Of a stretch of 64,000 nucleotides of DNA, positions 1 to 64,000 are shown in pieces. Position 1 is the stretch's first letter, and each line of letters starts with the position of its first letter. Position numbers and translations under genes: made by a program. The stretch covers positions 1,798,001 to 1,862,000 of the forward strand of contig NZ_LT629787.1 in assembly GCF_900105655.1 (NCBI RefSeq), given 5' to 3'. The stretch comes from Halopseudomonas salegens (lineage in GTDB: Bacteria; Pseudomonadota; Gammaproteobacteria; Pseudomonadales; Pseudomonadaceae). Below the pieces are notes generated by a model. It was not told the origin of the DNA, ran no database searches, and worked only from the letters and a program-made list of their open reading frames with translations.

Positions 1-397
1 CCGCATCAAGCTCGCGCAAGGGGCCTTCGGTAATGCGCACCAGGTCACCCACCCTGAACGCCGACTCCGCCGGTTGCTGATCAGCACGTTGCTTGATCGC
101 ATGAATAAGCGCCGGCTCGAGTTTCAGCGGCAAGCCTCCGAAAGTCACCATGCGCGCTACCCCTCGGGTCGAGCGAATGCTTGACCACTGCTCGGCACCT
201 GCCGCCATGCGCACAAACAGGTAACCGGGAAACAGCGACTCGCTCAGCAGTACGCGCTTGCCGCCGCGAACCCGCTCCACACAGTGCACCGGACGATAAC
301 AATTGATCTGCTGATTGCGCAGGTGCCACTCGGCACGTTCATCCTGGCGTGATTTGCATTGCACCAGATACCAGCCATCAGCTTTGCTTGACTGCAC
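1..397 (-). CDS. rfaH: Transcription antitermination protein RfaH (3' end beyond window)
   Basis: NusG paralogue that loads onto RNA polymerase paused at ops sites and suppresses termination in long surface-polysaccharide operons. The visible 132 residues begin VQSSKADGWYLVQCKSRQDE and include the NGN-domain motifs RAEWHLRNQ, SLFPGYLFVRM and STRGVARMVTFGG, then the start of the KOW linker (VGDLVRITEGPL). The start is GTG at 395-397: the ATG two bases upstream is in the wrong frame, while a strong AGGAGG lies 5 nt ahead of the GTG. The gene follows wbpM by 55 bp on the same strand, so it is probably the last gene of the wbp-type operon. Two ops elements later in the window (8155, 17596) are its expected targets. 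Family call is firm; the C-terminal KOW domain is outside the window. Confidence 0.93.
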   Translation of the reverse strand, partial: MQSSKADGWYLVQCKSRQDERAEWHLRNQQINCYRPVHCVERVRGGKRVLLSESLFPGYLFVRMAAGAEQWSSIRSTRGVARMVTFGGLPLKLEPALIHAIKQRADQQPAESAFRVGDLVRITEGPLRELDA

Positions 398-452
398 ATT
401 CCCCTCCTGCCTCCATGGCTCAAATCATGACAGCGGTGAAATCCGTCCACCG

Positions 453-2438
453 TCAGTGCATTACCTCGTCGGACGTCTTCTGCTGAAGATGCAGCCAGTC
501 CACTATATCTTCCTGGGGCTGATAACCCTGAACCAACTCCGCCATCAAAACCCGCAAACGCTGGTAATCGTCTGCCTCAATGGCTTCTGTCAGCCCGTCC
601 AGAGCCGGTTTCAGGCTTCCCCAGGGCAAGAAATCCTCGCTCGCCCGCATGATCATTGCGTGATCAGTGGTACTCACGTTGCTACCGATCAACAGCTCCT
701 CGTACAGTTTCTCACCCGGGCGCAAGCCGGTAAACTCGACCGCAATGTCGCCGGCGGGGTTTGACTCGTCCCGAATCGACAAACCCGACAGGTGAATCAT
801 CTTGCGCGCCAGGTCCAGAATACGAACCGGAGCGCCCATATCCAGCACGAACACATCCCCACCCTGCCCCATCGAACCCGCCTGAATCACCAGCTGCGCC
901 GCTTCAGGGATGGTCATGAAATAACGCGTCATCGCCGGGTCGGTCACGGTTACCGGGCCACCGCGCAGAATCTGTTGCCGAAAGCGCGGAATAACCGATC
1001 CGGATGCCCCCAGCACATTCCCGAAGCGCACCATGGTGAACCGCGTCTTGCACCGTTTGCGTGACCCGGCTTCGGCATTATTACTGCTCAGTGCCTGCAA
1101 TACCATCTCGGCCAAACGCTTGGTGACACCCATCACACTGCTCGGGCGCACGGCCTTGTCCGTCGAGATCAGCACAAAATTGTCCACCCCGGTACTGATG
1201 GCAGCCATCGCCGTATTCAGGGTACCAAACACATTATTGTGCACACCCTCACCAATATTGTGCTCTACCAGCGGCACATGTTTATAGGCGGCGGCGTGGT
1301 AGACAGTGTTCACGCCAAAGCTGCGCATTACGTCTTCAAGCCGCTGCAAGTTGCGTACCGTGCCCAATACCGGTTGCAACATAACCGGCAGATCGTCAGC
1401 GCGGATGCGCTCTTCCAGTTCTGCGTTGATGGTGTACAAATTGAACTCGGCATGTTCGAACAGAATCAGCGCGCGCGGCCCCAACCCCAGTATCTGGCGG
1501 CACAGTTCGGCGCCAATCGACCCGCCGGCACCGGTAACCATGACCACCTGATCGCGAACACAGGATTCCAGCAACGCCTTGCGCGGCGGCACCGGGTCGC
1601 GGCCCAGCAAATCGGCGACATCCACTTCCTGAATATCATCCACCTTGACCTTGCCGCTGGCCAGATCCATGAAGCCCGGCACACTGCGCACATGCAAGGG
1701 AAAAGCCTGCAGGTATTCCAGAATTTCACGTCGCCGTGCGCGCGAGGCCGACGGCATTGCCAGGAGCACTTCTTCAACCCCGGTCTCTTCGATCATTTCA
1801 CCGATACGGGAAGGCTTGTACACCTTGATACCGGCAATCACCCGGTTGATCACATTGGGGTCGTCGTCGATGAACGCCACCGGCTCCATGCCACGCCCCA
1901 GACGCAGGGCTGCAACCAGCTGGTTGCCGGCTTCCCCGGCGCCATACACCGCCACCTTGATCCCCATTGAGCGAGCGTTTGCCGAATGGCGCACAAAGGG
2001 CAGACCCAGGCGGTAATCGCCGAGCACAAACTGTCGCATCAACAGGCGCAGGCCACCCAGCAGCACCAGACTGGTACCCCAGTAGATGATCACCAGTGAG
2101 CGCGGCACCAATGCCGTGGAGGAGCCGACAAAATAGATAATGGTCGCCAGCACCAGAGCGGACAAGGTGACCGCTTTCAGAATAGCCAGCAAGGCATCGC
2201 TGCCCATGTAGCGCAACACGGCGCGGTACATGCCGATTTTGATGAAGAAAGGCAGGGAGACCAAAGGCGCGGCACAAAACAGCCACAAATGCCCTCCGAA
2301 CGGCTCGACCATCGAGGTATCGCCCAGGCGCAACAGGAAAGCCGACCACAAAGCCAACCAAACCAGCAGCACATCGACGGCCACCTGGATCAAACGCTTT
2401 GATCGACGGGGCAAATTCAGCAATTTATTGCGCAGCAT
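453..2438 (-). CDS. wbpM: WbpM-like nucleoside-diphosphate-sugar 4,6-dehydratase (membrane)
   Basis: About 661 residues, the usual length of the large WbpM/CapD/FlaA1 class that converts UDP-GlcNAc to UDP-4-keto-6-deoxy-GlcNAc for QuiNAc/FucNAc synthesis. An N-terminal membrane domain (about four helices in residues 15-130) precedes two Rossmann folds: a CoA-binding-like fold (VAVYGAGEAGNQL) and the catalytic SDR domain with MVTGAGGSIGAELCRQIL. The catalytic segment reads STDKAVRPSSVMGVTKR, with Met in place of the canonical SDR Tyr, as is typical for WbpM. An upstream in-frame ATG at 2462 is possible, but the ATG at 2438 has a GGAG ahead of it and begins MLRNKLLNLP like relatives. It overlaps wbpL by 14 bp, indicating translational coupling. 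Confidence 0.92.
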   Translation of the reverse strand: MLRNKLLNLPRRSKRLIQVAVDVLLVWLALWSAFLLRLGDTSMVEPFGGHLWLFCAAPLVSLPFFIKIGMYRAVLRYMGSDALLAILKAVTLSALVLATIIYFVGSSTALVPRSLVIIYWGTSLVLLGGLRLLMRQFVLGDYRLGLPFVRHSANARSMGIKVAVYGAGEAGNQLVAALRLGRGMEPVAFIDDDPNVINRVIAGIKVYKPSRIGEMIEETGVEEVLLAMPSASRARRREILEYLQAFPLHVRSVPGFMDLASGKVKVDDIQEVDVADLLGRDPVPPRKALLESCVRDQVVMVTGAGGSIGAELCRQILGLGPRALILFEHAEFNLYTINAELEERIRADDLPVMLQPVLGTVRNLQRLEDVMRSFGVNTVYHAAAYKHVPLVEHNIGEGVHNNVFGTLNTAMAAISTGVDNFVLISTDKAVRPSSVMGVTKRLAEMVLQALSSNNAEAGSRKRCKTRFTMVRFGNVLGASGSVIPRFRQQILRGGPVTVTDPAMTRYFMTIPEAAQLVIQAGSMGQGGDVFVLDMGAPVRILDLARKMIHLSGLSIRDESNPAGDIAVEFTGLRPGEKLYEELLIGSNVSTTDHAMIMRASEDFLPWGSLKPALDGLTEAIEADDYQRLRVLMAELVQGYQPQEDIVDWLHLQQKTSDEVMH

Positions 2439-3462
2439 CCAGCTTCTCCGCTCTCCCGGCACCCAGTACCAGTGCCAATCCCATCAGGGGTAACCACGCC
2501 AGCAACAACACTATCAGCCCCGGCAGGTGACCGGCGGCAGCAACCCAGGCCCAGGGGAACAGCCACACAACATTCAGCAGGCCAACCGCAACTGTCACTC
2601 TGGCATGGCTGTGCCAACGCCGGCTGGCAAACTGGTAAGCGTGACGCCGATGCGCATGATATACCTTCTCACCCCGCATCAGCCGACGCAACAATGTCAC
2701 GCTGGCATCGACCATGAAAACACCCAGCATCACCAACCAGGCCCAGAACAATTCCACTGACAGCAAGCCACCGTGCAGTGCCAGCACGGCCAGCCAGAGG
2801 CCGAGAAACCCACTGCCAACATCGCCCATGAAAATGCGTGCCGGTGGCCAGTTGCAGAATAAAAATCCCAGCACTGCCATGGCTGACAACAGCAACAGCA
2901 CGGCGTTCCCTGCAAAACCGACGGTCCAGTAGATGACTGCCATGGCCAGGGTCACGCTGACGGCCTCCAGACCGGCAATACCATCAATGCCATCCATGAA
3001 GTTGAACAGGTTCAACAACCACACCAACAGCAAGGTCGCCAACAGCCAGCCGATCAGACTCTGGCCAAGCTCGAAACCGAACAACACCAGCGGTGGCAAC
3101 TCGCCCAGACAGAGCAGCGCCCAGGCCGCCGCCACAAAATGCCCCAGCAAACGCCAGCGTGCAGCCACATGCCCCGTATCGTCCACATACCCCATCACCG
3201 CGACCAGGGCACCCGCAGGCCCCAGCGCCAAGGCCAGGCGCGCCTCAACCAACGCCAACAGAAACAACAGCGGCAAACACAACACCAGGGGCAACACAAA
3301 AGCCAGGCCACCACCTCGGGGGGTGGGCAACCGGTGAGAGCTGCGCGCATTCGGCACATCCAGCAATTGCCGCTGCAACGCCCACCGACAGACGCCTGCG
3401 GTCAGCCCCCACGACAGCAGCACCAGCAACAGGGCCAACACCAGGGTTACCGTCATGCGCAT
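2425..3462 (-). CDS. wbpL: WbpL/WecA-like undecaprenyl-phosphate glycosyl-1-phosphate transferase
   Basis: 345-residue polytopic membrane enzyme of the PNPT (MraY/WecA, glycosyltransferase 4) family, which starts O-antigen synthesis by moving a HexNAc-1-phosphate onto undecaprenyl phosphate. Around ten hydrophobic helices are visible. Family signatures are present: RSSHRLPTPRGGG near the N-terminus, GYVDDTGH, NLFNFMDGIDGIAG (metal/substrate Asp residues), FMGDVGSGFLG and the cytoplasmic HAHRRHAYQ. The gene lies between a nucleotide-sugar epimerase and wbpM, the order known from Pseudomonas, so D-FucNAc or D-QuiNAc is the likely first sugar. It overlaps the upstream epimerase by 10 bp and wbpM by 14 bp. 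Confidence 0.92.
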   Translation of the reverse strand: MRMTVTLVLALLLVLLSWGLTAGVCRWALQRQLLDVPNARSSHRLPTPRGGGLAFVLPLVLCLPLLFLLALVEARLALALGPAGALVAVMGYVDDTGHVAARWRLLGHFVAAAWALLCLGELPPLVLFGFELGQSLIGWLLATLLLVWLLNLFNFMDGIDGIAGLEAVSVTLAMAVIYWTVGFAGNAVLLLLSAMAVLGFLFCNWPPARIFMGDVGSGFLGLWLAVLALHGGLLSVELFWAWLVMLGVFMVDASVTLLRRLMRGEKVYHAHRRHAYQFASRRWHSHARVTVAVGLLNVVWLFPWAWVAAAGHLPGLIVLLLAWLPLMGLALVLGAGRAEKLDAAQ

Positions 3463-4436
3463 GGTTCATCCCGCAGCAGCGCCAGCGCCGCCGGCATGCC
3501 GAGCGGCGGCGCCCAGTCCAGGTATTCCCGGGTCTTGCCGATATCAACCTGCAGACTTCCCAACAAGCGTTCCGCCTCCGCCGACTTGCCACAGGCGCGC
3601 GCCAGCCATTGCAGGCAGCCCACGGGCAACGGCAACAGACGCAGCGGACAACCCAGGGCCTGCGCCAATCGACGCAAGAGTTCCGGCGTACTCACATCAT
3701 CCCCGTCACTGGCCATGAATATCTGATTGACCGCCCGGGGATGGTCAATACAGCGATTCAACAAATCCACCAGATTATCCAGTGCCAGCATACTGCGGCG
3801 ATTATCAACCGCAGCCAACGGCAGCGGCCAGCCAGAGCGCACCCAGCGCATCAGACGGCGAAAATTGCCGCCCACACCCGGGCCATACACCAGCACCGGA
3901 CGCACAATGACCACCTGCATCCCGGTGTCGGCGGCCAAAGCCAGCAAGGCTTCTTCGGCTTCGCGCTTGGATAGTCCGTAAGCGCCGTCCGGACAGGCCG
4001 GATCATCAGCCCGCAACGGCTTGCCGGGAAGGCTCTCGCCCCCTGCGGCCTTGACCGAGCTGACAAAAACGAAGCGCTGCACCCCAGCCGCTGCCGCTGC
4101 CCGCGCCAGCGCCAGCGTGCCTTCGACATTGACCCGACGAAACGCCGCCAACGGATCGCTGGCTTGCTCATCCAGCACATGCACCCGTGCCGCAGCATGC
4201 ACCACGACGGAGTGACCACGAACGACCGGCTGCCAATCGGTTGCTTCCAGACTGGCAATGGAGCGGGTTGCAACAGAATCCGGCAGATCCGCCAATGGCT
4301 CGCGCAGTGCCAGGGTCAAACGCACATCTGCCCGTTGCTGCAAACGACGCCACAAACGGCCGCCGATCAAACCGGAAGCGCCGGTCAGCAACACCGCATG
4401 CTCGGCCTTCGGCTCAAGGTACTCATCAAGGTTCAA
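3453..4436 (-). CDS. NAD-dependent sugar-nucleotide epimerase/reductase (WbpV/WbpK-like)
   Basis: Extended SDR of about 327 residues. The Rossmann motif is LLTGASGLIGG, followed by VVHAAARVHV, the catalytic Ser/Tyr-Lys region (FVFVSSVKAAGG ... AYGLSKREAEEAL) and VRPVLVYGPGVGGNF. Next to wbpL and wbpM, a C-4 reductase/epimerase making UDP-D-QuiNAc or UDP-D-FucNAc (WbpV or WbpK role) is most likely. I place the start at a TTG (4434-4436) because an AGGAG lies 6 nt upstream and the protein then begins just before the NAD-binding strand; an ATG at 4463 in the same frame is the alternative. It overlaps wbpL by 10 bp. Which of the two sugars it makes cannot be read from the sequence. Confidence 0.85.
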   Translation of the reverse strand: MNLDEYLEPKAEHAVLLTGASGLIGGRLWRRLQQRADVRLTLALREPLADLPDSVATRSIASLEATDWQPVVRGHSVVVHAAARVHVLDEQASDPLAAFRRVNVEGTLALARAAAAAGVQRFVFVSSVKAAGGESLPGKPLRADDPACPDGAYGLSKREAEEALLALAADTGMQVVIVRPVLVYGPGVGGNFRRLMRWVRSGWPLPLAAVDNRRSMLALDNLVDLLNRCIDHPRAVNQIFMASDGDDVSTPELLRRLAQALGCPLRLLPLPVGCLQWLARACGKSAEAERLLGSLQVDIGKTREYLDWAPPLGMPAALALLRDEPCA

Positions 4437-4506
4437 GCATGGCTCCTGTCGCACTCCGCACATCGTCCGCCATCTTACCGCTAAACCCGCAGCAACAGAA
4501 CCGTCA

Positions 4507-5943
4507 TCAAGCCTCGGGAATGACCACGTCCAGGGCTTTGCCACGGCGTTTTGCGTGCTCGCGCAGCTGCTCGGCCAGTGCCTGTTTCGCCTGTGGATCA
4601 CCATGCACCAGGCGCACCTGCTCGGGCCAGTGTTCCATCCCCGTCACGAAGCCGACCAGGCCATCCCGGTCGGCATGCGCGGAGTATCCTCCCAGCACAT
4701 GCACCTGAGCACGAATGTCATAGCGTTCATTATCCAGCTCCACATAACCACCGCGCGGCCCGTAGCGCTGAATCTGCCGCCCCGGCGTGCCTTCGGCCTG
4801 ATAACCGACAAACACCACATCATGCCGTGCATCGCCCAGCATGGCTTTCAGGTAGTTGACGATGCGCCCGGCCGTGCACATGCCGCTGCCGGCTATCACT
4901 ACCGCCGGTTGCCGGGTCTGTGCCAAACGGTTGACCATGGCCTGATGCTGAGCGTGATCATCCACCCGCAGCAGGTTGTCAAAAGCCAGCGGACGACGCC
5001 CGGCAGCAACCCGCTCCAGTGCTTCCTTGTCCCAGTAGGGCTGCAGTTCGCGATACAGGTCGGTAAAACGGCTGGCCAGCGGCGAATCAAGAATCACTGG
5101 CAGCCTGGCCCAGTCATAATACCCGCGCTGCTGGCTGATGATGTCTTCCAGCTCATAGAGCAGCTCCTGCGTGCGGCCAATACTGAATGCCGGAATCAGC
5201 ACCGTACCGCCATCCGTCAACGCATGCTCCAGCACCGCCTGCAAACGCGCTTGACGCTGCCGCCGATTCTCATGCTGCCGGTCACCGTAAGTGCTCTCCA
5301 GCACAACCACATCGGCCTGCTCGGGAATAACCGGTGGTGGCAGCAGTGGCGCATGGGTTGCGCCCAGGTCACCGGAAAAAACCAGCCGGCGACGGCGTTC
5401 TGTCTCCGGGTAACGCACATCGCAGTCAACCCAGGCCGATCCCAGAATGTGTCCCGCGCGCTGCAGCCGGATCCGGCAACACACCGCCGCATTCTCGAGT
5501 ACCGTCACCCACTCACCGTAGGCATGCCCTTGCAGGCGCTGCCTGACCAGGCCGACAAAACGGCCGGCCAGCTCGCGGTCCCGCTGCACGCCAACCATAA
5601 AGGCGTCTTCCAGCACCGTCGGCATCAGCAGTGCCGAAGCTTGCGAACAGTGCACCGGGCCCTGAAAACCCGCCGCCAGCAACCAGGGCAAGCGCCCGAT
5701 ATGATCAATGTGCACATGGGTAGCAATCAGCGCCCGTACCGACTGCATGGCGAACTCAATACTCAGGTCGCCCGACCCGGCACCGGCTGCGGACACCTCA
5801 GCGCCCTGAAACAGACCACAATCGATCAACACGCTGTTATCCGGAGTCAGCCATAGCTGATGGCAGGAACCGGTGACTCCGGTCACGGCCCCATGGTGTT
5901 GAATCCAGGGATAATCCTGCGGAAAACGCCTGATCTCGCCCAT
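4507..5943 (-). CDS. MBL-fold beta-CASP RNA-processing nuclease family protein
   Basis: 478 residues of the metallo-beta-lactamase/beta-CASP class (CPSF-73/Ysh1-like). Motif 1 is DCGLFQG and motif 2 is THVHIDHIGRLPWL (HxHxDH zinc site); SGDLGATHAP supplies the motif 4 Asp. The later conserved stretch VVIAGSGMCTAGRIVNYL is the beta-CASP region, and HVLGGYSAHADRDGL the C-terminal His motif. Start chosen at 5943 (MGEIRRFPQDYP) because AGGAG sits upstream and the longer frame lacks a site. It probably cleaves RNA or acts as an exonuclease in the cytoplasm; the substrate is unknown. It is the first gene of the minus-strand group leading into the wbp-type genes, with a 70-bp gap to the next. Confidence 0.9.
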   Translation of the reverse strand: MGEIRRFPQDYPWIQHHGAVTGVTGSCHQLWLTPDNSVLIDCGLFQGAEVSAAGAGSGDLSIEFAMQSVRALIATHVHIDHIGRLPWLLAAGFQGPVHCSQASALLMPTVLEDAFMVGVQRDRELAGRFVGLVRQRLQGHAYGEWVTVLENAAVCCRIRLQRAGHILGSAWVDCDVRYPETERRRRLVFSGDLGATHAPLLPPPVIPEQADVVVLESTYGDRQHENRRQRQARLQAVLEHALTDGGTVLIPAFSIGRTQELLYELEDIISQQRGYYDWARLPVILDSPLASRFTDLYRELQPYWDKEALERVAAGRRPLAFDNLLRVDDHAQHQAMVNRLAQTRQPAVVIAGSGMCTAGRIVNYLKAMLGDARHDVVFVGYQAEGTPGRQIQRYGPRGGYVELDNERYDIRAQVHVLGGYSAHADRDGLVGFVTGMEHWPEQVRLVHGDPQAKQALAEQLREHAKRRGKALDVVIPEA

Positions 5944-6125
5944 ACAGCACTCCTTGCCGTTTATCTCAGCCGTGATTATACGCCGATCGCACAATAACTA
6001 CTGTGAACCAGTTGGCAAAACCGCAAACTGGTAGCAGCCAGACATGTATAATGCCGCCTGCAAACACCAAAGCCCTGGCAGCAAACCACCGGAAGCCCTA
6101 TGCCCCGCGGACCTCAACATCACTC

Positions 6126-6515
6126 ATGACCCTCTGGCTGCAACTGTCTCGCACCCTGGTACGCTACCACCGGCTCTACCAACTGCTGTTTTTCATGACG
6201 CTGGGAGCAGCCCTGTACTTTGGCCTGCGCCCTCACCATGCGCCGCCCAGCCACAGCTGGATACCGCTGACCCTGCACGTCAGCGGCATGTGGTTCATTA
6301 CGCTGCTCAGCTTTCTGGCCTTCCCGCGCGGGTACTGGTGGCTGCATGGGCTATTGCTCGGCGCGCTCGGCACCGGCATCGAGTTCGGCCAGTCCTTTCA
6401 ACCCAGCCGCACGGTCGACCTGTATGACATCTATGCCAACCTCGCGGGCGTCGCGCTGGGCATCCTGCTGGTCGGCCTGCTCAAGGGCGCACGCAAGTGG
6501 CTCTCCTCGGGCTAA
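6126..6515 (+). CDS. VanZ-like integral membrane protein
   Basis: About 129 residues with three to four hydrophobic segments (LLFFMTLGAALYFGL, MWFITLLSFLAF, LHGLLLGALGTGIEFGQ, LAGVALGILLVGLL) and the VanZ hallmark of a charged loop, EFGQSFQPSRTVDLYDIYANLAG. VanZ-like proteins are often found beside polysaccharide and teicoplanin-resistance genes; the biochemical role is unclear. A longer frame from 6003 exists, but its first 40 residues are low-complexity and the membrane protein begins naturally at MTLWLQLS. Its 3' end overlaps the convergent O-antigen ligase-like gene by 4 bp. Confidence 0.8.
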   Translation: MTLWLQLSRTLVRYHRLYQLLFFMTLGAALYFGLRPHHAPPSHSWIPLTLHVSGMWFITLLSFLAFPRGYWWLHGLLLGALGTGIEFGQSFQPSRTVDLYDIYANLAGVALGILLVGLLKGARKWLSSG

Positions 6516-7858
6516 CCGGTTTTCCGACGCACAGAGCTGTGGTGATTGGCCAGAACAGCCACCGCGCACAACACGACAAAAGTGGCGGCATTGGCGGGCA
6601 TCTGCAAATCAAAATCAGTCAACCCGTGAAAGCCGATGGCAAGCACGCCGACGCCCACCCCCATGCCGACACCACTGCGATACAAGGACTCATTCAACCA
6701 CACCGGTTGCAAAGCCAGCCTGAGCACCAACAGTACAAAGAGCAGCAACGGAGCAAAACCGAGCACACCGAATTCGACAAAAAACTGCATGTAATCATTG
6801 TGGGCCAGATCAAAATGCAGCCGGATATCCGGACCCGGGAAGCGCGGAAATACCGCCTCAAAGCTGCCTGCCCCCTGCCCCGTCCATGGCCGTTCCTGTG
6901 CCAGGGGAATAGCGGCAAAGAACACATCATCTCGCAGCTCGTTGGCCTTTTGCACCACCGCGCCATCCACCACCACATCGGTGAACTGAGTGCTCAACAC
7001 GCGATCCTTCAGGCGTTCCAGGCCAAAATACTGGCTGATCACCAACACATCGATAATCAGAATACTGGCCAGGATAAGCCCATTGCGCAGTCGATTGCGC
7101 TTGTCACGCAAGACGAACAACCCGCCCACGCAGAGCAGCGCCGCAAAAAAAGCCGCATTGCCACCGCGTGAATGGGTCATGACCAACGCAATCACCATGA
7201 TCACCAATGCCAGCCGCAACCGCGCTTTGGGCCCCAGCAGCATTTCAATCAGATTGGTCCAGCGAAAATCGCGGCTGTCACGCCAGGCCATCAACAAACC
7301 GATACCGGCCGCCAGGCACATGGCCAGATACCCCGCCATGCTGTTGCGATTGACAAAGGTTCCGGTCGCATTGCCGATATAGGTTTCCTTGGGCACCAAC
7401 AGCAGCCACTCGATACCGGTCAGGGTCATGAAAGCGCCATAGAAGCCCTGCAGCGTTCCGCTGACCACCAGGGTGCCGAGCAACCAGTTCAGGCGCTTGC
7501 GGCTGCGAAACAGGCTGAGGGTGAGCAAAAACAACAGGCTCAAGGCGCAACCCAGCAGCAGGGCCTGCAGCGTAGCGCCGGTATCCATGCTCAACCCGGT
7601 CGCCCATTGCAGCGCCACCCACAGCTGGGCCAGCAGCAACAAGCCCAGCAGCGGCAATCCCGGCTTCAATGCCTTGCCTGGCGGCAACACTGCGCGCCAC
7701 TGGGCAACAGCCCATATCAGGCCCAGGCCGCCAATCCAGAGCAACATGACCCCTAACGCCCATTCCCGGTTACTGGCCAGCGGCAACGGCAACCAGATAA
7801 GCAACAGCAAAACACCCGCCATCAGGATACGATCAAGAGAAAAAACCGTGCTGCTCAT
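6512..7858 (-). CDS. O-antigen ligase/polymerase family membrane protein (Wzy_C)
   Basis: 448 residues with about ten transmembrane helices and the Wzy_C (O-antigen ligase/polymerase) signatures: THSRGGNAAFFAALL after the central helices, the large periplasmic loop with RPWTGQGAGSFEAVFPRF, and AHNDYMQFFVEFGVLG. Such proteins polymerise repeat units or ligate them to lipid A-core in the periplasm. The start at 7858 (MSSTVFSLDR) has a GAGG-like site and avoids a hydrophilic extension. It is divergent from the exopolysaccharide export operon starting at 8220, which has no polymerase of its own, so it may serve that operon. Whether it acts as Wzy or WaaL is not decidable from sequence. Confidence 0.85.
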   Translation of the reverse strand: MSSTVFSLDRILMAGVLLLLIWLPLPLASNREWALGVMLLWIGGLGLIWAVAQWRAVLPPGKALKPGLPLLGLLLLAQLWVALQWATGLSMDTGATLQALLLGCALSLLFLLTLSLFRSRKRLNWLLGTLVVSGTLQGFYGAFMTLTGIEWLLLVPKETYIGNATGTFVNRNSMAGYLAMCLAAGIGLLMAWRDSRDFRWTNLIEMLLGPKARLRLALVIMVIALVMTHSRGGNAAFFAALLCVGGLFVLRDKRNRLRNGLILASILIIDVLVISQYFGLERLKDRVLSTQFTDVVVDGAVVQKANELRDDVFFAAIPLAQERPWTGQGAGSFEAVFPRFPGPDIRLHFDLAHNDYMQFFVEFGVLGFAPLLLFVLLVLRLALQPVWLNESLYRSGVGMGVGVGVLAIGFHGLTDFDLQMPANAATFVVLCAVAVLANHHSSVRRKTG

Positions 7859-8040
7859 GCCGCCTCGTTGTCTGTAATGGTTCGGCCCACTGGGCAAGGC
7901 TGCGCAGTTTAGCACCGCAAAAGCGTCCCGACATATGCCTTGTTCAGCCCACGCATCAGTTCCTGCAGCGGAATATCCGCCATTGCCCTGACGTCAACAA
8001 ACTGAGAATATACCCGCGAAAACTGAATTCAATCATTGCG

Positions 8041-8069
8041 TTGGACTACCCGGCATTGTCATCTAGACT
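8041..8069 (+). promoter_or_regulatory. Candidate sigma70 promoter of the exopolysaccharide operon
   Basis: TTGGAC at 8041-8046 and TAGACT at 8064-8069 are 17 bp apart, giving a transcript start near 8076. The JUMPstart element would lie about 50 nt into the transcript, the expected arrangement for ops sites. The -10 hexamer is only a 4/6 match, so this is a moderate prediction. Confidence 0.4.
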
Positions 8070-8127
8070 ACAGTTGTCAGGTTCGCACCAGAGGCAATGA
8101 ATCCAGTTTATATGCCCTGCAGGCCGT

Positions 8128-8166
8128 GTTGTCAGGAAATACGCAGAATCCTGTGGCGGTAGCATG
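8128..8166 (+). promoter_or_regulatory. JUMPstart-like leader with ops element (one mismatch)
   Basis: GGCGGTAGCATG at 8155-8166 matches the ops consensus GGCGGTAGCGTG at 11 of 12 bases. The preceding bases share the spaced pattern TCAGGAAA ... AATCCTGT with the second copy at 17567-17607, so both are the same JUMPstart-type leader. It lies 54 nt before the first gene of the export operon. RfaH, encoded at the start of the window, would be recruited to polymerase paused here. Confidence 0.85.
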
Positions 8167-8219
8167 CTTGACGGCATACTTCATACCCGCCCCACGCATA
8201 GACCAACGAGGACGTTACC

Positions 8220-8681
8220 ATGCGCAAAGCACTCACCGGCATCACACTTGCCATCGCCCTGGCTTCCGGCCATGTCATGGCGGATGAAGCCACCTTGACT
8301 GCCCTGCAAGACGCCAACATCGTCATGACAGACCAGCAAGCCGACGCCATTGAAGCAGCAACCGGTGAAGAACTGATCGCCCTGATCACCGAACTGGCTG
8401 AAGCCAACGTCGACCAGGCCGCCGCCATTGTCAGTGCCGCCGTCAAAGCCGCTGACAGCAGCGAGACGGCCACGGCGATTGCCAACAGCGTTGCCAATGC
8501 ACTGCCAGCCAACGCTCGCCCAGCGATCATGGCCGCAGCCCGGTCTGCGGCGCAAAGCGCGGGCATGCAGATCAACACACCCGCTGGTGACCCGGGTGGC
8601 CCATCGGTACCATCGCCAACAGGCCCTGCGACCCCGAGCTCACCCGCCGGTGGTGGTAGCAGCAGCGCCAGCCCTACCTGA
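8220..8681 (+). CDS. Small secreted Ala-rich protein of unknown function
   Basis: 153 residues. An N-terminal signal peptide is evident (MRKALTGITLAIALASGHVMA, cleavage after VMA). The mature part is an Ala-rich, probably helical domain (residues 22-120) and a low-complexity Pro/Gly/Ser tail (residues 121-153). I do not recognise a family. It is the first gene after the ops leader and is followed 69 bp later by an outer-membrane barrel gene, so it is likely a periplasmic or matrix component connected with exopolysaccharide export. Confidence 0.75.
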   Translation: MRKALTGITLAIALASGHVMADEATLTALQDANIVMTDQQADAIEAATGEELIALITELAEANVDQAAAIVSAAVKAADSSETATAIANSVANALPANARPAIMAAARSAAQSAGMQINTPAGDPGGPSVPSPTGPATPSSPAGGGSSSASPT

Positions 8682-8750
8682 TATTTTCCGGCCGGGTTGA
8701 TGCCAACCAGCCCGGCTTTACTGACCTTCACATCCAAGGATAGTGACCGC

Positions 8751-9914
8751 ATGAAAAAAACCACTCAACTCAGCCTGATCGCGCTGGCCGTTGCCGGTAT
8801 CAGCTCACACGCCAGCGCCGTAGAGCCAGCCAGCATTCAGCTGACTGATGGCTTGATGCTGACCCCGGAAATCACTGCCGGCTACCGTTATGAAGACAAC
8901 TTCCTGTCGGTGGAAAACAATGAATTGTCGTCCTGGATTACCACCATTAGCCCCTCATTGACCCTGCATGGTGGTGGCAGCAAATCGGAATACCGCCTGA
9001 ATTACACCGGTGAGCGCGAGCTGGTCAATTCCTACAGCGAGTTTGGCAATACCGATCATCACATCACCGCCGATGCAGGTTTCGAGTTCAACGCACGCAA
9101 TCGTCTGGTGCTGAACGCCGGCTACCACAAGGTAGAAGACCTCTCCAGCTCTGCGACCGGCGTCGCCGAACCCGACAAGTACAACACCCGCAACATTGGT
9201 GGCGTTTATACCTACGGCGCGCAGACCGCCCGTACCCAGATCGACCTGGGCGCCAGCCACACCCGCTTGCGGTACGACAACACCGGCAACCTCAATGCTG
9301 ACAAGGAACGTGATACCGACGCCGTACACACTACCGTCTATTACCGCATAGCCCCGCGCACCCGCGCACTGGCCGAACTGCGCTATGCCGAGCTCGACTA
9401 TGTATCGGCCAGCGCCTTGAATGCCAAGAACTACGCAGCACTGGTCGGTGCCACCTGGGAAGCCACAGCCAAAACCACGGGCACCGTCAAGCTGGGTGGC
9501 GAACGCAAGCGTTTCGACAGCAACGTGTATGACGACACCTCCGGCGGCATGTGGGAAGTCGGCATCAACTGGGCCCCGCGCACCTACTCGACCTTTGACC
9601 TGACCGCCACCCGCGCGCTCGACGAAGGGGAAGACGGCGCCTCCGCGATCCAGCGCACCAGCACCGGTCTGGCGTGGACGCATTACTGGGCCACCCGCCT
9701 GTATTCCAACGTCGGTTATACCTATACCGAACGTGATTACGAAGACTACAATCGCAAGGATGAACTCGACAGCTTCAACCTGGGTCTGACCTACGAGATG
9801 CGTCGCTGGCTGGATTTTGGCGTGCGTTACAGCTATCTCGACAACGACTCCACCTTCCCGGGTGAAAGCTACAAGCGCAACATCTTTGCCCTGAGCATGA
9901 CCGCCAGCCTGTAA
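8751..9914 (+). CDS. Outer-membrane beta-barrel protein of exopolysaccharide locus
   Basis: 387 residues beginning with a signal peptide (MKKTTQLSLIALAVAGISSH, cleavage after ASA). The mature protein is built of alternating amphipathic strands with aromatic girdles (ITAGYRYEDNF, YRLNYTGERELVNSYSEF, RYAELDYVSAS, YSNVGYTYTERDY, LDFGVRYSYLDNDS) and ends in a strand (NIFALSMTASL) typical of barrel proteins. It resembles the EpsL/BBP2-type barrels found next to Wza/Wzc genes and may form the outer-membrane exit for the polymer. The start at 8751 coincides with the signal peptide; a longer frame from 8697 is unlikely. A strong intrinsic terminator follows at 9937. Confidence 0.8.
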   Translation: MKKTTQLSLIALAVAGISSHASAVEPASIQLTDGLMLTPEITAGYRYEDNFLSVENNELSSWITTISPSLTLHGGGSKSEYRLNYTGERELVNSYSEFGNTDHHITADAGFEFNARNRLVLNAGYHKVEDLSSSATGVAEPDKYNTRNIGGVYTYGAQTARTQIDLGASHTRLRYDNTGNLNADKERDTDAVHTTVYYRIAPRTRALAELRYAELDYVSASALNAKNYAALVGATWEATAKTTGTVKLGGERKRFDSNVYDDTSGGMWEVGINWAPRTYSTFDLTATRALDEGEDGASAIQRTSTGLAWTHYWATRLYSNVGYTYTERDYEDYNRKDELDSFNLGLTYEMRRWLDFGVRYSYLDNDSTFPGESYKRNIFALSMTASL

Positions 9915-9936
9915 GCCTGGCGCCAGGCAAGACCCG

Positions 9937-9961
9937 AGGGGTGGCTTGCCACCCCTTTTTT
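9937..9961 (+). terminator. Intrinsic terminator inside the exopolysaccharide operon
   Basis: AGGGGTGG (9937-9944) pairs with CCACCCCT (9949-9956) across a 4-nt loop and is followed directly by a run of six T. It lies between the barrel gene and wza. Without antitermination the operon would be cut here; RfaH-modified polymerase could read through. Confidence 0.8.
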
Positions 9962-10002
9962 ACGCAAGACCCGTCGCAACCAAACAGAGAGCACATCACC
10001 CT

Positions 10003-10536
10003 ATGGCCCACCGCATCTTCCACTACCTGCTTTTAGGTATGGTTCTGCTGGGAAGCAGCGTTCTCCAGGCACAGGAAAACTCCACCTATCGCCTCTCCTC
10101 CGGTGATGTCATCAGCATCAATGTGTTCGGCGAGGAAGACCTCAGTTTTGAAGAGTTGCGGCTCAATGATGCCGGCATCTTTTCGTTCCCTTTTCTGGGT
10201 GAAATCCGTGCCCGCGGCCTGACCGCCAGTCAGCTGGAAGACCTGCTCACCGAGCGACTCAAAGGCGACTACCTGATTTCACCCCGCGTATCCATCAGCG
10301 TGCTGCAATACCGTGAATTCTTCATCAGCGGTGAAGTGCGCGAACCCGGTGGCTACCCCTATCAGCCCGGCCTGACCCTGCGCCGTGCCATTGCACTGGC
10401 CGGCGGAATGACCGAGCGGGCCAGCACCAACCGCATCACCATCATCCGTGACCAGAGCGGCAGCAGCGAAAAAGGCAGCCTGGACAGCATCGTCATGCCC
10501 GGCGATACCATTACTATCGATCAAGGTTTCTTCTGA
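10003..10536 (+). CDS. Wza-like polysaccharide export protein
   Basis: 177 residues with a signal sequence (MAHRIFHYLLLGMVLLGSSV ... LQA), then the Poly_export domain (YRLSSGDVISINVFGEEDLS, FPFLGEIRARGLTASQLE) and an SLBB domain (FFISGEVREPGGYPYQPGLT). This is the short Wza class seen in Vps/Psl-like loci: it lacks the long C-terminal helix of E. coli Wza, so it probably forms a periplasmic ring and needs the separate barrel encoded upstream for exit. No lipobox Cys is visible. It is followed 2 bp later by the Wzc-like gene. Confidence 0.88.
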   Translation: MAHRIFHYLLLGMVLLGSSVLQAQENSTYRLSSGDVISINVFGEEDLSFEELRLNDAGIFSFPFLGEIRARGLTASQLEDLLTERLKGDYLISPRVSISVLQYREFFISGEVREPGGYPYQPGLTLRRAIALAGGMTERASTNRITIIRDQSGSSEKGSLDSIVMPGDTITIDQGFF

Positions 10537-10538
10537 GC

Positions 10539-12788
10539 ATGGAAAGCAGCACCAGCAACACCCCTGACAAACTCACGGCCATACAGCCGCTGGACGACAA
10601 CAACGACGAAATCGACCTGCTCAAGCTCGCCCGCACTCTGTGGGCACGCAAGTGGAGCATTGTCAGTCTGACGCTGATCGTCATGCTGGTTACCGCGCTG
10701 GTAGTCCTCAGCATGACGCCGATCTACCGCGCCATCAGCACGCTGCTGATCGAAAAAAGTCAGGCTCAGGTCGTCTCCATCGAGCAGATGTATGGCATCG
10801 AAGGGAGCAACAGCGAATACCTGCAAACCCAGTTCGAGCTGATCCGGTCGCGCTCTCTGGCCGAGCGGGTGGTGCGCGAACTCAACCTGATGCACCACCC
10901 CGAGTTTGATCCGCGCCAGCAACCGGAACCACTGATCGACCTCAATCTGACCGCCCGCCTGCGCGAGCTGGGCATTGGCAGCGTCGTGCCCGCCACCCTG
11001 CCGGAAGACCTGGACCCGACCATCGAGCCGGCGGAAATCGAGATTTTTGATCAGGTAGTGCGCGATCTGCGCGAACGCATCACCGTCAGCCCCGTCGCCC
11101 GCAGTCAACTGGTGCATATCCAGGTGGACATGGCCGACCCACAGATGGCCGCACGCACCGCCAACGCACTGGCCAACGGCTTTATCGAACAACAGATGGA
11201 AGCGCGCATGGAAATGTCCATGACCGCGACCAACTGGATGAACACGCGTCTGGATGAGCTGCGTGACACCCTGCGCCGGGCAGAAAATCGCCTGCAGGAG
11301 TTCCGCGAAAAGGAAAACCTGGTCGATGTGGGCGGCGTAGCCACCATTTCCGCCAATGAACTCAGCCTGACCGGCGACCGCATGATCGATGCCCGGCGCG
11401 AACGCGCCGAAGCCGAAAGCCAGTACCGCCAGGTGCAGGCCATGCGCGGCGGCGGCTGGCAACAACTGGCAACCATCCCTGCCGTGCTCGGCCACCCGCT
11501 GATCCAGCAATTTCGTGCCGAGCAGGCCCGCGCCCGTGCGCGTGTGGATGAGCTGTCCAAACGTTATGGCCGCCTGCATCCGACCCTGCAAGCAGCGCAA
11601 TCCGACCTGAATGCGGCCGAAGCCAGCCTGCGCGGCCAGGTTGAACAGATCGTCGCCGGGATCGAACGCAACTACCAGCTCGCGGTTGCCAACGAAAACT
11701 CCCTGCGCTCCAGCTTCAATGCCAACCGCGAACAGATTCAGGATATCTCGCGCAAGGAATTCGAGCTGCGCGAACTGCAACGCGAAGTGGACACCAACCG
11801 CGCCCTGTATGACACCTTCCTCGGGCGCCTGCGTGAAACCACCGCCACCTCGGACCTGGAAAGCGCCAACGCCCGCATTGTCGACCGCGCCACCATACCG
11901 GCCGAGCCGATTAAACCGAAGAAAACCCTGATTGTCGCCATTGCCGGCCTGCTGGCGGCTTTTGTCGGCATCGGCCTGACGCTGCTGCTGGATGCACTGA
12001 ACAACACCTTCCGCCGCACCGAAGATGTCGAGCAGCGCCTCAACCTGCCCGTGCTCGGCATAGTGCCGCTGATCAAGAACCGCAAACGCAACGAAATCGC
12101 CCACCTGTTCAGCGACGGCCAGGACAAGGGATTCAGTGAATCCATCCGCACCATCCGTACCGGCGTCGTGCTCGCCAGTATGGAAAACCCGCAAAAAGTC
12201 ATGGTGGTTACCTCCTCCATTCCCGGCGAAGGCAAAAGTACCGTGGCTGCCAACCTGGCCATGGCCCTGGGTCAAATGGAGAAAGTCCTGCTGATCGATG
12301 CCGATATGCGTCGCCCCACCCTGGCGAAAAACTTTGACTTCACCGTGGGCACCCCCGGCCTGGCCAACCTGATTGCCGGAACCGCCAAACTGGACGAATG
12401 CGTCAGGCGCGTGGAAGGCATCGACATGATGTGTGCCGGCAGCGTGCCGCCCAACCCGCTGGAACTGCTGAGCTCGCCACGCTTCAGCAAAATGATCGAG
12501 TTTTTGCGCAGCAAATATGACCGCATCATCATCGACTCACCGCCCACCCAGGCCGTCAGCGATGCCGTCGTACTCGCCACCCATGCCAACGCCCTGCTCT
12601 ATGTCATCAAGGCAGAGGCTACCGCCGTGCCGCTGATCGAACGCGGTGTCGGTCACCTGCTGCAGAACCGCGCCCCGATTACCGGCATCGTACTCAACCA
12701 GGTCGACATCAAGAAGGCGCAAAAATACGGCTATGAATACGGCGGTTACTACGACTATTACGGCTACAGTGACAGCAAAGCCACATGA
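10539..12788 (+). CDS. Wzc-like polysaccharide co-polymerase with BY-kinase domain
   Basis: 749 residues. N-terminal Wzz domain with a first membrane helix (about residues 38-60), a long periplasmic coiled-coil region (ARMEMSMTATNWMNTRLDEL, GNVR-type linker), a second helix (LIVAIAGLLAAFVGIGLTLL) and a cytoplasmic tyrosine-kinase domain. The kinase has Walker A SSIPGEGKSTVAANLA, Walker A' LLIDADMRRPTL and Walker B DRIIIDSPP. The C-terminus is a Tyr cluster (YGYEYGGYYDYYGYSD), the usual autophosphorylation tail. It controls chain length and export together with Wza. It overlaps the PHP phosphatase by 4 bp (ATGA). Confidence 0.93.
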   Translation: MESSTSNTPDKLTAIQPLDDNNDEIDLLKLARTLWARKWSIVSLTLIVMLVTALVVLSMTPIYRAISTLLIEKSQAQVVSIEQMYGIEGSNSEYLQTQFELIRSRSLAERVVRELNLMHHPEFDPRQQPEPLIDLNLTARLRELGIGSVVPATLPEDLDPTIEPAEIEIFDQVVRDLRERITVSPVARSQLVHIQVDMADPQMAARTANALANGFIEQQMEARMEMSMTATNWMNTRLDELRDTLRRAENRLQEFREKENLVDVGGVATISANELSLTGDRMIDARRERAEAESQYRQVQAMRGGGWQQLATIPAVLGHPLIQQFRAEQARARARVDELSKRYGRLHPTLQAAQSDLNAAEASLRGQVEQIVAGIERNYQLAVANENSLRSSFNANREQIQDISRKEFELRELQREVDTNRALYDTFLGRLRETTATSDLESANARIVDRATIPAEPIKPKKTLIVAIAGLLAAFVGIGLTLLLDALNNTFRRTEDVEQRLNLPVLGIVPLIKNRKRNEIAHLFSDGQDKGFSESIRTIRTGVVLASMENPQKVMVVTSSIPGEGKSTVAANLAMALGQMEKVLLIDADMRRPTLAKNFDFTVGTPGLANLIAGTAKLDECVRRVEGIDMMCAGSVPPNPLELLSSPRFSKMIEFLRSKYDRIIIDSPPTQAVSDAVVLATHANALLYVIKAEATAVPLIERGVGHLLQNRAPITGIVLNQVDIKKAQKYGYEYGGYYDYYGYSDSKAT

Positions 12789-13510
12789 TCGACCTGCACA
12801 ACCACCTGCTGCCCGGGATTGATGATGGCGCACCGGACCTGCTGACCGCCCTGAAACTGGCCAGAATTGCCGAACAGGACGGCATCACCCACATGGTGTG
12901 CACACCGCACATCCATCCGGGCCGGTATGACAACAGCCCGGCCATCATCGGCCCGACCCTGGCACTGCTGCAGCAGGCCCTGCAGGACGAAGGTATCCAG
13001 CTGCAACTGGCCAGCGCTGCCGAAGTGCGCTTCGGCGTGGAAATCATGGCCCAGCATGCCAACGGCGAGCTGCCTTTTCTCGGCCAATGGCAAGGCAAGC
13101 AGGTACTGCTGCTGGAATTCCCCCACAGCGAAATCCCCTTCGGCGCCGAACGCCTGACCGACTGGCTGCTGCAGCGGGATATCATCCCCATGATCGCCCA
13201 CCCCGAGCGCAACAAGGGCCTGATGCGTCAGCCCAGCAAACTCAAACCGCTCCTGAGTCAGGGTTGCCTGCTGCAAATCACCGCCGGCGCTGTTGTCGGC
13301 CGCTTTGGCGACAACGCCCGGGCACTGGCCACGCAGCTACTGAAAGAAAACCGGGTTACCCTGCTGGCCACCGATGCGCACAATCTCACTCACCGGCCGC
13401 CCGTGCTCAGCGAAGGTCTGGCCGCCGCCGCAGCACTGATCGGCGACAGCGCCGCACAGCAGCTGGTCAAAGACAACCCCTGGCAGATTGCTGCGAGCCA
13501 CTTTGCATGA
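12785..13510 (+). CDS. CpsB/CapC-type PHP-domain protein tyrosine phosphatase
   Basis: 241 residues of the PHP superfamily. It starts MIDLHNHLLPGIDDGAPDL, with metal-binding DLHNHLLPGIDDG, and continues with MVCTPHIHPG, MIAHPERNKGL and LLATDAHNLTHRPP, which supply the remaining His/Asp ligands. These enzymes dephosphorylate the Tyr tail of the cognate Wzc kinase (Mn-dependent). Gene overlaps of 4 bp on both sides with wzc and the next gene show a tightly coupled operon. Confidence 0.92.
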   Translation: MIDLHNHLLPGIDDGAPDLLTALKLARIAEQDGITHMVCTPHIHPGRYDNSPAIIGPTLALLQQALQDEGIQLQLASAAEVRFGVEIMAQHANGELPFLGQWQGKQVLLLEFPHSEIPFGAERLTDWLLQRDIIPMIAHPERNKGLMRQPSKLKPLLSQGCLLQITAGAVVGRFGDNARALATQLLKENRVTLLATDAHNLTHRPPVLSEGLAAAAALIGDSAAQQLVKDNPWQIAASHFA

Positions 13511-14238
13511 GCCGGAGCCGCACCGTCCCCCTGCCCCGCTGGCAGCAACTGTTACTGGCCCTGTTTGCCGCGCTGCTGGGTTGCGTATTGCTGATCACCG
13601 GCAGCCGGCTGCTGGTCTCCGGTATTGCCGGCTATCAGGTGCAGGCGTTCATCGAGAACTGGCGGCAACGCAACAGCGAGCCCAACCCCATCGCCTGGCA
13701 AGTCGCCGCGGACGCCGCCGACCGGGCCGTTCGCTGGCACCCCGGCACCAGCGGCTATCACCTGGAACAACGCGGCCACCTCTACCAATGGCAACATTAC
13801 CAGCACGGCTATGGTGACCCCGCCGTTGCTGACGCGCGCGAGCAGTCGGTCGTCTCACTGCGACAGGCCATTGCCGCCCGTCCCAGCTGGCCGGACAACT
13901 ACCTGGGCCTGGCCCACGGAAAAATGCAGCTCTGGCAACTGGATAGCGAATTCCTGCAAGCACTGGACAAAGCCCACTATTACGGCCCCTGGCGGCCGCA
14001 TATTCAGGCCGGGCTGGCCCGGATCAGTCTGCAGATATGGCCACAACTGCCCCCCAGCCAGCAACAGCAAGCCCTTGAGACCGTCCAGCGCAGCCTGCGC
14101 CTGAACGGCAGGCGGCATGCCCGTCAGCTACTCAGCCTGCCCCTGCACACCATGACGCTGAGTGATGTCTGTGCGCGGTTGTCGCCAGACACCCCCGCCC
14201 GTGACGAACTCTGTCCTGCGCAAGCGAGTGATCAATGA
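13507..14238 (+). CDS. VpsP-like polysaccharide biosynthesis membrane protein
   Basis: 243 residues with one N-terminal transmembrane helix (QLLLALFAALLGCVLLITGS) and a periplasmic helical, TPR-like body (AADRAVRWHPGTSGYHLEQR, ARPSWPDNYLGLAHGKMQLW). It resembles VpsP-type proteins found in Vibrio-like exopolysaccharide operons between the phosphatase and the initiating transferase. Function is not established. The ATG at 13507 overlaps the phosphatase stop, and its own stop overlaps the next start (ATGA at 14235). Confidence 0.65.
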   Translation: MSRSRTVPLPRWQQLLLALFAALLGCVLLITGSRLLVSGIAGYQVQAFIENWRQRNSEPNPIAWQVAADAADRAVRWHPGTSGYHLEQRGHLYQWQHYQHGYGDPAVADAREQSVVSLRQAIAARPSWPDNYLGLAHGKMQLWQLDSEFLQALDKAHYYGPWRPHIQAGLARISLQIWPQLPPSQQQQALETVQRSLRLNGRRHARQLLSLPLHTMTLSDVCARLSPDTPARDELCPAQASDQ

Positions 14239-15632
14239 CCCCGATCAACACCACTCCGGCGCCCGGCCAGGTGCGCGGCCTGACCTTCTGGGGCCAATGG
14301 CTGGTCGCCCAACTGCTGAGCAGCAGCCTGCTGATCGGCCTGACGCTGAACAAACTCGACGATGTCACCTCGCCCTATCGCATCCTGATCATTCTGGCCG
14401 TGGTGTTCAGCATTCCCGTCTACAGCCTGCTGCAGACCTACCATAAGGAACACGGCAAACTGACCGGCCTCAGTCGGTTGCTGGGCGCCTGGCTGGTCCT
14501 GCTCGCCAGCCTGATCATTACCGCCTTTGTCACCAAAACCTCGGCCACCTACTCGCGGGAAATCATCCTGCTCTGGGCCTTCTTTGGCTTCCTGCTGCAA
14601 GCAGCCAGCTACCTGCCGCTTCAGGCCATTTCCAACCGCTATCATCAACGCCTGCGCCAGGAACGCCGCAGCCTGATCATCGGCACTGGCGAGCTCGCCG
14701 AACAACTGATCAAGGAAATCCAGCACCTGCAGCGCGACAAGCTGATCGGCCTGGTGCAGCACGACGACCAACCCGCTGATGACACTCGCCATGGCCTGCC
14801 CGTTCTGGGCAACCTCGACAGCCTGCGTGCGCTGATCCATGAAAAACGCATCAGCCGGCTGTATATCGCCTTGCCGCTGAGCGCCGCAACCACCATAGAA
14901 GGGCTCTACTTTGACCTGCTGGATGCCAGCGTCGATGTGGTGCTGATCCCCGACCTGCACAGCCTGGTGCTGCTCAATCACTCGGTACACAACATCGGCA
15001 GCCTGCCCGCCCTGCACCTGAACGAAAGCCCGTTGACCGCGCACCCCACCGCCGCCGTCAGCAAAGCCATCATGGACCGCAGCTTGGCCCTGCTGGCCAT
15101 CATCGGCTTTGGCCCGCTGATGCTGTTGATAGCCCTGCTGGTCAAACTCAGCTCCCAAGGCCCGATCCTGTTCAAACAGCAACGCCATGGCATGAATGGG
15201 CACATCATCAACGTCTACAAATTCCGCTCCATGCGCCTGCATGACGACCAGAACGTCAAACAAGCCACCCGCGACGACACCCGCATTACCCCCATCGGCC
15301 ACTGGATACGGCGCACCTCAATGGACGAACTGCCGCAATTCTTCAACGTCCTGCAAGGTCAGATGTCCCTGGTCGGCCCCCGCCCCCACGCCGTCGCCCA
15401 CAACAACTACTACACCGACAAAATCGACGCCTACATGGCCCGCCACCGCATCAAACCCGGCATCACCGGCCTCGCGCAAATCAGCGGCTACCGCGGCGAA
15501 ACCGACACCCTGGACAAAATGCAGAAACGCGTAGAACTCGACCTGGAATACATCAACAACTGGTCAATCTGGCTCGACATCAAAATCCTGCTGAAAACCC
15601 CCTTCACCCTGTTCAACAAAAACATCTACTAA
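14235..15632 (+). CDS. WcaJ/PssY-like undecaprenyl-phosphate glucose phosphotransferase
   Basis: 465-residue polyisoprenyl-phosphate hexose-1-phosphate transferase. Four N-terminal helices, a central CoA-binding-like fold (IIGTGELAEQLIKEIQHL), a fifth hydrophobic segment (LALLAIIGFGPLMLLIALL), then the conserved bacterial sugar transferase domain: GPILFKQQRHGMNG, VYKFRSMRLH, RTSMDELPQFFNVLQGQMSL, VGPRPHAVAHN and KPGITGLAQISGYRGET. It links glucose-1-P (or a similar hexose) to undecaprenyl phosphate, starting exopolysaccharide synthesis. It ends the operon; no further glycosyltransferases follow before the repeat array at 15646. Confidence 0.92.
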   Translation: MTPINTTPAPGQVRGLTFWGQWLVAQLLSSSLLIGLTLNKLDDVTSPYRILIILAVVFSIPVYSLLQTYHKEHGKLTGLSRLLGAWLVLLASLIITAFVTKTSATYSREIILLWAFFGFLLQAASYLPLQAISNRYHQRLRQERRSLIIGTGELAEQLIKEIQHLQRDKLIGLVQHDDQPADDTRHGLPVLGNLDSLRALIHEKRISRLYIALPLSAATTIEGLYFDLLDASVDVVLIPDLHSLVLLNHSVHNIGSLPALHLNESPLTAHPTAAVSKAIMDRSLALLAIIGFGPLMLLIALLVKLSSQGPILFKQQRHGMNGHIINVYKFRSMRLHDDQNVKQATRDDTRITPIGHWIRRTSMDELPQFFNVLQGQMSLVGPRPHAVAHNNYYTDKIDAYMARHRIKPGITGLAQISGYRGETDTLDKMQKRVELDLEYINNWSIWLDIKILLKTPFTLFNKNIY

Positions 15633-15645
15633 CCCCACCCCCCTG

Positions 15646-15925
15646 GGAACGCCGAGTTGCACTCGGCAAGCAGCCCAACAGGCTGCCCAAAACCATCCAC
15701 CCCAACAGCGCCCCACCCCACCACCCAGCACAACCTGCCGCTCCCCGGGAACGCCGAGTTGTACTCGGCAAGCAGCCCAAAGGGCTGCCCCAAAAACCAC
15801 CCAACCCAGCAGCGCCCCACACCACCACCCAAGTACAACTTGGCGCTCCCAAACACCAACCGCCCCCCTGGGAACGCCGAGTTGCACTCGGCAAGCAGCC
15901 CAAAGGGCTGCCCAACCCCACACTG
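15646..15925. repeat. REP/BIME array A (three forward palindromes)
   Basis: Perfect 17-bp palindromes GCCGAGT-TG(C/T)-ACTCGGC start at 15651, 15753 and 15876, each preceded by GGGAAC or CGGGAAC and followed by a second hairpin, GCAGCCC-AAA-GGGCTGC (the first copy has an AAC loop and one mismatch). Between copies lie inverted, decayed halves such as CCAAGTACAACTTGGCGCTCCC-type sequence near 15830. The array fills the gap between the export operon and the toxin-like pair; the short reading frames across it are not genes. Confidence 0.88.
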
Positions 15926-15979
15926 GCCCACCAACCAATAAAAGCGTATTCTTGAAACCAAGGCAGTGGAGGTACAGCA

Positions 15980-16246
15980 ATGAATGACTGCAAAGAAAAC
16001 TCAGCCCTGACCAAAGTACGAAAAACCAAACGCAAACAGCCTTTTGACGACAACAAAATGCTGATGCAATTCGCCAGGCTGTCATCACGCAAATCCATCG
16101 AGAACCTGCTCGCCTCAGGCATCTCGGTTGTTTACATGAAAGACGGCGACCTGGTCAGCCAGAACCCTGACCATGAAATCACCGTCATCAAACCCGCCGA
16201 GAACAAGGAAAAGTTCGACCTGCGAGAGTACCTGTGCCACGGATAA
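15980..16246 (+). CDS. Putative antitoxin-like protein upstream of zeta-toxin-like kinase
   Basis: 88 residues, basic N-terminus (TKVRKTKRKQPFDDNK), a helical middle (MLMQFARLSSRKSIENLLAS) and a C-terminal part (GDLVSQNPDHEITVIKP). I do not recognise a defined antitoxin family, but the gene precedes and overlaps by 13 bp a P-loop kinase of zeta-toxin type, the arrangement of a toxin-antitoxin operon. An AGTGGAGG ribosome site lies just upstream of the ATG. The antitoxin role is inferred from context only. Confidence 0.6.
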   Translation: MNDCKENSALTKVRKTKRKQPFDDNKMLMQFARLSSRKSIENLLASGISVVYMKDGDLVSQNPDHEITVIKPAENKEKFDLREYLCHG

Positions 16247-16923
16247 GGCTGATAGCCGGCCCCAATGGCGCCGGCAAAACCTCTTTGATGAAAACCCTGG
16301 TCAGTCAGAAAGTCCCCATCGGCCAGTACATCAACCCGGATGACATCGCCCGCCACATCGTACTACCGGACGCACTGCAACGAACCGAGACAGCGTTGAA
16401 TACGCATCCCGGCTGGCCTGAGCCCAACGAAGAATTCGACAATTACTTCTCGGTATCCCTCGCCCAGACCATAGCCACCGGCTTGCGTCAGGACTGGCTG
16501 CACTACCAGCTATCCCTGACCTACGAGTCCGTCATGAGTCATGAAAGTCACCTGGATTTCATCGACAGCGCCATAGCAGCAGGCTTTGAACCGTACCTGT
16601 ATTACATCTGCACATCGGATCCAGAGATACACAAGGCACGCGTCAAGCAACGCGTAGCCTCCAACGGGCATGACGTCCCGGAAGACAAAATTGTCAGCCG
16701 CTACTATCGCAGCCTCAAGCTGCTTGAAAAAATGACACGCAAATGCAAAAGAGCGTACTTTTTCGACAACTCCGGCCACCATCAGCAACACTTTGCAGAA
16801 ATCACCCCGGACGGCTACCTCGATATCTTCGAGGCACAATTCAACCAGGCAGACCCCATCTGGTTTGTAGACAACCTGCTAAAAGCATGGCCCAAATCCA
16901 AAATCCGCCTCGCCACCCTATAA
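16234..16923 (+). CDS. Zeta-toxin-like P-loop kinase
   Basis: 229 residues starting at GTG (16234). The N-terminus carries Walker A IAGPNGAGKTSLMKTL, followed by YINPDDIARHI (substrate Asp region), a segment VTYESVMSHESHLDFI-like (seen as LTYESVMSHESHLDFIDSAI) and a lid region ARVKQRVASNGHDVPEDKI. This matches the small zeta/AAA 'predicted ABC-type ATPase' group; zeta toxins phosphorylate UDP-GlcNAc and block wall synthesis. UDP-GlcNAc is also the precursor for the neighbouring polysaccharide genes. Toxicity is inference. The pair is flanked on both sides by palindrome arrays. Confidence 0.75.
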   Translation: MPRIRLIAGPNGAGKTSLMKTLVSQKVPIGQYINPDDIARHIVLPDALQRTETALNTHPGWPEPNEEFDNYFSVSLAQTIATGLRQDWLHYQLSLTYESVMSHESHLDFIDSAIAAGFEPYLYYICTSDPEIHKARVKQRVASNGHDVPEDKIVSRYYRSLKLLEKMTRKCKRAYFFDNSGHHQQHFAEITPDGYLDIFEAQFNQADPIWFVDNLLKAWPKSKIRLATL

Positions 16924-16942
16924 CCCCAACCCTAGCCCGCCT

Positions 16943-17490
16943 GGGAACGCCGAGTTGCACTCGGCAAAGCAGCCCAAAGGGCTGCCCCAAAAACCACCCA
17001 ACCCAGCAACGCCCCACACCACCACCCAAACACAACTTGGCGCTCCCAAGCACCAAACCCATCCCCGGGAACGCCGAGTTGCACTCGGCAAGCAGCCCAA
17101 CGGGCTGCCTCAAAAACCACCCAACCCAGCAACGCCCCACACCACCTCCCAAACACAACTTGGCGCTCCCAAACACCAAACCCGCCCCTGGGAACGCCGA
17201 GTTGCACTCGGCAAGCAGCCCAAAGGGCTGCCCCAAAAACCACCCACCCCAGCAACGCCCCACACCACCACCCAAACATAACTTGGCGCTCCCAAACACC
17301 AAACCCGCCCCCTGGGAACGCCGAGTTGCACTCGGCAAGCAGCCCAAAGGGCTGCCCCAAAAACCACCCAACCCAGCAGCGCTCCGCACTGCCAGCCAAG
17401 TACAACTTGGCGCTCCCAAACACCAAACCCACCCCCGGGAACGCCGAGTTGCACTCGGCAAGCAGCCCAAAGGGCTGCCCCAAAAACCAC
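16943..17490. repeat. REP/BIME array B (five tandem units, about 123.5-bp period)
   Basis: The forward palindrome GCCGAGTTGCACTCGGC starts at 16949, 17073, 17196, 17320 and 17443, intervals of 124, 123, 124 and 123 bp. Each is followed by GCAGCCC-(A/C)A(A/C)-GGGCTGC and, about 80 bp on, by an inverted derivative ending TTGGCGCTCCC. In the last unit (17370-17420) the inverted half is still complete, with the stem changed to CCAAGT/ACTTGG. Reading frames through the array are repeat translations. Confidence 0.9.
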
Positions 17491-17566
17491 CCATCTCCCT
17501 TCAGCTCCCCCCACAAGCAAGGTACACTGCCTCAACACGCTCACACAGAGCACCGTCAATACCGCC

Positions 17567-17607
17567 GTTCTCAGGAAAATAACGCCAAATCCTGTGGCGG
17601 TAGCGTG
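17567..17607 (+). promoter_or_regulatory. JUMPstart-like leader with perfect ops element
   Basis: GGCGGTAGCGTG at 17596-17607 is identical to the ops consensus. It is preceded by GTTCTCAGGAAA and AATCCTGT, the same pattern as the copy at 8128-8166. It lies 54-65 nt before wecB, marking the O-antigen-type operon as an RfaH target. A weak -10-like TACACT sits at 17523-17528. Confidence 0.9.
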
Positions 17608-17660
17608 TCGGAAAACCTTGCAACACCCAGCCTCAGGACGCCACCGGCATGCCGCCCATC

Positions 17661-18791
17661 ATGAAAACCCTGACCATCTTCGGCACCCGCCCCGAGGCCA
17701 TAAAAATGGCCCCACTCGCCCTGCAACTGGCTGCCGATGAACGCTTCAATGCCCAGGTATGCGTCACCGGCCAACACCGTGAAATGCTCGACCAGGTCCT
17801 TGACCTCTTCGACCAGCAACCCGACTACGACCTGAACATCATGAAAGCAGGCCAGGACCTGACCGACGTCACCTGCGCCATCCTGCAAGGCCTCAAGCCC
17901 GTACTGGCTGAAGCCAAACCGGATATCGTCCTGGTCCACGGCGACACCGCCACCACCCTGGCTGCCAGCCTCGCCGCCTACTACCAGCAAATACCCGTCG
18001 CCCACGTCGAAGCCGGCCTGCGCACAGGCAACCTCTACTCCCCCTGGCCGGAAGAAGGCAACCGCACCCTCACCGGCGTACTGACCGCCCTGCACTTCGC
18101 CCCCACCCCAGGTTCACAACACAACCTGCTGCGCGAAGGCATTCCAGCAGAACGCATTCACGTCACCGGCAACACAGTGATCGACGCCCTGCTCGACGTG
18201 GTTGCCAAACTGGACAACAACCCGACGCTACAAACACAGCTAGCCGAACAGTTCAGCATGCTCGACCCGGCCAGAAAACTCATCCTGGTGACCGGTCACC
18301 GCCGGGAAAGCTTTGGTGGAGGCTTCGAGCGCATCTGTCAGGCGCTGGCTAACACCGCCAGCCGACACCCGGACATACAAATTCTGTACCCCGTGCACCT
18401 CAACCCCAACGTGCGCGAACCGGTCAATCGCCTGCTCAGAGACCAGCCAAACATCCATCTGATCGAACCGCAGGACTACCTGCCCTTCGTCTACCTGATG
18501 AACCGCGCCCATATCATCCTGACGGACTCCGGCGGCATCCAGGAAGAAGCGCCCTCCCTCGGCAAGCCAGTACTGGTCATGCGCGACACCACCGAGCGCC
18601 CGGAAGCCGTCGACGCGGGCACCGTCAAACTGGTCGGCACCGATGCAACCAGCATCTGCCAACAGCTCGACCTGCTGCTACAGGACAAAAACGCCTACGC
18701 CGCCATGGCCATGGCCCACAACCCCTATGGTGATGGCCAGGCCTGCAGCCGAATCCGTCAGCACTTGCTGGACTGGGCCGGTGCCCGCTAA
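17661..18791 (+). CDS. wecB: UDP-N-acetylglucosamine 2-epimerase (non-hydrolysing)
   Basis: 376 residues of the WecB family, interconverting UDP-GlcNAc and UDP-ManNAc. It begins [20 protein letters not shown]; other signatures are [52 protein letters not shown] and [22 protein letters not shown]. An in-frame ATG 12 bp upstream (17649) is also possible, but the family N-terminus fits 17661. It is the first gene after the ops element. The gene that would use its product, wecC, is only a fragment directly downstream. Confidence 0.93.
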
Positions 18792-18812
18792 ATGATGCAA
18801 CAGAGAAAGCAC

Positions 18813-18956
18813 ATGACCTTCAACACCATCTCCATGATCGGCCTGGGTTATATCGGCCTGCCCACCGCCGCCGCCTTTGCCTCACGCAAAATCAAGGTCA
18901 TCAGTGAAAAAATCAACCAGCATCAGCATCACAACCAAAGAGCCAATTCACCATGA
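18813..18956 (+). pseudogene. wecC: Truncated wecC (UDP-ManNAc dehydrogenase) fragment
   Basis: A 47-codon frame starting MTFNTISMIGLGYIGLPTAA matches the N-terminal NAD-binding strand and helix of WecC (about 420 residues normally). Similarity continues to roughly residue 36 (AFASRKIKVI, then EKINQH in place of the usual VDINQH) and then runs into unrelated sequence and a TGA that overlaps the ATG of the next gene. The bulk of wecC has therefore been lost by recombination, leaving the joint between wecB and ugd. Confidence 0.85.
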
Positions 18957-20119
18957 AAATCGCCGTCGCCGGTACTGGTTACGTCGGCCTCTCCAACGCC
19001 GTACTCCTTGCCCAGCACAACGAGGTTGTTGCGCTCGATATTTTGCAAAGCAAGGTCGCACTCATCAACAACGGGCAATCCCCTGTCGTAGATGCAGATA
19101 TAGAAGACTTCCTGCGTATCAAAGACCTCAATCTCACCGCCACGACTGACAAGTATCAGGCCTACGAGAGCGCAGAGTTCATTATCATCGCAACACCGAC
19201 TGACTACGATCCGGATACAAACTACTTCAACACCACAAGCGTTGAAGCCGTAATCAATGACGCAATGGCAATCAACCCTGATGCCACCCTGGTGATCAAA
19301 TCGACCGTTCCCGTCGGTTACACAAAAAACCTGCGCAAAGAAACCGGTAACCAAAACATCATTTTTTCACCCGAGTTTTTACGCGAAGGCAAAGCCCTGT
19401 ATGACAACCTCCACCCTTCTCGCATCGTAGTCGGCGACCAAAGCGAGCGAGCACAAAAATTCGCAAAGCTGCTCAAGCAAGGCGCAATCAAGCAGGATGT
19501 AGAAGTACTGCTGACCAACAGCACGGAAGCCGAGGCAATCAAGCTCTTCGCGAACACCTACCTGGCCATGCGTGTCGCCTATTTCAACGAACTGGATACC
19601 TTCGCCGAAAGCCACGGTCTGAATAGCCGTGAAATCATCGAAGGCGTATGCCTTGATCCTCGTATCGGCAATTACTACAACAACCCCAGCTTTGGATACG
19701 GTGGCTACTGCCTGCCAAAAGACACCAAGCAGCTGCTGGCCAACTACCAGGAAGTACCCAGCAACATCATCAAAGCGATTGTCGATGCCAACACTACACG
19801 TAAAGATTTTATCGCCAATGCCATCATTCAGCGTAATCCAAAGGTTGTCGGCATATATCGCCTGGTAATGAAAGCTGGCTCAGACAATTTCCGCACGTCC
19901 GCGATCCAGGGTGTAATGAAGCGTATCAAAGCCAAAGGCATCGAGATCGTCATATACGAGCCGAGCTTAAAGGAAAAGACATTCTATAATTCGAGAGTTA
20001 TCAATGAGTTGGGTGAATTCAAACAAGCCAGCTGCGTCATAATTGCCAACCGACAAAGTGACGAGCTGGAAGATGTAAAAGATCGGGTCTATACACGAGA
20101 TCTGTTTGGTAGTGACTAG
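18953..20119 (+). CDS. ugd: UDP-glucose 6-dehydrogenase (copy 1)
   Basis: 388 residues, the length of the E. coli-type Ugd. NAD-binding [19 protein letters not shown], the IATPTDYDP segment, [25 protein letters not shown], the active-site Cys in [15 protein letters not shown], and a C-terminal UDP-binding domain. It oxidises UDP-glucose to UDP-glucuronate. Its start overlaps the stop of the wecC fragment (ATGA), so it is translated where WecC once continued. A second ugd of equal length lies at 62151. This copy is more AT-rich than copy 2. Confidence 0.93.
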
Positions 20120-20374
20120 CTCATCAAATGCCCCAGAATATAGACTCTATCCCTACCAGGAAGGGGCTGAGTCAATTTTTCCAAGACCAGTTCCAGCAGC
20201 ACCTTGAACACCACTAAACAAGAAAAACCCAGTAATAAGGGCGAGATGGTGCTCACAGATATAAACTAGGCATACTTGAACGGGCAACCTGAACAATGAG
20301 TTGCTTGGTTGCTGATTCGCCTGGCTGGATACGGGTACCAACGTAAGCCAAATGGATATACTGGAAGGAAAACA
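20120..20374. other. Gap within O-antigen cluster without a recognised gene
   Basis: 255 bp between ugd and the aminotransferase gene. No ORF with family features, no strong promoter and no palindrome array is visible. It marks the change from GC-rich to AT-rich sequence and may be a recombination scar. Confidence 0.5.
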
Positions 20375-21484
20375 ATGATTCCCGTAACCAAGCCGTACCT
20401 CCCAAACCGAAACAAGCTCAACGAATATATTGATAGTATCTACGAATGCCACTGGCTTACTAACAACGGTCCGCTGGTTCAAGAATTAAGTCGCCGCTTG
20501 GAAGAATATTTGGGCGTCAAGAATCTCCTGCTTGTCTCCAATGGCACCTTGGCCCTCCAAATTGCCTACCGAGCACTCGGTATTAATGAGCCGGTAAAAG
20601 GAAAACAGGCTGAAGCGATAACGACGCCATTTACCTTCATCGCGACAGCAAGCTCCTTAAAGTGGGATGGCATTCAACCCGTTTTTGCGGATATAGACCC
20701 GCAAACATGGTGCTTGGCTCCGGAGAATATTAAAGCCGCAATTACTCCTCAGACCCGTGCCATAGTCCCGGTACACGTGTTTGGTAATGCTTGTGATGTG
20801 GAAGCCATTGATACTGTTGCCCAAAAACACAAGCTTAAAGTCATATACGACGCCTCCCATGCCTTCGGCGTAAACTACAAGGGCAAAAGCCTGCTAGAAC
20901 ACGGCGATGCCTCTACTCTAAGCTTCCATGCCACCAAACTGTTTCATACCGGTGAAGGTGGAGCAATTGTTTTCAAGCGCAAGGAAGACCTAGACCGAGC
21001 AAAAAAAATGATTAACTTTGGAATCACCGGGCCGGAGACCATAGAAGAGTTAGGAATCAACGCCAAAATGAATGAATTGCAAGCAGCAATGGGGTTGTGC
21101 GTTCTAGACGAGATGGAAGGCAATATGAATGCCAGGGCTGAAATTTGGGCAAACTACGAAAGAAAATTAGCAGGTTCAGTACAGTTTCAAAAGATAAGTG
21201 AAAACATCTCATATAACTCAGCATACTTTCCAGTAGTGCTCGATACTGAGCAGAAAGCCATCGAGATAGAAAAAAAATTGAAAGAGATAGGGGTTTGGGC
21301 ACGCCGGTATTTCTACCCATCACTAGAGACTGTCAGGTTTTTAAATGGGCAAAACCAGCAGCCCGTTTCACATGACATAGCCAGCCGTATTTTATGTCTA
21401 CCAATTTACTGTACTTTAGCCATTTCTGACCAAGATAAAATCTCAAAAATCGTGAAAGAACAATCCGTCAAGACCTCAGAATGA
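20375..21484 (+). CDS. DegT/DnrJ/EryC1 family sugar aminotransferase
   Basis: 369 residues, PLP-dependent, class of VioA/WecE enzymes that transaminate dTDP-4-keto-6-deoxy-hexoses. It starts MIPVTKPYLPNRNKLNEYID after a GGAAGGAA ribosome site. Key regions are LLLVSNGTLALQIAYRALGI (PLP phosphate), DASHAFGVNYKGKSLLEHGD, and the Schiff-base Lys in SFHATKLFHTGEGGAIVFK. With the acetyltransferase and WecF-like gene that follow and rmlA at 32586, a 4-amino-4,6-dideoxyhexose (viosamine or Fuc4N) is likely. No rmlB is present in the window. The exact sugar is undecided. Confidence 0.88.
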   Translation: MIPVTKPYLPNRNKLNEYIDSIYECHWLTNNGPLVQELSRRLEEYLGVKNLLLVSNGTLALQIAYRALGINEPVKGKQAEAITTPFTFIATASSLKWDGIQPVFADIDPQTWCLAPENIKAAITPQTRAIVPVHVFGNACDVEAIDTVAQKHKLKVIYDASHAFGVNYKGKSLLEHGDASTLSFHATKLFHTGEGGAIVFKRKEDLDRAKKMINFGITGPETIEELGINAKMNELQAAMGLCVLDEMEGNMNARAEIWANYERKLAGSVQFQKISENISYNSAYFPVVLDTEQKAIEIEKKLKEIGVWARRYFYPSLETVRFLNGQNQQPVSHDIASRILCLPIYCTLAISDQDKISKIVKEQSVKTSE

Positions 21485-21510
21485 GGCCAAGTTCAGGAGC
21501 GCATGAGCAT

Positions 21511-22161
21511 ATGAAAACAATTGGAGTGATAGGTGCTGGAGGATTTGGTCGTGAAGTCATGCCGCTAGTTAGAAAAATGATGAATGATCAAGAAGAGAAG
21601 GATTTTGTTTTCATTGTTGAAGATGAGTATGACACTGGAACCCAAACAATAAATGAATACAACGTTATAAAATTAAGTGATTTTCTCAAAATTAAAGGTG
21701 AGAAATATTACTGCATCGCAATTGGAGATTCAAAAATAAGAGAGAGGATCTCTACAAAAATTCCAGAAAACATGGCGACTCCTATCTCAGTTTTCTCAGA
21801 AACTCACATATCATTAGATCAGAACATGATTGGACCTGGCGCCATATTTTCCAACTTCACTCATGTAACATCAAATGCAAAGATCGGCAAGCACTTTCAT
21901 TGCAACATATATTCATATGTGGCACATGACGTTGTAATAGGAGATTATGTAACTTTCGGGCCAGGGGTAAAGTGCAATGGTCATGTAGTCGTGGAAGATC
22001 ATGTTTATATTGGCACCGGTGCAATCATAAAGGATGGAACACATAGTCCAATCACTATTGGTCAGGGGGCGATTATTGGGATGGGCGCCGTCGTAACCAA
22101 AAGCGTAGCTCCAGGCGAAATAGTTGTAGGGAACCCTGCAAGGCCAATTAAAAAAAATTAA
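21511..22161 (+). CDS. NeuD/PglD-type hexapeptide-repeat sugar acetyltransferase
   Basis: 216 residues: an N-terminal PglD domain (MKTIGVIGAGGFGREVMPLV) followed by a left-handed beta-helix of hexapeptide repeats (IGKHFHCNIYSYVAHDVVIG, VYIGTGAIIKDG, IGQGAIIGMGAVVTKSVAPG). Such enzymes N-acetylate the 4-amino group of UDP- or dTDP-amino sugars (PglD, VioB). It directly follows the aminotransferase, whose stop is at 21484, supporting a two-step pathway. Start chosen at 21511 because residue 1 then opens the Rossmann strand. Confidence 0.88.
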   Translation: MKTIGVIGAGGFGREVMPLVRKMMNDQEEKDFVFIVEDEYDTGTQTINEYNVIKLSDFLKIKGEKYYCIAIGDSKIRERISTKIPENMATPISVFSETHISLDQNMIGPGAIFSNFTHVTSNAKIGKHFHCNIYSYVAHDVVIGDYVTFGPGVKCNGHVVVEDHVYIGTGAIIKDGTHSPITIGQGAIIGMGAVVTKSVAPGEIVVGNPARPIKKN

Positions 22162-22191
22162 GCCGGCTTTAACTAGACTGTTTAGATTGTT

Positions 22192-23376
22192 ATGAAAATC
22201 CTACATATTGCAACGGACGATAAATTCATAGAGCAGGCCATCCCTGTATTTGAAAGTGTATTTCCGGGCAAGAACGACGTGATAATTTTCACCAAAACAA
22301 CGCCGCTTCAATACGTTAAGCTTCAGACTGCAAAAGTAGTATTAAAAAACAAATTATTCTTTACAAGGGCCGCTGTAGATAGAGAAATCTACAACAGATA
22401 TGAAATAATAGTTTTTCATTCATTCTCACACTTAACATATCCAGAAATATTCAACATACCCATAAACAAGGCGACAATATGGCTTGGATGGGGGTATGAC
22501 TACTACGAGGATACGCTCGGGAAAGATACATTACTGCTTGAGAAAACGCTTAATCTTTCAAAAAGGCTCGAACCAACAACACCCATATATGTCATCAAGA
22601 AAATAATTAAGAAATCAGCTGTGTTCTTGGGTGTTATCGCTTCAAAGAAAAAAGCCATTGAGCGCCTAACGATATTTGCGCCTGTCCTCCCATCTGAATT
22701 TGATATGGTCAAAAATTCCAAGAATTGGAAGCGATTTCCTGACCATGCCATTTGGAATTATGGAACCATAGAGGATAATTTGATAAAAGGCTTTGAAACT
22801 GAGAGCGTGAGCGGAAATTCCATTCTTGTAGGAAATAGTGCGTCCTTAGAGTGCAACCACGCTGAAGCCTTCGACATATTGAAAAGCATAGGGATAAGTG
22901 ACCGAAAAGTTGTTGTCCCCTTAAGCTACGGCCAATTGGAATACAGCAAACTGATATCGACCCTTGGCAAGGACTACTTCGGCGAAAACTGTGAATCTTT
23001 AAATACGTTCATGCCTATTGAAGATTACGTCAAGACCATAAGGAAATGCGGCTACGTAATAATGAATCATAAGCGTCAGCAAGCGGTTGGAAATATCGTG
23101 ATCATGCTTTACCTGGGAGCCCGAGTATTTGTCCGCACTGAAAACCCAGTGTTCCGTTTTTTTAATAGCTTGGGTATTCAGCTATCCACGATGGAAGAGC
23201 TGGAAAACAATCATGACCTTATTAACACCCCCCTCTCCAGAGCTGAGCGAGCCTGGAATAGAAAAACTGTCAGCAATTACTGGTCGCGAGAAAAAGCATT
23301 TAGAAGAACCGAGCAACTCATCAACAATGCGTTTTCTCTAAGCCAGCAATACAACACAGATTCAAAAAAGCATTAA
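22192..23376 (+). CDS. WecF-like (GT56) 4-acetamido-4,6-dideoxyhexose transferase
   Basis: 394 residues. The C-terminal half matches the WecF/Glyco_transf_56 pattern: ILVGNSASLECNHAEAFDIL, RKVVVPLSYGQLEY, FMPIEDYVKTIRKCGYVIMN, HKRQQAVGNIVIMLYLGARV. In enteric bacteria WecF adds dTDP-Fuc4NAc to lipid II of enterobacterial common antigen at the inner membrane. The aminotransferase-acetyltransferase pair upstream could supply that donor. Strongly AT-rich, unlike wecB. Assignment rests on recalled motif similarity. Confidence 0.75.
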   Translation: MKILHIATDDKFIEQAIPVFESVFPGKNDVIIFTKTTPLQYVKLQTAKVVLKNKLFFTRAAVDREIYNRYEIIVFHSFSHLTYPEIFNIPINKATIWLGWGYDYYEDTLGKDTLLLEKTLNLSKRLEPTTPIYVIKKIIKKSAVFLGVIASKKKAIERLTIFAPVLPSEFDMVKNSKNWKRFPDHAIWNYGTIEDNLIKGFETESVSGNSILVGNSASLECNHAEAFDILKSIGISDRKVVVPLSYGQLEYSKLISTLGKDYFGENCESLNTFMPIEDYVKTIRKCGYVIMNHKRQQAVGNIVIMLYLGARVFVRTENPVFRFFNSLGIQLSTMEELENNHDLINTPLSRAERAWNRKTVSNYWSREKAFRRTEQLINNAFSLSQQYNTDSKKH

Positions 23377-23399
23377 CGACTTGACGGTCGAGAAAATAA

Positions 23400-24092
23400 A
23401 TGAAAATAAGCAAGAATCATCACAACAGAAAACTCCATAATTGGTTGGCATATGATATTGGAGATCAGTTCTTAATAAAATATGTAGACCGATATAATGG
23501 AACACTCTACGACTTGGGCTGTGGCGAGTCACCGTACAAAGATTTTTTTCTGACTTATGCTGACCGCTATGTAGGGGTTGATTGGACAGGCAGCCTGCAC
23601 AACACGAAAGCTGACATTGCAGCTGATTTGAATAAACCTTTTCCCATTGAGTCTGACGTGGCAGACACCATCGTGTCACTTTCAGTCCTGGAACATCTTT
23701 GTGAACCACAAAATATGCTGGATGAAGCCTTCCGCATCCTGAAGCCAGGGGGCAATATTGTCCTTCAGGTGCCTTGGCAGTGGTGGATACACGAAGCTCC
23801 TTACGATTTTTTCCGTTATACACCTTACGGCTTGAAGTATATGCTCGAGAAAGCAGGATTCAGGGATATCTTGGTGGAAGCGCAATCAGGCTTTTTCTCT
23901 ATGTGGATCCTGAAAGCCAATTATTTCAGTAGACGATTGATAAAAGGGCCAAAGCCTCTTCGCTGGCTTATAGGGGCCATTTTGAGCGTGATATGGTTTG
24001 TGAATCAGAAAACAGCGCCACTACTCGACAAACTGGATCGCAATTGGGACCTGGAAACCAGTGGCTACTATGTAACCGCAAGGAAATCCTGA
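23400..24092 (+). CDS. SAM-dependent methyltransferase (class I)
   Basis: 230 residues. Motif I is LYDLGCGESPYKDFF, with VGVDWTGSLHNTK (motif II) and IVSLSVLEHLCEPQNMLDEA, LKPGGNIVLQVPWQWWIHEA. This is the Methyltransf_11/25 type often found in O-antigen clusters, where it may methylate a sugar or cap a chain. A C-terminal hydrophobic stretch (LRWLIGAILSVIWFV) suggests membrane association. Base composition is higher in GC than the flanking WecF-like gene. Substrate unknown. Confidence 0.8.
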   Translation: MKISKNHHNRKLHNWLAYDIGDQFLIKYVDRYNGTLYDLGCGESPYKDFFLTYADRYVGVDWTGSLHNTKADIAADLNKPFPIESDVADTIVSLSVLEHLCEPQNMLDEAFRILKPGGNIVLQVPWQWWIHEAPYDFFRYTPYGLKYMLEKAGFRDILVEAQSGFFSMWILKANYFSRRLIKGPKPLRWLIGAILSVIWFVNQKTAPLLDKLDRNWDLETSGYYVTARKS

Positions 24093-24093
24093 A

Positions 24094-25545
24094 ATGAGCT
24101 TGAAGGCTCAAGCGGTTAGCGGTGTTAAATGGACCGCTTGGTCAACCTTGCTTATCACTGCCTTTCAGTTTGCTCAGCTATCTATTCTAGCTCGCCTTCT
24201 GGACCCGGCCGATTTCGGCCTCATGGCGGTAATGATGGTGGTCATCGGATTCTCTCAGGCCTTCCAGGACATGGGAATCAGCAACGCCATTATTCAGCGG
24301 CAAAATATAACCCATACACAGCTGTCAAGCCTGTACTGGCTGAACATCGCGTCGGGGATTGTGCTTTGCCTGATTGTAATGGCGATCTCCCCTTTGGCAG
24401 CAGACTTCTTCGACGAACCCAGAATCTCCGGGCTGATGAAAACCCTTTCCGGTGTTTTTATTCTGGTCGCAATCGGCAATCAGTATCGAGTACTTTGCCA
24501 AAAGGCGCTGCAATTTCGCTATACGGAAACCATCGATATCATTGCAGCTGCAGGATCTCTTGTTGTAGCTGTTTACTTCGCTTTACAGGGAGCGGGTGTA
24601 TTGGCCCTTGTATACGCAATGCTGGCCCAGGCAGGCCTGGCAAGCGCCTTGTTTCTCTGGGTTGGCTTGCGCGAATATCACAGGCCGTCGCTTGTTTATC
24701 GGCACGCCGAACTGAAAGGGTTCTATGGATTTGGCCTGTACCAAATGGGTGATCGCTGTATCAACTACCTCGCTACCAACGCTGACAAATTGCTTATCGG
24801 GAAAATGGTGGGAATGAGTGCAGCCGGCTTTTACAACCTGGCATGGCAACTCATCATTTTTCCAGTCAGCAAGATCAACCCCATTGTTACCAAGGTTGCT
24901 TTCCCGGTCTATTCCAAGGTTCAGAATGACTTCACGGCTCTGAACCGATATTACACATTCAATGTGAAGGCATTGTCTTTGGTTACCTTGCCAATACTTG
25001 CCTTTCTGTTCTTCTTCTCGCATGACGTCGTTCGGATTGTATTTGGTACTGGATGGTCCGCTACCGCTGAATTGATTCCAGCCCTTGCGCTTGTAGGTAT
25101 GCTGCGGGCGCTGGGCAATCCCGGTGGGGCGATTGTGCTGGCCCTGGGAAGAGCGGATGTGGGCTTTTGGTGGAATGTTGTATGGTCTGTTTCTATCGTG
25201 ACCGCGCTCACCCTGGGGTTAATGATATCCCCCTCCGCACATACTGCAGTCAACATTTTAGTCGCTTTGTCCATCACGCTAGGAACGTTCTGGCATGTCA
25301 TAATTGCAAGAATATCCAAAGTTGACTACTGGCCAATAGCCAGACATTTTTTCACCTTATTTACAGTAGTAATGGCTATAGGCTGGGCGGGAGCTTCATT
25401 GGTTGAGGGAAACGAAATAAACAATCCCGTATTACGGCTCGTCAGTGGCGGACTTTTCTGCATATTGACGTATGTGGTGTATCTTTATCTTTTCGAAAAA
25501 GAGATATTTAAAATACTGAGAAATCAAACCAATAATGAACTATAA
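24094..25545 (+). CDS. wzx: Wzx/WzxC-like polysaccharide flippase
   Basis: 483 residues with twelve or more hydrophobic helices; MOP superfamily, Polysacc_synt_3/MviN-like. It starts MSLKAQAVSGVKWTAWSTLL, and has RLLDPADFGLMAVMMVVIGF and QDMGISNAIIQRQN, the WzxC-type N-terminal signature. It would flip the undecaprenyl-linked repeat unit to the periplasm. One base separates it from the methyltransferase stop. Composition is intermediate, and it may have a different origin from its AT-rich downstream neighbours. Confidence 0.9.
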   Translation: MSLKAQAVSGVKWTAWSTLLITAFQFAQLSILARLLDPADFGLMAVMMVVIGFSQAFQDMGISNAIIQRQNITHTQLSSLYWLNIASGIVLCLIVMAISPLAADFFDEPRISGLMKTLSGVFILVAIGNQYRVLCQKALQFRYTETIDIIAAAGSLVVAVYFALQGAGVLALVYAMLAQAGLASALFLWVGLREYHRPSLVYRHAELKGFYGFGLYQMGDRCINYLATNADKLLIGKMVGMSAAGFYNLAWQLIIFPVSKINPIVTKVAFPVYSKVQNDFTALNRYYTFNVKALSLVTLPILAFLFFFSHDVVRIVFGTGWSATAELIPALALVGMLRALGNPGGAIVLALGRADVGFWWNVVWSVSIVTALTLGLMISPSAHTAVNILVALSITLGTFWHVIIARISKVDYWPIARHFFTLFTVVMAIGWAGASLVEGNEINNPVLRLVSGGLFCILTYVVYLYLFEKEIFKILRNQTNNEL

Positions 25546-25557
25546 CTCTGTAAGCAT

Positions 25558-26523
25558 ATGATGATAGAGAAATGCTCAATTATAATACCGATATATAACA
25601 GCTCGCAATTCATTGAAGAATCATTGAATAGCATTGAAAAACAAACAGCAAATATTGAAGCAGAAGTTATTCTAATAGATGACAAATCAGACGATCTAGG
25701 TATCCTAAAAAATAAAACCGAAAATTTTAAAAGATTTCCAATACGGCTTATTGAAAAGAAAGTAAAAAGCAATGCTGCTACAAGCAGAAACCTTGGATTA
25801 AAACTATCAAGCTCTGATTATATATTTCTATTGGATAGCGACGATTTGTTTATGCCAGAACACATCGAACAAAGAATAGAAACACATAAAAGAACAAAGG
25901 CAGGCATTATATTTAGCGATTTTAACTTAGCAAGCAATCAAAAAATCAAGGATGAGAACATAAAGCGCAGCGAATTCATCCTGTCAGATATGCGTGAATA
26001 CTTATTTGGCAACAATCAAAGCGACTTCCGAACCTCAACCATTAGCATATGTAAGTATTTTTACAAAGAAACATTATTTGATGACAGACAAAATAAACAT
26101 CAAGACTGGGGGTTCGCCGCCAGGGCATCTGACAACAATGAAAAAATTTATTTCAGCTCATCTAAAACCATTATCATTAATGAACAAATAAATCCTCTCA
26201 GGATGAGCAACAAACAAAACTTAGCTGCAACTGATTACTTTATTGAACAGTACCTGTCAGATAAAAAACATGTTGTGAATTTTTGCAAAAGGCATATTGG
26301 CAATGCTATAAGAAACCAAGACACCAACGCGACAGCTTATTACCGAAAAAAACTACTGCCATATTTGAAAGAAACACCAATAAAACTCAAAAATTTTAAC
26401 ATTCATTTCTTGCTGCTTTTTTCACCCAGCCTAATAAGCAGAACACTACTACGTATAATTGATATATTTAAACTTTGGAAATCTCGAACTTTTTTAAACA
26501 GTAAAGCTTGGAAAAAGCAATGA
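25558..26523 (+). CDS. Family 2 glycosyltransferase
   Basis: 321 residues, GT-A fold. N-terminus KCSIIIPIYNSSQFIEESLN, then VILIDDKSDD, NAATSRNLGLKLSSSDYIFL and the DXD-like LLDSDDLFMPEHIE. A later WGFAARASDNNEKIYFS region follows. It adds a sugar to the O-unit; donor unknown. Very AT-rich. Its stop overlaps the next start (ATGA at 26520). Confidence 0.88.
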   Translation: MMIEKCSIIIPIYNSSQFIEESLNSIEKQTANIEAEVILIDDKSDDLGILKNKTENFKRFPIRLIEKKVKSNAATSRNLGLKLSSSDYIFLLDSDDLFMPEHIEQRIETHKRTKAGIIFSDFNLASNQKIKDENIKRSEFILSDMREYLFGNNQSDFRTSTISICKYFYKETLFDDRQNKHQDWGFAARASDNNEKIYFSSSKTIIINEQINPLRMSNKQNLAATDYFIEQYLSDKKHVVNFCKRHIGNAIRNQDTNATAYYRKKLLPYLKETPIKLKNFNIHFLLLFSPSLISRTLLRIIDIFKLWKSRTFLNSKAWKKQ

Positions 26524-27191
26524 TAGAAAAAAGACTACACTACTGCTGGTTCGGCGGAAACACTCTACCTCCGTTACACCGTCGGTGCATTGAGTCCTGG
26601 AAACAAACTAATCCCGATTTTGAAATAATGAGATGGGATGAAACAAATACTGACTTTGATACACCTTTCCTTAAATATTCATTCAAGAAACGGCAGTGGG
26701 CATTCATATCTGACTATATCCGAATGCGTGTAGTCCATAAATTTGGTGGAGTATACTTAGATACAGACATGGAGGTAATAAAACCTCTTACGCCGTTACT
26801 CGATTCATTTTGCTTTTTGGGTGAAGAATCTAACGGGAGACCTAACACAGCAATTTTTGGTGCAACTACAAAACATTTATTCACTACAGAATGCATGAAA
26901 ATAATAGATCATCGTTTCAAAACCAATATGCCGTATTTAATTGCGCCAGAAGTAGCTATCCAAGCAATCATGAATATGGATGACACCAATATAAAAGTGC
27001 TGCCTTCAGAATATTTTTATCCATACAACCCTTATGATATCGAAAGAGAAACAAAAAACTTAATGTATGCCGATATTACTCATAACACCTATGCCATTCA
27101 CCATTGGGGAAAAAGCTGGGAGATGAGCCTATATGAAAGAATCAAACGAATCGCCAAAAAAAAACTACTTACTTCAAGAGCTGATTCATGA
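26520..27191 (+). CDS. Family 32-like glycosyltransferase (DXD sugar-binding)
   Basis: 223 residues with the Gly_transf_sug (GT32) pattern: KRLHYCWFGGNTLPPLHRRC, ESWKQTNPDFEIMRWDETN, AFISDYIRMRVVHKFGGVYL followed by DTDMEV, the DXD metal site. C-terminal HHWGKSW is also typical. Start chosen at 26520, whose ATG overlaps the preceding TGA. Likely adds one residue of the O-unit at the cytoplasmic membrane face. Confidence 0.88.
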   Translation: MIEKRLHYCWFGGNTLPPLHRRCIESWKQTNPDFEIMRWDETNTDFDTPFLKYSFKKRQWAFISDYIRMRVVHKFGGVYLDTDMEVIKPLTPLLDSFCFLGEESNGRPNTAIFGATTKHLFTTECMKIIDHRFKTNMPYLIAPEVAIQAIMNMDDTNIKVLPSEYFYPYNPYDIERETKNLMYADITHNTYAIHHWGKSWEMSLYERIKRIAKKKLLTSRADS

Positions 27192-28402
27192 AAATATTAG
27201 CTCCTAACATTCCTAGGTTATTATTAAAATCAGGTCCATACTCACTAACCCTAATAACTCTAGCCTTACTTGCCATTTCAGGTCTATCATCACCATATGA
27301 TTACAACTGGCTTCCAGCCTTTGGCATTCTTGAATTCACCTTTCTTATATCAGCAAGCTTAATCGCTACTAAACCAAAGCGTGAACTGCTGCCTTTGTTT
27401 GCTGTATTATTAGTATACTTGGTCACTACTTCAGTAATAGCTTACCAGACCAAGCCAACGCATACCCTGGATTACTTACAAGCATATAAAGCCTTTTTTT
27501 ACTTACTCCCCATCCCCTTTCTTATAAAATCAAAAAATGTAGACCCAAAGCTTGTTTTGTATTTTTTTTACTTTTTGATTTTTTGTTTTTTGTTAAAATA
27601 TAGTTACTCTAGAGTCGCTGAATTTACACCGCGAATGGCTGACCGCCCAGGCCTTTATGGTGAAAACAATTTTGAACTTATTTTCCTCATATTACTTTAT
27701 TATCTTTTAAGTATTAGAACATCCTTACCGAAAGCAATCTTACCCTTGCTGGCAGTAATAATCGTATTATCAGGCTCAAGAAGTGCAGCCTTAACTTTTT
27801 TAGCTGTATTTTTCTTTGCGCACTTGTCCCAGCTAAACTATCGCAGCATTATATACATCATAGTTCTCCCTGCTGTAGTAGCAATAGTTTACTATGTAGT
27901 AACATCGCGCGGAGAGTTAACCATTGAAACAATAGACAGGTTTAAATTCTTCAATATCTTTCTCTACGAAATCAGACATTGGAGCATTTTTGACTTTCTT
28001 TTAGGAACTAAGCCGATCACCCCTTTAAGTGGAGCAACCTGTTCTATTCTAAGCTACTATGATGACTTATACAGCTTATCCGGAGACCAGACATGTTACT
28101 CAGTAATATTGCATTCATATATACTGCGGGTTATATTTGATCATGGAGTATTGGGCTTATTATTTATAATAATATTTTATTATTCAACACTTAAACTTTG
28201 CAAGTTTTCATCTAAAGATGCAATCTGCTTTATAACTATCATGTTACTTTCAGCGCTTTCGGTCTCATCATTTAATAGCATATTCTCACCATTAGCATTG
28301 CTTTTTTTTATAGCACTTAAAGGTACACATGAAAAAGAAACAATCATCAGACATCCTAAGACTCATATCGGAAAAAAACAAAAGCTCCTGCCAAATCAAT
28401 AG
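27188..28402 (+). CDS. wzy: Wzy-like O-antigen polymerase
   Basis: 404 residues, about eleven transmembrane helices, few recognisable motifs, highly AT-rich: the usual profile of Wzy. A central hydrophilic loop (SRVAEFTPRMADRPGLYGEN) and a second large loop (residues about 255-310) resemble periplasmic loops of polymerases. It sits between glycosyltransferase genes and overlaps both neighbours (4 bp upstream, 74 bp downstream). Called by topology and position rather than by motif. Confidence 0.75.
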   Translation: MKILAPNIPRLLLKSGPYSLTLITLALLAISGLSSPYDYNWLPAFGILEFTFLISASLIATKPKRELLPLFAVLLVYLVTTSVIAYQTKPTHTLDYLQAYKAFFYLLPIPFLIKSKNVDPKLVLYFFYFLIFCFLLKYSYSRVAEFTPRMADRPGLYGENNFELIFLILLYYLLSIRTSLPKAILPLLAVIIVLSGSRSAALTFLAVFFFAHLSQLNYRSIIYIIVLPAVVAIVYYVVTSRGELTIETIDRFKFFNIFLYEIRHWSIFDFLLGTKPITPLSGATCSILSYYDDLYSLSGDQTCYSVILHSYILRVIFDHGVLGLLFIIIFYYSTLKLCKFSSKDAICFITIMLLSALSVSSFNSIFSPLALLFFIALKGTHEKETIIRHPKTHIGKKQKLLPNQ

Positions 28403-29075
28403 TAATTCAGGGGAGAATACTACCTTCATAAATCACTATTCTTACGGTATTCTTCGGAAACATATTGAACTTTTGGAAAACTTTACATCTATTCACATAG
28501 ATGGAATCTTACTTTGCATCGTATTAAATAGAATTGGAATCCCAGTTCGTCGTTTAAGCTTTGATATGACATCGCTTGCCCCCGCTGTTTTTGAGCGCGC
28601 CTCAAGAACCAATGAGTCAATAATACTTGTGGGCGGTGAAACAGGAGTCGCTAGAATTGCTGCAAGTAATTTCTGTCAAAAACACCCTGGCCTGAATATC
28701 ATTGCAGTATATTCAGGTTTTTTCCCTCCAGAGCGCCCCAAAGAAGATGTTTTAAATGAAATCCGCTCTGCTGCCCCTGATATCGTCATATGTGGTATGG
28801 GTACACCTCGCCAGGAAGAGTTTTTAGATGAATTAACTAAAGCTGGCTGGCGCGGCACTGGATACACTTGCGGTGGTTTTTTACATCAAACAGCAAAAAG
28901 AGGAAATACCTATTACCCAACCTGGGCAGACAAGTATAATCTTCGCTGGCTATACCGAATCTACGACGAGCCCAAGCTTTTTAGTCGCTATACTATTGAT
29001 CTTATTCGTTTTCTTTATTTCTTCGTTCACGATTATTACCGATATAAAAAATATAATCAATCAACTATAAGGTAA
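28329..29075 (+). CDS. WecG/TagA/CpsF family glycosyltransferase
   Basis: Up to 248 residues. The PF03808-type core is present: HIDGILLCIVLNRIGI, RLSFDMTSLAPAVFERASRT, IILVGGETGVARIAASNF, YSGFFPPERPKEDVLNEI, IVICGMGTPRQEEFLDEL, and GYTCGGFLHQTAKRGNTYYP. WecG adds ManNAcA, TagA ManNAc. The 74-bp overlap with wzy suggests that the true start may be downstream of 28329, but no in-frame ATG fits until past the HIDG motif, so an alternative start codon may be used. Last gene of the O-antigen block. Confidence 0.85.
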   Translation: MKKKQSSDILRLISEKNKSSCQINSNSGENTTFINHYSYGILRKHIELLENFTSIHIDGILLCIVLNRIGIPVRRLSFDMTSLAPAVFERASRTNESIILVGGETGVARIAASNFCQKHPGLNIIAVYSGFFPPERPKEDVLNEIRSAAPDIVICGMGTPRQEEFLDELTKAGWRGTGYTCGGFLHQTAKRGNTYYPTWADKYNLRWLYRIYDEPKLFSRYTIDLIRFLYFFVHDYYRYKKYNQSTIR

Positions 29076-29092
29076 TTCCCTCTAAAAACCAG

Positions 29093-29735
29093 AGAGCTCA
29101 AAAGTAGAGCTAACCGCAACGAAATTCTGCATGAAAAATCACGTTTTTCCGATAGCCAAATTATGGCAATTCTCAAACAAGCTGAGAACGGCGTGCCGGT
29201 ACCCGAGCTGTACCGTGAACACCGCATGTGCAGTGCCAGCTTTTACAAATGACGAGCCAAGTTCGGCGGCATGGTTACGTCAATGATGAAGTGTCTGAAA
29301 GAGCTCGAAGATGAAAACCGGCGGTTAAAGAGAATGTATGCCGAAGAGCGTCTCTAGTCAGAGCTGCTTAAAGAAGCCCTGGAAGGGAAGTTTTAAAGCG
29401 ATCTCTACGTCTTGAGATGGCACACAAAGCGGTTGCTGATGCCCGTTGCAGTATTCGTTGGCCTGCGCCATCTTGAGTGTCAGCGAATCCTTTATCGCTT
29501 CCAAGCCAAACTCAGAAGTAAAAATGCGGAGAGCGCCGACCTGCTGGTGGGGTTAATTCACAACAAGCGCAACTTGGCTTTAGCCTATTTTTCCTGTACT
29601 TGCGCAACGTGAAAAGACACTCCTGGAGCCACAAGCGCGTTTATCGGATTTACCGGAAACTGTAACTGAACATGCGGATCAAGCCCTGCAAGCGGCTGGT
29701 TCGTGAGTAGCCCAAGCCGCAGGTCGTGCCGACGG
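29093..29735 (+). mobile_element. Degenerate IS3-family insertion sequence (orfA and orfB remnants)
   Basis: The orfA frame from 29133 reads KSRFSDSQIMAILKQAENGV, then PELYREHRMCSASFYK, a TGA where Trp is expected, RAKFGGM, LKELEDENRRLKRMYAEERL and a TAG stop. orfB similarity resumes as RSLRLEMAHKAVADARCSIR and, after another frame change, KNAESADLLVGLIHNKRN and a truncated HKRVYRIYRKL stretch. At least two nonsense codons and further frame changes show that it is dead. The 5' edge (CTCAAAAGTAGA) recurs at 30600 beside a second copy. It closes the O-antigen block on the right. Confidence 0.85.
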
Positions 29736-29792
29736 CCATTAACACCAGCTTATATGTACATGAAAATTTTACGGTTAAATCTAGGGGAAAAT

Positions 29793-30548
29793 ATGAAGAA
29801 GCTAATTAAGTCCGCCGCAAAAAAAATACTTCCGAAATCTATCACAAATGAAATTAAAGCAATTATAAATGCTAGGTCCGATAGAACTCCAATTGCTAAA
29901 AGGCACTGCAACATTTGTGGTTATGAGGGTTTTTTTAAGGGGTTTGGACGGCCGACGAGGCTTGACGCGTGTTGTCCAAAATGTGGTTCTCTTGAGCGCC
30001 ATCGACTCCTCATGTTGGGAGTTGAACGTGGATCGATTTTGAATTTTGATAACAAGAATGCTGCTGTTTTACATTTTGCTCCAGAACCGATTTTAGAAAA
30101 AATTTTTAGAGATCGTTTTTCTGATTACTGTACTGCTGATTTATTTGCAGAGTCTGATATAAAATTAAATATAGAAGATATAGATTTAGGTGATGAGAAG
30201 TACGACATTGTCATTGCAAACCATGTGTTAGAACATGTTGATGATAGGAAAGCATCTAGAGAACTATCTAGAATTTTGAAGAAAAATGGAATTCTTATTT
30301 GTCAAGTCCCTATCATTGAGGGGTGGGATAAAACCTATGAAAATGACAATATCTGTACTGATTTAGAGCGTTGGGTACACTTTGGGAAAGATGATCACAT
30401 AAGGTTTTACGGTAAAGACTTTAGGGACAGGATTTCTGAGAGTGGATTTAACCTGTTTCAGGAGATAACCGCTGAAGGTGTAGATGTTGTCAATAATGGT
30501 TTACTTCGTGGTGAAAAAGTTTTTGTTTTTCAAAAAGCTAGCAACTGA
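29793..30548 (+). CDS. SAM-dependent methyltransferase with N-terminal Cys-rich motif
   Basis: 251 residues. A zinc-ribbon-like segment HCNICGYEGFFKGFGRP ... DACCPKCGSLERHRLL precedes a class I methyltransferase core: AVLHFAPEPILEKIF, YDIVIANHVLEHVDDRKASR and LKKNGILICQVPII. Such proteins occur in surface-polysaccharide loci; the substrate is unknown. Start at 29793 follows AGGGGAAA; the longer frame runs into IS debris. AT-rich, lying between two IS3 remnants, so it was perhaps carried in with them. Confidence 0.85.
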   Translation: MKKLIKSAAKKILPKSITNEIKAIINARSDRTPIAKRHCNICGYEGFFKGFGRPTRLDACCPKCGSLERHRLLMLGVERGSILNFDNKNAAVLHFAPEPILEKIFRDRFSDYCTADLFAESDIKLNIEDIDLGDEKYDIVIANHVLEHVDDRKASRELSRILKKNGILICQVPIIEGWDKTYENDNICTDLERWVHFGKDDHIRFYGKDFRDRISESGFNLFQEITAEGVDVVNNGLLRGEKVFVFQKASN

Positions 30549-30596
30549 AGATATCCATCTAACGTAAAAACAGGCAGTTAAAGCGAGGAACCGGAG

Positions 30597-30655
30597 CGCT
30601 CAAAAGTAGAATTTTCCGTAAGCTAAACGCAGCGAGACTCTTCATGGAAAAATCA
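30597..30655 (+). mobile_element. 5' end of a second IS3-type remnant (left of IS256 insertion)
   Basis: CTCAAAAGTAGA followed by a leader resembling that at 29093 and the codons ATGGAAAAATCA. After removing the IS256-type element and one copy of its 8-bp target duplication, this joins 31962-32010 into an orfA start reading MEKSRFSDSPIMAILKQAES. Confidence 0.8.
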
Positions 30656-31953
30656 GAGGGTGTTCAAAACTCTGTGTCACCGACAGCAGCGTCACAGACT
30701 GATGTATTCGTCCAGGCGCTCGGGGAAGTGGATGGCCATCTGCGACAGCGTCAGGTTCCAGTTCTGAACGGGGTGGGTCCAGCGCTCGGATGCCTTGAGT
30801 ATACCGGCATAGAGCAGCTTCAGTAAGGCGTTCTCACTGGCAAAGCCGCCCTTGGTCTTGGTCAGCTTGCGGAACTGGCGATGCACAGCCTCCACCGCAT
30901 TGGTGGTGTAAATCGCAGTGCGGACGTAATCGGGATATTTGAAGTAGGCCGATAGGGTTGGCCATTTGCCCCGCCAAGACTTGATCACCATTGGATATTT
31001 CTCGCCCCATTTGGCTTCCAGTTCATCGAGTGCGATTTCTGCGGCGTTCAGCGTTGCAGCCTTGTAGACGGGCTTCAGATCAGCCATGAAGGCTTTCTGG
31101 TTTTTCGATGCGACATACTTCAGCGAGTTGCGGATCTGGTGAATCACGCAATGCTGGATTTCCGTTTTCGGGTAAATGCTCTCGATGGCTTCCGGGAAGC
31201 CTTTCAGGCCATCTACACAGGCGATCAGGATGTCCTTAACGCCACGATTGTAGAGGTCTGTCAGCACGGAGAGCCAGTGATGGGCGCCTTCCTGGTCGGA
31301 CAGATACAGGCCAAGCAGCTCCTTCTTTCCCTCGATGTTCAGGGCGAGAATGGTGTAGATGGCCTTGCTGACGTAACGCCCGTTTTCCTTGATTTTGTAG
31401 TGAATGGCGTCAAGCCAGACAATTGGATAGATGACTTCAAGATCACGCTCTCGCCATGCCTGTAGCTCTGGCAGAAGTTTGTCGGTGACAGCATTGATGG
31501 TGCCGTTGGACAGCTCAATATCATATAACTCAGCAATGTGAGCGCGGATGTCCTGGTACCTGTTGCCGAGCGCAAACAGGGCCAGGATTTTGCGCTCCAG
31601 CTCATCGGTCAGGTGCGTCTGGTGTTTCTTGATAAGCTGGGGCTCGAAGGTGCCGCTGCGGTCACGGGGCGTCTTCAATTCGAAGCTGCCGACGGGGCCT
31701 TTCATGGTCTTGCCAGTCGTGCCATTCTTGCGGTTCGGCGTGGCCTCTTTGGCAAGATGATTGTCCAACTCAGCCTGCATGGCGGCTTCGGTGAGTTGCT
31801 TGATCAACGGCGTGAGAATGCCGTCTTTACCGGTCAAATCCTGGCCGTCACGCAGGGCTTGCAGGGCGGCGTCAATGTCGAATGTGGGTTTGCTCATGGT
31901 TCACCTCTCTGATGAGTAGATTAAAGAGGTGACACAGAATTATGAACACTACC
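30656..31953 (-). mobile_element. Intact IS256-family insertion sequence (1298 bp)
   Basis: 26-bp imperfect terminal inverted repeats at 30656-30681 and 31928-31953 share GTGTTCA-AA-TCTGTGTCACC. Both ends are bordered by the direct repeat AAAAATCA (30648-30655 and 31954-31961), an 8-bp target duplication. The element carries one full-length transposase on the minus strand. It is inserted in the first codons of an IS3-type orfA remnant. Intact ends and duplication point to a recent insertion. Confidence 0.95.
30692..31897 (-). CDS. IS256-family (Transposase_mut) transposase
   Basis: 401 residues, normal length for the family. N-terminal region with KDGILTPLIKQLTEAAMQAE and NRKNGTTGKTMKGPVGSFEL; catalytic DDE core with VIYPIVWLDAIHYKIKENGR, LIACVDGLKGFPEAIESIYP, the C/H motif QHCVIHQIRNSLKYV, and the C-terminal Glu region IYTTNAVEAVHRQFRKLTKT. 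No frame disruption is visible, so it is probably active. Confidence 0.95.
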   Translation of the reverse strand: MSKPTFDIDAALQALRDGQDLTGKDGILTPLIKQLTEAAMQAELDNHLAKEATPNRKNGTTGKTMKGPVGSFELKTPRDRSGTFEPQLIKKHQTHLTDELERKILALFALGNRYQDIRAHIAELYDIELSNGTINAVTDKLLPELQAWRERDLEVIYPIVWLDAIHYKIKENGRYVSKAIYTILALNIEGKKELLGLYLSDQEGAHHWLSVLTDLYNRGVKDILIACVDGLKGFPEAIESIYPKTEIQHCVIHQIRNSLKYVASKNQKAFMADLKPVYKAATLNAAEIALDELEAKWGEKYPMVIKSWRGKWPTLSAYFKYPDYVRTAIYTTNAVEAVHRQFRKLTKTKGGFASENALLKLLYAGILKASERWTHPVQNWNLTLSQMAIHFPERLDEYISL

Positions 31954-32010
31954 AAAAATCACGTTTTTCCGATAGCCCGATTATGGCAATCCTCAAGCAA
32001 GCCGAGAGCC
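31954..32010 (+). mobile_element. Right part of interrupted IS3-type orfA remnant
   Basis: Begins with the target duplication AAAAATCA and continues with the orfA codons RFSDSPIMAILKQAES, then similarity stops at about 32008, where different IS-like sequence begins. It closely matches 29132-29190, so two relics of one IS family lie 2.8 kb apart. Confidence 0.8.
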
Positions 32011-32011
32011 T

Positions 32012-32504
32012 ATGTGTCAGCGTAGTTATCGCCTGATAATTTCAGAGGACAACCATGCCCATTACTCACCGGAACGTGAGGAAGCCATCCTCTAGAAGAT
32101 GGCCCCACCTCATAGCCTGACGGTGGCCGAGCGAGCAGGTCGGGAAGGCATGAACCGCGATCTTGTACAATTGGAGTGAAGCAGCCAGAGATCGAGGTTC
32201 CGTTTTGCCGTCGAACTCAGCCACTCCTAAAAAGTGGAGTAGAGAAGAGAAGTGCCGCATTGTTCTGGAGACTGCCCCAATGACCGAGGCGGAGCGCAGC
32301 GAATATTGCCGCAAGCACGGTCTGTATCCGGAGCAAGTCGAAGCTTGGAAGACTGCCTGCATGGTTGCCAACGCTCATTCTCACGAACAGGCCAGGCGTC
32401 ACCGGAAAGCGGCTAGTCGAGCCCGCTACAAAGAGCGTTTCACATGGGAGCGAGTCCTTGGTGAATACGAACAATTGCTGACTAAGTGGTACCCATCCAA
32501 ATAA
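32012..32504 (+). pseudogene. Degenerate transposase OrfA of another IS3-type element
   Basis: One frame gives HYSPEREEAIL, a TAG, then KMAPPHSLTVAERAGREGM; after a frame change from 32163 the match resumes as LYNWSEAARDRGSVLP, KKWSREEKCRIVLETAPMTE and SEYCRKHGLYPEQVEAWKTA, a known pattern of HTH transposase OrfA proteins. A stop, a frame change and no OrfB show a relic. The open 113-codon frame at 32163 is part of this pseudogene and is not an independent gene. Confidence 0.75.
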
Positions 32505-32585
32505 TTACAAGTCAGCCTATCTCATTCACAGGACAGCAACTGTCGGTGCCCACTTAAATTGGTTATGTTCTGAAAAGGAGTTTTC

Positions 32586-33464
32586 ATGAAAGGCATCATC
32601 CTCGCCGGCGGCTCTGGAACCCGTTTGCACCCTATTACCCGTGGCGTTTCAAAGCAGCTGTTGCCAATCTACGATAAACCAATGATTTATTATCCGCTGT
32701 CTGTTCTTATGTTGGCGGGCATTCGTGAAGTGCTGGTCATCTCAACACCAGAAGATCTCCCCTGCTTTCGTAAACTACTGGGAAATGGCTCGGATTTTGG
32801 TATTGAACTCAGCTATGCGGAGCAGCCCTCCCCTGACGGTCTGGCTCAGGCCTTCCTTATTGGCGAGAAGTTCATTGGCGACAGCAATGTCTGCCTGATT
32901 CTTGGTGATAACATTTTTTATGGCTATGGCTTCAGTGCCATGCTGCATGAAGCTGCGTCACGTGAGAAAGGCGCGACGGTATTTGGCTACCACGTTAGCG
33001 ATCCAGAGCGTTTTGGTGTCGTTGAGTTTGGTAGCAATGGAAAAGCTATCTCCATAGAAGAAAAACCTGCGATACCAAAGTCCAGCTATGCGGTAACCGG
33101 ATTGTATTTTTATGATAGCGACGTGGTCGACATCGCCAGACAGGTAAAACCTTCTCACCGTGGTGAGCTGGAGATTACTGATATCAACAATGCCTATCTG
33201 CAGCGTGGCGATCTGCATGTGAGCTTGCTCGGGCGAGGTTTCGCCTGGCTGGATACCGGTACCCATGACTCCCTGATGGAAGCCAGCCATTTTGTACATA
33301 CCATTGAGTCGCGCCAGGGACTGAAGGTCGCTTGCCTGGAAGAAATAGCCTATCACCAGGGTTGGCTGGACGCAGCGCAATTGGAAGAGCAAGCCAACGC
33401 GCTCAGCAAGACCGGATATGGTCAGTACCTGCACAAGTTGCTGGTGAATCAGCAACCTAGTTAA
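32586..33464 (+). CDS. rmlA: Glucose-1-phosphate thymidylyltransferase
   Basis: 292 residues, the standard RmlA/RffH length. It begins [20 protein letters not shown] (nucleotide-binding), then [67 protein letters not shown], and [20 protein letters not shown]. It makes dTDP-glucose, the precursor of dTDP-4-keto-6-deoxyglucose and thus of the amino sugar suggested by the aminotransferase at 20375. AAAAGGAG precedes the ATG. It stands alone after the IS region; rmlB, C and D are not in the window. Confidence 0.95.
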
Positions 33465-33516
33465 GGCGTTAAGTGCGGGTTTGAGTCGTAGCGTTATCTG
33501 GTGATTGTAGGGTTGG

Positions 33517-34105
33517 ACCCGGCAGCCCTGATGGGCTGCTGTGCCGAGTGCAACTCGGCGTTCCCAGGCGGTGGTGGTCCCAAAGCGTGGCGGTGCCAGC
33601 TGCTGCTTACCCATCGATCGTCGGTCCGACAGTGTTGTTGGTTGCAAGCACCGCCCTGCCGGTGGCACTGCTGCCGGGAACGCCGAGTTGCACTCGGCTG
33701 GCAGTGCGTAGCGCTGCTTGAGTTAAACCCGCCAGCCCTGGCGGGCTACTATGCCGAGTGCAACTCGGCGCTCCCAGACGCTGGTGGTCCCAAAGCGTGG
33801 CGGTGCCAGTTGCTGCTTACCCATCGTCGTCGGTCCGACAGTGCTGTTGTTTGCATGCACCGCCCTGCCGGTGGCACTGCTGCCGGGAACGCCGAGTTGC
33901 ACTCGGCTGGCAGTGCGCAGCGCTGCTTGGGTTAAACCCGGCAGCCCTTGCGAGCTGCTTTGCCGAGTGCAACTCGGCGGTCCCAGGCGCTGGTGGTCCC
34001 AAAGAGTGGCGGTGCCAGCGGCTGCTTACCCATTGATCGTCGGTCCGATAATGATATTGGTTGAGTGCACGGTGCTGCCGGTGGCGCTGCTGCCGGGAAC
34101 GGGCG
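33517..34105. repeat. REP/BIME array C (209-bp composite units)
   Basis: Inverted-orientation palindromes GCCGAGTGCAACTCGGC start at 33543, 33753 and 33962 (intervals 210 and 209); forward copies GCCGAGTTGCACTCGGC start at 33682 and 33891 (interval 209). Each forward copy is followed by GCAGTGCG(C/T)AGCGCTGC, and each inverted copy is preceded by GCAGCCC-N4-GGGCTGC-like stems. Spacers between units are also conserved (GGTGGTCCCAAAG ... CTGCTGCCGGGAACG). The final unit is cut at GGGAACGGG near 34100. Confidence 0.9.
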
Positions 34106-34215
34106 CTCGCTTCTTGCAGGGTGTAATGGTGGGTTGAAGTGGCCAGTGGCCGGCTTTGGGCGCATACTGTGAGGCGTTGTGACTGGCAGCAAAAATAATA
34201 AGGAGTTGCCCCTCG

Positions 34216-35894
34216 ATGCCCTCCAGGTACATGCCTCATGTGTACAGTCTTCGCACCGAACTGACGCTGTGGTTTGGTGGCCTTTCCCTGATTATTTTGC
34301 TCGCTGCGGGTTTTTATGTCGGCAATATTGCCACCGGGGCGCTTGCTGCCCACAGCGGAGAGCTGCTGTTTCAGCGGGCCAAGTCTGCAACTGACTTGCT
34401 GGAGACCCATCTGCGCGAACGTGAAAAGGAAATTGCGCTTTTGGCGCGTTCGCCTTTGCTGGTCAACGGGGATCTGGGCAGCGCCGTTATTCGTGAGGTG
34501 CTGGAGATGCGCCAGCAGACGAATAATGAATATGCCTGGATTGGTGTGTCCGGTGTGGATGGACGTATCACGCAGTCTACCGGAGGCTTGCTGATTGATG
34601 TGCAGGTGGATCAGCGGCCCTGGTTTCAGGCGGCGTTGAAGGGGCGTTTTATCGGTGATGTGCATGAGGCGCTATTGCTGGCCAAGAAGCTGGAAAATGC
34701 ATCGCCGGATCAACCCTTGCGGTTTATCGATTTTGCTGCGCCCATCAAGGGCCCAGATGGCAAAACGCGCGGTGTGCTGGGTGCCCATGCCCACTGGCGC
34801 TGGGTGACGGAGACGGTCGAGTCGGTGATGACGGCGGGGCTGGACGATTCAGGCATTGAGTTACTGATTGCCGACAGCCGCGATAATATTATCTACCCTT
34901 TGGCCTTTGTTGGTACCACCCATTTGCCACAGATCGGCGCGGATCACGGTCATTATCTGCGCATGCGCTGGGCGGATGGTGAGGAGTATTTTACTGTTGT
35001 GCAGGATGTGAATACCGGCCTGGAGCCAGGGCTTGGCTGGCGTATCGTTGTGCGTCAGCCTTTGCATGCGGCATTGGGGCCAGCGGAATCTTTGCGTAAT
35101 CATCTGTGGTTACTGGGTGTGCTGTCCGCGCTGATGTTTGTGCTGATAGCTCGGAGGTTGTCCGCCCAGCTCAGTCGTCCGATTGAGCAGTTGGCGGCGG
35201 CGGCCCGTTCGGTGACCAGTCGCAATGGCAAGGTTGACTATCCCCAGGCGGAGCATACCCGGGAGCTGAAACAGTTGGTGGAGTCGATCCGTTATATGAC
35301 CGATTCGTTGCTGCAACAGGAAAGCGAGTTACTGGCACTTTGTCGCTGGAGCAACAAGTGGCTGAACGGACTCGGGAGTTGTCGGCGGCCAACCTTAGGC
35401 TTGAGAAGCTGGCGACTGAGGATGCGCTTACCGGCATTGCCAACCGGCGTTCCTTTGATGAGAAGCTGATGGAGCTGTGGCACGCTTTTCAGCGCACGCA
35501 ACGGCCTTTCAGTTGTCTGATTCTGGATATTGATCACTTCAAACAGGTGAATGATGTGCATGGCCATGCGCTGGGCGATCAGGTATTGCGCGAACTGGCT
35601 GGGGTTTTGCACGATCAGGTACGGGTGACTGATGTGTTGGCTCGATATGGTGGTGAGGAGTTTGCGCTGCTGCTGCCTGAAACTCTGGCGCAGCCGGATG
35701 CGCTGGCTGTGGCCGAAAAAATCCGCGAGACGGTTGAAAACAGCCGGTTTGTTGCTGATCTGCGCATTACGGTAAGTATTGGGCTGAGCCAGGTGCGGGC
35801 TGAGGATGAGGCGCTTGATAAACTGTTTGAGCGGGCTGACGAGGCGCTGTACCGCGCCAAGCATCAGGGCCGCAACCGAGTTGCCTGCGCCTGA
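34216..35894 (+). pseudogene. Cache-HAMP-GGDEF diguanylate cyclase, split by a frame change
   Basis: Frame one (34216-35469) encodes an N-terminal helix (LWFGGLSLIILLAAGFYVGN), a periplasmic dCACHE-like sensor (residues about 37-290, including YAWIGVSGVDGRITQSTGG), a second helix (LWLLGVLSALMFVLIARRL) and a HAMP region. Near 35335 the sense continues in another frame as SLEQQVAERTRELSAANLRL and a full GGDEF domain (DALTGIANRRSFDEKL, LDIDHFKQVNDVHGHALGDQ, RYGGEEFALLLPE). The shift equals a one-base deletion. The active-site GGEEF is intact. It could be a real null mutation, a sequencing error, or less likely a -1 frameshift. Start at 34216 is preceded by AAGGAG. Confidence 0.8.
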
Positions 35895-36118
35895 CTCGCT
35901 GTTATAGCCAGGCACCGCCGCCCTTCCCGTCGGCAAGTGACATATTCATCGAATTAAATGAATACTTGATGTGAACAGTTAATATACCTGTAACCCGCCG
36001 CTCTGACGTCGATACTATCGCCCCCTCTTAAATGGCTATTTTCATCCTTTCTGGCCTCCTTGGCCTGGTCGGTATCAGGCGGGTGAAATACAACAAACTG
36101 ACTTACGAAGGACGTTAT

Positions 36119-36464
36119 ATGAAGTCAGGAAAATTTTTGTTGGCAATCGCAGTGTCATTCCAATCGCTACGCCCGATGCCAGTATGGCGAGTGGGCAAAA
36201 GGGCTCTGTTTATATTGCCTCAGTGGTGGATAACCGGGTATTTGAGGAGGCCCCTCGGGACCCTCCAGTACCGTCACTGGGGTTTGAGGGTGCAAGTGCT
36301 GCAACAGATGCGATCAAGGCGCGAGCAATAGGACGAAAAAGAGACTCCTATGGCAAGGCGCTGGGTGACATTCTTCTGCCTGAAGGTCAATCGGTTGAGC
36401 AGTTAATACGTTTGCATGCGACCACTGCGTTCAATGATACGGGGTGGCAGGTGGTTGATATCGC
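36119..36464 (+). pseudogene. Frameshifted, truncated exported protein gene
   Basis: The ATG at 36119 opens a signal-peptide-like start (MKSGKFLLAIAVS) after AAGGACG. About 15 codons on, the coding sense moves by -1 into the frame reading IPIATPDASMASGQKGSVYI, ASVVDNRVFEEAPRDP and GYGKALGD-like DSYGKALGDILLPEGQSVEQ, ending GWQVVD. The C-terminus then runs straight into a repeat element at 36465. Both a frameshift and loss of the 3' end are visible. I do not recognise the family. Confidence 0.6.
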
Positions 36465-36548
36465 CGTCATCGCGAAGCCGCAGGCTGTGGCGATCCATTT
36501 TTGGCCTGCACCATTGGATTGTCACGTCGCTGCGCTCCTCGCAATGAC
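36465..36548. repeat. Family-2 inverted-repeat element, copy 1 (84 bp)
   Basis: Starts CGTCATCGCGAAGCCGCAGG and ends GCTCCTCGCAATGAC; its two halves (TGTGGCGATCCAT and ATTGGATTGTCACG) are imperfect inverted repeats. A second copy lies at 39244-39327 with nearly the same sequence and exactly the same length, and a half copy at 41904-41937. It directly abuts the truncated gene at 36119-36464 and ends 5 bp before the convergent kinase gene. Confidence 0.85.
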
Positions 36549-36553
36549 ATGCA

Positions 36554-37858
36554 TTATTTTTTCAGGGTGAGTTTGACGTTGAGGCCGCCGAGGGGGCTGT
36601 CTTGCAGCTCTAGCTGCCCCTGGTAGGTATCGACCAGGTCGCGGACGATAGCGAGGCCGAGGCCATGGCCGTTGACGCTTTGGTCCAGGCGGGTGCCGCG
36701 TTGCGTGGCTTGCTGGCGTTCCCCTGCGCTGATCCCGGGGCCGTCATCTTCGAGGCTGAGTTGCAACTGCTGGTTGTCCAGCGTCCAGTCCAGCCGAATC
36801 TGACTGTTGGCCCATTTGCAGGCGTTGTCGAGCAGGTTGCCGAGCAGCTCGAGCATGTCTTCACGGTCAAAGGGCCACTGCTGGCCGCTCGGGTAGTCGG
36901 GATGGCTGATGTGCAGGTGCTGGCCATGCACCTGTCGCAATGAGGTTATCAACAGGGGCAGATCAGTTGCCGGAGCAAAGCGTTGGCCGGCGTGACTTTC
37001 CGGGGCCAGACGGGCGCGTTGCAGGGCGCGTTCGAGTTGGCGGCGCATACCCTGCAGTTGGGTCTGTATAACCGCGCGGTCGTCTGCTTGCAGTTGGGGT
37101 TTGACCAGCAGACTTTCGATCACGGCCAGTGGGGTTTTCAGGGCGTGGCTGAGGTCGCCGACGTCGCGCCGTGAGCGCTGGATGATGCTGTCCATTTGCG
37201 CGCCCAGGTGATTGATTTCCTTGACCAGTGGCATGAATTCTCGGGGTACGTCGTCACTCAGCATCAGGCGTTCACCGGCCTGCCATTCGGCCACTTCCTG
37301 GCGGGCCTGGCGCAATGGACGCAGGGCGAGTTGCAGCAGGCTTTGTTGCAGCAGCAGGCTGACCAGTACGGCCAGCCCACCGAGCAGCCATAACCAGAGC
37401 CGGGCGCGTTGAAAGGCGGCGAGCTGGGGCTGATAATCCAGTGCGACACTGATCTGCACGCTTTGCCCGAAGCGTTCAAAACGGTCGGTGCGCACCAGCA
37501 GTTGCTGGCCCTGGGGGCCGGCAGCCAAGGCAAAGCGGCCGCTGCTATCGGCGGTGGGCAGACGCTGATCCCACAGCGAGCGCGAGCGCCAGCGGTTGTT
37601 GTCGGTTTCGATCAGGTAATAACGGCCGGAAAAGGGGCGCAAGTAATCGGGGCTAACGCGGGAGGCGTCGAGAAAAACCCCTTCCGCGTTTCGGCTGAGG
37701 GCTGCAAGCAGGGCATCACTTTCCCGTTGCAGGTCTTTGCCCAGGTAGTCGCGCTGGGCCTGGTCGAACAGCCAGATGGCGCTCTGCCCGACCAGTATGA
37801 CGGTGGCCAGCAGGACCAGCAGCAGGCCTGTCCCCAGTTGCCGGCTGATCGATTTCAT
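36554..37858 (-). CDS. Sensor histidine kinase (PhoQ/QseC-like)
   Basis: 434 residues: first helix ([20 protein letters not shown]), periplasmic part (residues 33-160), second helix ([20 protein letters not shown]), HAMP-like linker, HisKA with the phospho-acceptor His in [18 protein letters not shown], and HATPase with [13 protein letters not shown] (N box), EDDGPGIS (G1) and [18 protein letters not shown] (G2). It overlaps the response regulator by 4 bp (ATGA). The signal is unknown; the upstream PepSY genes suggest envelope or cation sensing. Confidence 0.93.
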
Positions 37859-38526
37859 GGTGTCAGCCCGACCAGCACATAGCCCTGGCCGCGACGTGTT
37901 TCAATAGCCTGTTTGCCGAGTTTGCGGCGCAGGTGATTGATTTGTACTTCGATGACGTTTGAGTCACGCTCGGCTTCATAGTCGTAAAGGTGCTCGGCGA
38001 GGCGGGTTTTCGACAGGATCTGGCCCGCATGCAGCATCAGGTAACGCAACAGGCGAAATTCGGTGGCAGACAATTGCACGGCATGCAGGCCGGGGCCGGA
38101 AACTTGCTGGGTCGATTCATCGAGTGTCAGGCCGGCGGCATCAAGCGCCTGTTGCGGTTCACGGCCATGACTGCGGCGCAGAAGCGCCTGCAGTCGGAGG
38201 AGTAACTCCTCCGGGTGGAAGGGCTTGCTCAGGTAGTCGTCGGCTCCAGCACGCAGGCCTTCGACCCGTTCGGCCCAGCTGCCGCGGGCGGTGAGCACCA
38301 GCACCGGCATGCTCAGCCTCTGGTCGCGCCAGTTCTGCAGCACCTCAAGCCCGCCACGTCCGGGCAGGCCGAGGTCAAGAATACAGAGGTCGTAGGTTTC
38401 CTGTTCGCCCAGCAACTGCACATCGCGGCCATCGGTGCGCCAGTCAACCGCATAACCGGCTTGGCGAAGGCTTTGGGTCAGGCTGTCGGCCAGTGCTATG
38501 GAGTCTTCGGCAAGTAGCAGGCGCAT
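37855..38526 (-). CDS. OmpR-family response regulator
   Basis: 223 residues: receiver domain with the acidic pocket ([12 protein letters not shown]), phospho-Asp in [18 protein letters not shown], Thr in [13 protein letters not shown] and Lys in [20 protein letters not shown], and a winged-helix DNA-binding domain ([36 protein letters not shown]). Partner of the kinase downstream. Its ATG shares one base with the stop of the PepSY gene (TAATG), so all four genes form one operon. Confidence 0.94.
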
Positions 38527-38858
38527 TAGTCGTCCTCGTCGATATCGATATCCAGCAAAGTGCCGGTTACCGCATCATACTCGAGTTCGAGTACACGTCC
38601 GTCCCGGGTGATGACTTCAATTTCATACTCGTAGCGGCCATCATCGAACTCGAGTTCGGCTTCGAGAAAGCGCCCGGGGAATCGCTGCAGGGCATCGTCG
38701 ATCAGGCTTTGCAGGGGTAGAATGCGGCCCTGCTCGACCAGCCTCAGTACCTGCTCCTGATCAATATCATCAGCCAGCAAGCCCCCCGCCAGCAGGCTGC
38801 CGATGCACAACCAGCCGCACAGGGCGGCGGGTTTGAGTGCGCGACGCAGATCAGTCAT
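38526..38858 (-). CDS. PepSY-domain protein 2
   Basis: 110 residues. Signal-like N-terminus ([20 protein letters not shown]), then a PepSY domain: [60 protein letters not shown]. PepSY proteins are periplasmic and often bind or inhibit proteases or sense cations. The C-terminus is very acidic (DIDIDEDD). It overlaps the preceding PepSY gene by 8 bp and shares one base with the response regulator start. Start at 38858 fits the signal sequence. Confidence 0.85.
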
Positions 38859-39156
38859 CAAGCTCGATCTTGATTGCTTCGCCGCTGCTGGCATCCAGGG
38901 TGATGTCCCATTTGCGGCCATCTTCCTGGCGGATATCCAGTTCATATTCATAACGGCCGTCATCCTGTTCCAGGTCGCGGTCGGTAATTTGACCGGGCTT
39001 GATGGCCAAGGCTTTTTCTTCCAGGGTTTCCAGCGGCATGATAATGCCCTGCTCGACCAGCAGAGTGGTCTTTTCGGTGCTGATGTTATCGGCAAAGGCG
39101 CTGGCCGAGGTCAGGGTGAGGCCGGTGATACAGGAGATTGCGATCAGTTTTTTCAT
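38851..39156 (-). CDS. PepSY-domain protein 1
   Basis: 101 residues with a clear signal peptide (MKKLIAISCITGLTLTSASAF, cleavage after AFA) and a PepSY domain ([60 protein letters not shown]). It is first in the operon with a second PepSY protein and a two-component system. The two PepSY proteins are similar and look like a tandem duplication. Periplasmic; may modulate the kinase. Confidence 0.88.
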   Translation of the reverse strand: MKKLIAISCITGLTLTSASAFADNISTEKTTLLVEQGIIMPLETLEEKALAIKPGQITDRDLEQDDGRYEYELDIRQEDGRKWDITLDASSGEAIKIELDD

Positions 39157-39488
39157 TACGATATACTCCGTTGTTTGAAGACAGTCGCAGCATAGCCCGT
39201 GAAGCTGAACTGAAACTTAAAACCTGACAATGGATTGCTACGTCGTCATCGCTAAGCCGCAGGCTGTGGCGATCCATTCTTGGTCTGCAGCATTGGATTG
39301 CCACGTCGCTACGCTCCTCGCAATGACGATTGAGGGTCTAGGCAGCAGAGAGTGCCTGGCTAGGCAGTTGGCTCAATGTGGTTGAATGGGAACTTGACCT
39401 TAACGGCAAGAACAGCAACCCCGTACAGGCATGGCACAGATAACTTTGCGGCACCACCAGACAATCACAAAAGTAGACAGGGAAGATT
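39157..39488. other. Divergent intergenic region with repeat element
   Basis: 332 bp between the PepSY operon (minus) and the Gly-rich protein gene (plus). It holds family-2 repeat copy 2 at 39244-39327. On the minus strand the stretch at about 39190-39222 contains repeated TTTCAG/TTCAG-like half-sites, a possible response-regulator site, but this is weak. No other gene is seen. Confidence 0.5.
39244..39327. repeat. Family-2 inverted-repeat element, copy 2 (84 bp)
   Basis: Same 84-bp layout as the copy at 36465-36548: CGTCATCGCTAAGCCGCAGG at the start, CGCTCCTCGCAATGAC at the end, and imperfect inverted halves GGCGATCCATT and CATTGGATTGCCAC. The two copies differ at only a few positions, so spread was fairly recent. 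Confidence 0.85.
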
Positions 39489-41792
39489 ATGCTTGCAGTA
39501 CCCTCTTGTTGTCTGCCGCGGTCTGCGGCACGTCGTTTTTCTTTCTCCCGTTCACTGACAGCCACCCTGCTCGGACTGCTTGCTTGCAGCCCGGCCTGGG
39601 CTCTTGACTTTGCTGTTATCAATTCGCAGGACAGTGGCGCGGGCTCACTTCGGGAAGCCATTATCGATACCAATAATAATCCACTGTCTGCACCAAACCG
39701 GATTCTTTTTGCTCCCAGCATGAACGGGCAAACCATTACCCTGCAGAGTCCTTTGCCGCCAATAACAACTGATCTTGAGGTGAATCCGCCAGGCGGGCCT
39801 CGGGTCATCGTTAGCGGACAAGCGCTGCATTCGGTTTTTCATGTCGGCCAGGCCAGTGGCAGCTCAATCTCTGTGACGCTACGCAATCTGGATATTGTCG
39901 AAGGTCGAGCTCGTGGTGGTAATGGAGGCTCTTCCGGCGATGGCGGTTCGGGCGGTGGTGGTGCTGGCCTGGGTGGCGGGGTTTTTGTTGACAGTACAGC
40001 CGATGTAAGCCTGGACAATATTCAGTTTTCCAGCAACCAGGCTATTGGCGGCGATGCATTGCCCACTACCGGCAATTTCGACATAGCAGGCGGTGCTGGC
40101 GGTGGGGGCAAACTGTCTGATGGCCAGAATGCCACAGATTACGACGGTGCGAGTGGTGGCGGGCCGCTTGGTGGCGGCGGCGGCCTGGACGCTGGTGCTG
40201 TTTCAGGCGGAAATGGCGGAGATGGCGGACCAGACAGTGGCGGTGGCGGCGGCGGTTTTGGTGTTACCAATGGGGGCCAAGGGGGTAATGGTGGCTTCGC
40301 AGGTGGCGGCGGTGGCGGTGGTACTGGCGTTTCGAGAAGCGGTAACGGTAGCCGGGGTGGCGATGGCGGCTTTGGTGGCGGTGGCGGTGGCGGTGCTTTT
40401 ACCACGGTTTCGCCCAAAGGCAGCGGAGGCAGTGGCGGTTTCGGCGGTGGCGACGGGAGTAACGCTGGCTCATCAGGCGGTCGCGGCGGTGGAGGTGCCG
40501 GTTTTGGCGGTGCTGTTTTTGTTCGTGATGGCGGCAGCGTCGCTGTGGTCAACGGTCAGTTCACCAGCAATACCAGTACCGGCGGTGCTGGCGGCAATAA
40601 CGGTATGGCTGCAGGGGGTGAGTTCTTTCTGATGGGCGGTGGCGTGCTGGATATTACCGTGGATTCCGGCCTGACAACTACGCTGTCAGATGGCATTGCA
40701 AGCGACAATACGCCAGTGCGTCTGGATAAATCCGGTACCGGCACCTTGGTCCTGGAAGCCGAGAACGCCTTTGCTGATGGCCTGAATATCTTCGCGGGGA
40801 GTGCGCAGTTTGACGCAGCTTTCAATGCAGGTTTTCTGTCGCTAGGCGACGATACCAATTTGCTAGTAAACGGGACGATTGACGGCGATGTGGCTGGCAA
40901 TATGACGCTGGCGAATGATACGACGGTGACGCTGGGTAGCTCACCCGGGGTGCTGGCCGTCGGCGGCAATTACTCCGATACGGCAACGACCACGCTGAAC
41001 CTTCCCGTTACCGACAGCGCTGCCAGTCTTTTGCAGGTTGAAGGCAATGCGGCGCTGAGTGGTGGCACGCTGTCTGTGTCGATTGCTTCAGGCAATTACT
41101 CCGCTGATGCCGAGTATCCGGTTCTGATTGCTGATGGTGGTGTTACCGGCACCTTCAGTAATTTTCTGCAAGATAACCCGGCTCATCCGATGGAACTGAT
41201 TTATCGCAGTGATGGGGTTTATCTCGGTGTGGTGAGTTATGACTTGAGCAGCAGCGTTATTTCTGGCAACGGTAGCGTTGACCCGGCACTCGCGCGCGTA
41301 GCTTCTGGTGCTGTGGGCCAGGTTGAGATTACCCCCGACACGGGTTGGTCATTGATATCGGTTAGCGGTGATACCTGTACACCCGTGAACAGCTCAGGCG
41401 AGCTCTGGACGGTGAGCAACCTGACACAGGATTGTGCCATTGAGGCCAGTTTCGAGATTAACCAGTACACCGTGAGCGCCACAGTGACAGAAGGCAACGG
41501 TTCTGTTCTGAGCCCAGCCACTCAACTCGTTGATCACGGTGACAGTGTGTCGGTAGAGCTGGCTGCTGATGAAGGCTGGCAAGTCGAGTCGGTTGTTGGT
41601 GACAGCTGCAGCTTTGAGGAACAGAGTGGGCAGTGGACAGCGGACAACCTGACCGGCGATTGCAACGTGGCCATCAGTTTTTCCCAAATTCCGGTTATAA
41701 GCCCAGTGCCTTCGCTGAATCCGGCTGGACTGTTACTGCTGGTACTGACGCTGCTCTCTGGCGGCCTGCTTGTACAGCGCCGTACAGCTTAA
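39489..41792 (+). CDS. Large Gly-rich surface protein with beta-helix and C-terminal anchor
   Basis: 767 residues. A signal sequence (LTATLLGLLACSPAWA) precedes a CSLREAI-type start (AGSLREAIIDTNNNP), a Gly-rich region of GGNGG/GGGGG repeats (residues about 145-390), and a passenger-like stretch (SGTGTLVLEAENAFADGLNI). Two bacterial-repeat domains follow (TPDTGWSLISVSGDTC and AADEGWQVESVVGDSC). The C-terminus PVPSLNPAGLLLLVLTLLSG ending QRRTA is a sorting-signal-like tripartite tail (motif, helix, basic end) related to IPTL-CTERM. Probably exported and processed at the surface. The ATG has AGGGAAG upstream; a downstream start is possible. Confidence 0.8.
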   Translation: MLAVPSCCLPRSAARRFSFSRSLTATLLGLLACSPAWALDFAVINSQDSGAGSLREAIIDTNNNPLSAPNRILFAPSMNGQTITLQSPLPPITTDLEVNPPGGPRVIVSGQALHSVFHVGQASGSSISVTLRNLDIVEGRARGGNGGSSGDGGSGGGGAGLGGGVFVDSTADVSLDNIQFSSNQAIGGDALPTTGNFDIAGGAGGGGKLSDGQNATDYDGASGGGPLGGGGGLDAGAVSGGNGGDGGPDSGGGGGGFGVTNGGQGGNGGFAGGGGGGGTGVSRSGNGSRGGDGGFGGGGGGGAFTTVSPKGSGGSGGFGGGDGSNAGSSGGRGGGGAGFGGAVFVRDGGSVAVVNGQFTSNTSTGGAGGNNGMAAGGEFFLMGGGVLDITVDSGLTTTLSDGIASDNTPVRLDKSGTGTLVLEAENAFADGLNIFAGSAQFDAAFNAGFLSLGDDTNLLVNGTIDGDVAGNMTLANDTTVTLGSSPGVLAVGGNYSDTATTTLNLPVTDSAASLLQVEGNAALSGGTLSVSIASGNYSADAEYPVLIADGGVTGTFSNFLQDNPAHPMELIYRSDGVYLGVVSYDLSSSVISGNGSVDPALARVASGAVGQVEITPDTGWSLISVSGDTCTPVNSSGELWTVSNLTQDCAIEASFEINQYTVSATVTEGNGSVLSPATQLVDHGDSVSVELAADEGWQVESVVGDSCSFEEQSGQWTADNLTGDCNVAISFSQIPVISPVPSLNPAGLLLLVLTLLSGGLLVQRRTA

Positions 41793-41903
41793 CGTTATGG
41801 CCTTACAATGCCGTTTGGGAGCCAGCATATTAGCTTGACCTGGCTAATACTTGCCAAGGCAAGGCTGCCGTCCAGCAATGCATTGGCGTGGAGAACAATC
41901 AAA

Positions 41904-41937
41904 TGGATTGCCACGCCGTTGCGCTCCTGGCAATGAC
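41904..41937. repeat. Half copy of family-2 repeat
   Basis: TGGATTGCCACGCCGTTGCG through CTCCTGGCAATGAC matches the right half of the elements at 36465 and 39244. The left half is absent, so this is a decayed or partial copy. Confidence 0.7.
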
Positions 41938-41989
41938 GTCGTGTGGGTGGCTGGGCTGCTGGGCGAGCGCGATGACATAGTGTGGAATG

Positions 41990-42226
41990 CCGCAGCGTCA
42001 TTTTCTTTACATCCAGCGGGCCAAGTTCATGCACCACAGCCTTACTGGATTTGCCTTCAGAAAACTCTATGGCTTCAGCCAAGCCCTGTTTAATACTTGA
42101 AAATGCATTAGCCATCATTGTCACCATAATGCTTACGTAAAAGACTGGTGAGTTGTGCAAGTTCATTTCGTTCAGAAGACCCAATGCATATTTCAGGAAT
42201 TCAGGTAATTCTACGATTGTTTGCAT
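41990..42226 (-). pseudogene. Relic of a RelE/HigB-type toxin-antitoxin pair
   Basis: The minus strand from 42226 reads MQTIVELPEFLKYALGLLNE, like the N-terminus of RelE/HigB-type toxins, but similarity ends after about 20 residues. From 42115 it reads MANAFSSIKQGLAEAIEFSE, GKSSKAVVHELGPLDVKK, like the start of the matching XRE antitoxins, which then breaks off before the HTH domain. One continuous frame joins both pieces by an internal deletion. No functional product is expected. Confidence 0.65.
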
Positions 42227-42229
42227 GAG

Positions 42230-42260
42230 ACCAAGGGCAATCCAATGGATTACCCTTGGT
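42230..42260. repeat. 31-bp near-perfect palindrome
   Basis: ACCAAGGGCAATCCA (42230-42244) and TGGATTACCCTTGGT (42246-42260) pair at 14 of 15 positions around a single base. It lies just upstream of the toxin-antitoxin relic and contains the GCAATCCA core of the family-2 repeat. It could be a remnant operator or a folded-back repeat copy. Confidence 0.6.
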
Positions 42261-42427
42261 CAAGAAAGTGCCTTCAACGCATTTACGACTGGGTACTCTG
42301 GCAGGATAGCTGTCAGTCTCTATTTTTACCTGATGGGCAGTGAGGTCTGGTCACCCATTGCCAGTTTAGGTTGTTGTCGAAGGCCAAATTCAGAGATGAG
42401 CGGCGCTGGGTAAGTGTTGGGATGGAC

Positions 42428-42745
42428 CCGGCAGCCCTTTGGGCTGCATTGCCGAGTACAATTCGGCGGTCCCAGGCGCTGGTGGTCCCAAAGAGTGGTG
42501 GTGCCAGTTGCTGCTTACCCATCGATCGTCGGTCTGACAATGTTGTTGGTTGCAAGCACGGCCCTGCCGCCGGCGCCGCTTACTGGGAACGCCGAGTTGT
42601 ACTCGGCTGGCAGTGCGCAGCGCTGCTTGGGTTACACCCGCCAGCCCTGGCGGGCTGCTATGCCGAGTGCAACTCGGCGGTCCCGGAAACCCGGCAGCCC
42701 TGATGGGCTACTTGCCGAGTGCAACTCGGCGCTCCCGGAAAACCG
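42428..42745. repeat. REP/BIME array D
   Basis: Inverted palindromes at 42451 (one mismatch), 42662 and 42714, and a forward one at 42591 followed by GCAGTGCGCAGCGCTGC. Inverted copies are preceded by GCAGCCC-N3/4-GGGCTGC-type stems. The spacer between 42470 and 42590 matches that of array C. The last copy ends about 20 bp before the higA stop. Confidence 0.88.
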
Positions 42746-42764
42746 ATGGCCGTGCAGGTGTGGG

Positions 42765-43079
42765 TTATGCACTGTGCCCCGTTTCGGATACTGCACTCCA
42801 CGGACGAATATTTTTCAGCTGATCCTCAAGAGCATCTTCCGCAATCTCAGTGTCGTAGGCTGCCTGTGCTCGCAACCAGTAACCATTGGACAAACCAAAG
42901 AAGCGACACAGTCGCAGGTCCGTGTCTGCTGTTATCGAACGCCTTCCAGCGATAATCTGGCCTATCCTCTGAGCAGGCACCCCAATCTCTTTGGCCAAAC
43001 GGTATTGAGAAATACCCATCGGCTCAAGGAACTCCTCCTTCAGTAACTCGCCTGGGGTTACAGCTTCAATATTGCGCAT
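42765..43079 (-). CDS. higA: HigA-type XRE antitoxin
   Basis: 104 residues. The HigA signature starts the protein (IEAVTPGELLKEEFLEPMGI), followed by the helix-turn-helix QYRLAKEIGVPAQRIGQIIA GRRSIT and ADTDLRLCRFFGLSNGYWLR. It neutralises the HigB toxin encoded 10 bp upstream and represses the operon through the operator at 43392-43412. The last 12 residues are encoded in sequence next to repeat array D and may have been altered by it. Confidence 0.93.
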   Translation of the reverse strand: MRNIEAVTPGELLKEEFLEPMGISQYRLAKEIGVPAQRIGQIIAGRRSITADTDLRLCRFFGLSNGYWLRAQAAYDTEIAEDALEDQLKNIRPWSAVSETGHSA

Positions 43080-43089
43080 GAGTTACCTC

Positions 43090-43368
43090 CTAATGGTAAT
43101 CAACAATTTCGACCTCTTCCGCGCCAGCATTGGTCCAGCGAAAGCAAACCCGGAACTGCCGGTTAATTCTAATGCTGAACTGACCATGGCGGTCACCATG
43201 CAATGGCTCCAACATATTGCCGGGCGGTACTTTTAAATCATCCAGCTGGCTTGCAGCCTGGAGTTGCCGAATTTTCCTCAAGGCAACTCGCTCAAAGTTG
43301 ATGAAGCGTCTGACGCGGCGCCCGCTTGCCAGCTTCTCGGTATCCTTACACTTGAACGATATGATCAT
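43090..43368 (-). CDS. higB: HigB-type toxin (RelE superfamily mRNA interferase)
   Basis: 92 residues, full length for HigB: MIISFKCKDTEKLASGRRVR, ALRKIRQLQAASQLDDLKVP, GNMLEPLHGDRHGQFSIRIN, RQFRVCFRWTNAGAEEVEIV. These toxins cleave mRNA on the ribosome. Toxin before antitoxin is the usual higBA order. The predicted -10 lies 7 bp upstream of the ATG, so the mRNA may be leaderless. Confidence 0.93.
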   Translation of the reverse strand: MIISFKCKDTEKLASGRRVRRFINFERVALRKIRQLQAASQLDDLKVPPGNMLEPLHGDRHGQFSIRINRQFRVCFRWTNAGAEEVEIVDYH

Positions 43369-43374
43369 AAGAGA

Positions 43375-43412
43375 ATAATGACGCAGGGCATTAGTAACGT
43401 CAAGCGTTACTA
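43375..43412 (-). promoter_or_regulatory. higBA promoter with overlapping operator
   Basis: A perfect inverted repeat TAGTAACG-TCAAG-CGTTACTA spans 43392-43412. On the minus strand TTGACG (43398-43403) lies inside it and CATTAT (43375-43380) is 17 bp downstream, an ordinary sigma70 promoter. Binding of HigA or the HigBA complex would cover the -35 hexamer, giving autorepression. Predicted start is at or next to the higB ATG. Confidence 0.75.
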
Positions 43413-43549
43413 TTTAGTGAAGCAGGCTCAGAGAAACGGTGTTTTTCAGAGTGTGGTTTGAGTCAGATCTTGTATCTTTTACCTTTGGTCTGCGATCAAA
43501 GGTCTGGTGAAAATGGATTGCCACGGCCCGGAGTGCTGTTGGTTGAATG

Positions 43550-43690
43550 CACCGCCCTGCCGGTGGCACTGTTGCCGGGAACGCCGAGTTGTACTCGGCT
43601 GGCAGTGCGCAGCGTTGCTTGTGTTACACCCGCCAGCCCTGACGGGCTGCTATGCCGAGTGCAACTCGCCGATCTCGGACCTCGGTAGTC
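43550..43690. repeat. REP/BIME array E (single composite unit)
   Basis: Forward palindrome at 43583-43599 with GCAGTGCGCAGCG(T)TGC, and an inverted, slightly decayed palindrome at 43654-43670 (ends CTCGCC). Preceded by the conserved spacer CACCGCCCTGCCGGTGGCAC. It lies upstream of the LamG-like protein gene. Confidence 0.85.
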
Positions 43691-43815
43691 CCGCAAAGCG
43701 GGATGCCGTGGGTGGTGGTCATCGGCTGCAGCGGTCGAGGAGCCGACAATACGCACGACAAGGACGAGCAGCCTGTGCTAATTTCCAGCATTCAAAACCC
43801 AAACGGAATGATTCA

Positions 43816-45465
43816 ATGGATAGTGAATCCCGATTTTCCCTTCTTTTTGCCATGGCGACAAAGCAAGCGCTTCAGTCCCCTTCTCCTCAAGCGCAGTCTT
43901 CAATACCACGATGGTTGAACCATCCGATAAGGGCCCTGGTCGCTCTGCTGTGTTTATTTTCTGCAACGTCCGTCTGGGCTCAGGGTACTGCCCTGGACTT
44001 TGATGGCGATGACGATTACGTAACACTTGCCGCACTGCCTGACCAGTGGACCACTCTGCTGGATGATGGCTTTACTGTGACCCTCAGGGTACAACCAAAA
44101 GACATCGGCACCACTCAGCGTCTGTTTTTTATCCAGGAGGACACTGATAACGTCGCCACAGCAATGATCAATAGTTTGGGTCAGGTTTATTTCATTATCA
44201 GGCATGACGGAACCTACTACTCCAGGTATAGCCAACTCAATGTGGCGAACGACACCTGGACCGACCTGGCCTTCGTCTGGGGTTCAAATAGCAGTCAAGT
44301 GTCTATATGGCTGGATGGCCAGGATTCGACCGCTCTTCTCGGTGGAAGCACATCCATGGGGGCCGATAATACGTTCACACTGGGTAGTCGCAGTGATGGT
44401 GATCAGACTCTGAACGGTGTGCTTGATAATGTTCGTATCTGGGATTCCGCTCTGGATGCCAGCACCATCAACCTGATTGCCAATAACTACTGCCTGCAGG
44501 CTGACATTCCGCTGCATGCCTATGACTTTGAAGTTGGCACGCCCGGTGCCGACAATACTGGCCTGAATACACTGCCAGATCTGATCGGCAGCAATCCGGG
44601 CACACTCTCTGGATTCGATCTGACCGGCAACCGCTCGAACTGGGTGGAGGGTGAACGCGGTGCTTGTGCGGACTTTGATTATGCCCTGACATCCACTGTT
44701 TCTCAGGCTGTCGTTGCTCCGGCTGATCAATTGACATGGTCAGCCACCCTGAGCAGCGACACCCTGGTTCCCGGTGATCTGCTGCCGGACGTGGAAATAG
44801 TCTTGCCTCTACCGGCGGGTTTGCTGTTTGATTCGCTGATATCAGACCCTGCATTCAGCTGCACAACACCGCCAGTCGGTGCGTCTGGCAGCCTGAGCTG
44901 CGCTGCAAGCGGATTGATTGCTCCCGGAACCTATGCTTTTGATGTCACCACCAGCGTTGAGCCTGCAGCCTTGCCCAATACCGCCTATACGGCTGAGTGG
45001 CGTGTTGTGCAGCCGACAAGCGACCGCCTGGGTCCCAACAACACATCGGCTGATGTCGCCAGGGTCAATAACCTGCTCCTGCTGGTTGATGATGACGTGA
45101 CCGTGAACCCCTCATCACCGTACATTGATGTTCTGGCTAATGATTCCGATGCGCCCGGTGGCCCGGGGCTGGATGTTGCCAGTCTGGCTCTCAGCCAGGC
45201 AGCATCGAACGGAACGGCCAGCTGTGCTGCTGGTGTGTGCCGATATAAACCTGATAGTACATTCGTGGGCACGGACAGCTTCCGCTACCGGGTTTGCGAT
45301 GTCGGCACGCCACAGGTTTGTGGCGAGGCTGAGGTGCGCATAGAGGTGATTTTGTTTGCCGTCCCCGTAACCGGCCCTCTGGCCTGGTTGATGATGGTGC
45401 TTCTGGTTTCGGGCGCAGGCGCCTACCGGTTGAAACTAGCAGGCCTGCCCACTCCCAAGGGTTAA
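43816..45465 (+). CDS. LamG-domain surface protein with Ig-like domain and C-terminal anchor
   Basis: 549 residues. After a signal segment (ALVALLCLFSATSVWAQG) comes a LamG/concanavalin-like domain (ALDFDGDDDYVTLAALPDQW, TFTLGSRSDGDQTLNGVLDN, VRIWDSALDAS). A conserved-repeat-like middle (APADQLTWSATLSSDTLVPG) and a cadherin/Big_9-like module (SSPYIDVLANDSDAPGGPGL, FVGTDSFRYRVCDVGTPQVC) follow. The end PVTGPLAWLMMVLLVSGAGA then YRLK is an anchor-like tail similar in design to IPTL-CTERM. Probably exported and surface-attached. Start at 43816 (MDSESRF) chosen because the longer frame crosses array E. Confidence 0.8.
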   Translation: MDSESRFSLLFAMATKQALQSPSPQAQSSIPRWLNHPIRALVALLCLFSATSVWAQGTALDFDGDDDYVTLAALPDQWTTLLDDGFTVTLRVQPKDIGTTQRLFFIQEDTDNVATAMINSLGQVYFIIRHDGTYYSRYSQLNVANDTWTDLAFVWGSNSSQVSIWLDGQDSTALLGGSTSMGADNTFTLGSRSDGDQTLNGVLDNVRIWDSALDASTINLIANNYCLQADIPLHAYDFEVGTPGADNTGLNTLPDLIGSNPGTLSGFDLTGNRSNWVEGERGACADFDYALTSTVSQAVVAPADQLTWSATLSSDTLVPGDLLPDVEIVLPLPAGLLFDSLISDPAFSCTTPPVGASGSLSCAASGLIAPGTYAFDVTTSVEPAALPNTAYTAEWRVVQPTSDRLGPNNTSADVARVNNLLLLVDDDVTVNPSSPYIDVLANDSDAPGGPGLDVASLALSQAASNGTASCAAGVCRYKPDSTFVGTDSFRYRVCDVGTPQVCGEAEVRIEVILFAVPVTGPLAWLMMVLLVSGAGAYRLKLAGLPTPKG

Positions 45466-45502
45466 TGCTATCGCATATAACGCCATTCATTCGCTCCTGC
45501 CT

Positions 45503-46350
45503 CCGGGAACGCCGAGTTGTACTCGGCTGGCAGTGCGCAGCGCTGCTTGGGGTGGTGTTTGGTGGTGTGGTGCCGGATTCAGGTGAACCCGGCAGCCCTG
45601 GCGGGCTGCTGTGCCGAGTGCAACTCGGCGGTCCCAGATGGCGGTCCCGAACAACGGCGGTGCCAGCTGCTGCCTTTCCATCAATCGTCGGTCCGAGAGT
45701 GATGTTGGTTGAGTGCACCGCCCTGCCGGTGGCGCTGCTGCCGGGAACGCCGAGTTGTACTCGGCTGGCAGTGTGCAGCGCTGCTTGGGGTGGTGTTTGG
45801 TGGTGTGGTGCCTGATTCAGGGAACCCGGCAGCCCTGATGGGCTGCTGTGCCGAGTAAAGCTCGGCGGTCCCGGATGGCGGTCCCGAACAACGGCGGTGC
45901 CAGCTGCTGCCTTTCCATCAATCGTCGGTCCGAAAGTGATGTTGGCTGAGTGCACCGCCCTGCCGGTGGCGCTGCTGCCGGGAACGCCGAGTTGCACTCG
46001 GCTGGCAGTGCGCAGCGCTGCTTGGGGTGGTGTTTGGTGGTGTGGTGCCGGATTCAGGTGAACCCGGCAGCCCTGGCGGGCTGCCGTGCCGAGTACAACT
46101 CGGCGGTCCCAGATGGCGGTCCCGAACAACGGCGGTGCCAGCTGCTGCCTTTCCATCAATCGTCGGTCCGAGAGTGATGTTGGTTGAGTGCACCGCCCTG
46201 CCGGTGGCGCTGCTGCCGGGAACGCCGAGTTGTACTCGGCTGGCAGTGTGCAGCGCTGCTTGGGGTGGTGTTTGGTGGTGTGGTGCCTGATTCAGGTGAA
46301 CCCGGCAGCCCTAGCGGGCTGCTATGCCGAGTGCAACTCGGCGGTCCCAG
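45503..46350. repeat. REP/BIME array F (four units, 237-238-bp period)
   Basis: Forward palindromes start at 45511, 45749, 45986 and 46224 (intervals 238, 237, 238). Each is followed by GCAGTGYGCAGCGCTGC and, about 100 bp later, by an inverted palindrome (45613, 45850, 46088, 46326). The second inverted copy has an altered loop (GCCGAGTAAAGCTCGGC) that keeps a stem. Units are almost identical, including a TGGTGTTTGGTGGTGTGGTG insert absent from other arrays. The open frames across it are repeat translations. Confidence 0.92.
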
Positions 46351-46423
46351 ACGGCAGTCGTGGATTGCGGTGGTTCCGTTCCGTGAGGTTCCTGTGCCTT
46401 TCAGGATTCTATTCTTGCTGCCT

Positions 46424-47074
46424 TTACTGCCTCTGATTCTGCCTTGCCCGTGGGCCCGGTAGAATGCCATTCGGTGCGTGGCTGGAGAGCAAGCGAACAC
46501 TGGTAATGCCGGCGATCTGGTGGCCGCGTTCGGAGATGGTGTTGATCACCTGGTCCACGACGGCTTGCACCAACATGCCAATCAATCCACCCGAGTTGCC
46601 ATTTTGTTCTGTGCTCGAGGCAGTCGCCTGCCCTTTCCACAGCAACTGGCCGGAACGGCTGTCCACCAGGCTGGCTTCGGCAGTCACACGTGTGTCACTG
46701 GAAATAACCATATAGCTGGTGCCGTATTGCTTGATGGTGATGTACAACACGGCGTCTGCGGCAAAGACGTCATTCAGCCTGTTGAGGGGCAGGTTGTGAA
46801 TATCTTCAGCGGTATGCAGGCCGTTGTCATGGAACATTTGCTGCACGACGGCTACCGGAAATACGTAATAACCGGATTCCGCCAACGGGTAGCTGACTTG
46901 TGTCAGCAAGCTGTAGCCCGCTTTGGGGTCCAGGGAGTTGTTGACCGGTGGCAATACCAGGATCGAGCGGGGCTTGCTCGCCTGGAAGGCGCTGTAGTCA
47001 TAGGCATTCGGTGTGGCACACCCGCTGAGCAGCATACTGGCACCCAGCGCCAGCAACCCAATCCATTGTTTCAT
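46424..47074 (-). CDS. DUF799 (GNA1162-like) lipoprotein
   Basis: 216 residues with a lipoprotein signal (LLALGASMLLSGC, lipobox LSGC). The mature part shows the DUF799 pattern: ILVLPPVNNSLDPKAGYSLL, YPLAESGYYVFPVAVVQQMF, DAVLYITIKQYGTSYMVISS and LVDSRSGQLLWKGQATASS. Such proteins occur in a three-gene set with CsgG-like and DUF4810 lipoproteins. Its start overlaps the DUF4810 stop by 4 bp. Envelope-located; function not established. Confidence 0.9.
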   Translation of the reverse strand: MKQWIGLLALGASMLLSGCATPNAYDYSAFQASKPRSILVLPPVNNSLDPKAGYSLLTQVSYPLAESGYYVFPVAVVQQMFHDNGLHTAEDIHNLPLNRLNDVFAADAVLYITIKQYGTSYMVISSDTRVTAEASLVDSRSGQLLWKGQATASSTEQNGNSGGLIGMLVQAVVDQVINTISERGHQIAGITSVRLLSSHAPNGILPGPRARQNQRQ

Positions 47075-47454
47075 TGCTCATTCGCCTTGTGCATCGTCAG
47101 TACGTAATTGATGAAATGCGCGGACTCGGGAAACAGGCGCTGTTCAATCAGCAGTTGTTCGTGCGCCTTCGCATTCCTGCCCATCTCCGCATACAGCATG
47201 CCGAGGTGGGCGTGCACACCGGGAGGTACGCTGGAACCGGTCGCATGGGCCCGGTCGATCAGGGCTTCAATGTCTGCGGCCAGTTCTGCGTTCTGGGTGA
47301 TGCCATCCTGGTGATGCGCATATAACGCTGGCTGATAATCCCCCCAGTAATACAGGTTGGAGGACTGCGTTGCGCAGCCGATAGTTGCCAGGGCCAGAAA
47401 GGCCAGGCCGAGCAATCGCGCTTTGTGGAGAGCAAATAGAGCAGTGCTTGTCAT
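47071..47454 (-). CDS. DUF4810 lipoprotein
   Basis: 127 residues with a lipoprotein signal (LLGLAFLALATIGC, lipobox TIGC). The conserved start of the mature region, NLYYWGDYQPALYAHH, and the TPR-like part PPGVHAHLGMLYAEMGRNAK mark DUF4810. Middle gene of the CsgG-DUF4810-DUF799 operon, overlapping both neighbours by 4 bp. Confidence 0.9.
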   Translation of the reverse strand: MTSTALFALHKARLLGLAFLALATIGCATQSSNLYYWGDYQPALYAHHQDGITQNAELAADIEALIDRAHATGSSVPPGVHAHLGMLYAEMGRNAKAHEQLLIEQRLFPESAHFINYVLTMHKANEQ

Positions 47455-48122
47455 TGCGCCGGATTCCAGACTCCCCGATCAATCCCCTCTACCAGGCGAT
47501 TGACTGCTTCCCGGATGGCCAGATCCAGTACTTTGCCATTGAGGGTGGCGTCATAACTGGCGGTGCTGCCAAAGCCAACGACTTCCCGGTTGGACAGCTC
47601 ATACTCACCCGCGCCCTGGGTTGAGTACATAACTTCCGAGCTGGCGACGTCGACCACATTCAATACCACTTTGGCGTAGGCTACCTGAGATTTTCCGCGA
47701 CCGAGAATGCCAAACAGCTGTTGGTCCCCGACGACTTTGCGGCCGAATTCGGTAACGTCGCCGGTAATGACGTAGCGGGCGCCTTTGATTTGCTGTTGCT
47801 GGCCGCTATAGCCGGCTTCGGCGCGCAAGGCCTCCATGTTGGTACGTTCCAGCACCCGGAAACGGTTGGTCAGCTGCAGGTGGGATACCAGTGTGGTTTT
47901 GGCCTGGTTGCCAAGACGATCAACACCATCGGAGAAAATGCCTCGCTGATAGCTGGAGCGGTTGTCAAAACTCCCGACTGAGATCTGGCTGCGCTCGCCC
48001 TGGTAATCCGAACCGTAGCTATTGACCTGTGCGACCGGCAGGCTGCGCGAGGTTTCAGTGGCACAACCCGTCATCAGCATCAACGTTGTGAGGCTGGCGG
48101 TCAAAAGATAGCGCGTCTGCAT
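47451..48122 (-). CDS. CsgG-family outer-membrane lipoprotein
   Basis: 223 residues. Lipoprotein signal (ASLTTLMLMTGC, lipobox MTGC), then the CsgG fold: ISVGSFDNRSSYQRGIFSDG, QAKTTLVSHLQLTNRFRVLE, GARYVITGDVTEFGRK, VLNVVDVASSEVMYSTQGAG. It is not beside curli genes, so it is a CsgG paralogue in the three-lipoprotein operon rather than the curlin secretion channel. First gene of the operon; AAAGGATC ribosome site upstream. Confidence 0.9.
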   Translation of the reverse strand: MQTRYLLTASLTTLMLMTGCATETSRSLPVAQVNSYGSDYQGERSQISVGSFDNRSSYQRGIFSDGVDRLGNQAKTTLVSHLQLTNRFRVLERTNMEALRAEAGYSGQQQQIKGARYVITGDVTEFGRKVVGDQQLFGILGRGKSQVAYAKVVLNVVDVASSEVMYSTQGAGEYELSNREVVGFGSTASYDATLNGKVLDLAIREAVNRLVEGIDRGVWNPAQ

Positions 48123-48196
48123 CGAGAAAGATCCTTTCCGTGGTGTTTGTATGGATACAGCCGAATATTATCACGCAAACCCGCAGCCGTGCGGCG

Positions 48197-48582
48197 CCGG
48201 GTACGCCGAGTTGTACTCGGCTAGCAGTGCGCAGCGCTGCTTGGGTTAAACCTGGCAGCCCTCGCGGGCTGCTTTGCCGAGTGCAACTCGGCGTTCCCAA
48301 ATGGCGCTCCCTGAGAGTGGCGGTGCGAGTTGCTGCTTTCCCATCACTCGTCGACCCGGCAGCGCTGTTGACTGGGTGCACGGCCTTGCCGCCGGCGCTG
48401 CTGCCGGGTACGCCGAGTTGTACTCGGCTGGCAGTGCGTAGCGCTGCCTGGGTTAAACCCGCCAGCCCTGGCGGGCTGCTTTGCCGAGTGCAACTCGGCG
48501 TTCCCAGAACGGCACACCCTGCACGACTCCCTGGGTGCGCCGAGTTGCACTCGGCTAGCCGTCCGCAGGGCGGCCGGGGTTG
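48197..48582. repeat. REP/BIME array G, downstream flank of the RAYT gene
   Basis: Forward palindromes start at 48205, 48412 (interval 207) and 48539; inverted ones at 48276 and 48483 (interval 207). The leading bases are GGGTAC or GGGTGC rather than GGGAAC. The copy at 48539-48555 reaches the RAYT stop codon, and its second hairpin (CCGTCCGCAGGGCGG) lies inside the last RAYT codons. Confidence 0.9.
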
Positions 48583-49172
48583 GATCGCACAGGTCCAAAA
48601 GCACTGCTCCAATGCCACAGTTCAGGTTTTGCCACCAAACCCGCCTGCACCGGGTTTTCTTCGATATAGCGAATGACAGTCAGCAAATGCCGCTCGCTGC
48701 GAATAAATCTGTCCCAATAATCCCGATGCCACAAAGGCCCTGTACCAGAGCATGCCAGCCGGCCAATCTGGCGACTGCTGTAACGCTTCCAGCCCTGCAC
48801 CACTTTACCCAATGGCCAGTCTGGTAGTTGCTCGAACAGCACATGCACATGGTTGGGCATTACCACCCAACGCAGCAGCCGATACCGCAAGCCATCACCA
48901 AACAACAACGCTTCCTGCATGATCGTGGCCGCCTCTGTATTGGCAAGCACGCAGCTGCCATACCCGGCATCCAGTAACTGATCCAGCTTGAGCAGACGTT
49001 GAGGTTCAGCGGAGGCCAATGGCGATTCGAGTGCCTCGGCTCGCAGCCGCATCAGTGCTTGCCGAGGTAGAGAGTCAGCCAAATGAAAACAGACATGTTG
49101 CACCGTACCCGGTACATCGAAGTGCGGAATATAGCCGCGAGAGACCCAGCCATCCTTGATTAAATCAGACAT
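48555..49172 (-). CDS. REP-associated tyrosine transposase (RAYT, Y1_Tnp)
   Basis: 205 residues of the IS200-like Y1 transposase domain found in RAYTs. The HUH metal site is VVMPNHVHVLFEQLPDWPLG; the N-terminal strand is GTVQHVCFHLADSLPRQALM; the C-terminal region has GPLWHRDYWDRFIRSERHLL and the catalytic-Tyr helix VIRYIEENPVQAGLV. RAYTs are single-copy domesticated enzymes that nick and join REP palindromes. This one lies directly between palindrome arrays G and H, and its 3' end overlaps a REP, so it is the likely cognate enzyme for all arrays in the window. No IS ends are visible around it. Confidence 0.93.
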   Translation of the reverse strand: MSDLIKDGWVSRGYIPHFDVPGTVQHVCFHLADSLPRQALMRLRAEALESPLASAEPQRLLKLDQLLDAGYGSCVLANTEAATIMQEALLFGDGLRYRLLRWVVMPNHVHVLFEQLPDWPLGKVVQGWKRYSSRQIGRLACSGTGPLWHRDYWDRFIRSERHLLTVIRYIEENPVQAGLVAKPELWHWSSAFGPVRSNPGRPADG

Positions 49173-49258
49173 GATTCATCCTTGCCGAGGTTTATCCATA
49201 ATCCCTGGACGCAGAATACACCCATTGAGCACTGCTTCGCAGTGCTGGCCAAATGCAC

Positions 49259-49830
49259 TCCCGGGAACGCCGAGTTGTACTCGGCTGGCAGTGCGCAGCG
49301 CTGCTTTGGGTTACACCCGGCAGCCCTGGCGGGCTGCTTTGCCGAGTACAACTCGGCGGCCCCACAAGGCGCTCCCTTAGAGTGTCGTTTCCATCAATCG
49401 TCGACCCGGCAGCACTTTGACCAGGTGCACGGTTCTTCCGCTGGCGCTGCTGCTGGGAACGCCGAGTTGTACTCGGCTGGCAGTGCGCAGCGCTGCTTTG
49501 GGTTAAACCCGCCAGCCCTGGCGGGCTGCTTTGCCGAGTGCAACTCGGCGGTCCCACAAGGCGCTCCCTTAGAGTGTCGGTTCGAGTTGCTGCTTTCCCG
49601 TCACTCGTCGACCTGACAGCGCGGTTGACTGAGTGCACGGCCTTGCCGCCGGCGCTGCTGCCGGGTACGCCGAGTTGTACTCGGCTGGCAGTGCGCAGCG
49701 CTGCCTGGGTTAAACTCGCCAGCCCTGGCGGGCTGCTGTGCCGAGTGCAACTCGGCGTTCCCGGAAAAAAGGTAGCCCTTTGCGTTGCGTTGTCGAGTGC
49801 AACTCGGCGGTCCCACATGAAGGCGGTCCC
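49259..49830. repeat. REP/BIME array H, upstream flank of the RAYT gene
   Basis: Forward palindromes start at 49269, 49461 and 49669; inverted ones at 49341, 49533, 49740 and a decayed one at 49792 (GTCGAGT...). Composite units are 192 and 208 bp. The first copy lies 97 bp upstream of the RAYT start codon. Spacers resemble those of array G more than those of array F, so G and H expanded together. Confidence 0.9.
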
Positions 49831-49957
49831 ATAAGGATTTCCCCAAGGGGGCTTTGCCCGATGACAGCTTCGTCGGGGGGCATTACACTCCTTTGCACGC
49901 ACCGTCCGGTTTCGACACCCGGCCGGTAGTCATCCGCTATTGAACCGGAGAAATTAC

Positions 49958-50821
49958 ATGTCGATGATCAAACGACCGCTGGCCGTGCTGGCTGGCGCGT
50001 GCCTGTCTGTTGCCGCTCTGTTGTCCAGCGCCCACGCCACTGAGGTGCTGCGCGTTTCCGCCATCCCTGATGAAGCACCGACCGAACTGCTGCGCAAGTT
50101 CAAGCCGCTGGGCGAGTACCTGGAACAGGAGCTGGGCATGCAGGTGCAGTTCCAGCCAGTATCCGATTACGCCGGTGTGGTTGAAGCGCTGGGTGCCAAG
50201 CGGCTGGATCTGGCCTGGCTGGGCGGTTTTACCTTTGTCCAGGCGCGTCTGCGTACCGGCGATGCCATTCCACTGGTGCAGCGTGAGCAAGACGAAGTAT
50301 TCACCAGCACTTTCATTACCGCTGACCCGGACATCAACAGCCATGCCGACCTGAAGGACAAGAGCTTTGCTTTTGGTTCGGTATCCTCCACTTCCGGACA
50401 CCTGATGCCGCGCTATTTCATGCAGCAGGATGGCATCGATGTGGACAGTCATTTCAGCCGTATCGGTTTTTCCGGTGCCCACGATGCGACGGTTGCCTGG
50501 GTCGAATCCGGGCGTGTGGATGCCGGTGTGCTGAACGCTTCGGTCTGGGAAAAACTGGCTGCCGACGGCAAGGTCGACACCACCAAAGTGCGCGTCTATC
50601 AGACCACGCCGACCTATTTCGATTACAACTGGACAGTGCGTGGCGATCTGGACCCGGCACTGGTCGAGCGGATCCAGGCTGCCTTTCTCAAGCTGGACCC
50701 GGCCAATCCGGAGCACAAGGCGATTCTCGACCTGCAGCGAGCCAGCCGCTTTATCGAAACCCGTGCAGACAATTATGACGGCATCGAGCAGGCCGCACGG
50801 GCAGCCGGCCTGTTGCAGTGA
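49958..50821 (+). CDS. Phosphonate/selenate-type ABC transporter substrate-binding protein
   Basis: 287 residues, signal peptide ([20 protein letters not shown]) and a PhnD-like periplasmic-binding fold: [75 protein letters not shown]. The PhnD/PtxB superfamily includes a subgroup annotated as putative selenate binders, and the [16 protein letters not shown] wording fits that subgroup. The ligand cannot be settled from sequence. Start at 49958 (MSMIKRP) after CCGGAG. First gene of a four-gene importer operon. Confidence 0.85.
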
Positions 50822-51630
50822 GCGTACGGCTTGAGGGCGTGGGTCTGACCCACGCCAACGGCTTTGTCGCCTTGCAGGACATTAATCTGCAGATTGCCCA
50901 TGGCGAGAGGGTTGCCATTATCGGTTCTTCCGGCGCCGGCAAGACCAGCCTGCTTCGCCTGCTGGGGACCAGCCTGCGGCCTGGCGGCGGCACGCTGGAG
51001 CTGCTTGGCAATCAGCCAGGCCGGTTGCGTGGACGGGCCCTGCGCCAGTTGCGCAGCCGTATCGGTCTGATCCACCAGAGCCCGCCACTGCCACCCCGCC
51101 AACGTGTGATCACGGCGGTGCTGGCTGGGCGGCTGGGTCAATGGTCGCTGGCCAAAGCTCTGCTGTCGCTGTGCTGGCCGCTGGATATTGACGGCGCGCG
51201 TGCTGCATTGGCGCCTCTGGATCTGGACGAGAAGCTGTTTGCTCGTTGCGATCAGCTGTCCGGTGGCCAGTTGCAGCGGGTCGGCATTGCCCGGGTGCTG
51301 TACCAGAATGCCGAGCTGCTGCTGGCCGACGAACCGGTCTCATCGATGGACCCGGTGCTGGCCGAGCACACGCTGGCAATACTCAACCAGTTGGCCAGCC
51401 AGCGCGGCCAAAGTCTGATCGCCAGCCTGCACGCAGTGGATCTGGCCCTGCAGCATTTCCCTCGGGTAATCGGCTTGCGCCAGGGGCAACTCTTGTTCGA
51501 CAAGCCGTCCGAAGCGGTCACCCGGGACGACTTGCAGCAGCTGTATGCCAACCAGAGCCTGGATACACCCGAGGCCCCAGTTCACGGCAATAGCCCGGCG
51601 ACGGCCACTGCGCCCCCGCGATGCGTCTGA
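50818..51630 (+). CDS. ABC transporter ATP-binding protein (PhnC-like)
   Basis: 270 residues starting at GTG, overlapping the binding-protein stop by 4 bp. Walker [19 protein letters not shown]-loop region [20 protein letters not shown], signature [17 protein letters not shown], Walker [15 protein letters not shown] and the H-loop [10 protein letters not shown] are all present. It energises import with the two permeases downstream. Confidence 0.93.
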
Positions 51631-52463
51631 TGCACAAGGATACAGCCCGACGCTGGCAGGACCCTGCCGCCCTGCCCCGTGCCCTGATTACGTTGGGCGC
51701 GCTGATTCTGTTGTGGCCCGGGCTGGTACTGACCGAGTTCAACCCGGCGACCTTGTTTGACCCACGCAATGCTGACACCTTTGGACGCTTTCTGTCAGGT
51801 TTCTGGCCACCCGAGGTGTCACGCGAGTTCCTTGCTCTGCTGACTACCGCCACCCTGGAAACGCTGGCCATGGCCACCGCTGGACTGGCGTTGGCACTGC
51901 TGCTGGCGATTCCCCTGGGACTGATTGCCACGCGCGCTTTGTCGGTGTCGGCATTGCAGCGGGGGCAACCGGCGCTTCACGGCGGCTTGATCCGCTACCC
52001 GGTGCGGCTGCTGCTGGTCATCTTGCGCAGCGTGCCGGAAATCGTCTGGGCCTTGCTGTTTGTGCGCGCTGTGGGGCTGGGCCCCACTGCTGGTGTGCTG
52101 GCCATCGCCATCACCTACAGCGGCATGCTCGGCAAGGTCTATGCGGAAATCTGCGAGTCGGTCGACCAGCGACCGGCACAGGCGCTGCTGCAAGCCGGCA
52201 GCGGTCGTTTGGCGGCATTCTGTTACGGTATTCTGCCGGCCGCGGCTCAGGAACTGACGTCCTACACCCTGTATCGCTGGGAGTGCGCTCTGCGCGCGTC
52301 GGTGATCATGGGCTTTGTCGGCGCCGGCGGGCTTGGCCAGATGATCGACCTGTCGATCCGCATGTTTGCCGGCGGTGAGGTTGCCAGCATCCTGCTGACT
52401 TTTCTGTTGCTGGTATTGCTGGCTGACCAATTGAGCAGCCTGCTGCGCCGGAGGTTGGCATGA
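51621..52463 (+). CDS. ABC transporter permease (PhnE-like) 1
   Basis: 280 residues, about six helices and the BPD_transp_1 EAA-type loop near [20 protein letters not shown] with the following [16 protein letters not shown]. The start at 51621 overlaps the ATPase by 10 bp; an ATG at 51630 giving a one-base TGATG overlap is equally plausible. Forms a heterodimer with the next permease. Confidence 0.9.
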
Positions 52464-53224
52464 GCCGGCGCATTGAGGGGCTGTTCTGGCTGCTGCTGAT
52501 CGGCGTCGCCGTGTTCGCCGCGTTCAGCTATCTGGGGCTGGATTTGCCCGGGCTGCTGCAGGGCGACAGCCCGCAACAGATGCGGGAATACGCCACCTCC
52601 TTTTTCCCACCGGAGCGTTCCGGCAGCTGGCTGCGTCAGGTCGGTTTTGGCGCGCTGGAGACTCTGGCTATCTCGGCCATCGGGACTTTGCTGGCAGCCC
52701 TGATCGGTGCCGGCCTGAGCCTGCTTGCTGCCGGACGACTGGGGCGAGTGGCCAAGGCACTTTCCCGGCTGTTGCTGAATGCTCTGCGCTCGGTGCCTGA
52801 ACTGGTGTGGGCAGCCCTGATGGTTCTGGCTGCCGGACTCGGCCCCTTCGCCGGTACGCTGGCTATTGCCCTGCATACCGCCGGCGTGCTCGGGAGACTC
52901 TTTGCCGAGGCGCTGGAGAATACCCCGGCCGAGCCCACCAATGCCTTGCGCGAGGCTGGGGCCGGCGCGCTGGCAGCCTTCTGTTACGGCACCTTGCCGG
53001 GGGTGTTGCCGCAATGGTTGTCCTATAGCCTGTACCGCTGGGAAAACAACATCCGCATGGCCGCCGTGCTCGGTTTTGTTGGCGCCGGCGGCCTCGGCCA
53101 GATGCTCTATGTCACCCTCAGCCTGTTCCAGCAAGCACGCGCCTCCACGGTGATTCTGGCCATGCTGCTGATGGTCCTGCTGGTCGACGCCCTCAGTGCC
53201 TGGTTGCGCCGACGGCTGGGGTGA
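52460..53224 (+). CDS. ABC transporter permease (PhnE-like) 2
   Basis: 254 residues, similar to permease 1 ([76 protein letters not shown]). Overlaps permease 1 by 4 bp. Two unlike PhnE permeases are typical of phosphonate, phosphite and selenate-like importers. The stop lies just ahead of palindrome array I. Confidence 0.9.
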   Translation: MSRRIEGLFWLLLIGVAVFAAFSYLGLDLPGLLQGDSPQQMREYATSFFPPERSGSWLRQVGFGALETLAISAIGTLLAALIGAGLSLLAAGRLGRVAKALSRLLLNALRSVPELVWAALMVLAAGLGPFAGTLAIALHTAGVLGRLFAEALENTPAEPTNALREAGAGALAAFCYGTLPGVLPQWLSYSLYRWENNIRMAAVLGFVGAGGLGQMLYVTLSLFQQARASTVILAMLLMVLLVDALSAWLRRRLG

Positions 53225-53239
53225 AAGGCAAGCGGAACC

Positions 53240-53515
53240 CGGGCAGCCCTATGGGCTGCTATGCCGAGTGCAACTCGGCGTTCCCGAAACAGCAAAACCT
53301 GCACGCCTCCCTGGGTGCGCCGAGTTGTACTCGGCTGGCAGTGCGCAGCGCTGCTTTTGTGTATGTGGTTTGGGTAACGGCCTTGCTGGTGGGGACCCTG
53401 GCAGCCCTGCGGGCTGCTGTGCCGAGTGCAACTCGGCGTTCCCATAACAACAAAACCTGCGTGCTTCCCTGGGAGCGCCGAGTTGTACTCGGCTGGCAGT
53501 GCGCAGCGCTGCTTT
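53240..53515. repeat. REP/BIME array I
   Basis: Inverted palindromes start at 53263 and 53420 (interval 157), forward ones at 53319 and 53477 (interval 158). Forward copies start with GGGTGC or GGGAGC and are followed by GCAGTGCGCAGCGCTGC. Located between the ends of two converging genes (permease and epimerase), a possible bidirectional terminator position. Confidence 0.9.
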
Positions 53516-53525
53516 TGGGGGCAGG

Positions 53526-54395
53526 TCAATCTGTTACCCAGTTGTTCTGTCTGAGTCCGGCAATGTAATCGCTCAGGCTTGTCTGCACCGACCAGCCCAG
53601 GGCGCGGGTTTTGTCGGTCATCAGATCCGCGGTCATTCGGTTGCCTTGCCGCTCGGGCAGCATGATGACGTCGCCACCAAACAGAGCGGCAACATCGAGT
53701 ACTGACAAGGCCTCCGGATTGCCAATGCCGAAGTCGTCACCAAAGCCTTGCTCGCCAACCCGTATAAGACCATCCACGATGTCGTCAACATGCGTGAAAT
53801 TGCGTTTCTGGGTGCCGGGGCTGACCACCGAGAGCGACTCGCCTCTTCTCATCCGCTCGGCAAATGCGCCGATCAGCGTGGCATACCTGCCGCTGGCAAT
53901 CTCGCGCCGCCCGAAGACGTTGTAGAAATACACGATGGCGTAAGGCACATTGAACCAGGCACCATAATTTCTCACCAGTTCGGTATTGCTGGCCTTGCTC
54001 CAGGCATAGGGACTCTGGTTGCGGCCCAGGCCGCCATCACCGAACTTGGTGCTGCTGCCGGCATACACCAGCTTGGCGCCAGTCTTGCGGCAGAACTGCA
54101 GCAGGGCAAAGGTTCCCTGTTTGTTCATCGTCCAGACCTTGTCGATATCATCAAAGCTTTGTTCAACCCGCGAGTATTCTCCCAGGTGATAAATACAGTC
54201 TGGAGCAAAGTCGACAAGGCTCTCTACATCGGCGCTGTCACCTGTCAGGTAGGTGACATTGTCAACGTGATTTTCAACGCGCCCGGTAAAATAGTTATCC
54301 AGCGATACCACATGATTACCCGGCACGTGTGCCAGACGCTCACACAAATGACTGCCGATAAATCCCGCACCACCCGTTACCAGTATCTGTGTCAT
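53526..54395 (-). CDS. NAD-dependent sugar-nucleotide epimerase/dehydratase
   Basis: 289 residues, extended SDR. Rossmann motif QILVTGGAGFIGSHLCERL, LVSLDNYFTGR-like VVSLDNYFTGRVENH, the catalytic Ser-Ser-Thr and Tyr-Lys region (KLVYAGSSTKFGDGG, SPYAWSKASNTELVRNYGA), and FYNVFGRREIASGRYATLIG, RNFTHVDDIVDGLIRV. It resembles UDP-glucose/GlcA 4-epimerases and dehydratases. Start at 54395 (MTQILV). The product is unknown; it stands alone next to array I. Confidence 0.85.
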   Translation of the reverse strand: MTQILVTGGAGFIGSHLCERLAHVPGNHVVSLDNYFTGRVENHVDNVTYLTGDSADVESLVDFAPDCIYHLGEYSRVEQSFDDIDKVWTMNKQGTFALLQFCRKTGAKLVYAGSSTKFGDGGLGRNQSPYAWSKASNTELVRNYGAWFNVPYAIVYFYNVFGRREIASGRYATLIGAFAERMRRGESLSVVSPGTQKRNFTHVDDIVDGLIRVGEQGFGDDFGIGNPEALSVLDVAALFGGDVIMLPERQGNRMTADLMTDKTRALGWSVQTSLSDYIAGLRQNNWVTD

Positions 54396-54639
54396 ATCCA
54401 ATCTGTCAGTCAGCCATCCAGTTACAACTATGCGACAGTCTAAAGCAACTTTCCTGACCTGGATCACGGGACTTGTATTTCCGTGAACATAGTGTTTTGA
54501 CGCCAAAAAAAACATATTTCACAAGATGTTTTGCGCTGCTATCTTTTCTGCAATTCAAAACAATGTTCAAGCACCCTGACTGTCCCGACCAATGAGCGCA
54601 ATGGACGTGCTCACCTGCCTATTCACGGAGGATTACCCC

Positions 54640-55656
54640 ATGAAACACATCGTTATCTGTGCCGATGGTACCTGGCAATCACCTGAATCCGATACGGCTA
54701 CCCATATCCTGCGTCTGGCAGAGGGGGTTGCGCCGGAGGACAAGTCGGGCAACAAGCAAGTGGTGTATTACGACTGGGGCGTAGGGTCGGACGGTGATCG
54801 CTTTACCGGTGGTGTCACCGGCAAGGGCATCGACAAGAACATCATGGATTGTTACCGCTTTATCGTACACAACTACGATAGTGGCGATGCCTTGTATCTG
54901 TTCGGCTTCAGTCGTGGGGCTTATACCGTGCGCTCGCTCGGCGGCCTGATCCGCAATTGCGGGGTGTTGCGCCGCGAGCATGCTGACAAGGTGCCGGCGG
55001 CCTACGCGCTGTACCGACAACGGGGGCGAGCCTCTGCTCCGGGTGAAAACAAAGCCAATACCTTTCGACGGGATTACTCGGTGGCCGATGTAACCCGCAT
55101 CCATTTCCTCGGTGTACTGGATACGGTGGGGGCGTTGGGCATTCCGGCACCTTTTCTGGGCACACTGGGAACCCATCGCTACCTGTTCCACGATACCGAG
55201 CCGAGCAGCATTATCAATCACGCGCGCCATGCGCTATCGATTGATGAAGACAGGCAGGATTTCGAGCCAGCCCTCTGGACGCCCAAAGCGGAAATCGACC
55301 TGCAACAGGTATGGTTTGCCGGCGTGCACACGGATATTGGCGGCGGGTATCCGGACCGCTCGCTGGGCGACCATGCCGGACACTGGCTGGCCAGGGAAGC
55401 AATGGCTTGCGGCCTGGCGCTGGAAGCGCATTTCCTGGATGGCCTGGCGCCAGATCATGCCGGCAAGCAGCATAATGAGTACAAGGGATTTTACCGCGCC
55501 ATGCGCCGCCGCTTTATTCGCGAAGTAGAGCCAGTGCTGCACGCCAGTGTCAAGGCGCGCTGGCTGGACCAGCAACTGAACTACAAGAGCCCGGCGTTAC
55601 GCGAGATGCTGCAACGTCTGGGAGATGATTGGGAGCACGTCAAAGTGATTGAGTAA
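54640..55656 (+). CDS. DUF2235 alpha/beta-hydrolase (Tle1-like)
   Basis: 338 residues. It starts MKHIVICADGTWQSPESDTA (the ADGTW of DUF2235) with CGGAGG upstream. The nucleophile elbow is LYLFGFSRGAYTVRSLGGLI (GxSxG), with the acid in the LGVLDTVGALGIP region and the His in WFAGVHTDIGGGYP. Tle1 members of the family are type VI phospholipase effectors, but many stand-alone homologues are uncharacterised. No VgrG or immunity gene is adjacent, so an effector role is only a possibility. Confidence 0.85.
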   Translation: MKHIVICADGTWQSPESDTATHILRLAEGVAPEDKSGNKQVVYYDWGVGSDGDRFTGGVTGKGIDKNIMDCYRFIVHNYDSGDALYLFGFSRGAYTVRSLGGLIRNCGVLRREHADKVPAAYALYRQRGRASAPGENKANTFRRDYSVADVTRIHFLGVLDTVGALGIPAPFLGTLGTHRYLFHDTEPSSIINHARHALSIDEDRQDFEPALWTPKAEIDLQQVWFAGVHTDIGGGYPDRSLGDHAGHWLAREAMACGLALEAHFLDGLAPDHAGKQHNEYKGFYRAMRRRFIREVEPVLHASVKARWLDQQLNYKSPALREMLQRLGDDWEHVKVIE

Positions 55657-55723
55657 AGAGATGCAGTGCATCTTCGCAGGCGAGGAGCGTCATGCCCGCG
55701 AAGATACTTCAGCCAGGTAGCCT

Positions 55724-56344
55724 TCAGCCTTCGCCGCCCTGAATCGGAGGCAGCGGTGGCAGCGGCTGCTCACTCATTTCCAGAGAGCATACCAGGTCAC
55801 AGAACCCGGACGGTTCCAGGCGCAAGCCAACCCGGCAGAGCTCAAAGCTCGGAGGCCCTTCGAGATTGCAGTCAAAGCCTTCTTCTGAGCCGATACCGGT
55901 TATCTCCTGTGTGACATTGCTCTGATTGGTAACCTGGAATCTTTCAATCCACATTTCAGCACCGAATTGAGGCAAGGGTGCCAGCAGAACCACCGTGCCG
56001 CCACTGGGGGCTGTAAGGGAAACAGGGATTACCGGAATCTCGGCTTCCACATGGCCCACCAGCTTGAAGCCACTACCCGCAGAGAGCAGTGCGCCAGCGG
56101 CCAGCATAACAGCGGCCATCGGCATACCCGGGCGAATAGCGCCTCTGACCTTATGGAAAGCGATCACTCCCATCAACAGAGCGAGAATGATCAGCGCCCA
56201 GCCACCCAGCGTCGGTATCGAAGCTACAAAGGGTGAATGATCAATGGAACCAATCGGCCCCGATACCGAGCCGGCATGCAAGCTGGTGGCACAGGTCAGG
56301 GCCGTAGCTCCGGCAAAATGAACAAGCAATGGTCTGGTTCGCAT
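55724..56344 (-). CDS. Midcut-by-XrtH-like protein (internal IPTL sorting motif)
   Basis: 206 residues: signal peptide (MRTRPLLVHFAGATALTCAT), then an internal IPTL motif at about residues 43-46 (SIPTLGGWALIILALLMGVI) with a transmembrane helix and basic residues, a second helix (MPMAAVMLAAGALLSAGSGF), and a C-terminal domain of about 110 residues containing conserved Cys (FDCNLEGPPSFELCRV, GFCDLVCSLEM). This arrangement is that of the family called midcut-by-XrtH, thought to be cleaved in the middle by exosortase H. Start at 56344 after AAGGAA. It follows the hydroxylase gene by 13 bp. Confidence 0.8.
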   Translation of the reverse strand: MRTRPLLVHFAGATALTCATSLHAGSVSGPIGSIDHSPFVASIPTLGGWALIILALLMGVIAFHKVRGAIRPGMPMAAVMLAAGALLSAGSGFKLVGHVEAEIPVIPVSLTAPSGGTVVLLAPLPQFGAEMWIERFQVTNQSNVTQEITGIGSEEGFDCNLEGPPSFELCRVGLRLEPSGFCDLVCSLEMSEQPLPPLPPIQGGEG

Positions 56345-56357
56345 ATCAGTTCCTTCT

Positions 56358-57206
56358 TTAGCGTGGTTTGGCATGTTTTATGGTTGTTGCCCGGGGGCGA
56401 GTTGTATCGCGTGCATCCGATCTGTGTTGCCAGCGAAAAGGCAGCAACAGAAGCCGATCGATTCTTGAGCTGGCGGGATCACGAAGGTACTCAAGGCCGA
56501 TCTGGTAGCCCCGAGCAGGCGCCGTGGCAGTGCCGAACAGGTAGTCATACCAGGGCACCAGGGTGCCGTAATTGGAATTGGTCAGTTGTTGCTCGCTGGC
56601 ATGGTGATTCCGGTGAAAACCGGGGGTAACAATCATCCACCCTACGACCCTCTCGATTGCAGCGGGCAAGGTCAGCCGGCTGTGACTCCAGAGCACGACG
56701 ACGATGCGCACCAGGGCAAACAGCAACCACACCTGAGCGGACACCCCCAGGAGCAGCGCTACCGGCACCAGAACGCAGGTAGTGATAATGGCTTCGCCCA
56801 GATGGTGCCGATGCGAGGTAGTGACGTCCAAACGGGTGTCCAGATGGTGCACGGCATGCAGCCGCCACAGGTAGCGGACATGGTGAAACGCACGGTGCAG
56901 CCAGTAACTGATGGCTTCGAATATCAGAACAATCAGCAAAAACTCAACCAGAGGGGGCAATGCGTCAAGGTGGAAAGCGGCAGGCAGGTCATGCAGGGCC
57001 GGTAGCAGGATCAAGGCACTCAGGAACATCCCGACAAAGAAATTGATCAGCCCCAGCCCCCAGTTCGAGAGCAAGCGGCCGGTATCGTTCAACCCGTCAC
57101 TGTTCTTGCAGCTTTCCAGCAACATGAACAGCAGCATGCCGCCAAAGGTCAATACCAGCACTGCCAGAAGACTGTTATTCACCAACCATAAAAACATCTT
57201 GTCCAC
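56358..57206 (-). CDS. Sterol desaturase/fatty-acid hydroxylase family membrane protein
   Basis: 282 residues, four or more helices and the eight-His di-iron pattern: HRAFHHVRYLWRLHAVHHLD, SHRHHLGEAI, FHRNHHASEQQLTNSNYGTL. These oxygen-dependent enzymes hydroxylate or desaturate lipids, carotenoids or alkyl chains. Substrate unknown. It leads the midcut-like gene on the same strand. The ORF ends with a basic tail. Confidence 0.9.
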   Translation of the reverse strand: MDKMFLWLVNNSLLAVLVLTFGGMLLFMLLESCKNSDGLNDTGRLLSNWGLGLINFFVGMFLSALILLPALHDLPAAFHLDALPPLVEFLLIVLIFEAISYWLHRAFHHVRYLWRLHAVHHLDTRLDVTTSHRHHLGEAIITTCVLVPVALLLGVSAQVWLLFALVRIVVVLWSHSRLTLPAAIERVVGWMIVTPGFHRNHHASEQQLTNSNYGTLVPWYDYLFGTATAPARGYQIGLEYLRDPASSRIDRLLLLPFRWQHRSDARDTTRPRATTIKHAKPR

Positions 57207-57497
57207 ATCCTGTGACGACGTAACTCTGATGACTATTGCATCAATAAACTAGGGCGAAAGCGGAACAAATGCAACGCTGTTGTGGCAACTGTGAGAAAGT
57301 AATCTTACTTATGAACATGACAGGTTAAACAGCAAGAGGTCGTCCGGTTTCTGACGCCTGTAAACAGGCGCTAAAAACTGTACGCAATACATTGTCCCGG
57401 ACGGTATTGTCTGCATAAACTACGTGCACGTGTGCCAATATGCATCAACTACAAGAATCTGGACGGGCACACCCAGCAGTCAAAACAGGAGTGGATC

Positions 57498-59660
57498 ATG
57501 CTGCGTTTTTCCGTGAGTAGTTTTTCTTTGGGGGTGATATGTTCTGTTACTGCACTCAGTGCACAGGCCGCCCCGATTGAACTGGACCCGGCGTTCGGGA
57601 ACAACGGCGTAGCCTCAGTCGCTGTCGACCCTTCCGCCGGCGACGAAGCACAGGCGATTGCGCTGGACAGCAACGGCAATATTGTTGCCGCGGGTTATAT
57701 CAGCGCGCCAGGCAATGCCTTTGCCATCAGCCGGTTCACCGCCGACGGCAGCCTTGACACTACCTTCGGCTCCTCAGGCATTGTGGTCAATGATCTGACC
57801 ACCCGCCCTGATGGTGCCTATGCCGTCGACATTGATGCCAGTGACAACATTATCGTTGCCGGCCGGTCCAATGTCGGCATGGGCACTGGTGACTTCACCC
57901 TGCTCAAATACACGCCGGCTGGTGTTCTGGATACCAGCTTCGGCACTAACGGCGTAGTGACCACCTCTTTTTCCACCTCAGCAACCCCCTATGCCATTGG
58001 CCGCGACAGCAACCAGCGCATCATCCTGGCTGGCGCTGTTGCAGGTAGCATCATCAGCCTGGCTGCATACTCAGCCGACGGCACGCTCGATACCAGCTTT
58101 GCCAGTAGCGGCACCCTCGAATCCGGTGCTGGTCACACACTTCGCGATCTCGCCATAGACGGCAGCGACCGCATTATTGTCGGTGGCTTCACCGCCAACA
58201 ACGCCTCGGCCGATTTTATCGTTGCTCGCTACCTGAGCGATGGTTCCCTGGATACCAGCTTTGGCAACAATGGCACGGTCGTGTCGGATCTGGGTGACAA
58301 GGACCAGATTTACGGCCTTACGCTGGATGCAGACGGTAATATCGTGGTGGCAGGCGCCTCCGGCGGCGGTCTGGCCGTTGCCCGCTACACGCCTGACGGC
58401 ACACTGGATAACACCTTTGCCGGTAACGGCTGGGCCACGGCAGACCCCTCCGGCGCCAACGACATTGCCTACGATGTCGCGATTGACCCCGCAGGCAATA
58501 TTGTTGTTTCCGGGATCGGCGGCCCCAACTTCATGCTGGCGCGCTTTGACAGCACCGGCGCACTGGATACCACCTTCAATGACACCGGCTTCCTGGTTGA
58601 AGACATTACCGGTACCAATCAACAGGACAACGGCTACAGCCTGGTGCTCGACAGCAACGGCGGCTTTCTGGTCGGTGGTCGAAAATTCAACACCACGACC
58701 AGTTTTGATATGACCGTGGCCCGTTTTCAGGTAGGCAATGCTGCCCCGGTTGCCTCTTCGGTATCTGTTGACGGCGTGGCCCAGGTTGGCAGCACACTGA
58801 CCGGGACTTACACCTATTCCGATGCGGACAGTGACCCGGAAGGCGCCAGCCAAATTCGATGGAGGCTGGATACTAATGCATCCGGCAACAATCTCATCAC
58901 TATTCCTGGTGCCGACTCACTGCAATACGTGATCCAACCGGATGCTATTGGCAACTTCCTGTTCTTTTGCGTCACCCCTGTGGCCACCTCAGGTACCCTG
59001 ACCGGTAACGAAACCTGCTCGCCCGCAACGGCAGCAGTACTGGCGGATGATGATGATGGGCTTGATGGCAGCATAGAAATTGGCGTACCCGACCCGGATG
59101 GCATCGGTAACGGCGACGGCAATGGCGACACTGTGCCGGACAATGAACAGGGCAATGTGACTTCCTTGCTGCAGTCAGGCAGCTCAGCTTATGCCACGCT
59201 GGTCAGCCTGGGTAACCTGCAACTGTCAGCCGTTACCGCCCAGCCAGCACCGGCCGGCTTGCCCGCCAGCGTCAACACACCTGTCGGGGCCTTCAGCTTT
59301 ACCGCCACCGGCGCAGCACCGGGCGCCACTGAAGACTTCGAGCTGTACATTCCATTCGATCCTGCGATCACCATGGCGCTGAAAGAAAATCGTCTGACCG
59401 GCGAATGGGTCGATGTGGCTGACAGCATCACTCAGGTAGGCAACAAGACCCGCATCAGTTTCTCCATCACCAATGGAGGTCCCTTCGATGCGGATGGTGA
59501 CGCCACCAACAATCAGATCCAGGACCCTATCGTGCCGGCCTCGGGCAACCTGTCCAACACGATTGCCATACCATCACTCTCTCAGCTTGGCCTGTTGATC
59601 ATGGTATTGATGATGGGTATCAGCACCACGGTAGTGCGGCGGCGCAAAACAATCGGCTGA
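57498..59660 (+). CDS. Delta-60 repeat surface protein with IPTL-CTERM-like tail
   Basis: 720 residues. Signal peptide (GVICSVTALSAQAA), then six or more repeats of the delta-60 type, each with FTADGSLDTTFGSSGI-like and AIALDSNGNIVAAGY-like halves, probably a beta-propeller (residues about 25-435). An Ig-like domain follows (VSVDGVAQVGSTLTGTYTYS), then an acidic Asp/Gly segment and a C-terminal domain. The end is AIPSLSQLGLLIMVLMMGIS ... VVRRRKT: motif, helix, Arg cluster. Start at 57498 after CAGGAG. Likely exported and processed by an exosortase-like enzyme. Confidence 0.85.
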   Translation: MLRFSVSSFSLGVICSVTALSAQAAPIELDPAFGNNGVASVAVDPSAGDEAQAIALDSNGNIVAAGYISAPGNAFAISRFTADGSLDTTFGSSGIVVNDLTTRPDGAYAVDIDASDNIIVAGRSNVGMGTGDFTLLKYTPAGVLDTSFGTNGVVTTSFSTSATPYAIGRDSNQRIILAGAVAGSIISLAAYSADGTLDTSFASSGTLESGAGHTLRDLAIDGSDRIIVGGFTANNASADFIVARYLSDGSLDTSFGNNGTVVSDLGDKDQIYGLTLDADGNIVVAGASGGGLAVARYTPDGTLDNTFAGNGWATADPSGANDIAYDVAIDPAGNIVVSGIGGPNFMLARFDSTGALDTTFNDTGFLVEDITGTNQQDNGYSLVLDSNGGFLVGGRKFNTTTSFDMTVARFQVGNAAPVASSVSVDGVAQVGSTLTGTYTYSDADSDPEGASQIRWRLDTNASGNNLITIPGADSLQYVIQPDAIGNFLFFCVTPVATSGTLTGNETCSPATAAVLADDDDGLDGSIEIGVPDPDGIGNGDGNGDTVPDNEQGNVTSLLQSGSSAYATLVSLGNLQLSAVTAQPAPAGLPASVNTPVGAFSFTATGAAPGATEDFELYIPFDPAITMALKENRLTGEWVDVADSITQVGNKTRISFSITNGGPFDADGDATNNQIQDPIVPASGNLSNTIAIPSLSQLGLLIMVLMMGISTTVVRRRKTIG

Positions 59661-59885
59661 AAACGGGCAAGTAGTGCACATACCAGCTTCCTGCCTTGCG
59701 GGGGGCTGGCATTGTGGCTTTGCTTCGGCAACCCCTATACAGTCAGCGACTGCTTCCACTGTACGCCCCATTCAGTCACACCAACGCAAGCGCCCTCCTG
59801 CTTGTGTTCAAGCCGATTCTGCGAGACTTGAATTGCTTATCTGGTATAGAGTCGTTGTTCTAGCTGAATACCGAGGATGGTTTTG

Positions 59886-60647
59886 ATGATGTCGAAGACA
59901 AGGATAACAGTGTTGCTTACTTTTTTGCCTGACTGTCGGACCCGCCAGAGCTTCAGACGCTTTGCCATGGCAAGCCTCTGCATGCTTTTCGTTCCATTGG
60001 CTCAGGCCAATTTTTCCGTTCCCCCCGGTGGTAGCTTTACCGTTCCTGCGGGCGGCTCTTTTGACGTGTCATGCGGTTTGCTGGACGTTCAGGGCGAGCT
60101 GCTCAACGACGGCGAAATCACACAAGCACAAGATGTCGACATTGCCGGTAGCGGAACATTGAATGCAGGCTCCGGAACGTTGTTCGTGGGGCAAAACTGG
60201 AACAACAGCGGTACTTTCATACCCGGCAACAGCACGGTAGTGGTCGATGACAGCTGCGGCACTGACCCGATTGTGTTTACCGGGGCTACAACGTTCAACA
60301 ATCTGACGATTATCAGCAACTCAGGTCGCACAGTGCTCTTGCCTCCGGGCAATGGTCTGGTTGTCAACGGCACGCTCACGCTTCAAGGCGCCGGCGCCCA
60401 ACCTCTTGTTCTGGAATCTTCCGGACCGGGCCTGGCGACCATTCAGCTTGGCCCCGAAGCCCTGGTCATCACTGACAATGTCGACGTGGCTTCGAACGTC
60501 AGTATCGGTGAACGGTCTTCACATATTGCCGCCATCCCGACTACCAGCACCCTTGGCCTGACACTACTAGCCATGTTGCTTGCCCTGCTGGCCCGTGCAC
60601 GCCTTTCAACACGCTCACACTATCAACGCAACATCCGCCAAGGCTGA
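59886..60647 (+). CDS. Exported protein with IPTL-like C-terminal tail
   Basis: 253 residues. After a signal segment ([14 protein letters not shown]) the mature protein is Gly/Ser/Val-rich and built of short beta-strands ([60 protein letters not shown]), suggesting a beta-helix. The end [20 protein letters not shown] then ARARLSTRS is a sorting-signal-like tail. GAGG lies 9 nt before the ATGATG at 59886; ATG 59877 overlaps that site and is less likely. No known family recognised. Confidence 0.75.
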
Positions 60648-60654
60648 AGAATCC

Positions 60655-61380
60655 ATGCTCAAACGCATCTTGACCTCCCCACTGGCAGTGCTTGTCGCCT
60701 GTGGCCTGTACCTGCCAACCACCTTGGCTGCAGATATTACCGCTACCCTGCCCGCTGCTGGCGGCTTCGTTATCAAAGGCTCCGATGGCGACGAGCGCAT
60801 GCGCGTTGATGATGATGGCGCCGTCATTTTGCCTACCATTCCCACGTCAGCCGCAGGTGATACCGTGCTGTGTTATGACGCGTCAGGCATCCTGGGGCCC
60901 TGCGCCGCTGGCGTAGCCGTCGGCCCTGAGGGACCTCAGGGCCCCGAAGGTCAAGTGGGCCCGCAGGGGCCTGAAGGCCCGACAGGTCCGCAGGGCCTGA
61001 CGGGGCCACCCGGCATTCAAGGTCCAGTCGGGCAAACCGGCAATACGGGTGCCACCGGTCCGCAAGGTATCCAGGGCCCACAAGGCGTGCCGGGGACTCT
61101 GGGGGTATTTGGCACCAATACGGGCAATGCCGCCGCCGGAAATACTAACGATTGCATCATGGGTACGCTGATACTGACTGCGGCGAATGTCGGGCCCGGT
61201 TTGCCTGCCAACGGGCAACTGCTGCCCATTTCCTCCAACACCGCTTTATTTGCTTTGTTGGGTACCAAGTTTGGCGGCAACGGATCAACCACTTTTGCCC
61301 TGCCGGATTTGCGTGATGCTGCCCCTGATGGAACGACCTATATGATCTGTGACGTCGGTATTTTCCCCAGTTATCGCTAG
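60655..61380 (+). CDS. Collagen-like exported protein with tail-collar-type domain
   Basis: 241 residues. Signal peptide ([17 protein letters not shown]), an N-terminal domain (residues 25-85) with [18 protein letters not shown], a Gly-X-Y run of about 20 triplets ([20 protein letters not shown] onwards, residues about 90-155), and a C-terminal part like phage tail-collar domains ([40 protein letters not shown]). It follows the preceding gene by 7 bp, so the two are cotranscribed. Probably a trimeric surface fibre; no C-terminal sorting tail. Confidence 0.8.
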
Positions 61381-61405
61381 CAGCCGGACTGGCAACGGGT
61401 TACTC

Positions 61406-61430
61406 ATGGCAGGCATGCGGCCTGCCATTT
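61406..61430 (+). terminator. Candidate terminator after collagen-like gene
   Basis: ATGGCAGGC (61406-61414) pairs perfectly with GCCTGCCAT (61420-61428) across a 5-nt loop, followed by only TT beyond the stem. The 9-bp GC-rich stem 26 bp after the stop codon fits termination, though the short U-tract makes it moderate. Confidence 0.55.
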
Positions 61431-61447
61431 GAGGCGCAAACATGCAG

Positions 61448-61477
61448 TTGACATTACTCTTGCGTTATGAGTATAAG
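61448..61477 (+). promoter_or_regulatory. Strong sigma70-type promoter
   Basis: A perfect -35 TTGACA at 61448-61453 and -10 TATAAG at 61472-61477 (5/6) are separated by 18 bp. The transcript would start near 61484, leaving a 90-nt leader before the gene at 61575. Confidence 0.75.
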
Positions 61478-61574
61478 AATTGTTGAATTTTTATTCGCAA
61501 TATCTCATGAGCCACTAAAGTGCGTGCTTGAAATGCGTGGCTAGAAAACCAGCACCAGTAAACGGAGTTACACA

Positions 61575-62072
61575 ATGAACCTCAAAAGTTTTTGCACCGT
61601 CTCGATCGGCCTCCTTTGTCTGCTTTCTTTTGGCGTTGCCAATGCCGCTACCGTCTCCTATTCGATAACGCCCCCCTCCCTGCTCTTTGCTGATCCCGGT
61701 TACACACCTGATGGCAACGTGACGGCCACTGTTGCCGACACCCTCGACTGTACTGATGGCACTTTTACCGTTAACGCCAGTCCCGTTGCTGCCAGCGGGC
61801 CTGGCGGTTCGACGCCACCCTTAACTGCAGTCACAACGTATATCGGGTTCCCTGCAGGCAGTAACTTTTCCTTCAACAACGCCGGTTACGGTCAATACCA
61901 GATAACAACGACGACCACGGCCTGTGCCACAGGCACGCCACCCGACCCCATTGTCAATATCGTCACCCTCAGAGAAGCGAAGCCCATTCCAAGCCTGTCT
62001 CAACTCGGCCTGATTATCATGGCATTGATGATGGGCATGGGTGCTGTGGTCATGCGCCGCCGCCAGGCCTGA
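61575..62072 (+). CDS. Small exported protein with IPTL-CTERM-like tail
   Basis: 165 residues. Signal peptide (SIGLLCLLSFGVANA), a short beta-rich domain (TVSYSITPPSLLFADPGYTP, LDCTDGTFTVNASPVAASGP) and the tail KPIPSLSQLGLIIMALMMGM ... VVMRRRQA. The tail is very close to that of the delta-60 protein at 57498 (IPSLSQLGL, MALMMG, RRR), showing a shared sorting route. Family of the main domain not recognised. GGAG lies upstream and a strong promoter at 61448 drives it. Confidence 0.8.
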   Translation: MNLKSFCTVSIGLLCLLSFGVANAATVSYSITPPSLLFADPGYTPDGNVTATVADTLDCTDGTFTVNASPVAASGPGGSTPPLTAVTTYIGFPAGSNFSFNNAGYGQYQITTTTTACATGTPPDPIVNIVTLREAKPIPSLSQLGLIIMALMMGMGAVVMRRRQA

Positions 62073-62115
62073 GACCGCTGACAACCTGACATCAAAGCGT
62101 CACTTTCCCACCCTA

Positions 62116-62144
62116 CCCTTGGCCTGTACCTATCAGGCCAAGGG
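62116..62144 (+). promoter_or_regulatory. Hairpin covering the ribosome site of ugd copy 2
   Basis: CCCTTGGCCTG (62116-62126) and CAGGCCAAGGG (62134-62144) form an uninterrupted 11-bp stem with a 7-nt loop. The 3' arm contains AAGGGG, the only Shine-Dalgarno-like sequence before the ATG at 62151. No T-run follows, so it is not a typical terminator; it may limit translation of ugd or be an attenuated terminator for the upstream gene. Confidence 0.6.
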
Positions 62145-62150
62145 GCAAGC

Positions 62151-63317
62151 ATGAAAGTTGCTGTAGTGGGAACAGGTTACGTCGGTTTGTCAGTTGCGGT
62201 ATTGCTGTCCCAGCGTCACCAGGTTGTCGCGCTGGATATTGATCAGGAAAAAATCGAGCTGATCAGACAGCAGGTCAGCCCGATTGTCGATACCGATATC
62301 CAGCATTATCTGCAGAACGTCCCGCTCGACCTCACGGCCACCTGTGACCCGGTCCTGGCCTATCAGGATGCTGATATTGTGGTGATCGCCACCCCGACCG
62401 ATTACGACCCCCAGACCAATTACTTCGATACCAGCAGCGTTGAGACAGTTGCCCGCGCCGCCCTGGCCTGCAACCCGACGGCCTGCCTGATTATCAAGTC
62501 CACCATCCCACAGGGTTTTACACGCCAGCTAAGAGCAACACTGAATCATGAGCGCATTATTTTCGCGCCAGAGTTTTTGCGTGAGGGCAAAGCCCTGCAT
62601 GACAACCTCTACCCATCACGCCTGGTGCTGGGAGCGCGCAATCAGTGCGCGGAGCTGTTTGCCGAACTGATGCTGGAAGCTGTGCTCGGGCCAGCGCCTG
62701 AGGTGTTGTTTACCGATGCCGACGAGGCCGAAGCGATCAAGCTGTTCGCCAACACCTATCTGGCCATGCGGATTGCCTACTTCAATGAACTGGACAGCTT
62801 TGCCGAGTCTCACAACCTGGATAGCCGACAAATCATTGCCGGCGTCGGGCTGGACCCGCGCATCGGACAACACTACAACAACCCTTCGTTCGGTTACGGT
62901 GGCTACTGCCTGCCAAAAGATACCCGCCAGCTACTGGCCAACTATGCCAATGTGCCCAGCACGCTGATAAAAGCCATTGTGGCTGCCAACACGACGCGCA
63001 AGGACTTTATTGCCGATGCCATTCTGAGCCGCAAACCAGCCCGGGTCGGCATTTACCGTCTGGTAATGAAAAGCGCTTCCGACAATATCCGCTCATCTGC
63101 CGTTCAGGGCATCATGAAACGAATCAAGGCCAAAGGTGTACCGGTCCAGGTGTATGAACCGGTACTCGAGGACAGCAGCTTCTTCAATTCACCCGTGGTG
63201 ACCGATCTTGCCGCGTTCAAACAGGATTGCGACCTGATTATCGCCAACCGCATGACCGATGAGCTGAATGACGTCAGGCACAAGGTGTATACCCGGGACC
63301 TGTTTGGCCGTGATTGA
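62151..63317 (+). CDS. ugd: UDP-glucose 6-dehydrogenase (copy 2)
   Basis: 388 residues, aligning end to end with copy 1 at 18953: [60 protein letters not shown], active-site [20 protein letters not shown], and the shared end [11 protein letters not shown]. It is GC-rich like the host genome, so it is probably the resident copy, while copy 1 came with the O-antigen cluster. Supplies UDP-glucuronate. Confidence 0.93.
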
Positions 63318-63335
63318 ACAGCCATTGATCCCGGC

Positions 63336-64000
63336 CTAGTCGTTTATCAAGGCGCGATAGCGCTCACTCAAGGTGTCGATGTCATAAGCCCTTTCAGGCG
63401 CAATGCGCTCAAGCTGCAGTTCGGGCCCTTCATCAGTCAGATAATCGTAACCAGCCTGCTGCAAGCGATTTGCCGGATCGAGCCGCTGATAGAAGTCTCT
63501 GCGCTCTAGCCGACTGGCTTTATCAACCATTTTCAAATGGTACAAATGGAACCGGGCACGATGAATTTTTCCGCCTTCATGCAGCACATCAGTGAACCAG
63601 TCACCATGAAAGGCCTTGGTACCAGGCAAATGTATCGATCCCTTTGGCACACTGAAAAAACAACCGGTTTGCTTGCTACCCCATAATCCATCGACCCGGT
63701 ATTGCAGGGGGTCATCCCACAGTTCACGCATGGACAGTGACAGAACGGCTTGTTTTCCTGGTTCAAAGCAACCCGCCAGCTCATGTATTTGCTCTAGAAA
63801 GAGACGTTCAAAGCGTTGATCGGCATCACAGGTCAGCACCCAGTCGTATCCCAGGTCTTGCGCTTTCTGCAGCAAGCGTCGGCGGTTTTCCGGTTCATTC
63901 CACTCGCGCGTGCTGCTCGCCGGATTGTGCAGACACTCAACGACGGCCGGATGAGCAGCCAGTATTGCGGCGGTGGCATCGGTAGAGCCATCATCCAGCG
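63336..64000 (-). CDS. Family 2-type glycosyltransferase (N-terminus beyond window)
   Basis: About 221 residues visible. The first readable residues are LDDGSTDATAAILAAHPAVV, the GT2 motif, then WVLTCDADQRFERLFLEQIH (DXD-like) and a C-terminal part with KAFHGDWFTDVLHEGGKIHR. The ORF continues past base 64000, so the true start is not in the window. It converges on ugd copy 2 with an 18-bp gap. Substrate unknown. Confidence 0.85.
   Translation of the reverse strand, partial: LDDGSTDATAAILAAHPAVVECLHNPASSTREWNEPENRRRLLQKAQDLGYDWVLTCDADQRFERLFLEQIHELAGCFEPGKQAVLSLSMRELWDDPLQYRVDGLWGSKQTGCFFSVPKGSIHLPGTKAFHGDWFTDVLHEGGKIHRARFHLYHLKMVDKASRLERRDFYQRLDPANRLQQAGYDYLTDEGPELQLERIAPERAYDIDTLSERYRALIND

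Follow-up and report, generated by a model that had tools for sequence, protein, structure and literature searches.

How does a single transposase gene come to lie between arrays of one palindrome, and why are those palindromes gathered in one part of the chromosome? These questions are raised by a locus of Halopseudomonas salegens, where a RAYT (REP-associated Y1 transposase) gene sits among hairpins of the form GCCGAGT-N3-ACTCGGC. We analysed the window (the whole stretch of 64,000 nucleotides around this gene), the 20 kb preceding it, the complete H. salegens genome (a single contig of 3,796,005 bases, rated 100% complete), and genomes of the family and the genus, the latter given here by number. 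The pairing of RAYT genes and REPs is already known, and it is the geography of the REPs that stands out. We consider it likely that the locus is a REPtron –a RAYT gene together with the REPs that belong to it– and that the REP territory reflects the presence of the RAYT together with a region that tolerates or favours REPs. Our literature search found no paper on repetitive extragenic palindromes in Halopseudomonas.

The RAYT gene and its hairpins

The RAYT is an intact open reading frame of 205 amino acids with no internal stop (48555-49172, minus strand). It scored 84.9 bits against the REP_Tyr_transpos profile NF047646 (cut-off of 80) and only 26.6 bits against the IS200 profile NF033573, below its cut-off of 55. 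The Pfam search returned Y1_Tnp, and phmmer matched TnpA-REP (PDB 4er8, E 1.2e-4), with the HuH and tyrosine regions aligned; the nucleophile of 4er8 is, we assume, Y115. Both catalytic motifs are present: the HuH motif NHVH at residues 107-110 and the Y motif YIEENP with Tyr169. After the tyrosine, RAYT/TnpA-REP proteins carry the motif NP(L/V)(R/K)xG (PMC2817692), and the protein has NPVQAG, with Q in place of R/K and the remainder fitting. This deviation counts against the REPtron reading, yet the protein passed NF047646, the profile that defines membership.

An IS200/IS605 insertion sequence was considered and rejected: the genome contains a single RAYT above the cut-off, not multiple near-identical transposases. 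The genome has a second, weak Y1 match of 33.3 bits, whose frame overlaps with a gene for a Mutator-type transposase.

REPs flank the RAYT on both sides; the immediate right-hand one is degenerate, and an intact REPIN follows from 49269. The first-pass annotation had placed the gene between palindrome arrays within 100 bp on each side, and this is correct: downstream, the REP at 48539-48555 touches the stop, and upstream, the REPIN at 49269 is 97 bp from the start. The features are listed below (positions in the window, negative positions lying before it; a strand is given where the feature has one).

48555-49172, minus strand: RAYT, 205 aa (NF047646, Pfam Y1_Tnp, phmmer against 4er8, motifs)
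48533-49208: REPtron unit, made of the REP 48539-48555 (plus strand) abutting the RAYT stop, the RAYT, and a degenerate inverted REP-like stretch 49182-49208 recognised by eye; compared with G190 C21:45923-46640
48199-48555: REP array downstream of the RAYT, REPINs 48205-48292 and 48412-48499 plus REP 48539-48555
49263-49814: REP array upstream of the RAYT, REPINs 49269-49357, 49461-49549 and 49669-49756 plus a one-mismatch REP 49792-49808
15651-15892, plus strand: REP array, 3 REPs in the same orientation
16949-17459, plus strand: REP array, 5 REPs in the same orientation, period 123-124 bp
33543-33978: REP array, 2 REPINs and one REP
42451-42730: REP array, one REPIN and 2 REPs
43583-43670: lone REPIN
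45511-46342: REP array, 4 long REPINs of 118-119 bp
53263-53493: REP array, one REPIN and 2 REPs
-16189 to -15683, before the window: array at place A, 3 REPINs
-11453 to -11197, before the window: array at place B, 2 REPINs, no RAYT
-4968 to -4078, before the window: array C
10539-33464: genes for surface polysaccharide biosynthesis, within the REP territory (Pfam on 9 proteins, 8 of them polysaccharide-related)

The exact palindrome occurs 39 times in the window and not once in any of 100 dinucleotide shuffles. Allowing up to one mismatch raises the count to 43, so the earlier figure of over forty palindromes holds, as do the seven further arrays announced with it (at 15651, 16949, 33543, 42451, 43583, 45511, and 53263). 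Known RNA families and tRNAs were searched for in the window, and none was found.

Over the window and the preceding 20 kb, we counted 62 REPs (near-exact ones included) in 12 arrays. They are preceded by a GGGANC tag, with G at -6, -5, and -4 in 60, 61, and 62 of the 62, and C at -1 in all of them. The REPs share with canonical ones that they are palindromic and multi-copy (the genome has 56 exact copies). In place of the canonical GT[AG]G tag at the hairpin foot they carry GGGANC, and we counted this against the REPtron reading.

Twenty-three inverted doublets of REPs form REPINs of 88-119 bp overall, which are found in both orientations; the mean pairwise identity among 22 of them is 90%. 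Their interior (GCAGTGCGCAGCGCTGC ... GGCAGCCCTGGCGGGCTGC) is common to the REPINs of the related genome G190 and recognisable in those of G074. Most of the "long conserved spacers" of the first-pass annotation turned out to be REPIN interiors, the others being array spacers. Folding as single-stranded DNA gave z-scores of -8.5 to -8.9 for two REPINs (in one case for either strand), with none of 200 shuffles equally stable; for a lone REP with its RAYT-side flank it gave only -1.6.

Regular periods (123-124 bp and 207 bp) are seen in arrays, and a pair of 269-nt direct repeats, 93% identical, has one member on either side of the RAYT. Some mechanically called longest frames overlap arrays and look spurious; genes identified by profile or homology stop beside them.

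The RAYT of G190 terminates within half a REPIN (judged by eye). Since the H. salegens stop touches a REP and the G190 gene ends inside half a REPIN, the RAYT appears either to have been inserted into a REPIN or to have grown out of one. Palindrome-coded peptides were found in 44 of 120 homologous proteins (the 120 listed of 3126 found), against a mean of 1.7 and a maximum of 5 in residue shuffles, using a broad list of 76 peptides that combined 3 stems with 10 loops. REP insertions within the gene have likewise been reported for subclass 2.4 (PMC6006769). The H. salegens RAYT itself has no in-frame palindrome peptide, which was counted against the REPtron reading.

Relatives, shared array places and the position of the RAYT

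Among 198 family genomes (a set to which the genus genomes G198-G201 do not belong), three carry the exact palindrome: H. salegens with 56 copies, G190 with 14, and G174 with one. We looked in the same set for a genome rich in the palindrome and without a related RAYT, the contrary case named by the first-pass annotation, and found none. The closest RAYT is that of G190, which is 78% identical and is likewise flanked on either side by the palindrome. Thirteen of its 14 palindromes are on the RAYT contig C21 (49,922 bases), 11 of them in 1.35 kb around the RAYT, and the sole copy elsewhere (C6:43884) lies near the counterpart of window positions 54640-55234.

The RAYT of G074 (Halopseudomonas yangmingensis) is 60% identical and is flanked by a base-compensated variant of the palindrome. 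The stem variants are GACT/AGTC and GAAT/ATTC, together with GGAT/ATCC, which falls outside that pattern. We counted 76 variant copies on 6 of about 50 contigs: 37 on C11 (the RAYT contig, 104,244 bases), 13 on C13, 12 on C15, 8 on C20, 3 on C17, and 3 on C24. C11, C20, and C24 each have parts that match the H. salegens territory; part of C13 matches the 94-104 kb stretch, outside that territory, and other territory genes are on contigs without these REPs, such as C22. Thus, the RAYT/REP pairing proposed by the first-pass annotation is backed both by co-occurrence across the 198 family genomes and by co-diversification, through the compensated variant of G074.

A RAYT-like match was found in 34 of the 37 genus genomes. 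In the RAYT tree, H. salegens, G190, G074, and one G190-like metagenome protein form a cluster (support 94/93) that stands apart from 17 other genus RAYTs (100/99) and adjoins proteins from other phyla. Twenty-five genus RAYT rows were entered and 5 dropped for having no frame; L021 and L024 (a stop inside the match), L041-L043, and second copies without a locus were left out, and nine homologues were chosen from the 120 listed of 3126 found. GGG-tagged hairpins lie within 450 bp on both sides at 13 of 27 genus RAYT loci, compared with 23 of 1000 random control positions; the 27 were taken from 30 loci, omitting L041-L043 as partial or weak. The other 14 loci failed this two-sided test, and this was counted against the REPtron reading.

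Several array places are shared between species. Contig C21 of G190 runs collinear with the H. salegens stretch that lies 24 to 8.4 kb upstream of the window. Place A has 3 REPINs in H. salegens and 1 in G190, at a different base and in the opposite orientation, which makes independent insertion possible; this G190 REPIN is up to 89% identical to H. salegens copies and up to 79% to other G190 copies. All six other genomes examined there (G098, G112, G074, G119, G149, and G004) are without the palindrome at place A. As a whole, the 22 H. salegens REPINs are 82% identical to the 4 of G190, and their higher identity among themselves fits turnover. The counterpart of array C is next to the same gene in G074 (C11:50551-51418). 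The REP family is real and looks fairly old.

Place B has a gene of pabB type on one side and one for a P-type ATPase on the other (by profiles). There, G190 has its RAYT with its arrays, and H. salegens has 2 REPINs and no RAYT; its REPIN at -11300 has a long interior that resembles those of G190. The RAYT therefore occupies different arrays in the two species. Such a shift would result from transposition, from recombination of one array with a similar one, or from an ancestral pair of which each species lost a different copy. The two RAYTs share 74% DNA identity and the collinear blocks of that contig 76-91%, which points either to faster RAYT evolution, as has been reported (PMC2817692), or to paralogues. 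In three published orthologous rayt pairs the position was unchanged (PMC2817692), and our literature search, judged by titles and the beginnings of abstracts, found no paper on RAYT shifts of this kind.

By analogy with its family, the RAYT probably spreads the hairpins that surround it. Most likely, it would bind one strand of a REP hairpin in single-stranded DNA, during replication or repair. It would then cleave near the hairpin foot through Tyr169 and the ends would be rejoined, so that REPINs would be copied or relocated. The periodic arrays (for example, those of 123 and 207 bp) would subsequently arise through tandem duplication and through recombination of similar arrays with each other. 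Binding, cleavage by the tyrosine, and strand transfer would follow what is described for the RAYT family (PMC8266576, PMC6006769), and we infer both REPIN transposition and the origin of the differing RAYT positions. Arrays could also grow by recombination alone, a point counted against the REPtron reading.

The REP territory and what may set it

At the chromosome level, 54 of the 56 exact palindromes are within 1781811-1851493 (70 kb, 1.84% of the chromosome). The remaining two, at 3580219 and 3580269, form one site with a near copy at 3580151. The REPINs are not dispersed across the extragenic space, as 12 of the 13 array sites are in these 70 kb (if sites were placed uniformly, the chance of this would be bounded at about 1e-17). 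The density that the first-pass annotation called unusual is unusual locally. Its suggestion of active spreading is unproven, and spread across the genome is contradicted by the confinement of the REPs. Overall, its observation is confirmed and its interpretation partly supported.

The territory includes surface polysaccharide biosynthesis genes of the Wzz/tyrosine kinase, sugar transferase, UDP-GlcNAc 2-epimerase, sugar dehydrogenase, aminotransferase, flippase, glycosyltransferase, and nucleotidyl transferase types. A Mutator-type transposase lies within this locus (30692-31897), and the stretch is GC-poor at 20-32 kb of the window.

Other causes of the clustering were considered and rejected. 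The replication terminus is distant, with a dif-like site at 1488166, 294-363 kb off the territory, and no dif-like site with up to 5 changes in the 144 kb around the window; in five other genomes whose RAYT shares a large contig with a dif-like site (G098, G119, G169, G157, and G082), the two are at the nearest about 371 kb apart. For carriage by a phage, no phage record matches the RAYT. For carriage by a plasmid, 12 plasmid records match it, none over 80% of the query. Sixteen stretches of viral contigs have one palindrome each, which we took for background.

The same region was compared in other genus members. In G119, 27 REPs of the type GTCGAGC-N4-GCTCGAC are spread from 0.40 to 2.92 Mb; 4 are at the RAYT (2.452 Mb) and 13 are in 2838661-2919001 (80 kb), about 0.39 Mb from this RAYT flanked by that REP type. 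This REP-rich region is homologous to parts of the H. salegens territory and includes a GC-poor stretch. In G134, 16 of 34 REPs are in C7:220581-301817 (81 kb), and the RAYT, whose match contains one TAG, lies on contig C12. Merged into sites, these are 5 of 13 in G119 and 6 of 20 in G134 (binomial P of 9e-6 and 5e-6), the excess having been spotted before the homology to the H. salegens territory was checked. The two genomes count as one lineage because their sites are shared by descent. A different, distant Y1 gene at 2899137-2899496 lies among other repeats in the G119 region, which makes G119 weaker as a clean case; G134 remains clean.

A local RAYT gene as the simple cause of REP-rich polysaccharide regions was rejected by tblastn on six stretches, including that of H. 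salegens: no RAYT was found in those of G134, G098, G149, and G004. Hairpins of the RAYT types of G098 number 6 in the 100 kb surrounding its polysaccharide-region genes and 8 within the 20 kb where its RAYT lies, with 0 in 100 kb elsewhere. In 56.7 kb of G149, REPs of the GTCGAGC type occur 3 times against an expectation of about 1, and its GTAGCGC type gives a raw count of 5. The 41.5 kb contig of G004 has no GTCGAGC-type REP, where about 1.3 are expected (125 in 4.1 Mb), the family not being tied to a G004 RAYT. Thus, a regional excess is seen clearly in the G119/G134 lineage, in part in G098, weakly in G149, and not in G004.

In G119 and G134 the corresponding region gathers REPs that belong to other RAYTs; for this reason we think that the region contributes to the territory, and it may be the region, and not only the proximity of the RAYT, that sets it. 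Proximity alone has a real chance of being sufficient, albeit less than an even one: the enzyme would act mainly near its own gene, either because it prefers to work in cis or because REPs reinsert locally where DNA close by is single-stranded. The distances speak for it, since a radius of 35 kb around the RAYT takes in 39 of the 56 exact copies and one of 65 kb takes in 54, and so does the crowding around the G190 RAYT; it is also close to the published reading of four other genomes (PMC2817692), with a precedent in Marinomonas (PMC8266576). The REP-rich stretches of G134, on another contig than its RAYT, and of G119, at 0.39 Mb from its RAYT (with the caveat of the distant Y1 gene), argue against it, as two cases of a single lineage. 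Selection might instead keep the REPs regionally, for example as terminators or mRNA-protecting hairpins of the polysaccharide and neighbouring genes. The concentration of another REP family in the corresponding G119/G134 region would suit this, but the number of arrays varies between species, place A is empty in six of six genomes, and the G004 contig has no REP excess; we regard it as quite improbable. Beyond the REPtron reading that we prefer, one may picture a long-lived Halopseudomonas REP territory at the surface-polysaccharide locus, where unrelated RAYT/REP families accumulate with or without a local RAYT and the RAYT shifts array between species. We put this forward tentatively and hold it for rather doubtful. 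If true, a region of the chromosome, and not the age of the RAYT, would set REP geography.

REP clustering near a RAYT has already been published and read as recent arrival (PMC2817692, PMC8266576). REPs lie near the RAYT, over a span of up to about 200 kb, in three marine gammaproteobacteria and Thauera, and this was attributed to production near an acquired gene (PMC2817692, Nunvar and others); the clustering in Marinomonas MWYL1 was called recent (PMC8266576). A RAYT and REP block newly arrived and not yet spread seems very improbable in our case. It would agree with a RAYT clade that groups with proteins from other phyla and not with the other genus RAYTs, and with a palindrome missing from 195 of the 198 family genomes. 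Nevertheless, G190 has REPs at places A and B, and G074 at C, next to the same genes, in species whose RAYTs have already diverged to 78% and 60%, and such common array places make recent arrival insufficient. Nor are the arrays one imported block, since A and B interrupt a run of genes that otherwise keeps its collinear order in G098, G112, and G119. Could the repeats be passive, growing by tandem duplication and recombination with the RAYT as a trapped passenger? The regular periods and near-identical neighbours, such as the 269-nt pair flanking the RAYT, are what this would produce. We still find it unlikely: genus RAYTs are often between tagged hairpins of their own type, well above the control positions, the stems change together on both sides between species, and new places are reached, since place A is free in six of six genomes and occupied in H. 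salegens and G190.

Clustering near a RAYT has so far been read as recent arrival. Here, clustering accompanies array places that are shared despite RAYT divergence to 60-78%, with the RAYT at different arrays in sister species. With a small mapped population (13 sites) and empty places in relatives, insertion, excision, and dependence on the RAYT could be followed directly.

Comparison with known systems

The locus resembles the REPtrons of E. coli, Pseudomonas fluorescens SBW25, and Stenotrophomonas in having a HuH/tyrosine protein between inverted REPs, REP doublets with conserved interiors, and tandem REPIN clusters adjoining the RAYT (PMC3116915, PMC2817692). It differs from them in its tag, GGGANC and not GT[AG]G, and in having its copies in 70 kb and not dispersed across the extragenic space. 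With the clustered cases published for other genera it shares a REP stretch of limited span around the RAYT; unlike those, the array places are common to species with 60-78% identical RAYTs, and the G190 RAYT is at a different array.

Regarding the protein, NHVH, the length of about 200 amino acids, and relatives in several phyla are as in TnpA-REP subclass 2.4/RAYT group 4 (PMC6006769). Palindrome-coded insertions in many homologues, also between the HuH and Y motifs, are a further likeness to this subclass (PMC6006769). The subclass has NH[IFV]H, WQ, and YIxNNP; our protein has WH as its W motif and YIEENP as its Y motif, and the tag is not GT[AG]G. Finally, the TIRYT/TIRtron systems also include related Y1 transposases, in Acidobacteria too (PMC3733652). 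Their flanking inverted repeats are, as here, not GTAG REPs, and can be self-complementary and multi-copy (PMC3733652). Their shared motif is GGGGWSAS, and ours is GGGANC.

REP arrays and synteny breaks

Between 36 and 56 kb of the window, the blocks flanking the REP arrays matched separate locations in G098, another genome of the genus: window 36630-38741 corresponded to 2566325-2568436, and window 49896-53217 to 2081003-2084324. Thus, some of the REP arrays coincide with synteny breaks or are close to them.

Window 16949-17459: REP array, five same-orientation REPs with a period of 123-124 bp

These five REPs lack the usual inverted partner. A palindrome variant, GCCAAGT-N3-ACTTGGC, was found at window 17395, and a palindrome akin to it at window 15828.

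Other repeat types

Window 36463-36549 and 39245-39329: short dispersed repeat, two copies
L001:765-925 and L001:11669-11712: CCCCTCTCCC...GGGAGAGGGG repeat

The short dispersed repeat, whose copies bracket a stretch of conserved genes, is unrelated to REPs; a search of nine congeners found it again, among the matches listed, in six or more of them. For the repeat of sequence stretch L001, numerous matches were retrieved in two other genomes of the genus (G149 and G004).

Additional transposase genes

Window 30692-31897: Mutator-family transposase, 401 aa
G000 (the window's own genome), approximately 222.9-224.1 kb (L006:1786-2991): Mutator-family transposase, 401 aa
G119:C1:2898400-2900200 (L109/L110): distant Y1 gene with DHFH and YVIANP motifs (identified by eye)

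The two Mutator-family copies differed at 3 of 1206 bases. The transposase frame in L006 overlaps a second Y1 gene, which scored weakly against the RAYT profile.

In G119, another genome of the genus, the distant Y1 gene is located in the counterpart of the window's REP territory, where it is enclosed by arrays of another repeat, of the GTAGGAGGCGCGA type.
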